Positions 1 to 64,000 of a stretch of DNA of 64,000 nucleotides are shown piece after piece. The translations under genes and the position numbers were made by a program. Source of the stretch: Clostridiales bacterium (GTDB taxonomy: Bacteria > Bacillota > Clostridia > Oscillospirales > Oscillospiraceae); NCBI GenBank assembly GCA_021202775.1, contig JAJQCJ010000109.1, forward strand, positions 21,390 to 85,389, given 5' to 3'. How positions within the stretch are numbered: the first letter of the stretch is position 1; every line of letters starts with the position of its first letter. Below the pieces are notes generated by a model. The model was given only the letters and a program-made list of their open reading frames with translations, searched no databases and was not told where the DNA came from.

Positions 1-1
1 T

Positions 2-382
2 GCAGAGGGAGTTACAAACCCAGAAGCGCGGTTGGAGCGATATTTGAAGGCATTGGATGACTTTTCAGGGATCGTATTGCCACCGCAGGATCACCAGGCA
101 ATCAAGCTTGTTACTGAAAAATATGAAAGCGCCAGAAGGCGGGCGCAAAACGAATGTCTTTCGCTGATGTTCGAGCTGGGCGACTACACCAGGATGGCAG
201 AGTATATCCGAACGCTCTCTGTTTCGCGGACAATGGACGGAGAACTGGCGTATTGGAACGCTATGATGTATATCGATATGGGACAGCACCAGCAGGCCAG
301 AGAATTGCTGGAGGAAAACAGTGATTACTTATCTGAAACGCAAATCAATGCTATAAAGTGCAGAATTTTGGCCAAAACATGA
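2..382 (+). CDS. Hypothetical helical protein, 5' truncated by window edge
   Basis: Reading frame is open upstream of the listed ORF start (AEGVTNPEARLERYLKAL...) to the window edge; stop at 380-382. Confidence 0.55.
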   Translation, partial: AEGVTNPEARLERYLKALDDFSGIVLPPQDHQAIKLVTEKYESARRRAQNECLSLMFELGDYTRMAEYIRTLSVSRTMDGELAYWNAMMYIDMGQHQQARELLEENSDYLSETQINAIKCRILAKT

Positions 383-393
383 GAAAATGGGCG

Positions 394-482
394 AGTATGC
401 AGAAAGTATGCAAAAAGTATGCTGAAAAGATGTTGAAAGTTTGTGGAAAGTTTGTGGATTTTCCAAAACAGCTCCTGTATAA
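394..482 (+). promoter_or_regulatory. Phased A-tract repeats upstream of a TATAAT box (putative bent-DNA promoter)
   Basis: agtatgcagaa/agtatgcaaaa/agtatgctgaaa/agatgttgaa/agtttgtggaa/agtttgtgga repeats, then tataat at 477-482. Confidence 0.45.
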
Positions 483-507
483 TAGGTTGTGACATGGGAA
501 AACCGCT

Positions 508-756
508 GTGCAGCAAAGGGCAGGCTCCCATAGAAAAAACAGGGAGGTCAGACCAATGCAGGATGAGAAGCCACCAGTTCAGTTGCTTACCTCATGTTGC
601 CCGGTATGCTGTTCTCGATTGATATGCGGAGAAACCGTGAAACGAGGGCTACATCAATGCACCAAATGTAAAAGATACTGGGTAATTGAGATAAGCGAAG
701 GCGATGTTCATGTTAAGGAGGCATCTAGGGATTACCGCAGGATGCTTGCCTTGTAG
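508..756 (+). CDS. Small zinc-ribbon-like protein
   Basis: 82-aa ORF with CCPVCCSRLICG...CTKCKRYW. Confidence 0.4.
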   Translation: MQQRAGSHRKNREVRPMQDEKPPVQLLTSCCPVCCSRLICGETVKRGLHQCTKCKRYWVIEISEGDVHVKEASRDYRRMLAL

Positions 757-890
757 TTATATATCGCAAAACAAAACTGAATATATTGAGACATACTGTG
801 AGCGCCGTCGAATTGGGCCGGCACCCTCAAGGACGTAAATCAGGAGTCAAAAGTTTGTTAGATAGAGCTGTACCGGTCAGTGAGCCGGAC

Positions 891-953
891 GAGTTCGGCA
901 GACGGAAATGCAATTCCACAGGAGAATTGCGCCATCTGCCGGACTCTTTTTTT
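891..953 (+). terminator. Strong intrinsic terminator
   Basis: gagttcggcagacggaaatgcaattc / gaattgcgccatctgccggactc stem followed by T7. Confidence 0.75.
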
Positions 954-1038
954 GTCTCTAAGTCCACTCCGCCAGTATGTTCGCCAATTTACTGCCTCCA
1001 TTCAGAGTTGCTTTTCCGCAACATGAATGGAGGTTTTT

Positions 1039-1329
1039 ATGTATTTTGATGCTGTCAAATTTGGCAAGCGGATTCAGGAGGTAAGGCGCGAACGCGGACT
1101 CACCCAAGAGGAGTTGGCAGATCGTTTGAGATTATCCAGCAAGCAATATATCAGCAGGATTGAACGGGGTGAGTGTGCCTGCTCTATTGATCTCCTTGTG
1201 GAATTGGTCTGCGCACTTCATATTAGTGCTGATTATTTGCTGATGGGAAAAGAGTCGGGATGTGAACATATAAAAGATGACCTGCTTTCTGTAGTTGGCC
1301 GTCTAGCCGCTATAGCAAATGCAATATAA
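1039..1329 (+). CDS. XRE-family HTH transcriptional regulator
   Basis: FGKRIQEVRRERGLTQEELADRLRLSSKQYISRIERGE...ADYLLMG. Confidence 0.9.
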   Translation: MYFDAVKFGKRIQEVRRERGLTQEELADRLRLSSKQYISRIERGECACSIDLLVELVCALHISADYLLMGKESGCEHIKDDLLSVVGRLAAIANAI

Positions 1330-1339
1330 GCCGAAAAGT

Positions 1340-1375
1340 AACACTACGAGTGTTACCAGGTAACACTACGAGTGC
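1340..1375 (+). repeat. Direct repeat of gtaacactacgagtg (2 copies)
   Basis: gtaacactacgagtgttaccaggtaacactacgagtg just 3' of the XRE gene. Confidence 0.6.
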
Positions 1376-1429
1376 CACTACAAAGCCAATCCATCCTGCT
1401 ACAATGTACTTACAGCCAATAAAAAGGCC

Positions 1430-1808
1430 CAACCTGTACTTTGAAAACTGAATATACAGTACACAGGTACGTTCCTGTTGTGGTGAGCCATATCAGCGGT
1501 ACGCCGTGACCCAGCCTCCAGGCCGGCAGCGATTTCTACCGTCTGTGACAGTCGCTTCGCAACCGATTCGGCCACGACCCATAGCGGGGATAATGATACT
1601 TCTGTCCAGCCACAGCCCCGGTCAACAGCCGGGAACACGCAATGGGGACAGCTCCGTGAGACCCACGGGGAGGTTAGACGCCTATGGCGCTGTGCGAACA
1701 GCCGCCTGTGTATTCCCACTAAGCTCTGGGGTGTCGTGGACAAATGAGAGTTTGTCATAAAATTCGGGAGGACTGCGGTATCGGTGACGGCCTGACAGTC
1801 CTCTTTTA
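1430..1808 (+). ncRNA. Candidate structured non-coding RNA or long leader upstream of ParB-like genes
   Basis: No convincing ORF; hand-found long-range pairing ccacgac(1572-1578)/gtcgtgg(1733-1739), GNRA hairpin 1686-1706, ctgtcc/ggacag (1602-1607/1646-1651), cccgg/ccggg hairpin, gacaaa/tttgtc, terminator-like gaggactg/cagtcctc+TTTT. Confidence 0.5.
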
Positions 1809-1850
1809 CATCGGGAACGATGAATCATACACAAATTGAAGGTGATAAAA

Positions 1851-2744
1851 ATGTTGAAGATCGACCCAGAATTTGCTGACCAGATCCCGCCCTTGACGGA
1901 GGAGGAGTTTCAGCAACTGGAGGCCAACATTCTGAGCGATGGTGAGGTAATCAATCCCATCATCATCTGGAATGGTGTGATTGTGGACGGGCATAACCGC
2001 TTCCGCATTCTGGAACAGCATCCGGAGATTCCGTACAGAACCTTCGAAAAGAAGTTCTCAGACCGCAGCGAGGTGGTAGCCTGGATTTGCAAAAACCAGC
2101 TTGGACGACGTAACCTGACCCCGGAACAGCGAAAATATCTTATTGGCAAACAGTATGGTGCAGAAAAACAAGGGCCTTTCAGAGGAAATCAATACACTTT
2201 ATCCTGTGAAAGTGGTTGTTCCCAAAATGGGAACAACCAAAAAACCTGCGAGAAAGTTGCCAGGGAGAACCATGTGAGTAAGAACTATGTGATTCGTGCC
2301 AACCACTATGCAGATGGTGTTGACGCTGCCGAAGATGTTGTCCCAGGCACCCGCCATGAAATCCTCTCCGGCAAAATCTGCCCTGTTGATTCGGCTGTGC
2401 AGGCTGTCGCCCAGGCTCCGCCTGAAGAACGGGAGGCGTTCGCCAATCATCTCCGTGACCCGGAGGTGCAGCGGCGGGGAAGGAAACGTCCAGAGTCTGA
2501 TGAGGACAGAATCATGAGGAAGATTGCGGATGACATGGACGATCCAGGAGGGCAAGTGTCTGGTTCTTCTATGCTTGCTACCCTCCACGGAGTGACCGCC
2601 ACAATGATACGAGGCTGCAACCGATGCTTTGAAATGTTCCCATCCTTGCTTACAGAGAGCGCTTATCGGGAACAGGTCATTGCAATCATGCAGGAGCCCA
2701 AAACTTATATTATAACTCTGGAAACAGGAGGAGTACCAGAATGA
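1851..2744 (+). CDS. ParB N-terminal domain-like protein
   Basis: IIIWNGVIVDGHNRFRILEQH and HTH-like CEKVARENHVSKNYVIRA; no ParA nearby. Confidence 0.75.
   Translation: MLKIDPEFADQIPPLTEEEFQQLEANILSDGEVINPIIIWNGVIVDGHNRFRILEQHPEIPYRTFEKKFSDRSEVVAWICKNQLGRRNLTPEQRKYLIGKQYGAEKQGPFRGNQYTLSCESGCSQNGNNQKTCEKVARENHVSKNYVIRANHYADGVDAAEDVVPGTRHEILSGKICPVDSAVQAVAQAPPEEREAFANHLRDPEVQRRGRKRPESDEDRIMRKIADDMDDPGGQVSGSSMLATLHGVTATMIRGCNRCFEMFPSLLTESAYREQVIAIMQEPKTYIITLETGGVPE
2214..2238. repeat. Perfect 11-bp inverted repeat inside the parB-like CDS
   Basis: ggttgttccca aaa tgggaacaacc. Confidence 0.8.
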
Positions 2745-3535
2745 CAGATAAAGGCTTGTTTTATGAGGAAATGGAGATCAGCACGGCAGACCTCCGGGTT
2801 CCCCACGCCAGCTACCAGAGGAGCCTGAGTGTGGCTCGTGTGAGACGAATCGCCCAGAACTTTGACGAGCGCATCGCCAACAAGCCGAAGGTCAGCTATC
2901 GGGACGGCAAGTTCTATGTCTTTGACGGACAGCACACCATCGCAGCCCGGCGTCTCCGCAACAACGGCGAAGACTTGCCTGTCGCCTGCAAGGTTTATTA
3001 CGGCCTCACGGAGCAGGACGAGGCGCTCCTGTTCGCACAGCAGTTTGGATTCTCCGATGTGCTGACTGCCGGTGCCAAAATGCGGGCGCTGATCTACGGC
3101 AGAGACCCGGAAGCCTTGGCCTTTCTGGAGGCAACAGAAAGCGTCGGTCTGCACCTGGATTACACCCAGAACCTCGGTGAGAACCTCGGTGAAAACCGGA
3201 TTGGCTGCATCAGCACGGCATTCCGGGCATTCCAGCGGGTCGGCAGAGAGAGCTACACCGAAGCGCTCAGCATTCTCACGGAGGCATGGCATGGGGAACC
3301 TCACTCCCTGCGGGGCGAGACTGTCCGGGCCATGATCGAGTTCGTCGATCTCTATAAGGGCGAGTTCAGCCGTGACCGGCTGGTGGCTAAGCTCCAGATG
3401 GTCGATCCCCTGACGATCTACCGCAAGGGACAGGCGATGGGTGTCAACATGGCCGGGTACAAGAAGTATCTGTATCAGGTCTTTTGCATCTACAACGGCT
3501 CCAGCAAGAAGTCGGCGCTGCCCCTGAAGTTCTAA
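2741..3535 (+). CDS. ParB-fold/DUF6551-like protein
   Basis: SYQRSLSVARVRRIAQNFDERIANKPKVSYRDGKFYVFDGQHTIAARRLR; start overlaps the previous stop (ATGA). Confidence 0.7.
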   Translation: MTDKGLFYEEMEISTADLRVPHASYQRSLSVARVRRIAQNFDERIANKPKVSYRDGKFYVFDGQHTIAARRLRNNGEDLPVACKVYYGLTEQDEALLFAQQFGFSDVLTAGAKMRALIYGRDPEALAFLEATESVGLHLDYTQNLGENLGENRIGCISTAFRAFQRVGRESYTEALSILTEAWHGEPHSLRGETVRAMIEFVDLYKGEFSRDRLVAKLQMVDPLTIYRKGQAMGVNMAGYKKYLYQVFCIYNGSSKKSALPLKF

Positions 3536-3548
3536 TGGGAGGACAGCT

Positions 3549-3977
3549 ATGAGGAAGGATTGGAAATATCGCCGTGGCGACGTGTACCTCGCTGACTGCG
3601 GCGAATGGCATGGCTCCATACAGGGCGGCATTCGCCCTGTTGTGGTCATGCAGAACGATACAGGGAACCGGCACAGCCCCACGCTCTGCGTGGTGAAGCT
3701 GACCTCAAAGGTGAAGAAGAAGCCCAATCAGCCGACCCACTATATGCTGAAAAATGTGAGGGGTATCCCGTATCCCTCGCAGGTTTTGGCAGAGCAGCCG
3801 GACACCATCAACAAGTCGGACATTATCCGCTATATGGCGCATCTGTCGGACAAGCATATGGCGGAAATCAACCGATGTCTGGAAGTGGAGCTGGGACTGG
3901 ATGCGGAACACAAACTGACTTCCTGCCAGTGCGTAAGAAGCTGCGCCCATCAGACAGGTGAGCCTGGCAGCGTATAA
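3549..3977 (+). CDS. PemK/MazF-like endoribonuclease toxin family protein
   Basis: WKYRRGDVYLADCGEWHGSIQGGIRPVVVMQNDTGNRHSPTLCVVKLTSK, the PemK/MazF fold signature. Confidence 0.8.
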   Translation: MRKDWKYRRGDVYLADCGEWHGSIQGGIRPVVVMQNDTGNRHSPTLCVVKLTSKVKKKPNQPTHYMLKNVRGIPYPSQVLAEQPDTINKSDIIRYMAHLSDKHMAEINRCLEVELGLDAEHKLTSCQCVRSCAHQTGEPGSV

Positions 3978-4032
3978 GCGTTTAGAGAAAAGGAAATACT
4001 AAGCCAAAATCATCCAGAAGAAAGGACACGCT

Positions 4033-4194
4033 ATGATTATCGCAGAACTGCAGACCGAGGCGGCCACCGTTCGGATTCACGATGAATTTTTTGTTGGCGC
4101 TTTCCAGGAAAATTTGGAGCACATCAGCCAGATCATCACCAACTCCTACAAGAGAAGGAATACCGAAAAAGAAAAAACTCCCAAGCAGGAGTAA
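4033..4194 (+). CDS. Small hypothetical protein (53 aa)
   Basis: MIIAELQTEAATVRIHDEFFVGAFQENLEHISQIITNSYKRRNTEKEKTPKQE; below the ORF-track size cutoff. Confidence 0.5.
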   Translation: MIIAELQTEAATVRIHDEFFVGAFQENLEHISQIITNSYKRRNTEKEKTPKQE

Positions 4195-4199
4195 AACTT

Positions 4200-4226
4200 A
4201 TGCCGCAGCATCGACTGCGGCATATT
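4200..4226 (+). terminator. Hairpin terminator
   Basis: atgccgcag catcga ctgcggcat. Confidence 0.5.
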
Positions 4227-4302
4227 ACATAATTTGGAGCGGTTCGCACCGTTGACGCTGCGCTGAACTGCAACTATAATAATGCCAGAAAGGAGGCCCC
4301 CT

Positions 4303-4353
4303 ATGGAGCAGTACGTCAGGTACCTTCTGCCTTTCTTTCCGTTGCGACAGTGA
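4303..4353 (+). CDS. Putative 16-aa microprotein (MEQYVRYLLPFFPLRQ)
   Basis: ATG preceded by aaaggagg; hairpin cctctcatcctccc/gggagaatgagagg follows. Confidence 0.25.
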   Translation: MEQYVRYLLPFFPLRQ

Positions 4354-4450
4354 AAAACCTCTCATCCTCCCCAGAGGGAGAATGAGAGGTCAAACTCGTT
4401 CCGGCGGCGGCCCGCCGCCCCAGAGGAGCATGGCAGCCCGCCGCCGCAGC

Positions 4451-5515
4451 TTACCCGGCCGCCTCCAGCATGGTCTCGGCCAGTATCCCGTATCCGCAGG
4501 TGGGGTCATTGACCAGAACGTGTGTCACCGCCCCCACCAGCATCCCGTTTTGCAGGATGGGCGACCCGCTCATCCCCTGCACAATGCCCCTTGTCTCCTC
4601 CAGCAGGACCGGGTCCACCACGCGGATCATCAGGTTCCGGGTGGCGGACAGGCTTTCCGGGTAGACCCGCAGAATCTCCACCGTGTACTCCCGCACCTCA
4701 TCCCCGCTGATGTTGCTGAGAATGGTGGCCCTTCCGGTGGAGACCTCGCCGCGGCTGGCCACCGGCAGCGCCGTACCGTCGAAGACCTCCCCGTCCACCG
4801 TGCCAAAGACGCCGCAGTCCGTGTTGGCGGACAGGCTGCCCAGGGTCTGCTCCAGGTCAAAGCTGCCGTGGAGCTGCCCGGGGGAGCCCTGCGCCCCCTT
4901 CACCACGCCGGTGACGGTGGACGGCATGATGGAGCCGCTGCGCAGGGGCATCAGAACATCCGTGTCCACATCGGTGACGCCGTGGCCCAGGGCGGCGAAG
5001 GTCCCGGTTTCCGGCTCGTAGTAGGTGACGGTGCCGATGCCCGCCATGGAGTCCCGCACCCAAACCCCCAGGCGGTAGGTGCCGTCCGACAGGCAGGGGA
5101 CGGAGTCCGCCGTCAGCGACAGCCGCCTGCCGTCCCGGAGGGCGCAGATGGTGACGGCCTCATCCCCGATGGTTTGCAGCGCCTCCGTCACATCCGCGAT
5201 GCTGTTGACATATTCATCCCCGATTTCGGTTATAATATCGCCAACCTTCAAACCGCAGTCCTCAGCGGGGGAGACGGCGCCGGCCTCCCCTTCCACCGCT
5301 GAAAAGCCCACCACCAATACGCCATGGGAGAACAGCTTGATGCCCACCGTTCTCCCCACCGGCACCAGGCAGCGCCGCTCAGCCGACACTGCGCAGGCGG
5401 CGGCCCTTTGATTTGGCCCGGTGATGCCCCATGTCCCCATACCGACCAGCAGCGCCGCCCCGATCAGGGCCGCCGCCAGCGTGTGCCAACGCAATTTTTT
5501 CTGTTTTTTTCTCAT
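4451..5515 (-). CDS. spoIVB: SpoIVB peptidase (PDZ + S55 serine protease)
   Basis: PDZ region GLKVGDIITEIGDEYVNSIADV, ALGHGVTDVDT and GIVQGMSGSPILQNGMLVGAVTHV motifs. Confidence 0.93.
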   Translation of the reverse strand: MRKKQKKLRWHTLAAALIGAALLVGMGTWGITGPNQRAAACAVSAERRCLVPVGRTVGIKLFSHGVLVVGFSAVEGEAGAVSPAEDCGLKVGDIITEIGDEYVNSIADVTEALQTIGDEAVTICALRDGRRLSLTADSVPCLSDGTYRLGVWVRDSMAGIGTVTYYEPETGTFAALGHGVTDVDTDVLMPLRSGSIMPSTVTGVVKGAQGSPGQLHGSFDLEQTLGSLSANTDCGVFGTVDGEVFDGTALPVASRGEVSTGRATILSNISGDEVREYTVEILRVYPESLSATRNLMIRVVDPVLLEETRGIVQGMSGSPILQNGMLVGAVTHVLVNDPTCGYGILAETMLEAAG

Positions 5516-5772
5516 ACGATTCCTCCATTCCGCATCGCGTCCGTGTTTAATATGGCTGGAATCCGGGAAAATAAGCGGCGCCGGGGTTGGGAAACTCAGA
5601 CACCTTTGGCATGGCACCCGCTGCCAGCGCTGAGACACGGGACGTATCGCCCCGGGGCGCGGGGAGGAAAACGGCGCCCTCCCATATCCTTCCAAAAAAA
5701 CCGCAGCGCAGCCCGCTTCTCTGACAGGAGAAGCGGACTGCGCTGCCGGCAGTCTGTATGGAAATGGAACCG

Positions 5773-6906
5773 CTACTCTGCGGTTACGGCGGAGCTTTCC
5801 GCGGTTATGGCGGAGCTTTCTGCGGGCAGGTCGCCGGAGGAGGCGCTGCCGTCCTCCTCGTCCGTGTCGCCGTAAAGCCAGCCATAGAGGGTGCTGCGCA
5901 CCTCGTCCCAGTCGTTCATCACCAGCACGTCCATGCCGCGGATGATGTGGTTGGCATACATCCCGTTCTGGGGCAGGCTGTAGGAGGCCAGACCGGCATC
6001 GAAGATGGCATAGGCGGAGGCGGCGATGCTGATGATCTGGGTGTTGGTCATGTCGGTGGCCAGGTCATCTGCAATGGCGTCGTACACCTGGAGCAGGGCG
6101 AAAATGCTCTCCCCCTTCAACTCCTCAAAGACGGCGGTGATCAGCTTGCGCTGGCGGGCGGTGCGGCTGAAGTCGCTGTCGATCTTGCGGATACGGGCAT
6201 AGTCCAGCGCGGTGACGCCGTCCAGGTGGTTCATCCCCACCACCAGGTCGGTGGAAGGCCCGCCCTGTAGATAGACCTCATACTCGCCGTCCTCCCCGCC
6301 GCTGAGGTAATTGACCTCCGCCTCGGTCAGCTCAATGTCCACACCCCCCAGGGTGTCAATGACATCGATGAAGCCGTTAAAGTCGATCTGCACATTGTAA
6401 TCGATCTGAATCCCGTAGTTCAGCTCGATGGTGGCGTCCAGCAGCTCCGTGCCGCCGAACCGATAGGCGGCGTTGATGCGGTTGTTCAGGTAATCCGGAA
6501 TCTGTACATAGGTGTCCCGCAGGAGGGAGACCATGGAAATCTGCTCCGTAATGGTGTTAATGCTCAGGAGGATTATGCTGTCGGAGCGGCCGGCGTCGTC
6601 GTCAGAGCGGGAGTCCACGCCGATCAGCAGGATATTGCACACGCCGTCCACCTGGGTGACCACGTTGGCCTTGCCCCAGTCCAGGATCTCCTCGCTGATG
6701 GTGTCCGATTCGGTGGCCTCATCCGTTTCGCTCTCCTCGGCCGCCTCTGCCTCCACATATGACTCCGCGTTCAGCTGACCGATTTTGCTCAGCTCATAGT
6801 TTACAAAGATCGCCGCGCCGATCACAAGAACCAGAATCAGCGCCAGCAGGATTAGCAGCACCCGTTTCAGGACGCTCTTTCGCTGTGGGTAGTTTTTCTT
6901 TGCCAT
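5773..6906 (-). CDS. LytR-CpsA-Psr (LCP) family protein
   Basis: N-terminal TM; NILLIGVDSRSDDDAGRSDSIILLSINT; SLLRDTYVQIPDYLNNRINAAYRFGG; DYARIRKIDSDFSRTARQR. Confidence 0.93.
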   Translation of the reverse strand: MAKKNYPQRKSVLKRVLLILLALILVLVIGAAIFVNYELSKIGQLNAESYVEAEAAEESETDEATESDTISEEILDWGKANVVTQVDGVCNILLIGVDSRSDDDAGRSDSIILLSINTITEQISMVSLLRDTYVQIPDYLNNRINAAYRFGGTELLDATIELNYGIQIDYNVQIDFNGFIDVIDTLGGVDIELTEAEVNYLSGGEDGEYEVYLQGGPSTDLVVGMNHLDGVTALDYARIRKIDSDFSRTARQRKLITAVFEELKGESIFALLQVYDAIADDLATDMTNTQIISIAASAYAIFDAGLASYSLPQNGMYANHIIRGMDVLVMNDWDEVRSTLYGWLYGDTDEEDGSASSGDLPAESSAITAESSAVTAE

Positions 6907-7088
6907 AGCCCGGTATCCTTTCTCAAGCGAGACGCCTTTCGCCCACTTTTTACAGATTCCTTACCAGTTTACTACAGTCGTGATGGAAAATCAAGTTAGA
7001 TTTTCGGCGTTTCCACACATTTTCTGTTGACAAAACAGACCGCCCGGGGTCATAATAACATCAATCGACATGAAATGAGGAATATGAC

Positions 7089-8222
7089 TTGCGTTTTTTT
7101 CTGTTTCTCGCACGCTGGGGCCTGCGCCTTCTTTACATACCGCTCCTTCCGCTGAAGCCCCGCAACAAGGTGGTCATGCTTTCCCGGGAGGCGGACACGC
7201 CGCCGCTGGATTTCCGGCTGATTGAAAAAGAGCTGAACCGTCAGTCGCCGGAGACGGAGGTGGTCTATTTTTGCAAAAAAATGACAAAATCGGTGTCGAT
7301 TTTTTCCTACTGTCTGCTGATCCTCCGGTCGCTGTACCACATCGCCACGGCCAGCGTGGCCATCACCGACACCTACTGCATCCAGCTCAGCGTCCTACCC
7401 AAAAAGAAGGGGCTGACGGTGATTCAGATCTGGCACGCCCTGGGGGCGGTGAAGAAATTCAGCTATCAGTGCCTGGACACCCCCTACGGCCACAGCGCCG
7501 CCACGGCGAAGGCCATGTGCATGCACAAAAACTATGATTATATTCTCTGCGCCAGCGAGGCCACCCGGGCCATTTACGCCCAGGGGTTCCACGTCCCCCA
7601 GGAGCGGATTCTGGTGAAGGGGATGCCCAGGGTGGACTATATCCAGCGCCCCCAGCGGGGCCTCCGGGAAAAGCTGGAGGCCCCGCGGCCCGACCTGGCG
7701 GGGAAGAAGGTGCTGCTGTACCTGCCCACCTTCCGGGACGGGCTGGAGGAAGGGGTGGACGCCCTGGTGCGGGCCGCCGCCGGGGACCCGGAGATGGCCC
7801 TCCTGGTGAAGCCCCACCCCCTGTCCAACCTCCGGCTGCCGGAGGAACTGCAAACCCCGGCGGGCTGGGGCACCTACGACCTGATGAAGGTGTGCGACAG
7901 CGTCATCACCGACTACTCCGCCTCCTCCCTGGAGGCCAGTCTGCTGGACAAGGAGATCTATTTCTACCTCTTTGACCATGACAGCTATCTGGAGAATCAG
8001 GGGCTGAACGTAGACCCCCTCTATGAGCTGTCGGACGCCTGCTCTGTCACGGCGGAGGGGGTTCTGGCCCTGGCTAAGGGGGACAGCTATCCCTGGGAGG
8101 CCCTCCGGCGCTTCCGGGAAAAGTACATCGAGACGGCGGGAGACAACAACACCCGGCAGGTGACGGCCTTCCTGCTGGAGCAGATTCCCGCATCGCTGCG
8201 GCAGACGCCGGCGGGCGTGTAA
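7089..8222 (+). CDS. CDP-glycerol glycerophosphotransferase family protein
   Basis: IQIWHALGAVKKF, YLPTFRDG, SVITDYSASSLEASLL motifs; TTG start with upstream gagg. Confidence 0.85.
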   Translation: MRFFLFLARWGLRLLYIPLLPLKPRNKVVMLSREADTPPLDFRLIEKELNRQSPETEVVYFCKKMTKSVSIFSYCLLILRSLYHIATASVAITDTYCIQLSVLPKKKGLTVIQIWHALGAVKKFSYQCLDTPYGHSAATAKAMCMHKNYDYILCASEATRAIYAQGFHVPQERILVKGMPRVDYIQRPQRGLREKLEAPRPDLAGKKVLLYLPTFRDGLEEGVDALVRAAAGDPEMALLVKPHPLSNLRLPEELQTPAGWGTYDLMKVCDSVITDYSASSLEASLLDKEIYFYLFDHDSYLENQGLNVDPLYELSDACSVTAEGVLALAKGDSYPWEALRRFREKYIETAGDNNTRQVTAFLLEQIPASLRQTPAGV

Positions 8223-8230
8223 GAAAAGCT

Positions 8231-8256
8231 GTAGGGGCGGCCTCTGGCCGCCCGAA
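8231..8256. repeat. Intergenic REP-like hairpin tgtaggggcggcctctggccgcccg
   Basis: Near-identical to gtaggggcggcccttggccgcccg at 62275. Confidence 0.7.
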
Positions 8257-8299
8257 GCAGCCGACAGGCGTTTGAGAGAAGCAGGAGTGTGATAAAACG

Positions 8300-9628
8300 G
8301 TGAAAAAGAGCGTCAGAGGGGCCTTGCAGCAGGCGTACCGCCAGGTGACGGGCCGGTTCCCGGCCACACGGCGGCTGCTGCGGGCCGCGGTGTTCCAGGG
8401 GACGAGGCTGACCTATCGCCTGCGGACGGCGGGGGCAAAGACCAACCCGAAGCAGGCGGTGTTCTGCACCTTTTCCGGACAGAGCTATTCGGACAGCCCC
8501 AAGGCCATCTATGAGCGGATGCGCACCGACCCCCGGTTTCAGGACTGGGAATTTATCTGGGTGTTCAAGGGTGCGGAGCGGTACCGGGGGGAGTACGGCG
8601 TGTCCGTGGGCTTCCCAGTGGAAGACAGGCGCACCAGGGTGGTGGAATACTTCACCCCGGCCTATGAAGCCGCCCTGGGGACGGCGAAATACTGGGTGTT
8701 CAACTACCGGGTGAACGAGTATATCTATCCCCGGGCCGACCAGGTCTACATCGAGTGCTGGCACGGCACGCCCTTGAAGCGGCTGGGCCATGACCTCTCC
8801 CTGGGGGGGAACGTGTACAACTCTCTGGAGGAGGTCTTTCGGAAGTTCGATTTGGACCGGGAGAAGATGACCTACCTCCTGTCCCCCTCCCCCTTCGCCT
8901 CGGAGAAATTCTCATCCGCCTGGGATTTGCAGAAGCACCACCGGGAGTCCGCCCTGCTGGAGGTGGGCTATCCCAGGAACGACTTCCTGGTGAACGCCAC
9001 CCCAGAGGACGTGGCCGCCATCAGGGCCAGGCTGGGGCTGGACAGGCCGGGGGGCAAAAAAGTCATCCTTTACGCCCCCACCTGGCGGGATAACCAGCGC
9101 AGCACAGAGGAGGGCGGCTTCACCTACGAGCTGGGGCTGGACTTTCAGAAGCTGCGCCAGGCATTGGGGGAGGAGTACGTCGTCCTGTTCCGGGCCCACT
9201 ATCTGGTGGCCAATCAGTTTGACTTTGCCAGCTTTGCGGGCTTCGTCTACGACGTCTCCGGTTATCCGGACATCAACCATCTGTATCTGACGGCGGATCT
9301 GCTGATCACCGACTACTCCTCCGTGTTCTTTGACTACGCCATCCTCCACAAGCCCATGCTGTTCTATATGTACGATCTGGCGGCCTACCGGGACGAGATT
9401 CGGGGCTTCTATATGGGTCTGGAGGAGCTGCCCGGCGCCATTGTGGAGCGGGAGGAGGATTTGGTGCCCGCCATCCGGGAAACCATGGCCTCCGCCGCCT
9501 ACGATGAGAAATACCGCGCCTTCTGTGCCAAATTCGCCCCGCTGGAGGACGGCCACGCCGCCGACCGGGTCATCGACGCCCTGCTGGCGGCAGGGGAACG
9601 GAAGGGAAACAGGGAGGGAAGGCCTTGA
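8300..9628 (+). CDS. CDP-glycerol glycerophosphotransferase family protein
   Basis: CWHGTPLKRLG, YAPTWRDNQ, DLLITDYSSVFFDYAI. Confidence 0.92.
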   Translation: MKKSVRGALQQAYRQVTGRFPATRRLLRAAVFQGTRLTYRLRTAGAKTNPKQAVFCTFSGQSYSDSPKAIYERMRTDPRFQDWEFIWVFKGAERYRGEYGVSVGFPVEDRRTRVVEYFTPAYEAALGTAKYWVFNYRVNEYIYPRADQVYIECWHGTPLKRLGHDLSLGGNVYNSLEEVFRKFDLDREKMTYLLSPSPFASEKFSSAWDLQKHHRESALLEVGYPRNDFLVNATPEDVAAIRARLGLDRPGGKKVILYAPTWRDNQRSTEEGGFTYELGLDFQKLRQALGEEYVVLFRAHYLVANQFDFASFAGFVYDVSGYPDINHLYLTADLLITDYSSVFFDYAILHKPMLFYMYDLAAYRDEIRGFYMGLEELPGAIVEREEDLVPAIRETMASAAYDEKYRAFCAKFAPLEDGHAADRVIDALLAAGERKGNREGRP

Positions 9629-10908
9629 GCGGACTGAAAAACACCCTCTACGATTTGGTGGAGCACTGGACGCCGGTGCGCAGGGCCGCCCGGGACGCTG
9701 TGACGGCCCTGCGCCGCCTTCAATTCTGGCAGCAGACCCGGAACTGCGTGATGCAGGAGGATTTGGTGCTGTTCTGCACCTTCGGCGGGAAGGGCTACTC
9801 GGACAGCCCCAGGGCGGTGTATCAGGCCATGCTGGCCGACCACCGGTATGACGGCTACCGCTTTGTCTGGGCCTTTCAGCAGCCGGAGCGGTTCCCCCAG
9901 GTGGCGGCCATGCCCCGGACGGAGGTGGTGGCCTACGGCAGCCAGGCATACAACCGGAAGATGGCGGAGGCCAAATACTGGGTGCTGAACTTCCGGGTGG
10001 CGGACCACATCTGGCCGAAGGAGGGACAGGTGTACGTCCAGTGTTGGCACGGCACGCCCCTGAAGCGGCTGGGCTACGACATCCGGGAGGAGAGCAACGC
10101 CAACAGCATGAACAGCCTGGCGGAGATTCGCCAGAAGTACGACCTGGACGCCGCCAAGCTGACCTGGCTCCTGTCCCCGTCCCCCTTCGCCACGGAGGTG
10201 TTCACCTCCGCCTGGAATCTCAAGGCCAGGGGCAGGGAGGGGGCGATTCTGGAGCTGGGCTATCCCCGGAACGACTTTTTGAAGAACTGCACCCCGGCGG
10301 AGCTGGACGCCATCCGCAGCCGTCTGGGGCTGACGGAGGAGCAGCTCCACGGGCGGAAGGTGCTGCTCTACGCCCCCACCTTCCGGGACAACCAGCATCA
10401 GGGGGGCGGCTACCGCTACACCCCTCAGGTGGACTTTCAGCGACTGCGGAGAGAACTGGGGGAGGACTATGTGCTGCTCTTCCGGGCCCACTATCTGGTG
10501 GCCAGCGCCTTCGACTTCTCGGCGTATGGCGGCTTCATCCGCAACGTGTCGGACTATCCCGACATCAACGACCTGTATCTGGTGGCGGACGCGCTGATCA
10601 CTGACTACTCTTCCGTGTTCTTTGACTACGCCATCCTGGGCCGTCCGGAGATCTTCTATATGTACGACCTGGAGGACTACCGGGACACCATCCGGGGCTT
10701 CTACCTGGGTCTGGAGGAGCTGCCCGGCCCCATCGTGCAGACGGAGGAGGAACTGATTGCTGCCATCCGCAGGGCCTGGACGGACCGCAGCTATGACCAG
10801 CGGTATGCCCGCTTCACCCGCCGATTCAATCCTCTGGAGGACGGGCAGGCGGCGCAGCGGCTGGCCCAGGCGGTGTTTCCCACGGAAACCGGGGGAGAAA
10901 ACGGCTGA
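9625..10908 (+). CDS. CDP-glycerol glycerophosphotransferase family protein
   Basis: Paralogue of the previous gene: CWHGTPLKRLG, YAPTFRDNQ, ALITDYSSVFFDYAI. Confidence 0.92.
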   Translation: MSGLKNTLYDLVEHWTPVRRAARDAVTALRRLQFWQQTRNCVMQEDLVLFCTFGGKGYSDSPRAVYQAMLADHRYDGYRFVWAFQQPERFPQVAAMPRTEVVAYGSQAYNRKMAEAKYWVLNFRVADHIWPKEGQVYVQCWHGTPLKRLGYDIREESNANSMNSLAEIRQKYDLDAAKLTWLLSPSPFATEVFTSAWNLKARGREGAILELGYPRNDFLKNCTPAELDAIRSRLGLTEEQLHGRKVLLYAPTFRDNQHQGGGYRYTPQVDFQRLRRELGEDYVLLFRAHYLVASAFDFSAYGGFIRNVSDYPDINDLYLVADALITDYSSVFFDYAILGRPEIFYMYDLEDYRDTIRGFYLGLEELPGPIVQTEEELIAAIRRAWTDRSYDQRYARFTRRFNPLEDGQAAQRLAQAVFPTETGGENG

Positions 10909-10994
10909 CGGCTGGGCAAAACTGCCAAAGCGGGGGTAAAAATCCGTTCTTTTCCCTGAAAAGAGACGAAATTTATACTGCGGAAAGAAATCCC

Positions 10995-11023
10995 TTGCAT
11001 TACGGCGGGGGTTGTGTTAGAAT
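10995..11023 (+). promoter_or_regulatory. Sigma-A type promoter for the rimP operon
   Basis: ttgcat-N17-tagaat. Confidence 0.6.
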
Positions 11024-11049
11024 AGGATTGTTAAGGTAGCGTCAATGAT

Positions 11050-11082
11050 AAGAGTGGAGTTTCGGCTCCGCTCTTTCTTTTG
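11050..11082 (+). terminator. Terminator-like hairpin in the rimP-nusA leader
   Basis: aagagtggag tttcgg ctccgctctt followed by tctttt, between promoter and rimP start. Confidence 0.6.
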
Positions 11083-11148
11083 AGATTTTTCCGCAGGCAG
11101 TGGGGGTTCTTTCCGTTGTGGGCCTGCGGCGTCGAAGGGTAGGATAAG

Positions 11149-11607
11149 ATGAAAAAAGTGACGGAACTGACCGCGGAGCTGGCGGCCCCCTTCATTGAGG
11201 CGGCAGGCTGTACCCTGTGGGACGTGGAATATGTCCGGGAGGGGGGCGCCTGGTACCTGCGGGTGTATATCGACTGCGAGGGCGGCGTGAACATCGACCA
11301 GTGCGAGCAGGTACACCGGCCCCTGGGGGATGCCCTGGATGAGGCGGACCCCATCGAGGGAAGCTATATTCTGGAGGTCTGCTCCGCCGGGTGCGACCGG
11401 GCGCTGAAAAAGCCGGAGCACTTCGCCGCCTGCATGGGGCAGGAGGTGGAGGTGCGCCTCTATCGCCCCCTGAACGGCAGCAAGGAGTACCGGGGCACCC
11501 TGACCGGTTACGACCAGGGGGATGTGACCATCGAGACCTCTGAGGGCGAGGCGGTGCGCTTTGCCAAAAAGGAGCTGGCGCTGGTGCGCCTCTATGTTGA
11601 CTTTTAA
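11149..11607 (+). CDS. rimP: Ribosome maturation factor RimP
   Basis: LWDVEYVREGGAWYLRVYIDCEGGVNIDQCEQVHRPLGDALDEADPI...YILEVCSAGCDRALKKPEHF; synteny with nusA. Confidence 0.95.
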   Translation: MKKVTELTAELAAPFIEAAGCTLWDVEYVREGGAWYLRVYIDCEGGVNIDQCEQVHRPLGDALDEADPIEGSYILEVCSAGCDRALKKPEHFAACMGQEVEVRLYRPLNGSKEYRGTLTGYDQGDVTIETSEGEAVRFAKKELALVRLYVDF

Positions 11608-11640
11608 AGAATTGAATTCAGATAGGAGTGTAGCTGTGAC

Positions 11641-12858
11641 ATGGCAAAACGTGCAGTAAAAAAGGGCCCCACGCCGGAAGAGGACGCAAAGGAGTTCTTT
11701 GCGGCGCTGGATCAGATCGAAGAGGAACGGGGCATCCCCAAGTCCTATATGCTGGAGAAGATCGAGCAGGCCCTGATCACCGCTTATAAGCATGACCACG
11801 ACAAAATCACGGATAACGTCTCCGTGATCTTCAACGAGGAAAAGGCGGACATCCGCATGGTGGTGCGCCGGGACGTGGTGGAGGAAGTGGACAATCCGGA
11901 CACCGAGATCTCTCTGGAGGAAGCCCGCCAGAGTCTGCCCGACGTCCAGCTGGGGGACGTGGTGAAGAAGAAGATCAAAATCAAGAACTTCGGCCGGGTG
12001 GCGGCCCAGACCGCCCGCCAGGTCATCGTCCAGGGAATCCGGGAGGCGGAGCGGAATATGGTCTTTGACGCCTTCAACGAAAAGACGAAAGAGATGCTCT
12101 CCGGCACCGTGTCCCGCACCGACCCCCGCACCGGGGCACTGTATGTGAGGCTGACGGCGGGGAAGGAAAAGACCGACGCCCTGCTGTCCGCCAGCGAGCA
12201 GGTCAAGGGCGAGTATTACAGCGAGGGGGACCGCATCCGCGTCTATGTGGTGGAGGTGCGCCGCACCACCCGGGGCACCCAGGTGGTGATCTCCCGCACC
12301 CATGCGGGGCTGGTGAAGCGGCTCTTTGAGCTGGAGGTGCCGGAAATCTTTGACGGCGTGGTGGAGATCAAATCCATCGCCCGGGAGGCCGGCAGCCGCA
12401 CCAAGATGGCCGTCTGGTCCAACGACCCGGAGGTGGACCCCATCGGCGCCTGCGTGGGCACCCGGGGCGCCCGTGTCAACGCCATTGTGGAGGAGCTTCA
12501 CGGCGAAAAGGTGGATATCATCAAATACAGCGAGGATATGAGCACCTACATCGCCGCAGCCCTGGCCCCTGCGTCGGTGCTCAGCGTGACCATGGTGGAG
12601 GAGAAGAGCTACCGCGTGGTGGTGCCCGACGACCAGCTGAGCCTGGCCATCGGTAAGGAGGGCCAGAACGCCCGCCTGGCTGCCCGGCTCACCGGCTGCA
12701 AGATCGACATCAAGAGCCTCTCCGCCGCCCAGGAGGAGGACGCCCGGGCCGACGCCCTGCCGGAGGAGGAACCGACGGAGGACGAGGCGGAGGCCCTGCT
12801 GGCCGATGAGGCCGAGGCCGCCGCGGAACAGGACGACGACCTGTTCGTTGAGGAATAA
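11641..12858 (+). CDS. nusA: Transcription termination/antitermination protein NusA
   Basis: S1/KH regions; [57 protein letters not shown]. Confidence 0.97.
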
Positions 12859-12897
12859 CGCGCAGCCCGCTGCGCCCAACGGGAGGAGGGAAGCCTC

Positions 12898-13172
12898 ATG
12901 CCAAAAAAATCCCCATGCGGCAATGTGTCGGCTGCCGGGAGATGAAGCCCAAGCGGGAACTGATCCGGGTGGTGAAAAGCCCGGAGGGGGAGCTGTCCCT
13001 GGATTTCCGGGGCAAGAAGCCCGGACGGGGCGCTTACGTCTGCCCCAACCCCGCCTGCCTGAAAAAGGCGAAAAAGTCCAACGCACTGGGCCGCGCCTTT
13101 GAGGTGGCCATCCCCGCGGAGGTCTATGACGCGCTGGAAGCGCAGATGGCCCAGAGGGACGGGGATGGATAG
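12898..13172 (+). CDS. rnpM: RnpM/YlxR family protein; N-terminus offset at an A7 tract
   Basis: [20 protein letters not shown]...GRGAYVCPN; in-frame ATG at 12915, but the RBS-linked ATG at 12898 is out of frame by 1 nt. Confidence 0.8.
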
Positions 13173-13560
13173 CCGGTTTCTGTCCCTGTTGGGGCTGTGC
13201 AAACGGGCGGGGAAGCTGGCCGCCGGGGAGACGCTGGTGCTGGAGGCCATCGAGGCCCACAAGGCCCGGCTGGTGCTGGTGACGGAGGACTGTTCCCCCC
13301 GCTCCCTGCGGAAGCTGACCAATGCCTGCGGCGACCGGATTCCCCTGATGCAGGTGGCTCTCAGCCGGGCCGCCCTGGGCAGCGCCCTGGGCTGGGAGGC
13401 CTGCGCGGCTGTGGCCGTGGAGGACGGGGGCTTCGCCGCCCGTCTGGCCGCTCTCGTGGCCCAGGCCCAGCCGGAGTACGCGCCCCTGGCGGAGGCGGTA
13501 GCCGTCCGGCAGGAGAAGCTGCTCCGCAGAAAAAAAGAGAAGCCCCGGAAGAAGCGGTAA
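13165..13560 (+). CDS. L7Ae-like ribosomal protein (YlxQ family)
   Basis: [51 protein letters not shown]; synteny. Confidence 0.9.
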
Positions 13561-13686
13561 CGCCGCACTTCCAGGCGTTCCTGAACGTACCACTCCCTTT
13601 GGGAGTTCACGCAATATCGCAGGCGCTGCCGCCGGACCGGGGGCGGCGTCGGGCGGTATGGATTGTAGGAGGTGGCTGATTTTAGT

Positions 13687-16137
13687 ATGGATAACAAGTA
13701 TAGGGTTCGCGAGGTAGCGAAGGATTTCACCCTGAACGGGAAGGCAATCGGCAACAACGCGGTGAAGGATATTTTGACCAAATACGCCTCCGCCCCCAGC
13801 AGCACCCAGGCGGTGCTGAGCGAGAGCGAGCTTGCCATCCTTTTTGACTACCTGACGCTGAACAATCAAATTGACGATTTGGCGGAGGTGTTCGCGGAGG
13901 CGGCCCCGGCCAAGCCTGCCCAGGAGGAGCAGGCTCAGAAGAAGCCGAAGAAGCCCGCCCCCGCCAAGGGCGGCAAGCAGGAGGGAACCAGGAGCGCCCC
14001 TGCGGAGCAGCAGCCCAAGGCGGCGAAGGCGCCTGCCAAAGGCGCTGCCAGGCCCCAGCCCCAGACCCCGGCCAAGCAGCCGGAGGCTCCGAAGCCCCAG
14101 GAGGGCAAGGAGGCCAAGGAGAGCAAAGCCCAGCAGACCGCCAGCCGTGTGCCCCAGAAGAAGGTGGTCAACACCCGCAACAACGTGGATGTGAACCTGG
14201 GCCGCTACGATGCCCACCTGGATGAGCTGGCCCCGGACCATGCGGACCGGATGGTCAGCGGCAAGCAGAAGATCTCCTCCAAGCGCTCCCAGCAGCAGCG
14301 CACGGGCAAGCAGTCCGCCAAGCGCCGCCAGGAGGAGCAGCAGCAGCGCCTGCGCAGGATGCAGCAGGAGGCCGCCCGGAAGGCCCCCGTGAAGGTGCAG
14401 ATCCCCGATGAGATCACCGTGGGTGAGCTGGCCCTCCGGATGAAGAAGTCCGCCGCCGAGGTGGTGAAGAAGCTGATCTCCGAGGGGGTCATGGCCTCCG
14501 TCAGCGATACGATTGATTTCGACACCGCCGCCATCGTGGCCGAAGAACTGGGCTGCAAGGTGGAGCATGAGGTGGTGGTCACCATTGAGGAGCGGCTCAT
14601 CGACACCACGGAGGACGCCGAGGCCGATCTGGTGCCCCGGGCCCCGGTCATCGTGGTCATGGGCCACGTAGACCACGGCAAGACCTCCCTGCTGGACTAT
14701 ATCCGTTCCTCCAGCGTGGCCTCCGGCGAGGCGGGCGGCATCACCCAGGCCATCGGCGCCTATCAGGTGAAGGTGCAGGATAAGATGGTCACCTTCCTGG
14801 ACACACCGGGCCATGAGGCGTTCACCGCCATGCGTGCCCGGGGCGCCATGGTGACGGACATCGCCATCCTGGCGGTGGCCGGCAACGACGGCATCATGCC
14901 CCAGACCATCGAGGCCATCAACCACGCCAAGGCGGCGGAGATTCCCATTGTGGTGGCCGTCAACAAGATGGACCTCCCCGGCGCCGACGCGGAAAAGGTG
15001 AAGCAGGAGCTGACCAAGTACGACCTGCTGGCCGAGGACTGGGGCGGCGACACCATTGTGGTGCCCATCTCCGCCAAGACCGGCCAGGGCATTGACGAGC
15101 TGCTGGAGAACGTGCTGCTGGTGGCCGAGATGCGGGAGCTGAAGGCCAACCCCAACCGGGCCGCCAAGGGCAGCGTCATCGAGGCCCGGCTGGATAAGGG
15201 CCGCGGCCCCATCGCCACCCTGCTGGTGCAGAACGGCACTTTGAAGGTGGGCGATGTCATCATCGCCGGGACGGCTGTGGGCCGCGTCCGGGCCATGACC
15301 GACTACCGTGGCCGCCGGCTGAAAACCGCAGGCCCCTCCGTGCCGGTGGAGATCACCGGTATGTCCGAGGTGCCCGGTGCTGGCGACGACTTCTACGCCG
15401 TGGCCGATGAGCGCATGGCCCGTGAGCTGGCCGAGCAGCGCAAGCAGGAGCAGAAGGCTGCCGCCGCTGCCCCTGTGGCTAAGAAGGTCAGCCTGGACGA
15501 TCTGTTCAGCCAGATCAGCGCCGGCGATGTGAAGGATTTGAACATCATCGTCAAGGCGGACGTCCAGGGCAGTGTGGAAGCGGTGAAGGAGAATCTGGAG
15601 AAGATTTCCAACGACGAGGTGCGGGTCCGTGTCATCCACGGCGGCGTGGGCGCCATCAACGAGAGCGACGTCATGCTGGCCTCCACCTCCAACGCTATCA
15701 TCGTGGGCTTCAACGTCCGCCCGGAGCCGGTGGCCAAGAGCATGGCCGAGCGGAACAAGGTGGATATGCGGATGTACCGGGTCATCTACGAGTGCATCGA
15801 GGAGATCGAGGCCGCCATGAAGGGCCTGCTGGCCCCCAAGTACAGGGAAGTGGAGCTGGGCCGGGTGGAGGTCCGCCAGGTCTACAAGATCACCAACGTT
15901 GGTATGGTGGCCGGCTCCTATGTGCTGGAAGGCAAGGCCACCCGCTCCGCCAAGGTGCGGCTGGTGCGGGACGGCGTCGTGATCTACGAGGGCGAGATCG
16001 CCTCCCTCCAGCGCTTCAAGGACTCCGTCCGGGAGGTGGCCGCCGGGTACGAGTGCGGCATCACCCTGGAGAAGTTCAGCGACGTCAAGGTGGGCGACAT
16101 CCTGGAGTGTTACGAAATGCAGGAGATCGAGCAGTGA
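13687..16137 (+). CDS. infB: Translation initiation factor IF-2
   Basis: [43 protein letters not shown]. Confidence 0.98.
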
Positions 16138-16161
16138 GCCGGTCTGCCTGCCCGGCAAGGC

Positions 16162-16204
16162 TTGCCTGCATCGGAGCGCATTGCTCCGGTGCAGGCAGTT
16201 TTTA
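16162..16204 (+). terminator. Intrinsic terminator after infB
   Basis: gcctgcatcggagc gcatt gctccggtgcaggc + agttttt. Confidence 0.8.
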
Positions 16205-16318
16205 TCGGCCAAGGCCCGGTGATTCGTGACGCCGGTTGCCAAACCCCGCGTTGTAAACCGCCCAAAAGTGTGCTATACTACTGCTGTCTACGATTTTTTG
16301 ATGTTGGGATGTGAACCT

Positions 16319-18982
16319 ATGAAACTGATGGCAATCGACGGCAACTCCATTGTGAACCGCGCCTTTTACGGCGTGAAACCGCTCTCCACCCGGGACGGGC
16401 GGTATACCAACGCCATTTACGGATTCCTGACCATTTTGTTGAAGCTCCTGGACGAGGAGCAGCCGGAGGGGCTGTGCGTCACCTTTGACCGGAAGGCCCC
16501 CACCTTCCGGCACACGGCCTATGAGGGGTACAAGGCCAACCGACACCCCATGCCGGAGGAGCTGGCCCAGCAGATGCCGGTGCTGAAAGAGGTGCTGGCG
16601 GCCATGAACATCCCCATGTACGAGCTGGACGGCTGGGAGGCAGACGACCTGCTGGGCACCATCTCCCGGCGGAGCGAGGCGGCGGGGTGGGACTGCGTCA
16701 TCTCCACCGGCGACAAGGATTCCCTCCAGCTGGTGACAGACCACACCACGGTGAAGCTGGTCACCTCCCGCATGGGCCAGACCACCACCACCAACATGAC
16801 CCCGGAGGTGTTTCGGGCGCAGTACGGCTTCGACCCCATCCACATGATCGACCTGAAAGCCCTGATGGGGGATTCCTCGGACAACTACCCTGGCGTGAAG
16901 GGCATTGGGGAAAAGACCGCCATGGGGCTGGTGCAGCAGTACGGCAGCGTGGAGGAGCTTTATGCCCGCTTTGACGAGATTCCCCTGAAACCCGCCCAGC
17001 GCAGGCGGCTGGACGAGGGCCGGGAGGACGCGAAATTGAGCTACGACCTGGCCACCATCCGCACCGACGCCCCCATCGACTTCGCGCCGGAGCAGACGCT
17101 GCGCCGCGGCTATGACAACGACAGGCTCTACGCCCTGTTTTTGGATTTGGAGTTCTCCAAGCTGATCGCCCGGTTCGGGCTGACCCCGCCGGAGGCGTCT
17201 CCGGTGGAGGCTCAGGAGGAGCCGGAGGTTCACGCGGAAGTGGTGGAGGTGCTGACGGAGGAGCAGTTCCGGGCCATCCTCCCCAAATGGCAGGGGGCGG
17301 ACTATGTGGTGGTGCTGCCCAGAGATGGCCTGGATGAAATAACGGTCAGCTGGGAGGAGAGCACAGCCCGGTCCTGTCTCTGCGACATCCGCTGGAGCCG
17401 CTATCAGGGGGACTACAACGCCCTGCTCCGGGCGCTGTTCTCCAAAGAGGTACCTAAGGCGGCCCACTGCGTCAAGGAGCTGTGCAACCGGCTGCTGGGG
17501 CAGGGGCTGCCGGCGGAGGGCTTCGTCTTTGACACGGCCCTGGGGGCCTACCTGCTGGAGCCCACGGCGGGGAGCTACGACCTGCACCGCCTGGCTATGA
17601 CCTATTTCAAGCGGGATATGGAGTCCGGCGCGCAGAAACAGGCTGACGACGGCTTCCAAACGCTGTCCGGCGACCTGAAAGATCAGACCGCATGGTATGA
17701 GGACAATGCTCTCATCGCCGCCCTCTGTCAGGCGGAGGGGGAGAAGCTGGAGGAGTACCGTTTAACGCCCGTCCTGACTGACATTGAGATGCCCCTCTGC
17801 CCGGTGCTGGCGGAGATGGAGCGGGCCGGTGTGCTGGTGGACCGGCAGGCGCTGGTGTCCTTTGGGGAGATGCTGCAAACCGGCATCGCCGCCGCACAGT
17901 CCGCCATCTACGGCTATGCGGGGGAGGAGTTTAACATCAACTCCCCGCAGCAGCTGGGGCATATTCTGTTTGATAAGCTCCAGCTGCCTGCCTACAAAAA
18001 GACCCGGCGGGGTTACTCCACCTCCGCCGAGGTGCTGGAGAAATTGCAGGGCCATCACCCCATCATCGGGGAGATTCTGGAATACCGCCAGCTGACCAAA
18101 CTGAAATCCACCTATGTGGACGGTCTGACCAAGGTCATCGAACCGGACGGCCGCATCCGCACCTCCTTCCAGAACACCGTCACCGCCACAGGGCGGCTGT
18201 CCTCGGTGGAGCCGAATTTGCAGAACATCCCCGTCCGCACCCCCCTGGGGGCGGAGATGCGGAAGATGTTCATCGCCGCCCCCGGCAACGTGCTGGTGGA
18301 TGCGGACTACTCCCAGATCGAGCTGCGGCTGCTGGCCCACATCGCGGACGACAAGGCCATGCAGGAGGGCTTCAACAGCCTTGGGGTGGACATCCACACC
18401 GCCACCGCCGCCCAGGTATTCGGCGTACCGGTGGAGGAGGTCACCCGGGAGATGCGCTCCGCCGCCAAGGCGGTGAATTTCGGCATTGTCTACGGCATCT
18501 CCGCCTACTCCCTGTCTCAGGACCTCCACGTCACCGTGGCGGAGGCCAAGGACTATATGGAGCGATACTTCGCCACTTATTCCGGCGTCCGGGCCTATCA
18601 GAAGGCGGTGGTGGAGCAGGCGAAGGCGGACGGCTACGTCTCCACCCTGGCGGGGCGGCGGCGCTGGCTGCCGGAGCTGAAGAGCAGCAACTATAACCTC
18701 CGCTCCTTCGGGGAGCGGGTGGCGCTGAATATGCCCATCCAGGGTACGGCGGCGGACATCATCAAGCTGGCCATGATCCGGGTGCAGAACCGGCTGAAGG
18801 CGGAGGGCCTGCGGGGCCGGCTGGTGCTGCAGGTCCACGATGAGCTGATTGTGGAGTGCCCGGAGGCGGAGGGAGCGCAGGTGGCCCGGCTGCTGGAGGA
18901 AGAAATGGAACAGGTCATCACCCTGAAGGTGCCCCTGGTGGCCGAGGCCAAGGTGGGCCACAGCTGGGCGGACGCCCATTGA
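16319..18982 (+). CDS. polA: DNA polymerase I
   Basis: 5' nuclease domain; family A motifs DADYSQIELRLLAHIA, RSAAKAVNFGIVYGIS, QVHDELIVE. Confidence 0.97.
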   Translation: MKLMAIDGNSIVNRAFYGVKPLSTRDGRYTNAIYGFLTILLKLLDEEQPEGLCVTFDRKAPTFRHTAYEGYKANRHPMPEELAQQMPVLKEVLAAMNIPMYELDGWEADDLLGTISRRSEAAGWDCVISTGDKDSLQLVTDHTTVKLVTSRMGQTTTTNMTPEVFRAQYGFDPIHMIDLKALMGDSSDNYPGVKGIGEKTAMGLVQQYGSVEELYARFDEIPLKPAQRRRLDEGREDAKLSYDLATIRTDAPIDFAPEQTLRRGYDNDRLYALFLDLEFSKLIARFGLTPPEASPVEAQEEPEVHAEVVEVLTEEQFRAILPKWQGADYVVVLPRDGLDEITVSWEESTARSCLCDIRWSRYQGDYNALLRALFSKEVPKAAHCVKELCNRLLGQGLPAEGFVFDTALGAYLLEPTAGSYDLHRLAMTYFKRDMESGAQKQADDGFQTLSGDLKDQTAWYEDNALIAALCQAEGEKLEEYRLTPVLTDIEMPLCPVLAEMERAGVLVDRQALVSFGEMLQTGIAAAQSAIYGYAGEEFNINSPQQLGHILFDKLQLPAYKKTRRGYSTSAEVLEKLQGHHPIIGEILEYRQLTKLKSTYVDGLTKVIEPDGRIRTSFQNTVTATGRLSSVEPNLQNIPVRTPLGAEMRKMFIAAPGNVLVDADYSQIELRLLAHIADDKAMQEGFNSLGVDIHTATAAQVFGVPVEEVTREMRSAAKAVNFGIVYGISAYSLSQDLHVTVAEAKDYMERYFATYSGVRAYQKAVVEQAKADGYVSTLAGRRRWLPELKSSNYNLRSFGERVALNMPIQGTAADIIKLAMIRVQNRLKAEGLRGRLVLQVHDELIVECPEAEGAQVARLLEEEMEQVITLKVPLVAEAKVGHSWADAH

Positions 18983-19016
18983 TGGGCCTGAAAAGGCAGA
19001 ATTGTGAGGAATCGCC

Positions 19017-19529
19017 ATGAATTTTGTACCATATAATGCCAGCATTGCCAAACGGGAGCCGGTGGGCTACCGCCTGCTCCCCATGGACAGGGACACTGCG
19101 GAGCAGGTGGCCCAAATCGAGGCCCAGAATTTCTCCCACCCCTGGACGCTGGAGATGCTGGAGGAGGAGCTGGAGAACCCCCTGTCCTCCTTCATCGTGG
19201 CCTACGGCAGCAACGGCGTGGTGCTGGGCTATGCCGGGCTGACGGTGGTGGCCGGCGAGGGCTATATCAATAACATCGCCGTCCGGCAGGAGTACCGGAA
19301 GCAGGGGGTGGCCTCGGCGCTGCTGGAGGTGTTTTTGAAGTTTGGCCGGGCGCAGAACCTGTCCTTCCTGACGCTGGAGGTGCGTCCGTCCAATATTGCG
19401 GCCAAAAACCTTTATATGAAGCACGGATTTGCCCAGGTGGGCCGCCGGAAGGACTACTATGACGACCCCAAAGAGGACGCTCTGATCATGACGCTGGACT
19501 TCCGGACGGAAGGGGAGGGAACGGTATGA
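19017..19529 (+). CDS. rimI: Ribosomal-protein-alanine N-acetyltransferase
   Basis: GNAT motif INNIAVRQEYRKQGVASALLEVFL; adjacent to tsaD. Confidence 0.88.
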   Translation: MNFVPYNASIAKREPVGYRLLPMDRDTAEQVAQIEAQNFSHPWTLEMLEEELENPLSSFIVAYGSNGVVLGYAGLTVVAGEGYINNIAVRQEYRKQGVASALLEVFLKFGRAQNLSFLTLEVRPSNIAAKNLYMKHGFAQVGRRKDYYDDPKEDALIMTLDFRTEGEGTV

Positions 19530-20557
19530 TACTGCTGGCCGTGGAATCCTCCTGCGACGAGACCGCCGTAGCGGTGGTGGAGGACGGGCGCAAAGTGCGG
19601 TCCGACGCCATCGCCTCTCAGGTGGATATGCACACGATTTACGGCGGCGTGGTGCCGGAGATCGCCTCCCGCAAGCACCTGGAGGCCATCTATCCGCTGG
19701 CGGACCAGGCCCTCCGGGATGCAGGCGTCACCCGGCGGGATATCGACGCCGTGGCCTGCACCTATGCCCCCGGCCTCATCGGGGCGGTGCTGGTGGGGGT
19801 GAACTTCGCCAAAAGCGCGGCCTACGGCCTGGGGGTGCCCCTGGTGCCGGTACACCACGTCCGGGGCCACATCGCCGCCAACTACATCACCCACCCGGAC
19901 CTGGAGCCCCCCTTCCTGTGCCTCTGCGTCTCCGGCGGCAACACCCTGCTGGTGGACGTCCAGGACTACACCAAAATGCGCCTCCTGGGGGCCACCCGGG
20001 ACGATGCGGCGGGGGAGTGCTTTGACAAGGTGGCCCGGGTGCTGGGCATTGGCTACCCAGGCGGCGGCCCCATGGATCGGCTGAGCCAGGGGGGCGACCC
20101 CAACCGGTACCGCCTGCCCCGGTCAAAGGTGGGCGGCGCGCCTTTGGATATGTCCTTCTCCGGGCTGAAAACGGCGGCGCTGAACCTGATTCACAACGCC
20201 CGGCAGAAGGGGGAAGAGCTGAACCTGCCCGACTTCGCCGCCAGCTTCGCCGCCGCCGTTGCGGACGAGCTGGTGCCCCGGGCCATGCTGGCCTCAGAGG
20301 AGCTGGGCTATGGCAAGGTGGCCTGCGCCGGCGGGGTGGCCGCCAACTCCACCATTCGCGCCCGGCTGGAGGAGGCCTGCGCCCGGCGGGGGGACCGGCT
20401 GTACCTGCCGAAGCTGTCCCTCTGCGGGGACAACGGGGCCATGATCGGCTGTCAGGGCTACTATGAGTTTTTGGCGGGCAATCTTGGGGACAGCAGCCTG
20501 AACGGCTACGCCAACCGGGAGATCGGCCTGGACTGCCCTGCTCCCTGGAGAAAATAG
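19526..20557 (+). CDS. tsaD: tRNA N6-adenosine threonylcarbamoyltransferase TsaD
   Basis: LAVESSCDETAVAVVEDG, HHVRGHIAANY, SGGNTLLV, AGGVAANSTIRARLEEAC. Confidence 0.96.
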   Translation: MILLAVESSCDETAVAVVEDGRKVRSDAIASQVDMHTIYGGVVPEIASRKHLEAIYPLADQALRDAGVTRRDIDAVACTYAPGLIGAVLVGVNFAKSAAYGLGVPLVPVHHVRGHIAANYITHPDLEPPFLCLCVSGGNTLLVDVQDYTKMRLLGATRDDAAGECFDKVARVLGIGYPGGGPMDRLSQGGDPNRYRLPRSKVGGAPLDMSFSGLKTAALNLIHNARQKGEELNLPDFAASFAAAVADELVPRAMLASEELGYGKVACAGGVAANSTIRARLEEACARRGDRLYLPKLSLCGDNGAMIGCQGYYEFLAGNLGDSSLNGYANREIGLDCPAPWRK

Positions 20558-20594
20558 AACAATATCATGCATGAAACAAGCATGATATTGTTCT
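20556..20594. terminator. Perfect 15-bp inverted repeat after tsaD
   Basis: agaacaatatcatgc atgaaacaa gcatgatattgttct. Confidence 0.75.
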
Positions 20595-20734
20595 ATCTGC
20601 AACGCGGCCCGGAGCGGAACGGAAAATTTTTCCCTAGGCGCAACCGTCGGTTGACAAAGTGCAAGGCCGGGATGGTGGCGGCGCAACCGCCCCATCTGCT
20701 ATCATAACGCCATCACTTTAAGGAGGCGTTCATT

Positions 20735-21388
20735 ATGAACCTGGCAGACAGAATTCAGGCGTTACGGAAGGCAAAGGGGATTTCCCAGGAAGAGCTGGCG
20801 GAGCAGGCCGGGGTATCCCGGCAGGCCGTCTCGAAATGGGAGAGCGGCCAGAGCACCCCGGAGCTGGAGAAGCTCATTTTGCTCAGCGACTGCTTCGGCG
20901 TCACCACCGACTATCTCTTAAAGGGGACGGAGCCCGTCCCCGCCGCACCGGAGCAGCCGGAGCATCGGACAGACGCCCGCATCTTCACCGTCGTCGCCAC
21001 GGCCTGCAACCTTGTGGGGCTGGTGATCGCAATCTGCATCTGGGTCGCCTGGCAGACGGTGGCGTCTGTGGCGGTGGGCTTTGTCCTCATGGCCATCGGC
21101 TGCGCCGTCTTTGCCGTGGGGCAGTATGTTGGTGTGCAGAAGCAGGAGGCAAAGGAACTTTTTGCACTGCTGAACGTGTGGTCGCTGACCCTGATGCCGA
21201 TTTCCTGTGTGTTCAACATGATAGACGGGGTGCTGGGTGGCTTTTCCTGGCAGCTGATGCCGATTCCGGAGCTGAGCAATTCCCTTCTGAGCTACTGCCT
21301 GTGCTGGCTGGCGTACCTGGCCCTTTGTATTGGGACGGATGTTGTTGTTTTGGACAACCGGAAGGAGCGGCGCTCCTCCGAAAAATAA
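20735..21388 (+). CDS. XRE-family regulator with C-terminal membrane region
   Basis: [52 protein letters not shown] followed by TM segments. Confidence 0.88.
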
Positions 21389-21633
21389 ATCATTATACTG
21401 CTATAATCGGGCGGTATTTTGAAATTTCTCTGATATTGAGGGCGAAGAACCTCCCTTTTTCGGCTGTGTTCTGCGGCATTTGACCGCTGTGACCGGCCCA
21501 ACCGGCGGGGGCAGACGCCGCCGGACTGGACAGCCGGAGAGGGCAGAATGCCTCCGAAAATCAGAACAGCATCATAAATAAAACGGACAGTATCATGAAT
21601 TTTTAACGTGTATTGGGGCGTGATGAGGACACT

Positions 21634-23034
21634 ATGAAAGGTGATTTTACCCAGGGGAAGATGTGGCGGAACATTCTGGCCCAGGCGGTGCCGCTGACGG
21701 TGGCCCAGCTGGTGCAGGTACTCTACAACATTGTGGACCGCATTTATATCGGCCACCTGCCGGGGGAAGGGGAGCTGGCCCTCACCGGCATTGGCATTTC
21801 CGCCCCCATCGTGACCCTCATCAGCGCCTTCACCCTGCTGTTCGGTCAGGGCGGCGCACCTCTCTGCGCCATTGCGGAGGGGGCCGGGAATCAGGACCGG
21901 GCACAGCGCATCTTCGGCAACACCCTCTCCCTGCTGCTGGGGACTTCGGCGGTGGTGCTGGCGGTCTGCCTGATCTTTGAGCGGCGGATTCTGTTCCTGT
22001 TCGGGGCCAGCGAGGAGACCTACGCCTACGCCCACCAGTATTTTTCCGTCTACATTCTGGGGACGGTTTGCGTCATGTTCAGCACCGGCATGAACGGCTT
22101 CATCAATTTGCAGGGCTATCCCCGCATCGGCATGCTGACCACGGTGCTGGGGGCGGTCATCAACCTGGTGCTGGACCCGATCTTCATCTTCGGGCTGAAC
22201 CTGGGCATCACCGGCGCGGCGACAGCCACGGTGCTGGCTCAGACGGTGTCCGCCCTGTGGGTGCTGCAATTTTTCCTGAGCAAAAAATCCCGGCTCCGCG
22301 TCCGCCGGGCCGACCTGGCGGTGCAGCCCAAGCTGGCCAGAGAAATCACCACCCTGGGCCTCACCGGGTTCATGATGTCCGCCACCAACTCGCTGGTGCA
22401 GATCGTCTGCAACCAGATGCTGGGCGCCTACGGCGGCGACCTGTACATCAGCGTGATGACCGTTCTGAACTCTGTGCGGGAGCTGTTCACCCTGCCGGTG
22501 CAGGGACTGACCTCCGGGGCGCAGCCGGTGCTGGGCTACAACTACGGCGCGAAGGACCACGGCCGGGTGCGGCAGGGCATCGCCTTCATGACGGCCCTGG
22601 GCTTTGCCTATACCCTGGTGGCCTGGCTGGCGATTCTGCTGCTGCCCCGCACCTTTGTGGGGCTCTTCACCACGGACAGCGCCCTGCTGGACAGCGGGGC
22701 AGAGGCCATCCGGATTTACTTCTTCGCCTTCGTGTTCATGTCGCTGCAATTTTCCGCCCAGTCCACCTTTGTGTCCCTGGGAAGGGCGAAATCCGCCGTG
22801 TTCTTCTCCATTTTCCGGAAGGTGATCCTGGTGGTGCCGCTGACCCTGCTGCTGCCCCGGTGGATGGGGGTGTATGGGGTGTTTGTGGCGGAGCCCATCT
22901 CCAATGTCATTGGCGGGCTGGCCTCCTTCACCACCATGCTGGTCACCGTCTGGCGGCCTCTGGGCCGGGAGGCAGGGCCGACGGCCCCTTCCCTTGCGGA
23001 GAATCAAAAATCTCCCTTTGAGAACCGTTCGTGA
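21634..23034 (+). CDS. MATE family efflux transporter
   Basis: 12-TM-like; VPLTVAQLVQVLYNIVDRIYIGHLPGEGELALTGIGISAPI. Confidence 0.92.
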   Translation: MKGDFTQGKMWRNILAQAVPLTVAQLVQVLYNIVDRIYIGHLPGEGELALTGIGISAPIVTLISAFTLLFGQGGAPLCAIAEGAGNQDRAQRIFGNTLSLLLGTSAVVLAVCLIFERRILFLFGASEETYAYAHQYFSVYILGTVCVMFSTGMNGFINLQGYPRIGMLTTVLGAVINLVLDPIFIFGLNLGITGAATATVLAQTVSALWVLQFFLSKKSRLRVRRADLAVQPKLAREITTLGLTGFMMSATNSLVQIVCNQMLGAYGGDLYISVMTVLNSVRELFTLPVQGLTSGAQPVLGYNYGAKDHGRVRQGIAFMTALGFAYTLVAWLAILLLPRTFVGLFTTDSALLDSGAEAIRIYFFAFVFMSLQFSAQSTFVSLGRAKSAVFFSIFRKVILVVPLTLLLPRWMGVYGVFVAEPISNVIGGLASFTTMLVTVWRPLGREAGPTAPSLAENQKSPFENRS

Positions 23035-23112
23035 ATCTTTTCAAAATTCGACTTGCATTTTTATCGGAAAAGAGCAGTTTAAACGAAGTTCTCACCGGGC
23101 AAAAATGCAGGC

Positions 23113-23142
23113 TTGACAGGACAAGCTTGCACGGAGTATACT
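23113..23142 (+). promoter_or_regulatory. Near-consensus promoter upstream of amt-PII
   Basis: ttgaca-N18-tatact. Confidence 0.65.
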
Positions 23143-23151
23143 GTCACCATC

Positions 23152-23205
23152 AGAAAGACAAGGACGTCAGAAACCTCTGAATCGTCCTTGTCTTTCTCTT
23201 TTTTG
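23152..23205 (+). terminator. Leader terminator/attenuator upstream of amt-PII
   Basis: agaaagacaaggac ... gtccttgtctttct (perfect 14 bp) + cttttttg. Confidence 0.7.
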
Positions 23206-23297
23206 CGGGTTTCCGCAAGGTTTGGCAGCCACATTGTTCCAGATACTGCGGGGCAGTGTGTGCAAAGACTACGCTTTTCATGAAAGGGAGAGTTTTT

Positions 23298-25013
23298 ATG
23301 GATGCAGTATTTAACGTATGGTACCTGATCGGCGCCGCACTGGTGTTCTGGATGCAGGCCGGCTTTGCCATGGTGGAGGCAGGCTTCACCCGGGCCAAGA
23401 ACTCCGGCAACATCATCATGAAGAACCTGATGGACTTCTGCATTGGTACCGTGGTGTTCATTCTCATCGGGTTCAGCCTGCTGCTGGGGGAGGATGTGGC
23501 CGGCCTCATCGGTAAGCCCGGCTTTGACATCTTCACCGCTTACGAGGGGTTCAACTTCTCGGAGTTCGTGTTCAACCTGGTGTTCTGTGCCACCACCGCC
23601 ACCATCGTCTCCGGCGCCATGGCGGAGCGCACCAAGTTCCTGTCCTATTGCATTTACTCCGCGGTGATCTCCGCGCTGATCTACCCCATCGAGGCTCACT
23701 GGATTTGGGGCGGCGGCTGGCTGGCGCAGCTGGGCTTCCATGACTTCGCCGGTTCCTGCGCCATCCACATGGTAGGCGGCATCTCCGCCCTCATCGGCGC
23801 AAAGATGCTGGGTCCCCGTATCGGCAAGTTCACCAAGCAGAAAGACGGCTCCATCCAGGTGGGCAGCTTCCCCGGACATAATCTGCCCCTGGGCGCCCTG
23901 GGCGTGTTCATCCTGTGGCTGGGCTGGTACGGCTTCAACGGCGCCGCCGCCACCAGCGTGGAGCAGCTGGGCTCCATCTTCCTGACCACCACGGTGGCCC
24001 CCGCCGTGGCCACCGTCACCTGCATGATCTTCACCTGGCTGAAGTACGGCAAGCCTGACGTCTCCATGTGCCTGAACGCCTCCCTGGCCGGCCTGGTGGG
24101 CATCACCGCCCCCTGCGATGTCACTGATTGTCTGGGCGCTGCCATCATCGGCATTGTGTCCGGCCTGCTGGTCTGCTTCGGCGTGTGGCTGCTGGACTAC
24201 AAGCTCCGCATTGACGACCCCGTAGGCGCTGTGGCCGTCCACTGTCTAAACGGCATGTGGGGTACCATCGCCGTGGGGCTGTTCGCCACCACCTCTGCCC
24301 CTGGCAATGACACGCTGGTTGGCCTGTTCTACGGCGGCGGCTTCGGCCTGCTGGGGACCCAGCTGCTGGGCCTGATTTCTGTGGCCGCATGGACCGCCGT
24401 CACCATCACGCTGACCTTCTTCATCATCGAAAAGACTGTGGGCCTCCGCGTCTCCGCCGAGGAGGAAGTCCAGGGCCTGGACCCCACCGAGCACGGCCTG
24501 ACCAGCGCCTATGCGGACTTCGCTCCCATGCCCCACTATTCCGGCAGCGGCCTGCCTGCGGCGGTCACCGGCGCAGTGCCTGTGGAGGCCGCCGTACCCG
24601 TGGAGGTCAGGAGCGCCCCGGCCGCGGCGTCGGAGCCTGTCCCCGCCGGCGAGAAGATCACCAAGCTGGAGATCGTGGTGAAGCAGGAGCGGTTCCCCGC
24701 TCTGAAGGACGCCCTGATGGAGGCCGGTGTCACCGGTATGACCGTCACCAACGTCCTGGGCTGCGGCGTCCAGAAGGGCCGCCCCGAGTACTACCGCGGC
24801 GTTGTGCATGAGGCCACCCTGCTGCCCCGGATGCAGGTGGAAGTGGTGGTCAGCACCATCCCGGTGGAGACCATCATCGACACCGCCAAGAAGGTGCTGT
24901 ACACCGGTCACTACGGCGACGGCAAGATCTTCGTCTACGACGTGGAGAACGTGGTCAAGATTCGTACCGGCGAGGAGGGCATCAGCGCCCTCCAGGACGA
25001 GGAGCAGTATTAA
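23298..25013 (+). CDS. Ammonium transporter fused to a C-terminal PII (GlnK-like) domain
   Basis: WMQAGFAMVEAGFTRAKNSGNIIMKNL, AHWIWGGGWL...HMVGG; C-terminal KLEIVVKQERFPALKDALMEAGVTGMTVTNVLGCG...YYRG...GDGKIFVYDVENVVKIRTGEEG. Confidence 0.93.
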   Translation: MDAVFNVWYLIGAALVFWMQAGFAMVEAGFTRAKNSGNIIMKNLMDFCIGTVVFILIGFSLLLGEDVAGLIGKPGFDIFTAYEGFNFSEFVFNLVFCATTATIVSGAMAERTKFLSYCIYSAVISALIYPIEAHWIWGGGWLAQLGFHDFAGSCAIHMVGGISALIGAKMLGPRIGKFTKQKDGSIQVGSFPGHNLPLGALGVFILWLGWYGFNGAAATSVEQLGSIFLTTTVAPAVATVTCMIFTWLKYGKPDVSMCLNASLAGLVGITAPCDVTDCLGAAIIGIVSGLLVCFGVWLLDYKLRIDDPVGAVAVHCLNGMWGTIAVGLFATTSAPGNDTLVGLFYGGGFGLLGTQLLGLISVAAWTAVTITLTFFIIEKTVGLRVSAEEEVQGLDPTEHGLTSAYADFAPMPHYSGSGLPAAVTGAVPVEAAVPVEVRSAPAAASEPVPAGEKITKLEIVVKQERFPALKDALMEAGVTGMTVTNVLGCGVQKGRPEYYRGVVHEATLLPRMQVEVVVSTIPVETIIDTAKKVLYTGHYGDGKIFVYDVENVVKIRTGEEGISALQDEEQY

Positions 25014-25140
25014 CCCCTTCCCCGCTGCCCCCGGGCAGCACGCAGCGTAACCCCTCAGCAAAAGAACACCAGACGGACGGGAGACCGTTCGTCTGGTTTC
25101 TTTGCGTCTGGCAGGCAAAAGCCGTGCCGACCTGCTTTTT

Positions 25141-25983
25141 TTACTTTGCGACGGTCATGAACCATTCCACCGTCTGGGGGTCGTAGTGGGAGAAAAACAG
25201 GCTCTGGGCCGTGTCCAGCCCTTCCAGCCGGGCCATGTCCTCCGGGCTCAGCGTGAAGTCAAAGACGTTGAAGTTCTCCACCATGCGCTCCCGGTGGGTG
25301 GACTTGGGAATCACCACCACGCCGCTCTGGAGCAGGAAGCGGAGGGCCGTCTGGGCCGGGGTCTTGCCATAGCCCGCCGCAACGGCGCACAGCACCGGGT
25401 TGCGAAAATAATCGTTCCTGCCCTCCGCAAAGGGGCCCCAGGATTCGATCTGCGTCCCGTAGCGCTGCATCACGGCTTTGGCGGTTCTCTGCTGCTGGAA
25501 CAGGTGGGTCTCCACCTGATTCACCGCCGGAACCACTTCGCAGAAGTTGGCGATGTCAATGAAGCGGTCTGGGTAGAAGTTGGAGACGCCGATGGCCCGC
25601 ACCCTGCCTGCCTGATAGGCCTCCTCCATGGCCCGATAGGTGCCGTAGTAGTCGCCAAAGGGCTGGTGAATCAGCAGCAGGTCAATGTAGTCAGTATTCA
25701 GTTTTTTCAGGGACGATTCGATGGAGCTTTTCGCCTTTTCGTAGCCCGCGTTGCTGATCCACACCTTTGTGGTGAGAAACAGCTCCTCCCGGGGAAGGCC
25801 GCACTTTTGGATTGCCGCGCCTACGCCCTCCTCGTTGTAGTAGGCCTGGGCCGTGTCAATGGAGCGGTAGCCCACGGAAATGGCGTCCAGCACGCAGCGC
25901 TCCGTGTCCTCCGGCGGGGTCTGGTAGACGCCGTACCCCAGCTGGGGCATTTTTACGCCGTTATTCAGGGTCACATAGTTCAT
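25141..25983 (-). CDS. Aldo/keto reductase
   Basis: MPQLGYGVYQTPP, GYRSIDTAQAYYNEEGVG, DLLLIHQPFGDYY, AIGVSNF, IPKSTHRERMVEN. Confidence 0.95.
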   Translation of the reverse strand: MNYVTLNNGVKMPQLGYGVYQTPPEDTERCVLDAISVGYRSIDTAQAYYNEEGVGAAIQKCGLPREELFLTTKVWISNAGYEKAKSSIESSLKKLNTDYIDLLLIHQPFGDYYGTYRAMEEAYQAGRVRAIGVSNFYPDRFIDIANFCEVVPAVNQVETHLFQQQRTAKAVMQRYGTQIESWGPFAEGRNDYFRNPVLCAVAAGYGKTPAQTALRFLLQSGVVVIPKSTHRERMVENFNVFDFTLSPEDMARLEGLDTAQSLFFSHYDPQTVEWFMTVAK

Positions 25984-26075
25984 AAGGGTTCCTCCTGTCT
26001 GATGGGATGTGGTTGCTTTACCATTTACAGTTTACAACAAAGGAAATTAGATGTACAATAGTAATATCGGAACCT

Positions 26076-26096
26076 GCTATTCACCAGACGAATAGC
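26076..26096. promoter_or_regulatory. Inverted repeat gctattc-N7-gaatagc between aldo/keto reductase and LysR genes (candidate LysR site)
   Basis: Perfect 7-bp dyad upstream of the LysR gene at 26117 and in the divergent region. Confidence 0.4.
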
Positions 26097-26116
26097 AAAA
26101 ACAGGAGGCGGAAACG

Positions 26117-26965
26117 ATGTTGAATCTGTACGAGCTGGAGCAGCTGGCCACATTCGCCCGCTGCGGGACGCTGTCCAGGACGGCGGAGGAGCTGCACATC
26201 TCCCAGCCCACGCTGACCCGCACCATGCAGCACCTGGAGGAGGCATTCGGCGTCCCCCTGTTCGTGCATGGGAAGAACCGCCTCGCCCTGAACGATACCG
26301 GCAGAAAGGCGGTGGACTGCGCCAACGCCCTCCTGTCGGAGGCGGAGCGGGCCGTTCTGCAGGTGCGCCAGTTTGACGCCCGCCTGCGCACCATTCTGGT
26401 GGAATCCTGCGCCCCGGCCCCCCTCTGGAGCCTGCTCCCCGCCCTTTCGGAGCTGTTTCCCGACAGAACCATCTCCTCCCGGCTGACAGAGCTGCCCCTG
26501 ATTCTGGGCCGGGTCAGGGACAGAACCTGTGAAATCGGGATTCTGCCCTATCCCGTTGCGGACGAGGCGGTGGCCTGCCTTCCCTTTGTCCGGGAGGAGC
26601 TGTCCGTCTGCCTGCCCCCGGACCACGCCCTGGCGGGCTGCCCCTCCGTCACGCTGGAACAGCTGAACGGCTATAACTGCCTGCTGAAGTCGGACATCGG
26701 TTTTTGGAGCGACCTGTGCCGGGAGAAGATGCCCGCCTCCCGCTTTCTGGTGCAGACGGCGGAGTTTGAGTTCCGGGAGCTGGCCCGCACCTCCACGCTG
26801 CCCTATTTCGTCACGAACCTGGCCCTGGAGGAGGACTTTGTGAAGGGACGGACGGTGGTGCCCGTTTCGGACAGGGAGGCCAACGTCACCTTCCACATGA
26901 TTTTCCGGAAGGAGGCGGAGGAGTATCGAAAGGTCGCCCGGCGGGTGGCCAGTGACAGAATTTGA
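26117..26965 (+). CDS. LysR family transcriptional regulator
   Basis: LEQLATFARCGTLSRTAEELHISQPTLTRTMQHLEEAFGVPLFVHG. Confidence 0.93.
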   Translation: MLNLYELEQLATFARCGTLSRTAEELHISQPTLTRTMQHLEEAFGVPLFVHGKNRLALNDTGRKAVDCANALLSEAERAVLQVRQFDARLRTILVESCAPAPLWSLLPALSELFPDRTISSRLTELPLILGRVRDRTCEIGILPYPVADEAVACLPFVREELSVCLPPDHALAGCPSVTLEQLNGYNCLLKSDIGFWSDLCREKMPASRFLVQTAEFEFRELARTSTLPYFVTNLALEEDFVKGRTVVPVSDREANVTFHMIFRKEAEEYRKVARRVASDRI

Positions 26966-27006
26966 ATGATGTTCACATAGATTGTCAACCCAGGAGGAGG
27001 TATCCT

Positions 27007-27897
27007 ATGGAGATTCGTGTACTTCGCTATTTTCTTACTGTCGCTCGGGAAGGCGGCATCAGCCGGGCGGCAGAAATCCTGCATCTCACGCAGCCAACGT
27101 TAAGCAGGCAGCTTGCGGCGCTGGAGGAAGAGGTGGGTGTTAAATTGTTTGAGCGAGGTGGCAGAAAAATTGCTCTGACCAGTGAGGGGATGCTGCTCCG
27201 CCGCAGAGCGGAGGAAATCCTCTCCCTTGTGGACAGGACGCAGCAGGAGTTGGTTCGGCAGGATGGACTGATTGAGGGAAGAATCGTCATCGGCTGCGGA
27301 GAAATGTCGGCGGTTGGGCTTCTGCCGGAGATAATTACCTCATTTCATGAGAAATATCCCCTGGTCAGCTACGATATTCTTACAGCAAATGCAGACGTTG
27401 TGAAAGACCAGATGGAAAAAGGCATTGTCGATATTGGTATCCTGCTGGAGCCAATCGATATGGAGAAGTTTGATTTTCTGCGGCTGGAACACAAAGAACA
27501 TTGGGTAGTGCTGATGCGCCCGGACGACCCGCTTGCGGAAAAGGAGGCAGTTTCACCCGGGGATTTAAATGGAAAACCGTTAATCATGCCGATGCGAGCT
27601 ACGGTCCGCAACGAAGTGTTTAACTGGTTTGGAGCCCAGTTTTCAGAAGCGCAAGTGCTGTTTACAAGTAACCTGGCGACCAATGGTGCGCTGATGGTGC
27701 AGGCGGGGCTCGGGTATTCTATTCTCATTGAAGGAGTGATGCCTTTTTGGGATGAGACAAAAATTGTGAAGCGTCCGCTTTCCCCTGAGATTTACTCTGA
27801 CAGCGTAATTGCATGGAAGCGGGGCCAGCCAATGTCCCCAGCAATGGAACGATTTGTAGCACAGCTAAAATGCCTTTCAGGTATAACCGGCTCATGA
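27007..27897 (+). CDS. LysR family transcriptional regulator
   Basis: IRVLRYFLTVAREGGISRAAEILHLTQPTLSRQLAALEEEVGVKLFERG. Confidence 0.95.
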   Translation: MEIRVLRYFLTVAREGGISRAAEILHLTQPTLSRQLAALEEEVGVKLFERGGRKIALTSEGMLLRRRAEEILSLVDRTQQELVRQDGLIEGRIVIGCGEMSAVGLLPEIITSFHEKYPLVSYDILTANADVVKDQMEKGIVDIGILLEPIDMEKFDFLRLEHKEHWVVLMRPDDPLAEKEAVSPGDLNGKPLIMPMRATVRNEVFNWFGAQFSEAQVLFTSNLATNGALMVQAGLGYSILIEGVMPFWDETKIVKRPLSPEIYSDSVIAWKRGQPMSPAMERFVAQLKCLSGITGS

Positions 27898-27907
27898 AAA
27901 TAGGCAT

Positions 27908-27936
27908 TTGATATTCAGACGATATGGCGTTATAAT
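27908..27936 (+). promoter_or_regulatory. Near-consensus promoter
   Basis: ttgata-N17-tataat. Confidence 0.65.
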
Positions 27937-27992
27937 AAGGACAGAAGAAAACTGGGAACCGGCCTCTCATCAACTTACGTCTGACAGGAGGG

Positions 27993-28193
27993 ATGTCCAT
28001 GACCATGCCGGAGATTGAAGCAATGCTGGCAGCAGGGGAAAAGACCACAGAAGAAAAGCTGCGCCTGCTGCAGAAGGTCCGGGCCACGCTGATGGCGGAG
28101 GTTCACGACAGGCAGCTGATGGTGGATCACGTGGATTACCTGATTTATATGCTGCAACCGCCAACGAAAAAGACAAGGAGGACACGGATATGA
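27993..28193 (+). CDS. Orphan MerR C-terminal-like coiled-coil protein (HTH missing)
   Basis: (INLRLTGG)MSMTMPEIEAMLAAGEKTTEEKLRLLQKVRATLMAEVHDRQLMVDHVDYLIYML resembles the MerR dimerisation helix; aggaggg RBS upstream. Confidence 0.55.
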   Translation: MSMTMPEIEAMLAAGEKTTEEKLRLLQKVRATLMAEVHDRQLMVDHVDYLIYMLQPPTKKTRRTRI

Positions 28194-28669
28194 ACCATCA
28201 AACGTTAGTGGCTTATTTTTCGGCCAGCGGCGTCACCGCAGGGGCGGCGAAGCGTCTGGCCCAGGCGGCGGGGGCGGACCTGTACGAGATCAGGCCGGAA
28301 ACGCCCTACACCGATGCCGACCTGGACTGGAGGAATCCTCACTCCCGCAGCTCTGTGGAGATGAACGACCTGTCCAGCCGTCCGGCGCTGGCAGACCGGG
28401 ACGCCAACATCGCCGGGTATGACACCGTCTTTCTGGGATTCCCCATCTGGTGGGGCGTGGCCCCCACCGTCGTCAACACCTTCCTGGAGAGCTATGACTT
28501 TTCCGGAAAGAAAATCGTCCTCTTCGCCACCTCCGGCGGCAGCGGCTTTGGCCGGACGGCGGAGGCGCTGAAACCGTCCGTTGCGCCGGATACGGTCATC
28601 GTGACCGGCAAGCTCCTGTCCGGCAGGGAGTCCGAAGGGAGCCTGAAAAAATGGCTCCGGACGGTGTGA
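28190..28669 (+). CDS. Flavodoxin
   Basis: TLVAYFSASGVTAGAAKRLAQAAGADLYEIRPETPYTDADLDW; FLGFPIWWGVAPTVVNTFLESYDFSGKKIVLFATSGGSG. Confidence 0.94.
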   Translation: MNHQTLVAYFSASGVTAGAAKRLAQAAGADLYEIRPETPYTDADLDWRNPHSRSSVEMNDLSSRPALADRDANIAGYDTVFLGFPIWWGVAPTVVNTFLESYDFSGKKIVLFATSGGSGFGRTAEALKPSVAPDTVIVTGKLLSGRESEGSLKKWLRTV

Positions 28670-28724
28670 GGGGGCGTTTCCCCCAGACGAAACAGACGAT
28701 CAGACCATAGAACGGAGGTTCACA

Positions 28725-29480
28725 ATGGAAAAAATTGTACAGACCGCAGGACGCAATACCCTGGGCGACTTCGCCCCGGACTTCGCCCATTTCAACGACG
28801 ATGTGTTGTTCGGTGAGAATTGGAACAACCCGGACATCGACCACAAGACCCGCTGTATCATCACCGTGGTGGCCCTGATGGCCTCCGGCATCACCGATTC
28901 CTCCCTGAAATATCACCTGGAGAACGCGAAAAAGGCCGGTGTGACAAAGCAAGAGATTGCGGCCATCATCACCCACGTTGCGTTTTACGTCGGCTGGCCC
29001 AAGGGCTGGGCGGTGTTTTACATGGCGAAAGAGGTCTGGGCGGAGGACGAGGCCCCGGCGGACCCGAAGGCCGCCCACGCCGCCCAGATGGTGTTCCCCA
29101 TCGGCGCACCCAACGACGCCTTTGCACAGTACTTCATCGGCCAGAGCTACCTTGCCCCCGTGTCCACGGAGCAGGTGGGTATCTTCAACGTGACCTTTGA
29201 GCCGGGCTGCCGCAATAACTGGCACATCCACCACGCCGACAACGGCGGCGGGCAGATTCTGATCTGCGTGGCCGGCCGGGGCTACTACCAGGAGTGGGGC
29301 AAGGAGGCCGTGGAGATGAAACCCGGCGACTGCATCAACATCCCCGTCGGCGTGAAGCATTGGCACGGAGCCGCCCCGGACAGCTGGTTCTCCCACCTGG
29401 CGGTGGAGGTGCCGGGGGAGAACAGCTTTAATGAGTGGCTGGAGGCTGTGGACGACAGCCAGTACGGCGCCTTGAACTGA
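28725..29480 (+). CDS. Carboxymuconolactone decarboxylase-like protein with C-terminal cupin domain
   Basis: DHKTRCIITVVALMASGITDSSLKYHLENAKKAGVTKQEIAAIITHVAFYVGWP; cupin VTFEPGCRNNWHIHHADNGGGQILICVAGRGYYQEWG. Confidence 0.9.
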   Translation: MEKIVQTAGRNTLGDFAPDFAHFNDDVLFGENWNNPDIDHKTRCIITVVALMASGITDSSLKYHLENAKKAGVTKQEIAAIITHVAFYVGWPKGWAVFYMAKEVWAEDEAPADPKAAHAAQMVFPIGAPNDAFAQYFIGQSYLAPVSTEQVGIFNVTFEPGCRNNWHIHHADNGGGQILICVAGRGYYQEWGKEAVEMKPGDCINIPVGVKHWHGAAPDSWFSHLAVEVPGENSFNEWLEAVDDSQYGALN

Positions 29481-29482
29481 GT

Positions 29483-30478
29483 ATGGAAAGCGAGGCAATC
29501 AGCATGGAAGAAAAACTGAATCTGACGACAGAATGGGATAAGGTGTTCCCCAAAAGCGACAAGGTGAACCACCGCAAAGTCACCTTCCACAACCGTTACG
29601 GCATCACCCTGGCCGCTGACCTCTACGAGCCGAAGGAGGCGGCGGGGCCCCTCCCCGCCATCGCCGTCTGCGGCCCCTTCGGCGCGGTGAAGGAGCAGTC
29701 CTCCGGCCTGTACGCCCAGACCATGGCGGAGCGGGGCTTCCTGACGGTGGCCTTTGACCCCTCCTACACCGGAGAGAGTGGCGGCACCCCCCGCTACATG
29801 GCCTCCCCGGACATCAACACTGAGGACTTCATGGCGGCGGTGGACTTCCTCTCGGTTCAGGACAACGTGGACCCGGAGAAGATCGGCATCATCGGCATTT
29901 GCGGCTGGGGCGGCATGGCGTTGAACGCTGCGGCCCTGGACACCCGCATCAAGGTCACCGTCGCCTCCACCATGTACGACATGACCCGCGTCAACGCCAA
30001 CGGCTACTTTGACAGCGAGGACAGCGAGGAGGTCCGGTATGAGAAGCGCAAGGCCCTCTGCGCCCAGCGCATTGCCGACTACAAGAGCGGCAGCTACGCC
30101 CTGGGCGGCGGCGTGGTGGACCCCCTGCCGGAGGATGCGCCCTTCTTCGTGAAGGACTATTACGATTATTACAAGACGAAACGGGGCTATCACCCCCGCA
30201 GCCTGAACTCCAACGGCGGCTGGAACGTGACGGGCTGCCAGTCCTTTATGAATATGCCCATTTTACAGTACAGCCAGGAAATCAGGAACGCCGTCCTCGT
30301 CATCCACGGGGAGAAGGCCCACTCCTGCTATTTCAGCCGGGACGCCTTCCAAAAGCTCACCGGCGACAACAAGGAGCTGCTGATCATCCCCGGCGCGGTG
30401 CACACCGACCTGTATGACCGGATGGACGTGATCCCCTTCGACAAGATCGAAGCCTTCATGAAGGAGTACATGGGGTAA
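29483..30478 (+). CDS. Alpha/beta hydrolase
   Basis: PAIAVCGPFGAVKEQSSGLYAQTMAERGFLTVAFDPSYTGESGG; nucleophile region GIIGICGWGG. Confidence 0.85.
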   Translation: MESEAISMEEKLNLTTEWDKVFPKSDKVNHRKVTFHNRYGITLAADLYEPKEAAGPLPAIAVCGPFGAVKEQSSGLYAQTMAERGFLTVAFDPSYTGESGGTPRYMASPDINTEDFMAAVDFLSVQDNVDPEKIGIIGICGWGGMALNAAALDTRIKVTVASTMYDMTRVNANGYFDSEDSEEVRYEKRKALCAQRIADYKSGSYALGGGVVDPLPEDAPFFVKDYYDYYKTKRGYHPRSLNSNGGWNVTGCQSFMNMPILQYSQEIRNAVLVIHGEKAHSCYFSRDAFQKLTGDNKELLIIPGAVHTDLYDRMDVIPFDKIEAFMKEYMG

Positions 30479-30516
30479 AAAGTTTCTCAGCCTTCCGCAA
30501 ATTCCGTAGATTAACG

Positions 30517-30569
30517 CAAAAATGCCCGCACGTCCGGTGAAAACATCCGGATGTGCGGGATTTTTGCGT
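30517..30569. terminator. Bidirectional terminator between convergent genes
   Basis: gcaaaaatgcccgcacgtccgg tgaaaaca tccggatgtgcgggatttttgc. Confidence 0.85.
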
Positions 30570-30585
30570 CTTGGATAAACCTGAC

Positions 30586-31890
30586 TTAGCTGAGGCCCAC
30601 GAACATCTTTTGCAGGCAGTTGTACAGTGCCAGATGCCAGGAACCGATGGAGTGATACCGCATGGGGAGGATGTCAAAGGAGGTGTTGACCCCCTCGGTC
30701 AGCCGCGGCTCCACCTCCAGCAGATCCGCGTAATCCTCGATCTGTCCGGGCAGGGCGAAGTCGAAGTTGCCGCTGGTGACATAGAGGTAATGGATGGAAT
30801 AGTCCGCAAATTCCTCCGACTGCAGCGTCTCCTGGAAGTACTCCGCCGTGGTGCGGCTGCCGCTGAAGGTGCCGAACCAGGAGAAGTAATCCAGACTGCC
30901 GCAGAAGGCGGAGTGATAGGTGGTCACAGCCCCCCGGGACAGACCGGCGAAGGCCCGGTGGTCCCGGCTGGCGGTGAAGCCCTCCTCGTCACAGCTCTCC
31001 GCATAGGTGGAATAGGTGGATTCAATGGCGGGCATCAGGTCGTTGCGCAGTTCCTCCCGGAAGGAGTAGGTCAGGGCGTCCAGACCGTCGGCGCAGTCGT
31101 CCTCCACGTAGAAGGTGGGGGTCACGATGATCAGCGGCTCGATGTCCCCATTTGCGATCATGTTGTCGATCATAGTCTTGTTATAGGCGTGGGTCACCAG
31201 CCAGTAGGCTTCATCGTCCCCGGTGCCGTGCATCAGGTAGAGGATGTTGTACTGCTGGCTTTCGTCATAGCCGTAGGGCAGGTAGACGTAGGCGGTTTTT
31301 TCCACGTCCCGCTGGTCGGTGGCGTAGGCCTTTGTCTGATAGGTGAACGCCTCCACCGTGCCGGGCTGGTCGCAGTCCACGCTGTCATAGGCGGAAGGCA
31401 CCGCCCACAGCTCCGTCTGAGCGGCGCCCTGGGTGTTCTTGTCGATGGCCACGTTCACCATCCAGTAGGCCAGAACGGCCACGACGATGACGGCCAGGGC
31501 CACGGCGGGGGCGAGCCCCCCTTTCCGCAGCCCCTGATGCTGCCGGATGGCGAACACCGTCCCCAGGACGGCCCCCAGCAGGGCGGCGGCGGCCTGAATG
31601 GCGAAGCCGAAGTTGAACAGGGTGGTCTCCAGATAATTGGTCAGGGAAAAGAGGACGATACAGCCCACCACGTCCGCCAGCAGCAGCCAGGGGGCCCGGC
31701 TTTTCCAGGCGATGCAGGCCACCAGAATCAGCAGCGCCTCTACGATGCACATGGTGACCAGGGGCAGGGCCTTCCCCAAAAGGGCATACCGCACCACCTG
31801 GACGCACCCCACCAGCGAAATTGCCGCCAGTGCCAGGGCGGTGATGCGGTCACAGAGCAGCGCGGCGCGCCATCTTGCTGTTATCTTCAT
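30586..31890 (-). CDS. Membrane-anchored esterase (CE1/feruloyl-esterase-like alpha/beta hydrolase)
   Basis: Multiple N-terminal TM segments; YVYLPYGYDESQQYNILYLMHGTGDDEAYWL; HRAFAGLSRGAVTTYHSAF. Confidence 0.75.
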   Translation of the reverse strand: MKITARWRAALLCDRITALALAAISLVGCVQVVRYALLGKALPLVTMCIVEALLILVACIAWKSRAPWLLLADVVGCIVLFSLTNYLETTLFNFGFAIQAAAALLGAVLGTVFAIRQHQGLRKGGLAPAVALAVIVVAVLAYWMVNVAIDKNTQGAAQTELWAVPSAYDSVDCDQPGTVEAFTYQTKAYATDQRDVEKTAYVYLPYGYDESQQYNILYLMHGTGDDEAYWLVTHAYNKTMIDNMIANGDIEPLIIVTPTFYVEDDCADGLDALTYSFREELRNDLMPAIESTYSTYAESCDEEGFTASRDHRAFAGLSRGAVTTYHSAFCGSLDYFSWFGTFSGSRTTAEYFQETLQSEEFADYSIHYLYVTSGNFDFALPGQIEDYADLLEVEPRLTEGVNTSFDILPMRYHSIGSWHLALYNCLQKMFVGLS

Positions 31891-32046
31891 ACGTTGCACC
31901 TCTCCTTCTGCGTTTCTCGGTTTCATTGTACAGACTCGGACGCTCCGGAACGGCGCATGCTCCCCCGACGCCGGCAAAGCGGCGGCCGGGAGAGTGCGCT
32001 CGAACGCATGGGAAGCGTATCAGGTTTTTCAGAAGGACGGAGCAGT

Positions 32047-33492
32047 TTACGCCTGCTTCTTCCGCTCCGCGATGGCGGCCTGCTCGGCGGGCAGGTTCTT
32101 CTCCACGGTGAACAGGAGTACCAGGAGGGCGTCCGCGGCGAAGGCGATGGTTTCCACCCAGATGTAGCTGATGCTGATGGTGGACTGAACGGCAGCGGTC
32201 TGTGCGGCTGCGGCGGCGTCATAGCCGGAGCCCAGCATGGCCATGAACACGGCGTTCATGATGGGGGTGGAGGCCACCATCAGGGAGCTGTAAATGCTCA
32301 TGGTCAGGCCGTCGGTGCGGATGCCGTTCTTGAACTCGATATGGTCGATGACGTCGGCCAGCATGGCCAAAATCAGGTAGCAGGCGGGGGAGGAGCCCAG
32401 GCACTTCAGCGCCACGCCGATGGCCACCGGCACGATGTTGCCGCCGCCCATGCCGGCGATGACGCCGCCTACAACGCCCAGCACCATGCCGGCGAAGCAG
32501 AGGTTCCGCTTGCCAAACTTGTTGGCCAGGGGCACCACAAACAGGGCGGCCACCGCCATGGGAATGGCGCCCATGACGCTGAGCAGGGTCTGGGCTACGC
32601 CCCAGTCGCCGCCCAGGGGGGTGGCGTCGATAACCCACTGGCAGAAGTAGCTCATGGAGCCGTTCTTCATGGCACCGGCCCACTGGAACACCATGTAGAA
32701 CAGGATGGTGACCCACCACCATTTCTCGCTGGTGACGGCCTTCAGCTGCTGGCCCAGCGGGGGCGCGGCGTTCTCCTGGGTGTCCCCGGAGGTCATATTT
32801 TCCTCGGTGACACGCTCACGGGTGAACTTATACTGGAGGAAGATGGTCAGGGCGGAGAAGATGGCGATGGCCAGCATCACCAGGAACCACATGGGCTGGC
32901 TGTTGCCCATGACGTTGGACACCAGGATGGGGAAGATCATGGAGCCAACGCCCATGACGCCCAGACCGGCGATGTTGGTGAAGGAGGCCAGAGAACCGCG
33001 CTGCTGGCTGTTCCGGGTGGAGACAGGCACCAGGGTGGAATTGGCGGTGTTGTAGATGGGATAGGCTACCGCGTAATAGAGGTTGTAGGCGATGGCGATC
33101 CACACCATCTTCGCCGTCTCATTCTGGAAGGGGACGACGAACATCAGCAGGCTGGCCACCGACAGGGTCAGGGCGGACAGCAGCACCCAGGGACGGGCCT
33201 TGCCGGCCAGGCAGCGGGTGCGCTCGATGAGCTGGCCCACGATCAGGTTGGCCGCCACGATGAGGATGGTGGATACCAGCTGCAGGGCGGACAGGAAGCT
33301 GGTGTCCAGCAGCAGCACGTCGGTGAAGTACTTGTTCAGGAAGCTGGTGAAGATACCGGAGGACAGCAGTGCGCCGAAGGGGCCGATCAGATAGCCCATC
33401 AGCATTTCCGGCATTTTTACGTCATCGGTCTTGATGGCAGAGGCGGCCAGAGGGGTGCTCCAGAAACCGCCTTTTTCGGTTTGTTTGCTCAT
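32047..33492 (-). CDS. GPH (glycoside-pentoside-hexuronide)/MFS sugar transporter
   Basis: GYLIGPFGALLSSGIFTSFLNKYFTDVLLL; PWVLLSALTLSVASLLMF; DVIDHIEFKNGIRTDGLTMSIYSSLM. Confidence 0.88.
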   Translation of the reverse strand: MSKQTEKGGFWSTPLAASAIKTDDVKMPEMLMGYLIGPFGALLSSGIFTSFLNKYFTDVLLLDTSFLSALQLVSTILIVAANLIVGQLIERTRCLAGKARPWVLLSALTLSVASLLMFVVPFQNETAKMVWIAIAYNLYYAVAYPIYNTANSTLVPVSTRNSQQRGSLASFTNIAGLGVMGVGSMIFPILVSNVMGNSQPMWFLVMLAIAIFSALTIFLQYKFTRERVTEENMTSGDTQENAAPPLGQQLKAVTSEKWWWVTILFYMVFQWAGAMKNGSMSYFCQWVIDATPLGGDWGVAQTLLSVMGAIPMAVAALFVVPLANKFGKRNLCFAGMVLGVVGGVIAGMGGGNIVPVAIGVALKCLGSSPACYLILAMLADVIDHIEFKNGIRTDGLTMSIYSSLMVASTPIMNAVFMAMLGSGYDAAAAAQTAAVQSTISISYIWVETIAFAADALLVLLFTVEKNLPAEQAAIAERKKQA

Positions 33493-33610
33493 GTGACAAC
33501 AATTCCTTTCCATTTCCGTTTGGGGCCGGCGCAGGCGGAGGGCGTTCCGCCGCCTGCGCCCAGCTCCTGACGGGGCAGGCAGGGGGCCTGCCCCGTTTCT
33601 TACGCCGTAC

Positions 33611-35992
33611 TTATTCGGCGGCTGCCAACGGCAGCTCTGCCGCCGCCTGCCGTACACCGTCGGAGGCCGTCACCGTCACCGGGCCGGTTCCGTCCGCCTG
33701 CACCACGGCCAGCGCCCGGCCGTAGTAGGTGTCGGTGTCCTCTTTCAGGAATCCGTCAGGATTGTAGGGGCAGGCGTGGCCCAGGCCCAGCAGCCTGCCG
33801 CCGGTGACCTGCACCCGGATGCGATGGCGCTCCAGAGGTTTCACGTTGCCCTCGGTGTCGGTGTAGCACAGGTTCAGGAAGGCCAGTCCCTCAGGCCGCA
33901 CCGTCTCCCGCTCCGGGGTCAGCCGGAGCTGCGTCTCCGACGAGCCGGTGGTCAGGGCGCTGCGGCCGATCTCCCGGCCCGACCGATTGTAGGCTACGGC
34001 GGTCAGGGTGCCGGGCTGATAGGTGATGCGGAACTGCACGCGGCTGTCGTTTTTCCGGGCCTTCCTGCCCAAGCTTTCCCCGTTCAGCAGCAGCTCCACT
34101 GCGGCGGCCCGGGTGTATACCTCCACGTTGGCCTCCTTGCCTTCACAGCCCTGCCAGTTCCAGGAGGACATGGTGTCGGTCATCTTCCAGGAGGAGGGGG
34201 AGTGCTTCTCCCCAGTGTGGTTTACCGGACGGACGGCAATCACCGGCCCGTCCTCCAGGCCAAAGGCCACCTTGGTATAATCGGCCTCCCCCAGAGGGGT
34301 GCCGATCAGGTCGATGCGTCCGCTGCCTGCGGCCAGCCATTCCACGCCGTGGTCGAAACTGGGGGCATAGTCCTGATACTCCCAGGCGCCGATGCCCACC
34401 TCGCCCAGGTAATCCATGCCGGCCCAGACGAAGTCGCCGATGAGCCGGGGCTCATCCTTGGCCAGCTCCCAGAACTGATAGGCGTCGGAGCAGAAGGTCT
34501 CGCTGCCCAGAATCAGCCGGTTGGGATACTTTTTCAGGTCGTGTTTGTAGCGCTTGATGCCGTAGTTGTAGCCCGCCATGTCCATGGCGGCGAAGGCGTC
34601 CCGGGTCTTGACGTCGCAGCCGTGGAGGGTGGCGCCGGTTTTCATGGTGCCGCTGCCCAGGAGGCCCGCCAGGTCATTGAAGAACTGGCTGCCCACCGCT
34701 TTGGGTTTCTCCACATCGGCCTGCTTCTCGGCCTTGTCGTCGCTGTACACGCCGAAGCCCATGGAGCTGAGGAAGTTGAAGAAAATGTTGATGCCGCAGG
34801 TCACCGGACGGGTGCCGTCCAGATCGTGCAGGAAGTCAGTCATCTGCCGGGTCAGGGCGATGCCCTTCTTTTGGGCGGTCTCGGAGACCTCGTTGCCGGT
34901 GGAGTACAGAATCACGGAGGGGTGGTTATAGTCCTTCTCCACCATGGCTGTCAGGTCCTGCTGCCACCACTCCTCAAAGTAGGTCACATAGTCGTGCTTC
35001 GTCTTGTGGATGTACCAGCAGTCCACGAACTCGTCCATCACCAGCATTCCCAGCCGGTCGCAGGCGTCCAGCAGGGCCTTGGAGCAGGGGTTGTGGGCGG
35101 AGCGGATGGCGTTGTACCCGTTCTCCTGGAGGAGGCGAATCTTCCGCTCCTCCGCCTCCGGGTAGGCGCAGGCCCCCAGAACGCCGTTGTCGTGGTGGAT
35201 GCAGGCCCCCCGGAGGATGACCCGCTGCCCGTTCAGGGTGAAGCCGTCCTTTGGCCCCCAGGCCAGGGTGCGGATGCCGAAGCTGGTCTCCGCCGTATCC
35301 CCGGCGAAGGTGGCCCGGCAGGTGTAGAGGTTGGGGTTCTCCGGGCTCCACAGCTTGGCCCCCCGCAGGGTGGCGCGGAACACTGCCTTGCCATTGGACG
35401 GGCCCTCAAAGGCAGCCACCTGCCGCCCACCCTCCAGAATCTGCACCGAGACGGTGCCGGTGCCTTTGGTGTTTACGGTGATCTCCACCTGGGCGGGGTC
35501 GATGCCCAGGGTTTTCACCCGGATGGCGTTGGGGGGCAGGTAGTCCGCCCCTTCGGACAGGTAGAGCCACACGGGCCGGTACAGCCCAGAGCCGGAGTAC
35601 CACCGGCTGTTGGGCTGGTCGGCGTTCCGGGCCACCACCTCCAGGGTGTTGGCCTGGCCGCAGCGGAGCTTCTCCGTCAGGTCCACGTAGAAGTTGCTGT
35701 AGCCGTAGGGGCGGAAGCCCACCTGCTCCCCGTTCAGGAACACGGTGCCGTTGTGGTAGACCCCTTCCAGCTCCAGCACGGCGGCCTTCCCCCGCCAGTC
35801 CTCCGGCACGTCCAGAGTGCGGGTATAGCGGTAGTCATGACCTTCGAACCAGCCGGTGTTGGTGCCGCCGGGGCTTTGGGCGGTGCGGGGCTCCCCCAGC
35901 ATGGCGTCGTGGGGCAGCGTCACCGGTTTGCCCGGCTCCTCTGTGCCCTCATGCTTCACCAGCCAGCCCCGGTTCAAATCAAACTTTTTCAT
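33611..35992 (-). CDS. Glycoside hydrolase family 2 (beta-galactosidase/glucuronidase-like)
   Basis: LNRGWLVKHEG, RGACIHHDNGVLGACAYPEAEERKIRLLQENGYNAIRSAHNPCS, HPSVILYSTGNEVSE. Confidence 0.93.
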   Translation of the reverse strand: MKKFDLNRGWLVKHEGTEEPGKPVTLPHDAMLGEPRTAQSPGGTNTGWFEGHDYRYTRTLDVPEDWRGKAAVLELEGVYHNGTVFLNGEQVGFRPYGYSNFYVDLTEKLRCGQANTLEVVARNADQPNSRWYSGSGLYRPVWLYLSEGADYLPPNAIRVKTLGIDPAQVEITVNTKGTGTVSVQILEGGRQVAAFEGPSNGKAVFRATLRGAKLWSPENPNLYTCRATFAGDTAETSFGIRTLAWGPKDGFTLNGQRVILRGACIHHDNGVLGACAYPEAEERKIRLLQENGYNAIRSAHNPCSKALLDACDRLGMLVMDEFVDCWYIHKTKHDYVTYFEEWWQQDLTAMVEKDYNHPSVILYSTGNEVSETAQKKGIALTRQMTDFLHDLDGTRPVTCGINIFFNFLSSMGFGVYSDDKAEKQADVEKPKAVGSQFFNDLAGLLGSGTMKTGATLHGCDVKTRDAFAAMDMAGYNYGIKRYKHDLKKYPNRLILGSETFCSDAYQFWELAKDEPRLIGDFVWAGMDYLGEVGIGAWEYQDYAPSFDHGVEWLAAGSGRIDLIGTPLGEADYTKVAFGLEDGPVIAVRPVNHTGEKHSPSSWKMTDTMSSWNWQGCEGKEANVEVYTRAAAVELLLNGESLGRKARKNDSRVQFRITYQPGTLTAVAYNRSGREIGRSALTTGSSETQLRLTPERETVRPEGLAFLNLCYTDTEGNVKPLERHRIRVQVTGGRLLGLGHACPYNPDGFLKEDTDTYYGRALAVVQADGTGPVTVTASDGVRQAAAELPLAAAE

Positions 35993-36169
35993 GTGGTCTC
36001 CCCTTTGTAAGATTTTTTCAGCGCTGCCTTGCGGCTCGCCATATGTATAGGCAAGCCCCCAGAAACAGATTGTTTGGGAGCTGCACAATACGGAACGGAA
36101 AGATTTACGGTTTCACAACCCCCGGGCCGACAGGCGGCCCGGGGGCAGTGGTTGGGTTGGTTTAAGGTG

Positions 36170-36553
36170 TTACTTCTCCCACTTGAGGAAGGCTGCAACG
36201 ATGTTGACCAGCATGGCGACGATGGCCACAGAGGCGAACACGATGTAGGAGACGATGGTGCTCATCTGGTCCAGACCGGAGATCACATAAGCGATCTGGT
36301 TGACCATGACGGAGGCGCTGGCCATGGCGGCGGCGCCGTTCAGGACGGTGTTGACCACCGGGGCCACCCCGGTCAGGAGGGGGATGTTCAGGAACAGGGG
36401 CACAAGCTCCAGCACCAGAGCCACCACCAGCAGAACGGTGGTCAGCGTGAGGGTGTACATGACGCTGTTGTAGGTAATCAGCGCCACCAGGGTCAGGATG
36501 GCGGCCAGGGCGGTCAGGTAAAAGCCGCCTGACTTGTTTGCAAAGATAGCCAT
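36170..36553 (-). CDS. Small polytopic membrane protein of unknown function
   Basis: 127 aa, about four hydrophobic helices, between GH2 and GH3 genes. Confidence 0.65.
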   Translation of the reverse strand: MAIFANKSGGFYLTALAAILTLVALITYNSVMYTLTLTTVLLVVALVLELVPLFLNIPLLTGVAPVVNTVLNGAAAMASASVMVNQIAYVISGLDQMSTIVSYIVFASVAIVAMLVNIVAAFLKWEK

Positions 36554-36572
36554 AGTTTCATCCTCCTTTTCT

Positions 36573-39500
36573 TCAGGAATCCTGCTGGCTCTTGGACTTG
36601 CGCAGGCTCAGCACCCACATGACCGCGCAGGCCAGGGTCAGGACGGCAGCGACGGCGATGGCGGCATAGCACGCGATCTGGAACCAGGTCAGCTGGGTGA
36701 CGATCTCAGTATTCTCGGTCAGGCCGTTCATGGCGTTGCTCTCCACGATGTTGTAGAGATAGTACTTGATGATCAGCTTCATCTGCTCCTGGAAGTAGGT
36801 ATCCTGGGAGATAGCGGTCTTGGAGGCGGACATATCGCCGATGTTGGAGGTGGCGTAAGCGGAGGAGGTCAGGCAGGCGCCGCCGCCGGCCGCAACGATG
36901 TCTCTCCAGTTCATGTAGTCCGCGCCGTTGATCATATCGGTGACCAGCCAGCCGGTGTAGCCCCATTCGTTCCGGACGATCTGGGTCATCAGGCCGGAGT
37001 GGGCGCTGGAGTAAACGGTGCCCACACGGTTGAAGGAGGTCATGACGCCGTCGGCCACGTTGGTGGACATGACGCCCTGGAAGGCACGCAGGTTGTTCTC
37101 ACGGGCGGCCTGCTCGGTCATGAAGGTGGAGACGCCGGAGCGGTTGGTCTCCTGCTCGTTGAAGGCCAGGTGCTTGGGCTCCATCATCAGGCCCTTGGAC
37201 TGGCCGCCGGTGCAGACGGCGATGCCCATCAGGTTGGTCAGCATGGAGTCCTCAGAATAGTACTCATGGTTCCGGGCGTTGTAGGGGGTGCGGTGCAGGT
37301 TCAGGCCGGGGGCGAAGAGGCTGCACTCGTTGGCCCATAGGCCGTCCTCACCGAACAGCTCGCCTTCCCGCTCCACCAGTTCGGTGTTAAAGGTGGCGGC
37401 CACCACAGGCTCGGTGGGCATGGTGTTCATGGACTCGGTGGCGTACTCATCGCTGGTGGAGACGTAGGTGGGATACTCGGAGTCGCTCTCGGTCCAACGG
37501 GTGGCGTAGCCGCCCACCTGGTCATAGGTGAAGCCCAGCGGGCCGTCGTTCGCATAGAGGCGGGGAAGGACGATGGAGTCAATGTTCTCAAAGTCGTCGC
37601 CGGCGTTGGCGATGAACTGAATGGCCTCGTCCAGGGTGATCTGATCCAGCAGGAGATCCCACTGCTCATCGTCGAAGTCCACAGCGGAGGTGGTGCCGTC
37701 GTCGTTGATAATCACCATGTCAAACAGCGTCAGGCCGTTATCCGCGCCCCAGGTGACGCCGTCGCCGTTCTCGTTCAGGGTATAGTTGCTGTTGGTCAGG
37801 CCAACCAGCATCTCGTCGGTGGCGGTCAGGTCGGTGACGGTGCCCCAGCCGGTGCTCCAGTCGGAGCGGGTGAAGTACTCCACCACGTCCTCGTCATAGT
37901 AGCTGTTGATGTCCATATCCTGGAGGGCGTTCTCCACGTTCTCAGAATAGGTCTCGATGTCCTGGGTGTCCAGGGTCCAGAGGATGGCGTTGTCGGCGTT
38001 GATGACTTCCTCATCGGTGATGGTGGTCAGGCCGCTGGTGGTGCCCAGCTTGTTGGCCAGGACGTTGTTCAGGGCCTCATGGGCGCCGTTGCCGATGGCG
38101 AAGTAGTAGTCGCCGGCATCCAGCACCCACGCGCCGGTGGTGCCGTCGGCCTTGACCATATCCTCGTCATAGCTGCACATATACTCGGGGTCGAACTCCA
38201 CCGTCACGGTGACGGATTCGTTGGGCTCCAGAGTGTCGGTCTTGGTGAAGCCGATGAGCTGGATGGAGGACTTCTCCACGCCGCCATCGGTGTAGGGGGT
38301 CTGGACGTACAGCTGAACCACGGACTTGCCGGCCACATCACCGGTGTTGGTCACGGTCACGGTGGCGGTGCCGGTGCCGCCGATCTCCAGCGTCACATCG
38401 TCCAGGGTCTGCTCAAAGGTGGTGTAGGAGAGGCCATAGCCGAAGGGATAGGTCATTTCGTCTTCGTAGCTCCAGGCTTCTCCGGTGCTGGAGCCTTCGG
38501 TGGAGGTGGCGTTGCCCTGGCCAAGCACGCTGTCCTCATACCGGGTCTCATAATACTTGTAGCCAACGTAGATGCCCTCGGTCTCCACGATGTACCAGTC
38601 GCCCTTGTTGTCGCTGGTCAGGTCGCCCTCGCTGGACTGGGAGCTGTTGGTGTAGGTGTACACGCCGAAGTTCTGCATGGCGGGGGAGGAGGCGCTGTTG
38701 GTGGCATAGGTGTCAGACAAGTGGCCGGAGGGGTTCTCGTCACCGCTGAGGACGTCAGCCACGCCCAGGAAGCCGTTGACGCCGGGGAGGCCCACCCAGA
38801 GGATGGCGTCGATCTCGTCGTCCTGCTTCAGCTCGTCAATTTCCATGGCGCAGTCGGAGTTGATGAGGACGATGACCCGGGTGCTGTGCTCCTTGGCCAG
38901 GGCAATCATGTCCCGCTCGTAGTCGGACAGGGCCAGGGGACGCTCAAAGCTGTCACCCTCGGTGCCGTTGACCATATCCACCTCGTAGTCGGCAGCCTCG
39001 GAGCTGTCGCGGGAGATGACCACCACGGCGACGGTGTCGTCGGCGGAGGCCAGCACATCGTCGGTGTACAGGGAGGCGGGAATCTCGCCTACCTGATAGG
39101 AGGAGGGGCTCTCATAGGTGGCGGTGAAGGAGGGGGTCAGGCCGTGGCCGGTGGCGCCGAAGCCTCTGCGGGCATAGGCCATGGCGGCATCGCTGGAATA
39201 CAGGGCGATCATGTCCTGATTCACGGTGAAGCCCTTGGCGGCCAGCGCTTCCTCGATGCCATAGGCGGTCTGGTCAGAATCCACGTCAGTGGAGGAGCCG
39301 ATCATGCCGCCCAGGGTGGGGGTATGGGAGTTCATGCCCCAGAGGGTGACGGTCTCGGTGTCCTTGTCGATGGGCAGGGCGTCGTTGTTGTTCTTCAGAA
39401 GGACGCTGCCTTCCTCGGAGATCTGCTCTGCCAGTTCATTCTTGGCGGCCACCAGGTCGGCCACAGAGGTGAACTCGGATTCGTAATAGATGGCGTCCGC

Positions 39501-39668
39501 AACGCTGGCGCCGGTGGAGTCCACCATCGCAGTGGAAGAGGTTCCGAACTGACCGTTCAGATAGGACAGGTTGGCGTTGACAATGGTGGTCGCAGGGATC
39601 AGCAACGCCAGCAGCGCGGCGGTGATGGCAGTCAGGCCGCGCCACAATCTTGCTTTTTTGTTCTTCAT
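36573..39668 (-). CDS. Membrane-anchored GH3 glycosidase with permuted domain order
   Basis: N-terminal TM; GH3 C-like domain (LWVGLPGVNGFLGVADVLSGDENPSGHLSDT) precedes Fn3-like and GH3 N-like domain (KHLAFNEQETNRSGVSTFMTEQAARENNLRAFQ; GWLVTDM); C-terminal TM. Confidence 0.9.
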   Translation of the reverse strand: MKNKKARLWRGLTAITAALLALLIPATTIVNANLSYLNGQFGTSSTAMVDSTGASVADAIYYESEFTSVADLVAAKNELAEQISEEGSVLLKNNNDALPIDKDTETVTLWGMNSHTPTLGGMIGSSTDVDSDQTAYGIEEALAAKGFTVNQDMIALYSSDAAMAYARRGFGATGHGLTPSFTATYESPSSYQVGEIPASLYTDDVLASADDTVAVVVISRDSSEAADYEVDMVNGTEGDSFERPLALSDYERDMIALAKEHSTRVIVLINSDCAMEIDELKQDDEIDAILWVGLPGVNGFLGVADVLSGDENPSGHLSDTYATNSASSPAMQNFGVYTYTNSSQSSEGDLTSDNKGDWYIVETEGIYVGYKYYETRYEDSVLGQGNATSTEGSSTGEAWSYEDEMTYPFGYGLSYTTFEQTLDDVTLEIGGTGTATVTVTNTGDVAGKSVVQLYVQTPYTDGGVEKSSIQLIGFTKTDTLEPNESVTVTVEFDPEYMCSYDEDMVKADGTTGAWVLDAGDYYFAIGNGAHEALNNVLANKLGTTSGLTTITDEEVINADNAILWTLDTQDIETYSENVENALQDMDINSYYDEDVVEYFTRSDWSTGWGTVTDLTATDEMLVGLTNSNYTLNENGDGVTWGADNGLTLFDMVIINDDGTTSAVDFDDEQWDLLLDQITLDEAIQFIANAGDDFENIDSIVLPRLYANDGPLGFTYDQVGGYATRWTESDSEYPTYVSTSDEYATESMNTMPTEPVVAATFNTELVEREGELFGEDGLWANECSLFAPGLNLHRTPYNARNHEYYSEDSMLTNLMGIAVCTGGQSKGLMMEPKHLAFNEQETNRSGVSTFMTEQAARENNLRAFQGVMSTNVADGVMTSFNRVGTVYSSAHSGLMTQIVRNEWGYTGWLVTDMINGADYMNWRDIVAAGGGACLTSSAYATSNIGDMSASKTAISQDTYFQEQMKLIIKYYLYNIVESNAMNGLTENTEIVTQLTWFQIACYAAIAVAAVLTLACAVMWVLSLRKSKSQQDS

Positions 39669-39801
39669 TAAGTTTCCTCCTTAATATGGGTTGTTTCCGG
39701 CCCGGCGCCGTGGGCGCCAACTCCGCAGCGCGGGCCCGCTGTATTACGACCGTCGGTGCAGCTGACCAGGCTGCCCGCCGTTTGTCGTTATGGTGATGCG
39801 C

Positions 39802-40890
39802 TCAGTCAAAGAGCGCGTCAAGGTACTGGACGATGTTCGCCAGCGATTCGTCGGTATAGTACCGGTCGTCCGCGTGCTTGTATCCGGCAAAGGACTGGTA
39901 GGTGACGCCGTCGCGGTCCTCATTGTCGTCGCTGATGGTGCCGTCCGCCACATAGCTGCCGTTGACAAAGGCCTGATAGAGGCGGATGGACTGCTGCTCC
40001 GACACGGTGATGTCCGCCGGGCTGTGCCAGATCAGCACGTTCAGGTTCTGCACATCCGCCCAGTTCTCCTCAATGTAGTACCGGGCGGAGTACTGGGCCA
40101 GTTCCTCTTGGGTGCAGTCGGCAAGGGCGGTTCGGAGCCAGTACTCCTCCACGGTGTCATACCCGGTGCCGCTGAGGGAGGCGGAAGCCCACAGGTTCGC
40201 CACCCACCGCACTATCGAAGGAATCCCCTGGCTCTGGAAGTCGTCTTCCGCAAAGGGGAAGTCGATGATGCCGTAGAAGTCCATCAGGCAGGACACCTGG
40301 GCGGACACCGGCTCAGACAAATCCTCCTCACCAATAAAGGAGACGCCGTTGAACTCGTCGTCATTGGTCACCGCCGCCATGGTGGCCAGGTACCCTCCGG
40401 CGGACTCGCCCCAGATGACGAAGCAGTCCGGGTCGTAGCCGTAGGTCTCCGCGTTGGCCCGGAGGAAGCGGACAGCCGCCTTCACATCCTCCAGCGCCGC
40501 GGGGAACCCGTCCTCCGCAGCCAGGCGGTAGTTCACCGTGGCGCAGGCGTAGCCCTGCTGGCGGAAGTAGCGGTACATGAACTGGGCCTGACGGGATTCC
40601 AGGTCATTGGCCACAAAGCCGCCGCCGTGGACCAGAATGATCAGGGGCATGGGCTCGTCGGAATCAGGGACATAGAGGTGGAGATAATCGCTCTCCGACA
40701 CGTCGGAATACTGCACATTCTCATAGGTGGTGCCCCCTGTCCACTCCGAGGTGTCCATCTCCAGGGTGGGGGCGGTCAGATTCTGCCACATGACCTTTGC
40801 CGCGCTCCGGTGGGTCAGGCAATACACCGCCACCACCAGCACCACCACCAGGAGAACGATGAGGATGACCGTCAAAATCTTTTTTCCCAT
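39802..40890 (-). CDS. Membrane-anchored alpha/beta hydrolase (HSL/carboxylesterase-like)
   Basis: N-terminal TM; PLIILVHGGGFVANDLESRQAQ; CFVIWGESAGGYLATMAA. Confidence 0.9.
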   Translation of the reverse strand: MGKKILTVILIVLLVVVLVVAVYCLTHRSAAKVMWQNLTAPTLEMDTSEWTGGTTYENVQYSDVSESDYLHLYVPDSDEPMPLIILVHGGGFVANDLESRQAQFMYRYFRQQGYACATVNYRLAAEDGFPAALEDVKAAVRFLRANAETYGYDPDCFVIWGESAGGYLATMAAVTNDDEFNGVSFIGEEDLSEPVSAQVSCLMDFYGIIDFPFAEDDFQSQGIPSIVRWVANLWASASLSGTGYDTVEEYWLRTALADCTQEELAQYSARYYIEENWADVQNLNVLIWHSPADITVSEQQSIRLYQAFVNGSYVADGTISDDNEDRDGVTYQSFAGYKHADDRYYTDESLANIVQYLDALFD

Positions 40891-40994
40891 TGCGTTTCAA
40901 CTCCCTTTCGTTCCACCGCATCCGGCAAAATGGTTTTTGATTCACGGCCGACGGGGAGACCAACCTGTACCGTCAGATGGGGCTGTCCTCCCCC

Positions 40995-42083
40995 TCAACC
41001 AAAGCGGGCATTCAGATGCGCCAGGAGGGTGGACAGGGATTCGTCGGTAAAGAGCCGCTCGTCGGCGTGCATATAGCCCTCAAAGGTCTGGAAGGTCACG
41101 TTGTCCCGCGCCTCCCCTTCGCTCCAGCTGCCGTCCGCCTGGTAGGTGCCGGAGAGGAACGCCTGATAGAGCCGCTCCGACTGTGGCTCCGCCACGGTGA
41201 TGTCCGACAGACCGTGCCAGATCACCACGTCCATGTTCTGCACATAATCCCAGTTCTCCGCGATGTAGTAGCGGGCGGAGTACAGGGCATAGTCCTCCTC
41301 CGTAAAGTCCGCCACCACAGCCCGGAGCCAATAATCCTCCCAGCTGTCATACCCGGTGCCGCTGAGGGCGGAAAACGCCCAGCTGTTGGCGATGCCTGTG
41401 ACGACTGTGGGGATGCCTTGACTCCGGAAGTCGCTGTCGGCAAAGGGGAAGTCGATGATGCCGTAGAAGTCGATCAGGCAGGAGACCTGGGCGGACACGG
41501 GTTCGGCCAGCTCGTCCTCCCCGATGAAGGAGACGCCGGTGAACTCGTCGTCATTGGTGACAGCCGCCATGGTGGCCAGGTACCCTCCGGCGGACTCGCC
41601 CCAGATGATGAAGCAATCCGGGTCATAGCCATAGGTCTCCGCATTGGCACGAAGGTAGCGGACAGCCGCCTTCACGTCCTCCAGCGCGGCGGGGAACCCG
41701 TCCTCCTGGGCCAGGCGGTAGTTCACCGTGGCGCAGGCGTAGCCCTGCTGGCGGAAATACCGGTAGATGAACTGGGCCTGGCGGGACTCGCAGTCGTTGC
41801 AAACAAAGCCGCCGCCGTGGACTATGATAATCAGGGGCATGGGCTCCTCAGAATCGGGGACATAGAGGTGGAGATAATCGCTCTCCGACACATCGGCGTA
41901 CTGCACCCCCTCATAGGAGGCGCCCCCAGTCCACTCTGACGTGTCCAGCTCGATGGTGGGGGCGGTCAGGTTGTCCCAGACGGCCTTCACCGCGTTCAGA
42001 TGGGTCAGGCACAGCACCGCCGCCACCACAATCAAAGTCAGAAGTACAATCGAAAGAACCTTTCCGATTTTCCTAAGCGTCAT
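40995..42083 (-). CDS. Membrane-anchored alpha/beta hydrolase, tandem paralogue
   Basis: PLIIIVHGGGFVCNDCESRQAQ; CFIIWGESAGGYLATMAA; same architecture as the adjacent gene. Confidence 0.9.
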   Translation of the reverse strand: MTLRKIGKVLSIVLLTLIVVAAVLCLTHLNAVKAVWDNLTAPTIELDTSEWTGGASYEGVQYADVSESDYLHLYVPDSEEPMPLIIIVHGGGFVCNDCESRQAQFIYRYFRQQGYACATVNYRLAQEDGFPAALEDVKAAVRYLRANAETYGYDPDCFIIWGESAGGYLATMAAVTNDDEFTGVSFIGEDELAEPVSAQVSCLIDFYGIIDFPFADSDFRSQGIPTVVTGIANSWAFSALSGTGYDSWEDYWLRAVVADFTEEDYALYSARYYIAENWDYVQNMDVVIWHGLSDITVAEPQSERLYQAFLSGTYQADGSWSEGEARDNVTFQTFEGYMHADERLFTDESLSTLLAHLNARFG

Positions 42084-42243
42084 GATAAGGTCTTGCCCTT
42101 TCCGCCTTATGAAATGACTTCCATCAATCATGCGGCTACATTATAACAAATATAAAAATGCTTTTCAAGTCTTTTTGCACAAACAGTCGGTTTCTCTGCA
42201 CAACCTGCTTTCAGCGGAGTGCCTTCTATTTGGGGAAAATAGT

Positions 42244-43377
42244 TCAGTTTTCCGAAGGGGCGTCCAGCCGCTGGGGCATCCAGCCATACTTCCAGCACCG
42301 GGCCAGGTCCCAGCTCTCCTTCCAGCTCTCGTCCATCTGGGCGTCCCGGTTGCGCCAGAGCTGGTAGTTCCAATAGATGTATCCCGCACTGACCGACCAG
42401 GCGTCCATCTCCAGGGCGGCCACCTCACGGTAGCGCCGCCGGTTCTCCTCCGCCGAGCCGCCCCGCTGGGCGTACTTGTTGCAGATGCACCACTCGCCCA
42501 CGATGACGGGGACGTGCTTCGCCACGTTGGAGAGCTTCCACTTGTTGAAGCCCACATAGATGCGATACCACCACAGCTGGTGCAGGGGTATGAAGGACTC
42601 CATGGCGAAAATGTAGATGTGGGTGTCCAAATAGACGTTCTTCATCCCGCTCTCGTCAAAGAACTTGTTCCAGCCGGTGAGGCGGAAGCCGTCATGGAAC
42701 ACGATGGCCGTGTCCTCCGACAGGATGGCCCGCAGGCGGCGGTACGCCTCCCGGTAGAAGGGCTTCAGGAACTTCATGGGGACGTAGGAGGAACCCTTGG
42801 CCTCCTCCTTGTCCACCGGCTTGCCCCGGATGGGGCCGGAGGGGGAGGACAGCCACACCGTCAGGCTGATGGGCTCGTTGACGATCTCAATGCCGAAGAG
42901 GGCGGGGTGGTCCTTGTACCGCCGGGCCAGCCGCTCCAGCACCGTCAGGGCGAACTCCACCTCCTCCGGCTCCTGGCACCACTTGCACACGCCGGTGATG
43001 CCACCGTTGTCATAGCCGTTCTGGCTGTCCGGTACGGTGTGGAGGTCGATCAGCACCTTGATGCCATACTTTTCCGCCCACTGAAAGGCCATGTCCAGGT
43101 ATTCGATGCAGCCGTTGAAGGGAGGCCGATCCCCGAAGATGAAGTAGGGCACCGGGATGCGCACCAGGTTGACGCCGTGGGTGCTCAGGTCCTTGAAGTC
43201 CTGCTCCGTCACATAGGTATCTCGGTGTTCCTTCATCCGCTGGGCCAAGGCGTCTTTGTCCATCAGGCGGTTCAGCCAGACCTCGTCCTTTGCGCCGGTT
43301 CCCTCGAACATGCCGACATCCATCCACTCCTCCAGGACGAGCCAGTTCCCCAGGTTTGTACCTCTGATTGCTTCCAT
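42244..43377 (-). CDS. Glycoside hydrolase family 5-like (cellulase/exo-glucanase fold)
   Basis: GTNLGNWLVLEEWMD, VNLVRIPVPYFIF, KVLIDLHTVPDSQNGYDNGG, FGIEIVNEPIS, VIVGEW. Confidence 0.9.
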   Translation of the reverse strand: MEAIRGTNLGNWLVLEEWMDVGMFEGTGAKDEVWLNRLMDKDALAQRMKEHRDTYVTEQDFKDLSTHGVNLVRIPVPYFIFGDRPPFNGCIEYLDMAFQWAEKYGIKVLIDLHTVPDSQNGYDNGGITGVCKWCQEPEEVEFALTVLERLARRYKDHPALFGIEIVNEPISLTVWLSSPSGPIRGKPVDKEEAKGSSYVPMKFLKPFYREAYRRLRAILSEDTAIVFHDGFRLTGWNKFFDESGMKNVYLDTHIYIFAMESFIPLHQLWWYRIYVGFNKWKLSNVAKHVPVIVGEWCICNKYAQRGGSAEENRRRYREVAALEMDAWSVSAGYIYWNYQLWRNRDAQMDESWKESWDLARCWKYGWMPQRLDAPSEN

Positions 43378-43399
43378 TGTTCTTTCTCCTGTTCTTAAA

Positions 43400-45793
43400 T
43401 TATTTGCTCCGGCAGGGCACTGTCACCTGCCAGTGGGTTACTTCATCGGTGACGGTCAGCGTTACCGGCCCGCTCCCGTCGGCCCGGAGTACGGCCAGGG
43501 CCTCCCCCCAATAGGTGTGGATGGTGTCCCCCCAATAGCCCTCCGGGTTGTAGCTGGCGGCGCTGCCGAAGCCCGCCAGTTCCCCGCCGGTGACGGCGGC
43601 CTGTAGTGTGTGCCGCTCCATGGGCTTCCAGATGCCCCGGCCGTCGGTGTAGCGGAGGTGGATGTAGCTGAGGCCGCCGGGCTGTACGGTGGGCTCCTCC
43701 GGCGTCAGCTGTAGGACGGTATCCTCCCCCGCCGTCTCCAGGGTCTGGGCGGCGATCAGGTTGCCGGTTTCGTCATAGCTGCGGGCGGTGAGGGTGCCGT
43801 CCTGATAGGTGGTGCGGAACACGGCCCGGCAGTCTTTGGTCAGCTTTTTCCGGCCCAGGGTTTCACCGTTCAGCAGCAGCTCCACCGAAGCGCCCCGGGC
43901 GTAGACCTCCACCTCCGCCGGATTGCCTGCGCAGCCCCGCCAGGACCAGCTCATCAGGGCGTCCGTCAGGCTCCAGGCCCCCACAGGGGGCTTCTTCACC
44001 GGGGCCACAGGCCGCACCGCCAGGATGGGGCCACGTTCCAGCCCAAAGGCCACGCGGGTATAGGCAGCCTCCGCCGTGGCGTCCCCCAGAATGTTCACCC
44101 GTCCGGCTCCGGAGGTCAGCCATCCGGGGTCGTCCGAGGGGGGCTGGCTGGGATAGTCCAGGTAGCCCCACCGACCTGTGCCGGTCTCGCCAATGTAATC
44201 CATCCCCGCCCAGACGAAGTCGCCAATGAGCCGCGGCTCCGTTTTCGCCAGCTCCCAGAAGGCGTAGGCGTCGGCACAGAAGGTCTCGCTGCCCAGAATC
44301 AGGCGGTTCGGGTACTTTTTCAGGTCGTGGCGGTAACGCCAAATGCCGTAGTTGTACCCGGCAATATCCATGTTGGCAAAGGCATCCCGTGTTTTCCAGT
44401 CGCAGGGGGGGAGGGTTGCGCCGAACTTCATGGTCTTGTCCCCCAGGACGGTGGCCAGGGTGTTGTAAAACTCACTGCCCACCGGCTTTTTCTTCTTCTC
44501 TGGCTCCTTCTTTTGCTCAGCAACAGCTTTATCTGCCTTGTCGTCGCTGTACACGCCGAAGCCGATGGAGCTGAGGAAGTTGAAGAAGATGTTCACCCCG
44601 CAGGTCACCGGGCGGGTGGAATCCAGACTGTGGAGGTACTCCGTCATCTCACCGGTGAGGGCGATGCCCTTGGGCTGGGCGGTCTCCGACACCTCGTTCC
44701 CCGTGGAGTAGAGGATGACGGAGGGGTGGTTATAGTCCTTGTCCACCATGGCCCGGAGGTCCCGCTGCCACCAGTCGGGGAAGTCGTTCACATAGTCATA
44801 TTTGGTCTTGTGGATGTACCAGCAGTCCACAAACTCATCCATCACCAGCATTCCCAGCCGGTCGCAGGCGTCCAGCAGGGCCTTGGAGCAGGGGTTGTGG
44901 GCGGAGCGGAGGGCGTTGTAGCCGTTTTCCCGGAGGAGGCGCACCTTCCGCTCCTCCGCCTGTGGGTCGCACACCGCACCCAGAGGGCCGTTGTCGTGGT
45001 GGATGCAGGCCCCCCGGAGGATGACCCGCTGACCGTTGACGGTCAGCCCCTTTTTCGTATCCCAGGCCAGCAGGCGGAAGCCGAAGGCGGTCTCCGCCGT
45101 ATCCCCGGCGAAGGAGGCCCGGCAAGTGTAGCATTTGGGGTGCTCACAGCTCCAAAGCTCCGCCCCCGGCGCCGACAGGGTGAGGGCCGCCGTTCCGTCG
45201 CTTTCCGCAGCGGCAGAGGCCAGCACAGTTTCCCCGTCCAGCAGCGCCACCGTCACCGGGCCGGGGCGGGAGGTGTTCACCGTCACCTCCACGGTGGGAG
45301 GCATCAGGGCGGTGGTGCGGACTTTGACGCCGTTCACCGGGATATGGACCTCGTCCCCCACCCAGACGGACGCGGGGCGGTAGATTCCCGCCCCGGAATA
45401 CCAGCGGCTGTTGGGCTGTTGGGCGTTGCGGACCAGCACCACCAGCTCATTCTCCCCGTCGCTGCGGAGGGCGTCGGTGGCGTCGGCGTAAAAATTCGTG
45501 TAGCCGTAGGGCCAGGCGGCGATTTTGTCCCCGTTCAGCAGCACCTCCGCATCGCGGTAGACGCCTTCAAACTCAAACACCACCCGCTTCCCCTTCCAGC
45601 CCTCCGGCGTGGGGAAGCATCTGCGGTATTCGTAGTCATAGCACCGGAACCAGCCGATGTTGTGCTGGCCGGGGCTGTCCGCCCCCCGTGGCTCCCGGCA
45701 CTGGGCGTCGTGGGGCAGGGTGACGGGGACGGCGCTTCCTGACCCGTCCGCCCGGCGGCAGGTCCAGCCGGTGTTGAAGGAATATTGTTTCAT
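43400..45793 (-). CDS. Glycoside hydrolase family 2, paralogue of 33611..35992
   Basis: RGACIHHDNGPLGAVCDPQAEERKVRLLRENGYNALRSAHNPCSKALLDACDRLGMLVMDEFVDCWYIHKTKYDYV. Confidence 0.93.
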   Translation of the reverse strand: MKQYSFNTGWTCRRADGSGSAVPVTLPHDAQCREPRGADSPGQHNIGWFRCYDYEYRRCFPTPEGWKGKRVVFEFEGVYRDAEVLLNGDKIAAWPYGYTNFYADATDALRSDGENELVVLVRNAQQPNSRWYSGAGIYRPASVWVGDEVHIPVNGVKVRTTALMPPTVEVTVNTSRPGPVTVALLDGETVLASAAAESDGTAALTLSAPGAELWSCEHPKCYTCRASFAGDTAETAFGFRLLAWDTKKGLTVNGQRVILRGACIHHDNGPLGAVCDPQAEERKVRLLRENGYNALRSAHNPCSKALLDACDRLGMLVMDEFVDCWYIHKTKYDYVNDFPDWWQRDLRAMVDKDYNHPSVILYSTGNEVSETAQPKGIALTGEMTEYLHSLDSTRPVTCGVNIFFNFLSSIGFGVYSDDKADKAVAEQKKEPEKKKKPVGSEFYNTLATVLGDKTMKFGATLPPCDWKTRDAFANMDIAGYNYGIWRYRHDLKKYPNRLILGSETFCADAYAFWELAKTEPRLIGDFVWAGMDYIGETGTGRWGYLDYPSQPPSDDPGWLTSGAGRVNILGDATAEAAYTRVAFGLERGPILAVRPVAPVKKPPVGAWSLTDALMSWSWRGCAGNPAEVEVYARGASVELLLNGETLGRKKLTKDCRAVFRTTYQDGTLTARSYDETGNLIAAQTLETAGEDTVLQLTPEEPTVQPGGLSYIHLRYTDGRGIWKPMERHTLQAAVTGGELAGFGSAASYNPEGYWGDTIHTYWGEALAVLRADGSGPVTLTVTDEVTHWQVTVPCRSK

Positions 45794-45991
45794 GGGGGAT
45801 GCCTCCTGTCTTTTGCCCAATCTTGTTCAAAAACAGTTTTTACTTCATTCGTGTCTATTATAACGAAAAAGGGACACCGGAATATATCACAAAATCCGGT
45901 GCCATGTCACATTCAGAACATCCATCTGAAAAAAATTACAATTTTCTTCTGGAAAATTTCCGGAGCTTGTGCAATTTGCCCGTCCCGGCGG

Positions 45992-47182
45992 TCAGGACTC
46001 CTTCTGCCCGTACTGCCTCCGGAACTGGCCCGGCGTCATGCCCTCCCATTTTTTAAACTCCCGTCCGAAGTGGCTCTGGGAGGAGAAGCCGTAGGCGTAG
46101 GCGATGTCGTCATAGGAGTCGTCGGAGTAGATCAGCCGGAGCTTGGCGGCGTGGAGCTTCTCCCGGATGATATAGTCCTTGAGCTTTATCCCCGTCTGCC
46201 GGGAAAAGGTGGCCGACAGGTGCTTGGGGGTGACCCCCAGCGCCCGGGCCAGCTCCTGCACCTCCAGCTTGGCGTGGAGCCGCTGCATCACCAGCGACTT
46301 GCAGGCGGCCACCAGAGGATGCCCCGCCGTTGCGGCGGAGAGTGCGTGTACTGCCTCGCAGTATTCCATCTCCGCCTGGCGCATACAGGCGATAACCGCG
46401 GCTTCGTTCCTCACCTCATCCACCTGGCGGATGAACACATCGGACATGGAGAAGGCCAGCTCCGGTTGGAGCCCGCCCTCTATGGCGGAGCGGCTGGCCA
46501 GCGTGATGACGACCACCGCGTTGTACTTGGCCTGGTGCAGGGGGTCGGCGGACATCCTGCCCACCTTCCCCACATAGACCTCCTGCAGGCTGGCCCTCAG
46601 CAGCTCCAGGTCGCCGGCGCGGATGCTGCCCTGCTCCCGCAGCTCCTGCTGATAGGGGTTGTGGAGGGTGGACTGCTCCTGGTTGTCATACATGGCCTGC
46701 TGGATGCGCCGGTTTATATCCGCCAGCATCTGTTCATCACAGAAGCTGAGACGCAGGAGTTGATTCATGTCCATGCTGACGCCGCTGACCGTCTCGGAGA
46801 GCATCAGCACCATGTGGGCCAGCAGCGTCAGGGGTACGGCGCTGACGTGGTAGGGACGCGCCGGGTCCAGCCCGTGGCTGCGCTGCAACTGCCGGGCGGC
46901 CTGGGCGGTGTCCGGGGACAGGCAGCACGGCCCCACCAAGTAAATCTCCGTCCCGCCCTGTACGATGCCGTACAGAATGGTGTCCCCCTCGGCGTAGAGC
47001 AGGGGGGCGTCCGCCCTGGCCATATCCAGCAGCTGGCGGCAAAAGGCGGGGTCGGCCTGCAGCAGATTGGGCTGCTCGCCGTAGTCCTCATAGACGGCGA
47101 TGGAATTGCCCGCCCGGTCGTAGACGCAGACGGGGGCGTGAAGCAGGCAGATGATGTGGCGGCAAAGCTGTTGCGGCGTCAT
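45992..47182 (-). CDS. AraC-family transcriptional regulator
   Basis: C-terminal ARALGVTPKHLSATFSRQTGIKLKDYIIREKLHAAKLRL...IAYAYGFSSQSHFGREFKKWEGMTPGQFRRQ. Confidence 0.93.
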   Translation of the reverse strand: MTPQQLCRHIICLLHAPVCVYDRAGNSIAVYEDYGEQPNLLQADPAFCRQLLDMARADAPLLYAEGDTILYGIVQGGTEIYLVGPCCLSPDTAQAARQLQRSHGLDPARPYHVSAVPLTLLAHMVLMLSETVSGVSMDMNQLLRLSFCDEQMLADINRRIQQAMYDNQEQSTLHNPYQQELREQGSIRAGDLELLRASLQEVYVGKVGRMSADPLHQAKYNAVVVITLASRSAIEGGLQPELAFSMSDVFIRQVDEVRNEAAVIACMRQAEMEYCEAVHALSAATAGHPLVAACKSLVMQRLHAKLEVQELARALGVTPKHLSATFSRQTGIKLKDYIIREKLHAAKLRLIYSDDSYDDIAYAYGFSSQSHFGREFKKWEGMTPGQFRRQYGQKES

Positions 47183-47272
47183 AGAAGCACCTCCGGGGGA
47201 TGGATTGGTATTATTGTCCCACAATCCGGCAGGTTCCGCAACCATTTTTTACGCCTGCGAAAAAAATTCATA

Positions 47273-47301
47273 TTGCTTTCTCCCACCAATTCCCTTATAA
47301 T
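47273..47301 (+). promoter_or_regulatory. Promoter upstream of the GH42 gene
   Basis: ttgctt-N17-tataat. Confidence 0.6.
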
Positions 47302-47349
47302 AGCAACAACCGCCGCCCGGCGGGAGTATGTTCAGGAGGACGAAACCCT

Positions 47350-49413
47350 ATGAGAAAACAGCAAACCTATCAATGGCCACAACTGACGGTGGGCGTTTGT
47401 TACTACCCGGAGCAGTGGGACGAATCCCTGTGGCGTGAGGATCTGCACCGGATGCGGGAGGCGGGCATTCGCTGCATCCGCATTGGGGAGTTCGCCTGGA
47501 ACAAGGTGGAGCCGGAGGAAGGCAAGTTCACCTTCGACTTCTTCTCCCGGTTCCTGGATGTGGCGGAGGAGGCCGACATGAAGGTGATCTTCGGCACCCC
47601 CACCGCCACGCCCCCCGCCTGGCTCACCGAGGGATACCCGGAGGTGCTGAACTGCCGTCAGGACGGCGTTCCCTACCGCCACGGGATGCGGCGGCACTAT
47701 AACTACAACTCCCCGGTGTACCGGCTGCTCTCCGCCCGGATCGTGGAGGCCTTCGCCTCCCACTACGCCCCTCACCCCGCCGTGGTGGGCTGGCAGATCG
47801 ACAACGAGATCAACTGCGAGACCGGCGATTTCTACTCCGAAAGCGACACCGACGCCTTCCGGACCTTCCTCCAGGAGAAGTACGGCACACTGGATGCCCT
47901 GAACCGGGCCTGGGGCACCGTGTTCTGGAATCAGACCTACACCGCCTGGGAGGAAATCTACGTTCCCCGCACCACCATTCACAACTCCACCAACCCCCAT
48001 CAGGTGCTGGACTATCTCCGCTTCGTCTCGGACAGCGCCATCCGCTTCTGTAAAATGCAGAGCGATATTGTGCGCAAGCACTGCAAGCCGGGGGACTTCA
48101 TCACCACCAACGGCCTGTTCGGCCACCTGGACAACCACCGGATGATGGACGAGGCCCTGGACGTGTACACCTACGATTCCTACCCCAACTTCGCATTCTG
48201 CATGAACGAGCATCCCCTCCAGTCCCGCAATCTGAACGACCGGCGGTGGAGCCATCACCTCATCGAGGTGCGCTCCGTCTGCCCCCACTTCGGCATTATG
48301 GAGCAGCAGTCCGGCGCCCTGGGTTGGAACACCCGGATGGAGTCCCCCGCCCCCAAGCCGGGGCAGATGACCCTCTGGGCCATGCAGAGCGTGGCCCACG
48401 GGGCGGACTATGTCAGCTTCTTCCGCTGGCGCACCTCCGTCATGGGCACCGAGATGTACTGGCATGGGATTCTGGACTATGACAACCGGGACAACCGGAA
48501 GCTCCGGGAGCTGAAGTCGTTTGTGCAGAAGCTCCAGCCTCTGCAGGAGATGGCTGGAGCGGACTATGAGGCGTCCTTCGCCCTGGTGCGGGACTACGAC
48601 AACGACTGGGACGCGGAGCTGGACGCCTGGCACAGCCGCCTGACCTGGAAGAGCCAGGAGGAGATCTTCATCGCCGCCCAGCTGGCCCACACCCCCATGG
48701 ACATCCTCTATCTGTTGGACAGCACCGAGACGGCGGAGCTGCTCCGGTACCCTGTCCAGTTCTACCCCCACGGCCTGATTCTGACGGAGGAGCGCGCGGC
48801 CCTGCTCCGGGCCTATGTGGAGCAGGGGGGCACCCTGGTCATCGGAGCCCGCACCGGCCAGAAGAACGCCACCGGCCAGTGCGTCATGGCCCCCATGCCC
48901 GGCCTGCTGGCGGAGGCCACCCAGACCGACGTGACCGAGGGCACCTTCGTCGGCCCGGCGGACGGCACTGTCTGCATGGACTGGGCGGGGCAGAGCCTGG
49001 ACACCGGGGTTTACAATGAGGTCCTGGCACTCACCGGGCCGGAGGCAACCGTCCTGGCCCGGTACACCGGCAACTACTACGCCGGGGCGCCTGCCCTGGC
49101 GGAACGGCGGCTGGGGAAGGGCCGCATCCTCCACTTCGGCGGCACCTTCACCCGGGACACCGTCCGGGCCTTCCTGGACTACCTGAACCTGTCCGAGCCC
49201 TGGGGAGACGTGCTGTCCCTCTCCCGGGACTGCGAGCTGTGCGTCCGCAGGAAGGGGGAGACGAGATGGTTCTTCGTCCTGAACTACGCCGCCGCCCCAC
49301 AGACCGTCACCCTCCACGTCCCGCTGACGGACACGGAGACAGGGGAGACGGTGGAGACGGTGGAGGGGACTGTCACCCTCCGGCCCTACGAGGTGAAGGT
49401 TTACCGGAAGTGA
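47350..49413 (+). CDS. Beta-galactosidase, glycoside hydrolase family 42
   Basis: VGVCYYPEQWDESLWREDLHRMREAGIRCIRIGEFAWNKVEPEEG; VVGWQIDNEINCETGDFYSES; QMTLWAMQSVAHGADYVSFFRWRTS. Confidence 0.96.
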   Translation: MRKQQTYQWPQLTVGVCYYPEQWDESLWREDLHRMREAGIRCIRIGEFAWNKVEPEEGKFTFDFFSRFLDVAEEADMKVIFGTPTATPPAWLTEGYPEVLNCRQDGVPYRHGMRRHYNYNSPVYRLLSARIVEAFASHYAPHPAVVGWQIDNEINCETGDFYSESDTDAFRTFLQEKYGTLDALNRAWGTVFWNQTYTAWEEIYVPRTTIHNSTNPHQVLDYLRFVSDSAIRFCKMQSDIVRKHCKPGDFITTNGLFGHLDNHRMMDEALDVYTYDSYPNFAFCMNEHPLQSRNLNDRRWSHHLIEVRSVCPHFGIMEQQSGALGWNTRMESPAPKPGQMTLWAMQSVAHGADYVSFFRWRTSVMGTEMYWHGILDYDNRDNRKLRELKSFVQKLQPLQEMAGADYEASFALVRDYDNDWDAELDAWHSRLTWKSQEEIFIAAQLAHTPMDILYLLDSTETAELLRYPVQFYPHGLILTEERAALLRAYVEQGGTLVIGARTGQKNATGQCVMAPMPGLLAEATQTDVTEGTFVGPADGTVCMDWAGQSLDTGVYNEVLALTGPEATVLARYTGNYYAGAPALAERRLGKGRILHFGGTFTRDTVRAFLDYLNLSEPWGDVLSLSRDCELCVRRKGETRWFFVLNYAAAPQTVTLHVPLTDTETGETVETVEGTVTLRPYEVKVYRK

Positions 49414-49481
49414 GAAAATCTCCCGTACAAGGGAACTGTCGTCCGCTCAGCGGGACAGCCCTCCCTGGAGACGGAGCGGAA

Positions 49482-49521
49482 CGGGGCCGGGTGCATACTG
49501 TGCGCCCGGCCCCGTTTTTTC
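49482..49521 (+). terminator. Terminator after the GH42 gene
   Basis: cggggccgggtgc atactgt gcgcccggccccg + tttttt. Confidence 0.85.
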
Positions 49522-49633
49522 TTACGGGAAGGACATTGCCCGGCAGAGCGCCTTCCCGTCAGTCAGCACCGAAATTTTGCATCGGATGCGCCTTGACAGC
49601 CACAGCCGGGACGTGGTAAGATAAGGATGTTAT

Positions 49634-49651
49634 AGTTAGAATGTACTAACT
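49634..49651. promoter_or_regulatory. Dyad agttag-N6-ctaact, candidate operator for the DtxR/MntR-like regulator
   Basis: Perfect 6-bp dyad just downstream of ttgaca-N18-taagat and upstream of the regulator gene. Confidence 0.5.
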
Positions 49652-49708
49652 CTCGTGCAGCGGTCTCTGGGGCGCGGGGGAACCGGCAAAGGGAAGGAAG
49701 ATGCAGCG

Positions 49709-50080
49709 ATGGCATTGCATATGTCAGGCGAGGATTATCTGGAAGCCATCCTTGTGCTCCAGCGCCGGAAGGGCGAGGTGCGCTCGGTGGACGTGGCGCG
49801 GCATATGGGGTTTTCCAAGCCCAGCATCAGCCATGCGGTGGCGGCGCTGGAGAAGGGCGGGTACCTGTGGGTGGACGACCGGGCCCTGCTGCACCTGACG
49901 GAGTCGGGCCAGGCCATCGCCGAGCAGATCTACGAACGGCACCTGTATTTTAAGGCCCAGCTGGTCAGCGCCGGGGTGGACCCGGCGGTGGCGGAACGGG
50001 AGGCCTGCCAGATGGAACACGCCATCAGCGCGGAGAGCTTTGAAAAGCTGAAAAAGCACAGCCGGGACGAGGCGGAGTGA
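49709..50080 (+). CDS. Short DtxR/MntR-family metal-dependent regulator
   Basis: SGEDYLEAILVLQRRKGEVRSVDVARHMGFSKPSISHAVAALEKGGYL; CQMEHAISAESFEKL. Confidence 0.88.
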   Translation: MALHMSGEDYLEAILVLQRRKGEVRSVDVARHMGFSKPSISHAVAALEKGGYLWVDDRALLHLTESGQAIAEQIYERHLYFKAQLVSAGVDPAVAEREACQMEHAISAESFEKLKKHSRDEAE

Positions 50081-50103
50081 CCCTCCGCCCGGAGGAGGAA
50101 CGT

Positions 50104-50583
50104 ATGAAAAACACCACCTTATGCTATATCGAGCAGGACGGAAACTACCTGATGCTCCACCGCGTCAAGAAGGCCCAGGACGAAAATCAGGGGAAATGGA
50201 TCGGCGTCGGCGGGAAGTTCGAGCCGAAGGAGAGCCCGGAGGAATGCCTCCTCCGGGAGGTGCGGGAGGAAACCGGCCTGACCCTGACGCGCTACCGTCT
50301 CCGGGGCATCGTTACCTTCGTCTCCGACCGGTACGAGACGGAATATATGTACCTGTTCACCGCCGACGCCTTCGAGGGCACCCTGACCGACACAGAGGAA
50401 GGGGTGCTGCGCTGGGTGGACAAGGGGGAGGTGCTGTCCCTGCCCCACTGGGAGGGGGACAGGCTCTTTCTGGAGCTGCTGGCGGCGGACGCGCCGTTTT
50501 TCTCCCTGAAGCTGGAGTATCAGGGTGACACGCTGACGGCGGCGGCCCTGAACGGCAGCGGTATCGAGATAGGGATGCGCTAA
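50104..50583 (+). CDS. NUDIX hydrolase (8-oxo-dGTP diphosphatase-like)
   Basis: Nudix box GGKFEPKESPEECLLREVREETGL. Confidence 0.93.
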   Translation: MKNTTLCYIEQDGNYLMLHRVKKAQDENQGKWIGVGGKFEPKESPEECLLREVREETGLTLTRYRLRGIVTFVSDRYETEYMYLFTADAFEGTLTDTEEGVLRWVDKGEVLSLPHWEGDRLFLELLAADAPFFSLKLEYQGDTLTAAALNGSGIEIGMR

Positions 50584-50671
50584 CGCTTCGCTTTTTTGAC
50601 GGGGCGGTTCATTTGGACCGCATTTCGCGTTGAAGCGCCCGGTACCCGGGCAATTATACGCAGGCATAACA

Positions 50672-50708
50672 AAACAAAAACCGCCTTCCTTCGAAGGCGG
50701 TTTTTGTA
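50672..50708. terminator. Hairpin terminator
   Basis: aaaaaccgcctt ccttcg aaggcggttttt. Confidence 0.85.
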
Positions 50709-50725
50709 TGTCATAGCCTGAATCC

Positions 50726-50773
50726 TGGTGGAGATAAGCGGGATCGAACCGCTGACCTCTTGAATGCCATTCA
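50726..50773. repeat. Left att copy (3' half of tRNA-Ala)
   Basis: tggtggagataagcgggatcgaaccgctgacctcttgaatgccattca, identical to 57152-57199. Confidence 0.92.
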
Positions 50774-50810
50774 CAATAAAACGCTGAGATATCAGCGTTT
50801 TCTCAGGCTA

Positions 50811-50859
50811 CTACCCCACTTTTACACCATCTTTTAAAATCGGGGGTGTAGTGGGGTAG
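50811..50859. repeat. Inverted repeat ctaccccacttttacacc / ggtgtagtggggtag near the left att
   Basis: Left arm shares 16/18 nt with 56996-57013 near the right att. Confidence 0.6.
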
Positions 50860-50869
50860 GACAAAATGG

Positions 50870-51974
50870 CTATTCCGCTTTGTTGAGTTTATCGGCTATG
50901 TCTGCCCTTCGGTTCTTCCTGATATGGGTGTAGGTGTCCATGGTCACCTCGATTTTACTATGGCCCAAAAGCTGTTGTGCGTCCTTCGGAGCTATCCCTG
51001 CTTCATAGCACATGGTAGCAAAAGCGTGGCGGAGCTGATGCGGGGTGACAGAGGGTTCCTTCACCAACTTGGTGACATTCCTCCGGCCCTCGGTGCGGGT
51101 GACTTCCTTCCACTCCCACAGGCCAGCGTTGAGGCAGTAGGCCCTCCACTTCGAGCGGTACACCGATTGCGTCAAGGGCCGCTCCCCGCCGAAGATATAG
51201 GCCGCCCCCTTCTGCTGGAGAGGGAACAGCTTCTTTGCCAGCCTGTCCAGCAGCACCACTTCCCTGTTCCCGGCCTCGGTCTTTGGGCTTTTGATGACCG
51301 GCTGATTGCCTGTCTCCGCGTAAGTGACGGACTTGGTGACGTGGATGGTCTTGGTCTTGAAATCCACGTCCCGCCACTGTAGGGCCAGCAGCTCACCCGC
51401 GTCTCAGACCGGTGTATAGCAGCATATAGGCAAATAAGCCGAACTCATCGTCTACGTGCTGCCGGATAAGCTCTAACGCTTCATCCTCCGGACATTCCCG
51501 TGTCCGGCTGCTCAGCCCCTTCGGCACTTTCGGGGTTGCCGCCGGGTTGTCCTGCCTGTCCCCCTGTAGGATGGCATACTCAAAAATTTGATTCAGCACT
51601 GACAGGTAGATTGCAACGCTGTGGTGAGCGTACATCTGCGCCGCCATGCGTTCCATGGACTTCTGTAGGTCGAGCGGGGTGATGTTCCTGATCGGATAGT
51701 CCCCGAACTCATCCAGCGCACGAAGCAAGGCGGGGTTATAGCTGACCTGTGTGCCGGCTGCGATTTCGTTCCAGTGCTTCTCTTGCCATGCCGTTGCAAC
51801 CGCTCGAAAAGGTTGACCGCTATCTTGTTTCGCTTGCCATTCGAGCATTTTGCGTTTGGCTTCTTGTTGCGTCTTGCCATAAAACGATTTCCGAACTTTC
51901 TTGCCGTTCTCCATGACCATAACCCGAACCTGAAAAAGCCCGTCTGCCCTCCGTTTCGTTTTTGAAGTTGCCAT
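50870..51974 (-). pseudogene. Tyrosine recombinase/integrase disrupted by an apparent single-base insertion
   Basis: N-terminal SAM-like part ends YTGLRRG*; continuation ELLALQWRDVDFKTKTIHVTKSV...TPHQLRHAFATMCYEAGIAPKDAQQLLGHSKIEVTMDTYTH in another frame. Confidence 0.85.
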
Positions 51975-52104
51975 GTTCAACGCCTCCTTGATGGCATTGT
52001 AGCACGGCCTTTTGATTCTTGCAAGCTATTTCTTCTTGTTGTGCCTTGATTTTTCCGCTCACATTTGGTATAATCATAGTATCATCATAGAGGGGGGCAT
52101 TCAC

Positions 52105-52290
52105 ATGGCTACGCCATTCGCGAAAATCAAAGATGCCGCTGCTATCACGGGGTTGTCGGAACATTTCTTGCGTAAGGGATGCCAGAACGGCACCGTGCCT
52201 GCGATTAAGAGCGGGACAACGTACTACATTGACGTGGAAAAACTGCTGGAGCAGCTTCACAAAGAGGCGGAACAGCCGAAACAGGATTGA
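52105..52290 (+). CDS. Excisionase-like HTH protein
   Basis: FAKIKDAAAITGLSEHFLRKGCQNGTVPAIKSGTTYYIDVEKLLEQL. Confidence 0.85.
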   Translation: MATPFAKIKDAAAITGLSEHFLRKGCQNGTVPAIKSGTTYYIDVEKLLEQLHKEAEQPKQD

Positions 52291-52410
52291 CAAAGGAAAA
52301 ACCCCGCTCGGTAGTCGCAACCGAACGGGGCCAAAGCAAAGGAGGAAAATATGAACAGGTCTCTACTACCATCATACCCCCTCCGTGAAAAAATGTCAAG
52401 GTAAAGGGGC

Positions 52411-52620
52411 GGGTGTACACGGAAATCAAGTTTTAGGTCAAACATGCCAAAGAAACCCCTCAGTCTGGCCTTGCGTCCAGCCAGCTCCCCTTTCAGGGGA
52501 GCCAATGACGTGGTGATTTCCACAGTTTTCTTGCCTCCCCCGAAGGGGGAGGGGGACCGGCGACAGCCGGTGGAGGGGTTCCTATGCGAAACGGATTTCA
52601 AAATTGATTTCCATGGCGGG
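52411..52620. repeat. MITE-like dispersed repeat, short copy (~210 bp)
   Basis: Ends (ttttaggtcaaacatgccaaagaaaccc ... gggggaccggcgacagccggtggaggggttcctatgcgaaacggatttcaaaattgatttcc) match 62173-62940; ends are imperfectly inverted (ggaaatcaa/ttgatttcc). Confidence 0.7.
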
Positions 52621-52624
52621 TGTA

Positions 52625-53137
52625 ATGGTGATTAAAACCGACCGGAAGATGGGGAACTATACCGAGATCAGCAACATCGTTCTGCATGATGAAAACCTTC
52701 ATTTAGGGGCAAAGGCGCTGTTCTGCATTTGCGTGTCTGAGAAGCAGGATGGATGGAACTGGAGCGAAAGCGGCGTTGCAAAGCGGTGCCATATAACACG
52801 AGGAACCGCCGCAACATACCTACAGGAGCTGCAAGAACATGGTTATCTGTATCGTGTCAAGCAGGAACAGAAGGGGAAGTTCGGCAAAAACCAGTACAGC
52901 TATGTTTTCTACGAGCGGCCCTATCTGGAAGTAGGGGCCTTCGAGATGCCTGACAACGTCAATCTGTCACAAGCCGATTATGATTCACTAGTGAAACGCT
53001 TCGGGAATGATACTGTCCATGACTTCATCGGCACACTGTCACAGCTCAAACGAGATAGAGGGGAAGATGCGCTTCGGGGCCATACCGATTTCGAGATGCT
53101 AGAAGGAACGCTGATCAAACGGGCAGCAGGCCAATAA
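52625..53137 (+). CDS. HTH protein, putative replication initiator or replisome-organiser-like
   Basis: MGNYTEISNIVLHDENLHLGAKALFCICVSEKQDGWNWSESGVAKRCHITRGTAATYLQELQEHGYLYRV; located next to iteron-like arrays. Confidence 0.65.
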   Translation: MVIKTDRKMGNYTEISNIVLHDENLHLGAKALFCICVSEKQDGWNWSESGVAKRCHITRGTAATYLQELQEHGYLYRVKQEQKGKFGKNQYSYVFYERPYLEVGAFEMPDNVNLSQADYDSLVKRFGNDTVHDFIGTLSQLKRDRGEDALRGHTDFEMLEGTLIKRAAGQ

Positions 53138-53249
53138 CACCCCAATAACGCCCCAAAGGCACCGCCATTTCTGCTAATGGCACCCCCAATGGCAAGCCAA
53201 TGGCACCCCATGAATACGGTTGCTTTCTTTTGCTTTCAGTTTGCTTGGA

Positions 53250-53315
53250 AGTAACTTCGAAGTTACTTCGGAGTAACTACCGAGTAACTACCGAGTAACT
53301 ACCGAGTAACTGCGG
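53250..53315. repeat. 11-bp tandem array (about 6 x agtaactaccg-like)
   Basis: agtaacttcga/agttacttcgg/agtaactaccg x3/agtaactgcgg; begins in a perfect 22-bp palindrome at 53248-53269. Confidence 0.9.
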
Positions 53316-53322
53316 AGTAGCC

Positions 53323-53402
53323 CAACGAAGGTCAACGAAAACCAACGAAGGCCAACGAAGCGCAACGAACTTCAACGAACTCCAACGACGGTCAACGAGA
53401 AA
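53323..53402. repeat. 10-bp tandem array (8 x caacgaNNNN)
   Basis: caacgaaggt, caacgaaaac, caacgaaggc, caacgaagcg, caacgaactt, caacgaactc, caacgacggt, caacgagaaa. Confidence 0.92.
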
Positions 53403-53480
53403 CCCACTGAAACCCAAAATAACCCAAAGAAACCCAACCGAACCCACTGAAACCCAACATAACCCAAAATAACCCCCTGT
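53401..53480. repeat. 10-bp tandem array (8 x aacccNNNNN)
   Basis: aacccactga, aacccaaaat, aacccaaaga, aacccaaccg, aacccactga, aacccaacat, aacccaaaat, aaccccctgt. Confidence 0.92.
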
Positions 53481-53529
53481 ACCCGCTCGACCAACTCAAA
53501 AACTATGCTATCACCTGTTTACCGTTGCT

Positions 53530-53573
53530 CAAAATTTGGGCGCCCAAAATTTGGGCTGCCCAAATTTTGGGCG
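53530..53573. repeat. Three near-palindromic cccaaaatttggg-type sites
   Basis: caaaatttgggcgcccaaaatttgggctgcccaaattttgggcg. Confidence 0.85.
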
Positions 53574-53772
53574 TCGGTAAATCTAGCATAAATAAGAACT
53601 ACCTAACTACCTAGAATTAAGCACTATGTTGAGTAAGAACTGTCTTTAACAAATATATGCGTAATCCATCCATCCTAGGGAAACGGTAGTAGAAATAGAT
53701 AAGGGGGTATGGGGGAGAAGGAAAGGGAGAAGGAGAGGGGCGAAAAACGACTGTGCAGCGTTTGAACACATC

Positions 53773-53832
53773 TGCATTCAAATGCATTCAAGTCGATGCG
53801 CTTCGATGCGAACGGATGCGCAAGCATGTTGC
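53773..53832. repeat. 10-bp phased array around tgcattca/gatgcg
   Basis: tgcattcaaa, tgcattcaag, tcgatgcgct, tcgatgcgaa, cggatgcgca, agcatgttgc. Confidence 0.75.
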
Positions 53833-53909
53833 TCAATACGGGCATTTCAATCGCTGTGAAGAGCTTCGTTCCAATCTGAGCTTGCTCAGCGGCCCTCAGG
53901 GCGGCTTTT

Positions 53910-53946
53910 CACGGCGAAGGCATAATTTCTCACACCTTCGCCGTGT
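53910..53946. terminator. Hairpin terminator
   Basis: cacggcgaagg ... ccttcgccgtg flanked by tttt/tttc. Confidence 0.6.
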
Positions 53947-54018
53947 TTCGCGCCGCTCGGAGCGTTGCAACGGGCTTGTATCGAGCGGCGTTGATTCTCG
54001 GTCTGTGGAGGTGCTACA

Positions 54019-54441
54019 ATGGGCGGTGAGGTGGTGGTGGTGATGGATATGAAAACATTGTCCAAATATCATGACACCATGAAGCAGGTCGAGCGGGACA
54101 CGGAGATTTTGCAGAACCTCAGGAGCAGAGCGTCCCCCGCCTCCCCGGTGCTGGATGGCGTACCACACGGCAGCGGAGGCCATGCCGATAGGACGGCCTT
54201 CCTTGCTACGGAGTGCGCCGCCATGGAGGAGAAGATTGCAGAGCTGGAGGCTCAGGCAGCGGCGGAGCTGGAGCAGCTGGAGCGATTCATATCTGGGGTT
54301 GACGATGAGAGAGCGGCAATTTGTATCCGGCTGCGTTACATCCGCTTCATGCCATGGTCGGAGATTAGCGAGGTTCTGGGGCTGTGGTCGGCCTCAGCCA
54401 GTAGGAAAATAGTTAGTCGATATTTAGCACATAGCAACTAA
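54019..54441 (+). CDS. Phage-type transcriptional regulator (DUF1492/ArpU/sigma region 4-like)
   Basis: Coiled-coil region then ERAAICIRLRYIRFMPWSEISEVLGLWSASASRKIVSRYL. Confidence 0.7.
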   Translation: MGGEVVVVMDMKTLSKYHDTMKQVERDTEILQNLRSRASPASPVLDGVPHGSGGHADRTAFLATECAAMEEKIAELEAQAAAELEQLERFISGVDDERAAICIRLRYIRFMPWSEISEVLGLWSASASRKIVSRYLAHSN

Positions 54442-54572
54442 CCAAAACTGTACTTTACACTCCCTGCGGCTGGAATGTAAACTACGGCTTCATGCCGAAC
54501 AGCGGTGCAGACGGTGACAAGTTTTTTCACGAAACAACTCAAACCAAAAAACACGGCTTTATTTTTCACTGG

Positions 54573-54658
54573 AATATCAGGGCTTTTCCCGTCATCGAGC
54601 GGGTGCAAAAATGACCCTTTTTGGGGTGCGTCATTCTGCACCTTTTGACCCTGATATT
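54573..54658. repeat. Large imperfect hairpin (about 86 nt)
   Basis: aatatcaggg (54573-54582)/ccctgatatt (54649-54658) enclosing ggtgca..aatgac/gtcatt.c.tgcacc. Confidence 0.75.
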
Positions 54659-54911
54659 GCACCATCTGTTTTATCCCGCCTGTGACGGCGTACACGGCCC
54701 TCAGGGCGGTTTTATGGCTCGGTGGTAGTTACACCTCCTGCAGCGTTTCTCCGCTCAGACGCAAGCAGGACGGGGCGTTCTGGGCCTCAGAATCAAAAAT
54801 GGGCGGTACCCCTTCCCTTCTCTGCAACGGGCAGGAAACGGCCCACACAGGCTCCTGAGCGGCCTGTAGGGGGCTTTTCCCCTTGCTGTGGGCTTGGTAC
54901 CGTTTGCAGAA

Positions 54912-55004
54912 CAAACGGCGTTTCGGGGTCGGCAAACGGCTGGGGAGGGGGCGCCAAACGCTCCCCGCCGCTCGACAAACGCCCACAGATGGGGCGACAA
55001 CCGC
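54912..55004. repeat. 21-22 bp phased CAAACG array (5 copies)
   Basis: caaacg/caaccg cores at 54912, 54933, 54955, 54976, 54998. Confidence 0.75.
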
Positions 55005-55064
55005 CCACGGGGAGGGGGAGGCCAGGGCGAAAAAGAGGGGCGGGTTTCCCCGTCCCCCTGTGGC

Positions 55065-55331
55065 TCAGGTCTTGACCTCCTGTGCCAACTTCGTGCCGTA
55101 CTTGAAGCCGTTGACGAAGCCGCACTCTGCAAACGACTCCGACAATTCACACAGCATATCGTTGAGTTCGCTGTTCTCATCCTTGGAGCTGGCCAGCTTG
55201 TCGAGCTGATCGGAGAGCATGGCATAGGCTTTGTCGGCCCTTTCTGAACGCTGGTAGAACTTGGAGAGGGGGTTCAGGTCGTCAACCTCATCGGCGGCTA
55301 AGTAGTAGATGCTCTTCAAAATTTCGTTCAT
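55065..55331 (-). CDS. Small accessory protein (DUF6809-like)
   Basis: MNEILKSIYYLAADEVDDLNPLSKFYQRSERADKAYAMLSDQLDKL...FVNGFKYGTKLAQEV. Confidence 0.55.
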   Translation of the reverse strand: MNEILKSIYYLAADEVDDLNPLSKFYQRSERADKAYAMLSDQLDKLASSKDENSELNDMLCELSESFAECGFVNGFKYGTKLAQEVKT

Positions 55332-55454
55332 AGTAAACACATTCCTTTCTTGACGGCGGGGCGGCTGCATGGTAGAATATTTGCAACCGCCCCTGTGGGT
55401 GGTTCTACTCCCCCTTGTGTGTATGCTTGCCGGCCTCACACACAAGGGGCTTTT

Positions 55455-55742
55455 TCATGCCTCGGTTGCCCCGATCAGGAACCGGGTGGAGACGCTGGCC
55501 TTCATGTACCGGGCAGCCATGGCGGGGTTCTCAGCCTTGAAAGCCTTCTGATCAAAGCGGCTTGACTGCACGTTCTTCCAGCTTGCTTTCCATCCGTCAC
55601 CGGTCAGGGCCTCGGTTCCCTGTTCCACCATGGCCCCCTTGAGGGTGTCGGTCAAGGCTTCGGCCTCTGCCTCCAGCTCTGCAATCTGTGCCTTGATGTC
55701 CAACAGGGTGCGGGCGGTGGTGTTGATGTCGTTGGTACTCAT
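55455..55742 (-). CDS. Phage-like small protein (Gp157-like coiled coil)
   Basis: DIKAQIAELEAEAEALTDTLKGAMVEQGTEALTGDGWKASWKNVQSSRFDQKAFKAENP. Confidence 0.6.
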   Translation of the reverse strand: MSTNDINTTARTLLDIKAQIAELEAEAEALTDTLKGAMVEQGTEALTGDGWKASWKNVQSSRFDQKAFKAENPAMAARYMKASVSTRFLIGATEA

Positions 55743-55808
55743 GTTTTACCTTCCTTTCTGCGTTATGTTTTGGACTTCCCCATGATGTCCTTTCCTACCA
55801 GCGCCCCC

Positions 55809-55937
55809 GGTGCTTGGTGCTGCCGGGGCGAGACGCGGTGTGTGGTATCCAACCGGGAGGCGCTGGTGTGTAAGTCTCCACAGAAGCGATGCTTGGTGCT
55901 TTCCGGTTCCTGTCCCCGGTGTCTGGTATCCAACCGC
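55809..55937. repeat. Two-copy imperfect tandem repeat, about 80-bp unit
   Basis: tgcttggtgct ... ggtatccaaccg occurs at 55811-55854 and 55890-55936. Confidence 0.65.
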
Positions 55938-55983
55938 TCCGTACTGTGGTTCTGGGCTTCCCCTCCTGGCAATGATAGTATAG

Positions 55984-56001
55984 CATATCGTTAGCGATAT
56001 G
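55984..56001. promoter_or_regulatory. Palindromic operator-like site catatcgttagcgatatg
   Basis: Perfect 7-bp dyad plus nearby gataacg motifs (about 56022 and 56055) upstream of the RHH gene. Confidence 0.5.
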
Positions 56002-56139
56002 TCTATTGGCATTTCCTACAAAGATAACGATATATTTTTGTGTATTATGTCTATTGATAACGGTAGACTTCTGTGTTATACTGTAACCATAATGGAAGAG
56101 GTGCCGGGATTTTTCCGGCCCCCTGTGGAGGTGAAAGCA

Positions 56140-56346
56140 ATGCCAGTATCGAAGGCACAGCAGAAAGCTGTGGCAAAATACGAAAGCAAGGTATACGACA
56201 AAACGCTGATACGGATGCCGAAGGGGACGCTTGCCAGAGTAAAGGCCCACGCAACCGAGCGGGGCGAAAGCGTCAACGCCTATATCAACCGAGCCATAGC
56301 GGAGGCTATGGAGCGGGACGGGGAAGGAGGCTCAGATCATGCCTGA
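56140..56346 (+). CDS. Ribbon-helix-helix (Arc-type) regulator
   Basis: KTLIRMPKGTLARVKAHATERGESVNAYINRAIAEAMER. Confidence 0.8.
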   Translation: MPVSKAQQKAVAKYESKVYDKTLIRMPKGTLARVKAHATERGESVNAYINRAIAEAMERDGEGGSDHA

Positions 56347-56596
56347 AATATCTCTTTTTCACGGTATACGCATAACCATGTACTACAACGACCACAACCC
56401 GCCGCATTTTCATGCAGAGTATGCAGGACACAAGGCGTTGGTGGACGTTCTGAGCGGCTGTGTGATACGGGGTTCCCTTCCCGCTCGACAGTTGAAACTT
56501 GTGCTTGCATGGAACGAACTGCACAGGGATGAACTTATGCAGAATTGGGAGCTTGCCAGAGATGAAAAGCCCCTGAATCCTGTTTCCCCGCTCTAG
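56339..56596 (+). CDS. DUF4160 family protein
   Basis: MPEISLFHGIRITMYYNDHNPPHFHAEYAGHKALVDVLSGCVIRGSLPARQLKLVLAWNELHRDELMQNWELA. Confidence 0.88.
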   Translation: MPEISLFHGIRITMYYNDHNPPHFHAEYAGHKALVDVLSGCVIRGSLPARQLKLVLAWNELHRDELMQNWELARDEKPLNPVSPL

Positions 56597-56607
56597 GAGG
56601 TGCTATA

Positions 56608-56904
56608 ATGGATTCTTACTTTCCCGCTGTGGTGCAGGCCGTTCCCGGCGAAGGCCGGACGGTGTACGCCTATTTCTCCGATGGCAGTATCCGGCGCTAT
56701 GATATGCAGCCCCATATTGACCGGGGCGGCGTGTTTGCGCCGCTGGCAGACGAAACGTTTTTTACCGAGCGGCTCACCGTCCTGAATGATACAATCGCGT
56801 GGGACGTATCCGGCCACTTCGACCCTACCGCCTGCATTGATATTGACCCCTTCACCGTTTACCAGTCGGAGGCCGTTGCTGACCCGCTGGAGGCCGTGTC
56901 ATGA
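56608..56904 (+). CDS. DUF2442 family protein
   Basis: VVQAVPGEGRTVYAYFSDGSIRRYDMQPHIDRGGVFAPLADETFFTERLTVLNDTIAWDVSGHFDPTACIDIDP. Confidence 0.88.
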   Translation: MDSYFPAVVQAVPGEGRTVYAYFSDGSIRRYDMQPHIDRGGVFAPLADETFFTERLTVLNDTIAWDVSGHFDPTACIDIDPFTVYQSEAVADPLEAVS

Positions 56905-57030
56905 ATCCGGCGTATACAACCGCATAGCAGCAAAGAAGGGGGGAGCATATCAAAGCACTCCCCCTTGTTTTATCCCTGTATACGCCTACACCCCTCTACC
57001 CCATTTTTACCCCATTTATCCTGCTATTCC

Positions 57031-57060
57031 TTGCTAGGTTATGCTAGGATTTGCTAGGTG
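57031..57060. repeat. Three 10-bp direct repeats (ttgctaggtt/atgctaggat/ttgctaggtg) near the right att
   Basis: Exact 10-bp spacing; possible integrase/Xis arm sites. Confidence 0.65.
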
Positions 57061-57113
57061 GGCGGTTTTCGATTCTTGAACGATTGACCGCCAAAAGTGG
57101 CATAAACAAAAGA

Positions 57114-57150
57114 AAAACACGCTGAAACTTTAAGTTTCAACGTGTTTTCT
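57114..57150. terminator. Hairpin terminator
   Basis: aaaacacgctgaaacttt aagtttcaacgtgtttt. Confidence 0.8.
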
Positions 57151-57151
57151 T

Positions 57152-57227
<76 letters not shown>

Positions 57228-57453
57228 AGATGAGCCATGACCCTATATTCCTGAAAGAACCGGGAAGAACAACCGATGCATCTGCGCTTTCAGCGCCCTG
57301 GCGCTGCCCCGTTCCCTCAACAATCGCTATTATAGTACCGGCGGCCGGAAATGTCAAGAGAAAAATGAAAAAATTTTGCCGGGAATTTTTGTGCTGTTAT
57401 GGCCCCATTCCGGGGGCGAAAAAGCAGTCGTTTTTGCCTGAAAAATCAATCTT

Positions 57454-58152
57454 TTATCTTGTCCGTCCCCAGTCGATGGGCGCGCTGCCCTCTGCGGTCA
57501 AAAAGGCGTTCACCCGGCTGAAGGGTTTCGACCCAAAGAAGCCTCTGCTGGCAGACAGCGGGCTGGGGTGGTTGCTTTGCAGCACCAGGCGGGGGTAGGG
57601 GCTGCGCTCCGGAGCCACCAGCGCGGCCTTGGTCTGGGCCGCCCGTCCCCAAAGCAGGTAGGCCACCGGCTGGGGCAGCAGGACGGTCTGGCGCAGGACC
57701 TCCGTGGTAAACTGCTCCCAGCCCCAGCCCTTATGACTGCCCGCCTGCCCGTCATAGACGGTCAGCACGTTGTTCAGCAGGAGAACCCCCTGCTCCGCCC
57801 AGCCGGTCAGGGTGCCGGAGGAGGGCGGGGCTACGCCTAAATCGCTTTGCAGCTCCTTATAAATGTTCCGCAGGCTGGGGGGCACCCTGACCCCCTCCTG
57901 CACCGAGAAGGCCAGCCCGTGGGCCTGCCCCGCCTCGTGGTACGGGTCCTGACCCACCACCACGCAGCGCACCGCCTCCGGCGGCGTCAGACGCAGGGCG
58001 GTGAAGAGCTGCTCCCTAGGCGGGTAGACGGCGGGGCTCCCCTGGGCGTAGGCGGCCTCCACCCGGTCAAACAGGGTCTGGCACCAGGGTTCCTCCCCCA
58101 GCGGCAGCAGCGCGTCCCGCCAGGCGCCCAAATCATAGTCCTTCAATGGCAT
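57454..58152 (-). CDS. ung: Uracil-DNA glycosylase
   Basis: VVVGQDPYHEAGQAHGLAFSV, GVLLLNNVLTV, LQSNHPSPLSA. Confidence 0.97.
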   Translation of the reverse strand: MPLKDYDLGAWRDALLPLGEEPWCQTLFDRVEAAYAQGSPAVYPPREQLFTALRLTPPEAVRCVVVGQDPYHEAGQAHGLAFSVQEGVRVPPSLRNIYKELQSDLGVAPPSSGTLTGWAEQGVLLLNNVLTVYDGQAGSHKGWGWEQFTTEVLRQTVLLPQPVAYLLWGRAAQTKAALVAPERSPYPRLVLQSNHPSPLSASRGFFGSKPFSRVNAFLTAEGSAPIDWGRTR

Positions 58153-58243
58153 ATCCTGTCACTTCCACTTGCAGAAATAAACTTCGTATGGTATGATACT
58201 GACACGATCATAAACACCGTTATCATACCACGGAGGGGTTCCA

Positions 58244-58858
58244 ATGGCAAGGCTTGACGCCGCTTTTTATGACCGGGACACCCGGCTGGTGGCCCGGGAC
58301 CTGCTGGGCTGCTGTCTGGTGCGCCGCTGGGAGGGGGAAACGCTGGTCTGCCGCATCACCGAGACGGAGGCGTACATTGGCCGGATGGACAAGGCCTGCC
58401 ACGCCTGGCAGTACCGCCGCACCGCCCGGACGGAGCCGCTCTTTGCCCCGCCGGGCCACGCCTACGTCTACCTGATCTATGGGATGTACCACTGTCTGAA
58501 CCTGGTGACGGAGCCGGAGGGAGAGCCCGCCGCCGTTCTGATCCGGGGCGCTCAGCCGGTGGCCGGCCTGGCCCGGATGGCCCGGCTCCGCTACGGCAAG
58601 ACGCCGGAGGAGCTGACCGCCCCGCAGTCCCGCAGCCTGATGAACGGCCCCGGCAAGCTGTGCAAAGCCCTGGCCATCACCCGGGCGGACAATCTGGCGG
58701 ATTTGACCGGGGACGACCTGTACGTCTGCGCCGCGCCGGAGGATGCGGGGCTGGCTGTCCCCGTTCCGCCGGTGGGGGAGATCCACGTCACAAAGCGGAT
58801 CGGCATTGACTACGCGGAGGAAGCGGCGGACTTCCCCTGGCGGTACTACATTGACTGA
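58244..58858 (+). CDS. 3-methyladenine DNA glycosylase (AAG/MPG family)
   Basis: ARDLLGCCLVRRWEGETLVCRITETEAYIGRMDKACHAW; GHAYVYLIYGMYHCLNLVTE; NGPGKLCKALAI. Confidence 0.95.
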   Translation: MARLDAAFYDRDTRLVARDLLGCCLVRRWEGETLVCRITETEAYIGRMDKACHAWQYRRTARTEPLFAPPGHAYVYLIYGMYHCLNLVTEPEGEPAAVLIRGAQPVAGLARMARLRYGKTPEELTAPQSRSLMNGPGKLCKALAITRADNLADLTGDDLYVCAAPEDAGLAVPVPPVGEIHVTKRIGIDYAEEAADFPWRYYID

Positions 58859-58873
58859 GATTGGGAGGGCGTT

Positions 58874-59539
58874 ATGCTGCTGTTTGACCTGGACGGAACG
58901 CTGATCGATTCCAACAAAGTTTGGCAGGAGGTGGATGTCCGCTTTCTGGCCAAACGGGGGCTGCCCTGGTCCCAGGCCTACCATGAGGGCGTGGTACACG
59001 CCAGCCTTCCCGCCGGGGCCAGGTTCACAAAGGAATTCTGCCATCTGGAGGACAGCGAGGAGGACATTGTCGCGGAGTGGCTGGCCATGGTGCGGCAGAG
59101 CTACGGGGAGGAGATTCCCCTGAAACCCGGCGTCCGGGCCTTCCTCTCCCGCTGCGCCCACCGGGGGGAGCGGATGGCCGTTTACACCTCCTGCGCCCGC
59201 CCCCTCTGTGAGACCGCCCTGGCCCATCACGGCATTGACCGCTGTTTCGAGGCGGTGCTGTACGCCTCCGAGCTGGGGGTGGAGAAGCGTTCCCCGGAGG
59301 GATTCCGCATAGTTGCGGCCCGGCTGGGGGTGGACCCGGCGGACTGCGTCTTTTTTGACGACTCCCCCCTGTCCTGCGCCGGGGCCCGGGAGGCCGGTAT
59401 GGTGACGGTGGGGGTCTACGACCCCATGTTCGCCGCCAGCGAGGAGGAGATGCGCCAGAGCTGCCACGGCTATCTGCGCTCCTTCGAGGAGGCAACGCTG
59501 ACGCCGGAGGGCGCATTTGCCTTCCTCAGCAGGGATTGA
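58874..59539 (+). CDS. HAD-superfamily hydrolase
   Basis: LLFDLDGTLIDSNKVW; VYTSCARPLCETAL; CVFFDDSPLSCAGAREAGM. Confidence 0.92.
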   Translation: MLLFDLDGTLIDSNKVWQEVDVRFLAKRGLPWSQAYHEGVVHASLPAGARFTKEFCHLEDSEEDIVAEWLAMVRQSYGEEIPLKPGVRAFLSRCAHRGERMAVYTSCARPLCETALAHHGIDRCFEAVLYASELGVEKRSPEGFRIVAARLGVDPADCVFFDDSPLSCAGAREAGMVTVGVYDPMFAASEEEMRQSCHGYLRSFEEATLTPEGAFAFLSRD

Positions 59540-59655
59540 GAAAAAACAGGTTCTGTCCGCAGGGAGGCGCAGCCATCTGCGGCGCAGGAATTTTCCCCGC
59601 ACCCTTTTTTCACCCTTGACATTCCCGTCGGGAAACGCTATAATAACGGTTGTTG

Positions 59656-59732
59656 CGGGATGTGGCGAAGTTTGGTATCGCGCTTGGTTCGGGTCCAAGA
59701 GGCCCCGGGTTCGAATCCCGGCATTCCGACCA
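59656..59732 (+). tRNA. tRNA-Pro(CGG)
   Basis: CGGGATGTGGCGAAGTTTGGTATCGCGCTTGGTTCGGGTCCAAGAGGCCCCGGGTTCGAATCCCGGCATTCCGACCA; anticodon CGG. Confidence 0.94.
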
Positions 59733-59902
59733 GAGAGCTACCTGAATTCTTGGGAATTTGGGTAGTTCTTTTTCTTTTTTCGCCTCGGTCATGTGGTTCC
59801 CCCTTTCAGGTGTTACATCGTGTCAGGCTCATTTGGGCGGCCTCCTTTCCGGGTTGGGGATGAGAAAAGCACGGCGGTTTGCGTCGTGCTTTTCACTCAG
59901 AT

Positions 59903-60091
59903 TTACTTGACCGGTTCACCGTTAGCCCACGCTTCACGGGCTTCTTTCAGGGTCATTTTGTTGGCTCCTCGCACTGTGTCCGGTTTTGCAAGCTGGATTG
60001 GGTCATTTTCCCAGTCGCAGACCTCACAAATCTCATATTCTCCAACGTAGGTTTTGCCGCAAACCGGGCATTTAATTTCTGCCGAATTCAT
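59903..60091 (-). CDS. Small CPCC-type cysteine-rich protein
   Basis: KCPVCGKTYVGEYEICEVCDWENDPIQLAKPD...ANKMTLKEAREAWANG. Confidence 0.7.
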   Translation of the reverse strand: MNSAEIKCPVCGKTYVGEYEICEVCDWENDPIQLAKPDTVRGANKMTLKEAREAWANGEPVK

Positions 60092-60124
60092 CTTGCCAGT
60101 ATGCCTCCTCTCGCTTTTCAGCCT

Positions 60125-61477
60125 TTACCTCTGCACCGGTGAACTGCTGTCACGCTCCCCACGCCGCCGGCGACGGAGGCCCCTCCCCGCTTTGCGGCAC
60201 TTTTTCTCCCCGGTGGGAAGGCGGACGGTGAAGATCACCCGCCCGCGGCTGCAATCCACCTGAATCTCCCCCTGATGGGCGGTCACAACGGTCTGGGCGA
60301 TGGTCAGGCCCAGGCCGTAATGGTCTGTGCCGCTGCGGTTGGCATCCCTTCGGAAGAAGCGGACAAAGATCTCCGTCCTGTCCTCCTCCGGGATGAAGCC
60401 GGGGTTGGACACCGTCAGAACGGCCTCCTCCCGCTCCCGGCCCAGCGTCACGGCAATGCCCCCCGCCCCTTCGCTGTGGGAGAGGGCGTTGTCCATCAGG
60501 ATGGAGACCAGCTGGCTCAGCTGGCCTGGGTTCCCCTGCAGGGTGATGTTCTCATCAATCCGGTATTCCAGCTCCCGGCCCTGTTCAAAGGCCACGCTTT
60601 CAAAGGGCAGCACCCCGCCCAGCACCAAGCGGCTGAAATCCAGCGGCTCCATCTGGGGAGTCTCCCGTTCTGTCCGCACCAGGGTCAGCAGCTCGCTGAC
60701 CAGCCCGGCCATCCGGCCGCTCTCGGAGCGGATGTTCCGCAGCCATTGATTCTCGCCGATCTCCCGTTCCAGCAGCTCCGCGTTGGCCTCCACCACCGAC
60801 ACCGGCGTTTTCAGCTCGTGCCCCGCGTCGGAGAGAAACTGCCGCTGGCGGCGGTCGCTTTCCTCCAGGGGCCGGATGATCCAGCGGGCCAGGGCAACGG
60901 CGCACAGGAAGAGCACCGCCACCATGACCGCCCCCAGCAGAAGCGCATTCCGGAACAGGGTGGTGAAGCTGTCGGAGACCAGGGTATTGTCCATCAGCAC
61001 CACCAGGGTGTAGTCCTCCTCCGTATCCACACAGTAGACGAAGTTGCCATAGGTGCCCTGGCTCCGTCCCGTCCCCAGCAGGTACTCCGCCGCTTCGGAC
61101 AGCTGGGCCTCCGTATACAGCGTGCCGTCCCCCATGTCCACGCTGTAGGGCTCGCCCGCCCCGTCAAAGGCCACGGAATAAAAGGAGGACAGCAGATACC
61201 GGGTGCTATCGCGGTCCGGCGGTTCGTCCTGCGCCGGGGGACTGTCCCCCTGGCGGGACTCCTCTGTGCGCTGCATCTCGCTGGGGTTGCCGTTCTCGTG
61301 ATACTGCTCCACATACATCTCCAGCATATCCTGATTTTCCTGATACAGCTCCTGATAGCTGATGACGTAGATGGCGGACAGGGTGATGGCAAACAGCAGC
61401 AGAAACACCGCCATGATCACCGTCACGATCTGCCGCCGGGAGCGCTGAAAGACGCTGCTCTGCCGCTTTTTATCCAC
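60125..61477 (-). CDS. Sensor histidine kinase
   Basis: Two TMs; FLSDAGHELKTPVSVVEANAELL; DHYGLGLTIAQTVVTAHQGEI. Confidence 0.95.
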   Translation of the reverse strand: MDKKRQSSVFQRSRRQIVTVIMAVFLLLFAITLSAIYVISYQELYQENQDMLEMYVEQYHENGNPSEMQRTEESRQGDSPPAQDEPPDRDSTRYLLSSFYSVAFDGAGEPYSVDMGDGTLYTEAQLSEAAEYLLGTGRSQGTYGNFVYCVDTEEDYTLVVLMDNTLVSDSFTTLFRNALLLGAVMVAVLFLCAVALARWIIRPLEESDRRQRQFLSDAGHELKTPVSVVEANAELLEREIGENQWLRNIRSESGRMAGLVSELLTLVRTERETPQMEPLDFSRLVLGGVLPFESVAFEQGRELEYRIDENITLQGNPGQLSQLVSILMDNALSHSEGAGGIAVTLGREREEAVLTVSNPGFIPEEDRTEIFVRFFRRDANRSGTDHYGLGLTIAQTVVTAHQGEIQVDCSRGRVIFTVRLPTGEKKCRKAGRGLRRRRRGERDSSSPVQR

Positions 61478-62162
61478 AGTCCCACCTCAATTCATAGCCG
61501 GCCCCGCGCACCGCCTTGATCTCCACCCTGGAACCCACAAAGGCCAGCTTCTTCCGGGCGAAGGAGATGTAGACCTCCACCTTGTTATACTCTGCCTCGT
61601 CCTCATAGCCCCAGATCTTCATGGCCAGCTGCTCCCGGGACAAAATCTGCCGCTGATTTGCGATCAGATACTCCAGCACCCGGCACTCCTTCTCGCTGAG
61701 GTGGACGCTCTGGCCGGTGGCGGTGCAGTGCAGCGTCAGGGCCTTGACATCCAGCGCCAGATCGCCCACGCACAGCCGGTCGTCCACCAGCGGCATCCCC
61801 CGGCGGCACAGGGCCCGCACCCGGGCCAGCAGCTCCCGGGGCTGAAAGGGCTTCGTCACATAGTCGTCAGCCCCCGCGTCCAGACCAAGCACTTTGTCGT
61901 CCAGCTCCCCTCTGGCGGTGAGCATCAGGATGGGGGTGCGGACGCCGGCCCTTCTGCTCCGGGCCGCCACCTCCGTCCCGGACAGGCCGGGCAGCATCAC
62001 GTCCAGAATCACGCCGTCGTACTGCCCGCTGCAGAGGGCCGCAAGGCCGTCGTCGCCGCGGAAGAAGCAGTCCACATCATAGCCCTCCTGCCGCAGCAGC
62101 TCTTTCAGGGCGTCCGCCATCCGGGGCTCGTCCTCTACCAGCAACAGCTTCATCGCTGTCAT
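61470..62162 (-). CDS. OmpR-family response regulator
   Basis: KLLLVEDEPRMADALKELL; DGVILDVMLPGLSG; DDYVTKPFQPRELLARV; winged-helix C-terminus. Confidence 0.96.
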   Translation of the reverse strand: MTAMKLLLVEDEPRMADALKELLRQEGYDVDCFFRGDDGLAALCSGQYDGVILDVMLPGLSGTEVAARSRRAGVRTPILMLTARGELDDKVLGLDAGADDYVTKPFQPRELLARVRALCRRGMPLVDDRLCVGDLALDVKALTLHCTATGQSVHLSEKECRVLEYLIANQRQILSREQLAMKIWGYEDEAEYNKVEVYISFARKKLAFVGSRVEIKAVRGAGYELRWDCG

Positions 62163-62172
62163 CTCCTCTCTG

Positions 62173-62940
62173 TGGGTGTGTATGAAAATCGGGTTTTAGG
62201 TCAAATATGTCAAAGAAACCCCGCAGCTTCCGCTGCTCCGTCGTACTGCGCGAAGCCTGAATCCTTGCTTTTTTGTAGGGGCGGCCCTTGGCCGCCCGGT
62301 CACGTTTTCTTATTCAGTAATGTTTGATGTAAGAGCAACGTTCTTTCCCGTTTGCGGGGCCATTCGTTTCTTAGAGAAGGATACTGGAATGAAATACAGC
62401 TTTTGCCCTTGCCAGGGCATGGCCTGACAGCCGCGTTATCACTTTTAGCATCTCCTCCTCGGCCAATGAGCCTTGCCAGCATAGCTGGCTGCAGTTTTCG
62501 GCTAAAAATATGCCGCTGGCATATTTTCTCAACGCCGCAAACTTGCTCCGCCAAGAAAAGTAGCAAAAGAAGGCGGCTTAAGGGGAAGCTCGGGGCCTCG
62601 CTCCCCCTTAAGAATCCCTCTCCTATAATCCCCGGGGCTTCGCGCTGTCCAGCCTGTCAGTGGTCTATCAGGCAACAGACGAAGTAACTTTCAGATGGTG
62701 AGACTGCCGCCGATGGCGGCTGGCAGGGATTGCCGCCCACGTTCCAGCCTTACGGCGGAACGGGCGGCAATTTTGTTGCCCATTGGTCGTGGAAATCTAA
62801 ACTGTACGGCTACGGTATGCTTCTCAACTCAGGATAGATTGCATCCTAAGTTGATGACATTGCCTTTCAGGGGAGGGGGACCGGCGACAGCCGGTGGAAG
62901 GGTTCCAATGCAAAGCGGATTTCAAAATTGATTTCCGTGG
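62173..62940. repeat. MITE-like dispersed repeat, long copy (~770 bp)
   Basis: Termini match 52411-52620; interior contains the REP-like hairpin at 62275-62298. Confidence 0.6.
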
Positions 62941-63062
62941 CAGGCGCACCATATTCTGATTCCTACTATACCACAGAAACCTTGAAAAAAGCTGGAAGGC
63001 TTCAATCTTTTTTCAAGGTTTTTATGATAGGATGACCAAAACAAGACAAGGAGGTCTATCCC

Positions 63063-64000
63063 ATGAAGAAATTCACCGCACTGCTCTGTGCGCTGGCCAT
63101 GGTGCTGAGCCTGGCCGCCTGCGGCAGCACATCCTCCGGTTCGGAAACGACAGAATCCGCGTCCTCGTCAGAGGACAGCTCTGCCGCCGCCTCGGAAACC
63201 CAGGCGGTATCCTCCGACAAGGAGTACATCGAATCCACCCTGAACCTGGCCAACAACACCGACTATACCTGGAGCTATGACTCCGGCGCGGACGCCTGGG
63301 TCATGTCCATCGTCTCCGCCGTGGCCTATCCGGAGATCGAGGACGAGGAGGGCGTCTCCGTCTGCGTTCCCGGCGGCTACGTCACCGGCATTGACACCGA
63401 CGGGGACGGCTCCGCCGACGTGACAGCGGACAGCTACACCGCCGCCGTCAATGGCAGCCTGGTCATCGACTACGACGCCGAGATCACCAGCACCAACGGC
63501 CAGGTGTACACCGCCGCCACCGCACCGGTGATTCTGAACACCGGCGCGGCGGGCTACAGCTCCTCCACCAACACCCTGGCCGCCACCACCTACGCCTCTG
63601 AGGGCTACATCAACGTCTCCTGCGGCAACCGTGGCAAGCAGGACACCGCCACTGATGCCGACGGCAACACCTATTACACCGGTGACGCCCCCTCCTGCCT
63701 GTCCGACCAGAAGGCCGCCGCCCGGTTCGTGAAGTACAACATCCTGCTGGGCAACCTCCCCGGCAGCGTGGATTACTTCGTCTCCACCGGCGGCAGCGGC
63801 GGCGGCGCCCACGCCACCATGTTCGCCGCTACCTCCAACAACTCTGACTTCTATCCCTATCAGGAGGAAGTGGGGGCCGTGGGCTGCTACCTGAACGAGG
63901 ACGGCAGCTATTCCACCACCGTCACCATCGACGGCGAGGAGGTGGAGCTGTCCGACGGGGCCTGGGGCTGCATCGCCTACAGCGCCATCACCTCCCTGTA
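63063..64000 (+). CDS. Lipoprotein with tannase-like serine hydrolase domain, 3' truncated by window end
   Basis: Lipobox MKKFTALLCALAMVLSLAACGS; GDAPSCLSDQKAAARFVKYNILLGNLPGSVDYFVSTGGSGGGAHATMFAATSNNSDFYPY; open to the window end, absent from the ORF track. Confidence 0.65.
   Translation, partial: MKKFTALLCALAMVLSLAACGSTSSGSETTESASSSEDSSAAASETQAVSSDKEYIESTLNLANNTDYTWSYDSGADAWVMSIVSAVAYPEIEDEEGVSVCVPGGYVTGIDTDGDGSADVTADSYTAAVNGSLVIDYDAEITSTNGQVYTAATAPVILNTGAAGYSSSTNTLAATTYASEGYINVSCGNRGKQDTATDADGNTYYTGDAPSCLSDQKAAARFVKYNILLGNLPGSVDYFVSTGGSGGGAHATMFAATSNNSDFYPYQEEVGAVGCYLNEDGSYSTTVTIDGEEVELSDGAWGCIAYSAITSL

Follow-up and report, generated by a model that had tools for sequence, protein, structure and literature searches.

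The phased repeat arrays in and around positions 53250 to 53480 of the window (the whole 64,000-nucleotide stretch analysed) are real and, on our best reading, of a known kind, a phage-type iteron origin, carried here in several types within non-coding satellite-like DNA. We give a probability of about 0.48 to the reading that these arrays are where initiators would bind within a composite origin of replication, on a satellite-like mobile element of 6.4 kb in a gut bacterium. Two of the arrays closely resemble the sites at which replication-starting proteins of different phages are taken to bind, which suggests that the element could use or sequester replication proteins from several phages. 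The unusual part is the presence of several array types together on one small element; the arrays are:

Array A, 53131..53163, plus strand: CCAATAACRCC twice plus one degenerate unit, 11 bp
Array B, 53176..53209, plus strand: AATGGCA three times, 11-12 bp
Array C, 53220..53249, plus strand: TTGCTT three times (AAGCAA on the opposite strand), 9-11 bp
Array D, 53250..53322, plus strand: six to seven AGTAACTACCG-like units, 11 bp
Array E, 53323..53400, plus strand: eight CAACGANNNN units, exactly 10 bp
Array F, 53401..53480, plus strand: eight AACCCNNNNN units, exactly 10 bp
Array G, 53770..53840, plus strand: TGCATTC twice, then GATGCG, 10 bp
Array H, 57000..57065, plus strand: TACCCCATTTT twice and TGCTAGG three times, 10-11 bp, in a region common to the related element L119

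Arrays D, E and F adjoin one another and are preceded by the shorter arrays (CCAATAAC, AATGGCA and TTGCTT), such that ~340 bp of nearly gapless units keep a step of ~10.6 bp. Read in 11-bp steps from 53250, array D consists of AGTAACTTCGA, AGTTACTTCGG, three copies of AGTAACTACCG, AGTAACTGCGG and a unit beginning AGTAGCC; the eight CAACGA copies of array E start at 53323, 53333 and so on to 53393, and the eight AACCC copies of array F run from 53401 to 53471, both with a period of exactly 10 bp. A first-pass annotation of this DNA had described three consecutive helically phased arrays, and these stand far above chance: identity over 60 bp reached 0.88 at lag 11 and 0.78 at lag 10 vs. maxima, at any lag from 8 to 14, of 0.57 when the region was shuffled 1000 times with dinucleotides preserved and 0.58 when the whole window was shuffled 40 times, and Tandem Repeats Finder recovered identical D, E and F arrays. 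The looser repeats that it had reported upstream were found as well (CCAATAACRCC twice from 53131, AATGGCA three times at 53176-53209, and TTGCTT three times at 53220-53246), and its description of the region as non-coding holds, with no forward ORF of at least 50 aa covering the arrays. Because no forward ORF covers them and periods of 10 and 11 bp do not keep the reading frame, a coding repeat was ruled out. The short arrays G (GATGCG/TGCATTC, 10 bp) and H, and an 89-nt stem-loop at 53504-53592, lie on the same element and were absent from that annotation.

All 16 mismatches of array E to its consensus fall in the four spacer columns and none (0/16) in the six-column core, a pattern at least as extreme in 0 of 20,000 random placements; in array F, 17/17 mismatches fall outside the five core columns (P = 0.0001, random placement), and in each of the two arrays P for an invariant core with free spacer is below 0.0005. 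The same test could not distinguish array D from a slippage repeat or uniform divergence (P = 0.14), and intergenic minisatellites at loci L158, L182 and L190 gave P values of 0.28-1.0. Since their cores are invariant while their spacers are free, arrays E and F look like protein sites rather than slippage products; array D may be either, and this AGTAACT array is the weakest part of the case.

The first-pass annotation had recognised no class to which these arrays could belong, a view that fails because phage DUF6291 replication genes contain single-core one-turn arrays of these same kinds. When viral contigs were scanned for three patterns, AACCC-10 and CAACGA-10 were found inside phage genes whose product starts with Pfam DUF6291 and in several cases runs on into replication-initiation or DnaD-like parts. 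CAACGA-10, matching array E, lay in a DUF6291 gene in 6/14 viral contigs (p = 0.001) and AACCC-10, matching array F, in 7/28 (p = 0.01), vs. 2/49 for the permuted control ACACGA-10; with a narrower DUF6291 alignment the viral scan gave 4 loci. One of the seven AACCC-10 genes (L037) has whole units in common with array F (AACCCACTGA and AACCCAACCG), AACCC arrays occur in two further genes of the same genus (L087 and L100), a prophage in the same bacterial family (L070) carries GCAACGA repeats similar to array E in its DUF6291 gene, and AGTAACT-11, the pattern of array D, was found in one phage initiator gene (L069).

An unbiased library was assembled from DUF6291 genes of same-genus, family and order genomes, with segments further downstream as controls, and at least three copies of a 5-mer at 9-11 bp were present in 34/84 DUF6291 linkers vs. 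1/74 controls (Fisher p = 2e-10). The commonest linker cores were AGCAA/AAGCA, AACCC and GAACG, the first of which is the core of array C and the most frequent of all, with 8 matching loci; the array D core GTAAC occurs in one linker (L261), the array G core GATGC in two (L231 and L263), and the array B core ATGGC in a same-genus phage gene (L104). In translation the linker gives KPTETQKNPTE or something close to it, and AT-rich hexamers come after it, for example GATAATGATAAA; the same layout of one-turn iterons in a coding linker and then AT-rich hexamers was noted across the phage genes of this family (PF19808; L084-L113, L219-L272 and others). These patterns suggest that DUF6291, of which we found no mention by name in the literature searched, may be an origin-binding domain. 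Arrays E and F have the 5-6-nt core at 9-11 bp and the free spacer of such origins. On the other hand, the arrays are non-coding, the element has no DUF6291 gene, and in place of the AT-rich 6-bp tandem (GATAAT-like) that stands right behind the phage iterons there is a general AT-rich stretch (53580-53699) behind the stem-loop; the non-coding position and the lack of hexamers behind the arrays count against a composite origin. Two layouts were seen elsewhere: a non-coding TTCGACA 10-bp array (L123:9123-9182) precedes by ~250 bp a DUF6291 gene that itself contains AACCC repeats, and one viral contig (L065:5289-6136) carries at least five different non-coding 10-bp arrays, most with a TTAC-like core (TGTAACCCCA, GTAATCTCAG, GTTACTCAGG, TTACCCACAG and TTTACGTTGG).

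How far the element's arrays match local phages was assessed with nulls that keep cores contiguous, which superseded a column-permutation null that broke up cores and was too lenient. The eight array families matched 17/34 library linkers (~5.4 expected, P about 0.002), and 5/8 element arrays matched phage-origin cores of the same bacterial order (~2 expected, P about 0.01). D, E and F alone gave no significant match to the unbiased DUF6291 library (P 0.25-0.41), and arrays A-C, G and H were delimited after sequence inspection; a panel of phage-type sites is therefore suggested by these results but not firmly established. CAACGA did not occur in that library, and only the directed scans revealed it; of the three D/E/F cores, only AACCC was matched among genus phage genes, and no phage gene in the same genome had a matching array. 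The homologous islands that the first-pass annotation had proposed to look for did not emerge, as a search of 201 family and 32 genus genomes for the exact array patterns yielded little besides the window. No viral contig had the joint CAACGA-AACCC pattern, no other element with the same array combination was found in the genomes and viral contigs searched, and DNA similarity to phage records was limited to short chance matches.

The element that holds the arrays, in its non-coding DNA, is 6.4 kb long and is integrated in tRNA-Ala between 48-bp att repeats; besides its replication region it has these parts:

attL, 50726..50773: 48-bp direct repeat of the tRNA-Ala 3' end
Tyrosine integrase, 50870..51980, minus strand: two reading frames, 50870-51367 and 51393-51980
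61-aa excisionase/MerR-type HTH-like protein, 52106..52290, plus strand: named by position
ArpU/RinA-like regulator, 54019..54441, plus strand: PHROG 36 transcriptional regulator, 8e-11
DUF6809 small protein, 55065..55334, minus strand: Pfam 6.5e-7
Protein like the C-terminal part of the RecE-like exonuclease family, 55455..55742, minus strand: PHROG 434 2e-13, 6244 6e-12
Arc-type ribbon-helix-helix protein, 56128..56346, plus strand: Pfam Arc 1e-4, PHROG 13890 3e-18
DUF4160 and DUF2442 gene pair, 56339..56904, plus strand: Pfam 5e-25 and 2e-5
attR, 57152..57199: identical 48 bp, end of the tRNA-Ala(ggc) gene 57152-57227

The integrase matches Pfam Phage_integrase (1.6e-13) and Phage_int_M (3.5e-9), and in the window copy it is split by a frame change, a gene disruption or an assembly error; the element may therefore be decaying. 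The 61-aa protein matched no family in Pfam or PHROG searches and, from its position, would be xis-like; a similar short gene stands at the same place (3308-3508) in L119, a related element in another species of the genus (G028:C22). L119, which occupies a site of the same kind, has an intact 370-aa integrase that is 94% identical and a right end that is 98% identical, with a different rep gene bearing in-gene 11-bp repeats (GGATACAACT, TGTATACAACC, TGTATCCAAAT and TGGATACGCAG), and so the element family swaps its replication module. Its att site, integrase and gene content make the window element satellite-like: it is att-integrated with an integrase (frame-disrupted here), as PICI/PICMI-like phage satellites are, and Pfam and PHROG searches of its proteins found no structural, packaging or primase genes and none of the AlpA or packaging-redirection genes that such satellites carry. 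Separately, two dispersed repeat copies (52546-52612 and 62870-62936; 29 + 21 identical bases in equal order and spacing) are probably an interspersed element of this genome.

The replication region itself has three further parts:

Rep, 52625..53137, plus strand: 170-aa winged-helix replication-initiation-type protein, PHROG 1456/186/4707/4221, 1e-10
Stem-loop, 53504..53592: 89 nt, three palindromic CCCAAAWTTTGGG repeats at 15-16 bp
AT-rich stretch, 53580..53699: 64-71% AT, adjoining the iterons, candidate unwinding region

The PHROG families matched by Rep are replication-initiation or helicase-loader families, and the protein is related to phage initiators and DnaD-like loaders. Relatives were found in 23/59 genomes; those of the genus (217-254 aa) are 28-35% identical and mostly longer, with linker DNA carrying 15-bp repeats, then an AT-rich stretch and then a C-terminal domain, and the window Rep lacks this iteron-coding linker. 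The in-gene repeats are of a 15-bp CC-N6-GG type (CCGGATACGGAAAAC, CCAACGTTGGAAAAT and similar), most of the genus relatives examined have them, and none has one-turn arrays; no close relative of Rep turned up in the genome contigs searched. One phage record of 6.6 kb with a Rep relative (MT837548) has none of the arrays, and carries a longer rep gene together with one for a ParB-like protein. The stem-loop folds as DNA at -30.6 kcal/mol (z = -9.1), and its palindromes (53526-53573) are of the form CC-N7-GG at 15-16 bp spacing, centred on 53531, 53546 and 53562; they may be where the element's own Rep binds, or else a structured origin signal.

The first-pass annotation had seen in the arrays an origin or nucleoprotein site for the adjacent Rep or for an unknown filament-forming protein. 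Its origin-type, protein-binding half remains the best reading, supported by cores that come with free spacers; its choice of Rep as binder is less likely, since the relatives use 15-bp CC-N6-GG iterons and Rep thus probably does not own the 10-bp arrays. We hold with moderate confidence that the palindromes at 53526-53573 would be the part that belongs to Rep. A private origin or partition site at which Rep tolerates many AAC-containing cores in one-turn phasing would fit the direct adjacency of its gene, the AAC in most cores, the nearly gapless run of units across 340 bp, and a locus (L158) at which different one-turn arrays likewise lie beside a gene with a C-terminal wHTH; but genus relatives have 15-bp repeats and no such arrays, E and F each keep a distinct core strictly, and we consider this explanation unlikely.

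In the composite origin that we favour, several array types are placed next to one another, outside coding sequence and upstream of the Rep-candidate palindromes and the AT-rich stretch, and are built like the one-turn iterons that phage replisome-organisers (chiefly DUF6291 proteins) would bind in their own genes. A replicating phage's matching initiator would coat its array in helical register and load helicase at the neighbouring AT-rich stretch, whereby the element would be amplified, and the arrays would compete with the phage's own origin for initiator, as a natural form of phage-encoded resistance (PER). Neither protein, Rep or the DUF6291 type, had a solved structure near it in a structure search. 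A stronger version, to which we lend only tentative credence, is a multi-phage origin mimic, a panel of initiator sites drawn from several unrelated phage replication systems, any of which would trigger amplification while being starved of its own initiator. If this is true, satellites could gain a wider choice of helpers, or protect their host, by means of bare DNA that imitates the origins of several phages, and would need to encode neither a primase nor a defence protein; DUF6291, whose function is unknown, would be an origin-binding domain, and the linker of its own gene would reveal its short core; and phage initiator specificity and phage-satellite pairing would become predictable from sequence.

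Origins of Firmicutes phages with replisome organisers (TP901-1 ORF13, Tuc2009 Rep2009; SPP1 gp38, oriL) are initiator-bound direct repeats beside an AT-rich region (PMC8965321, PMC6316719). The DUF6291 genes, which show one-turn arrays with the cores of the window element, resemble these in-gene origins. However, in TP901-1, Tuc2009 and SPP1 a single repeat family lies within the gene that encodes the initiator, whereas the window element has several families, in non-coding DNA, and none of those initiators. Among satellites, the nearest origin is that of PLE, a small integrated satellite of the Vibrio cholerae phage ICP1 that has a RepA_N initiator and an origin with iterons and depends on phage factors (PMC7145576). 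PLE is like the window element in being small and integrated with its own initiator and, on our reading of the latter, an iteron origin, but its RepA has one family of ~30-bp semi-palindromic repeats without phage-type arrays, and its integrase type differs. The minimalist PICMI satellites of Vibrio phages (~6 kb, few genes, integrase-borne; PMC10803314) are similar in size, gene number and integrase, but encode AlpA and a primase, of which the window element has neither.

The nearest documented effect to the proposed competition is PER in Lactococcus, in which a phage origin or organiser in trans confers resistance (PMC8965321); it was seen with one cloned origin, whereas the window element is natural and would carry several origin types, and no description of such a natural element was found in the literature searched. 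That cloned phage origins with replisome organisers give the PER phenotype (PMC8965321) also bears on a pure decoy, in which the arrays would titrate the initiators of several phages as defence and have no role in replication of the element. Several initiator types would be covered, and the eight units of E and of F equal or exceed most phage origins seen (3-8), but palindromic repeats and an AT-rich stretch beside the arrays are the layout of a working origin, and a single integrated copy would titrate few initiator molecules without amplification of the element; we judge a pure decoy improbable.

One-turn arrays were also found away from phage origins. AGTAACT-11 arrays occur at 60 places in 85,462 genomes, several of them in ordinary intergenic DNA (L182, L188 and L193), and AGTAACT-type 11-bp arrays stand 23-190 bp behind genes at four loci (L149, L158, L167 and L169) that are similar to a 488-aa protein with a C-terminal wHTH and that we take, from our own reading of the sequences rather than a tool match, to be of AlbA_2/ATPase type. 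These may be a separate class of helically phased arrays; L158 has three different one-turn arrays downstream of its AlbA_2/ATPase-like gene, and composites of different one-turn units occur there and at L178, L193 and L211. One-turn arrays, found in intergenic DNA and behind AlbA_2-type genes, are thus not confined to phage origins, and part of the region may be a private multi-site scaffold or a product of slippage. It is distinctly unlikely that the whole consists of functionless minisatellites of one-turn length born by slippage: unrelated bacteria do carry composite 10-11-bp arrays between genes (L152, L178, L188 and L193) and array D fits uniform divergence, but slippage does not produce arrays such as E and F, in which every mismatch lies in the spacer. 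That the arrays are relics of exchanged replication modules, each the linker of a lost phage-type gene, is very improbable, for although the rep module at this position differs in L119 and ~20 codons of array F read as a peptide like that of a DUF6291 linker, the arrays adjoin without flanking gene remains or hexamer repeats and the cores are intact in 16/16 units of E and F.

Elsewhere in the window, two more 11-bp arrays lie back to back at 391-458, AGTATGCNNAA three times and then AAGTTTGTGGA twice, directly behind an ORF that ends at 382.
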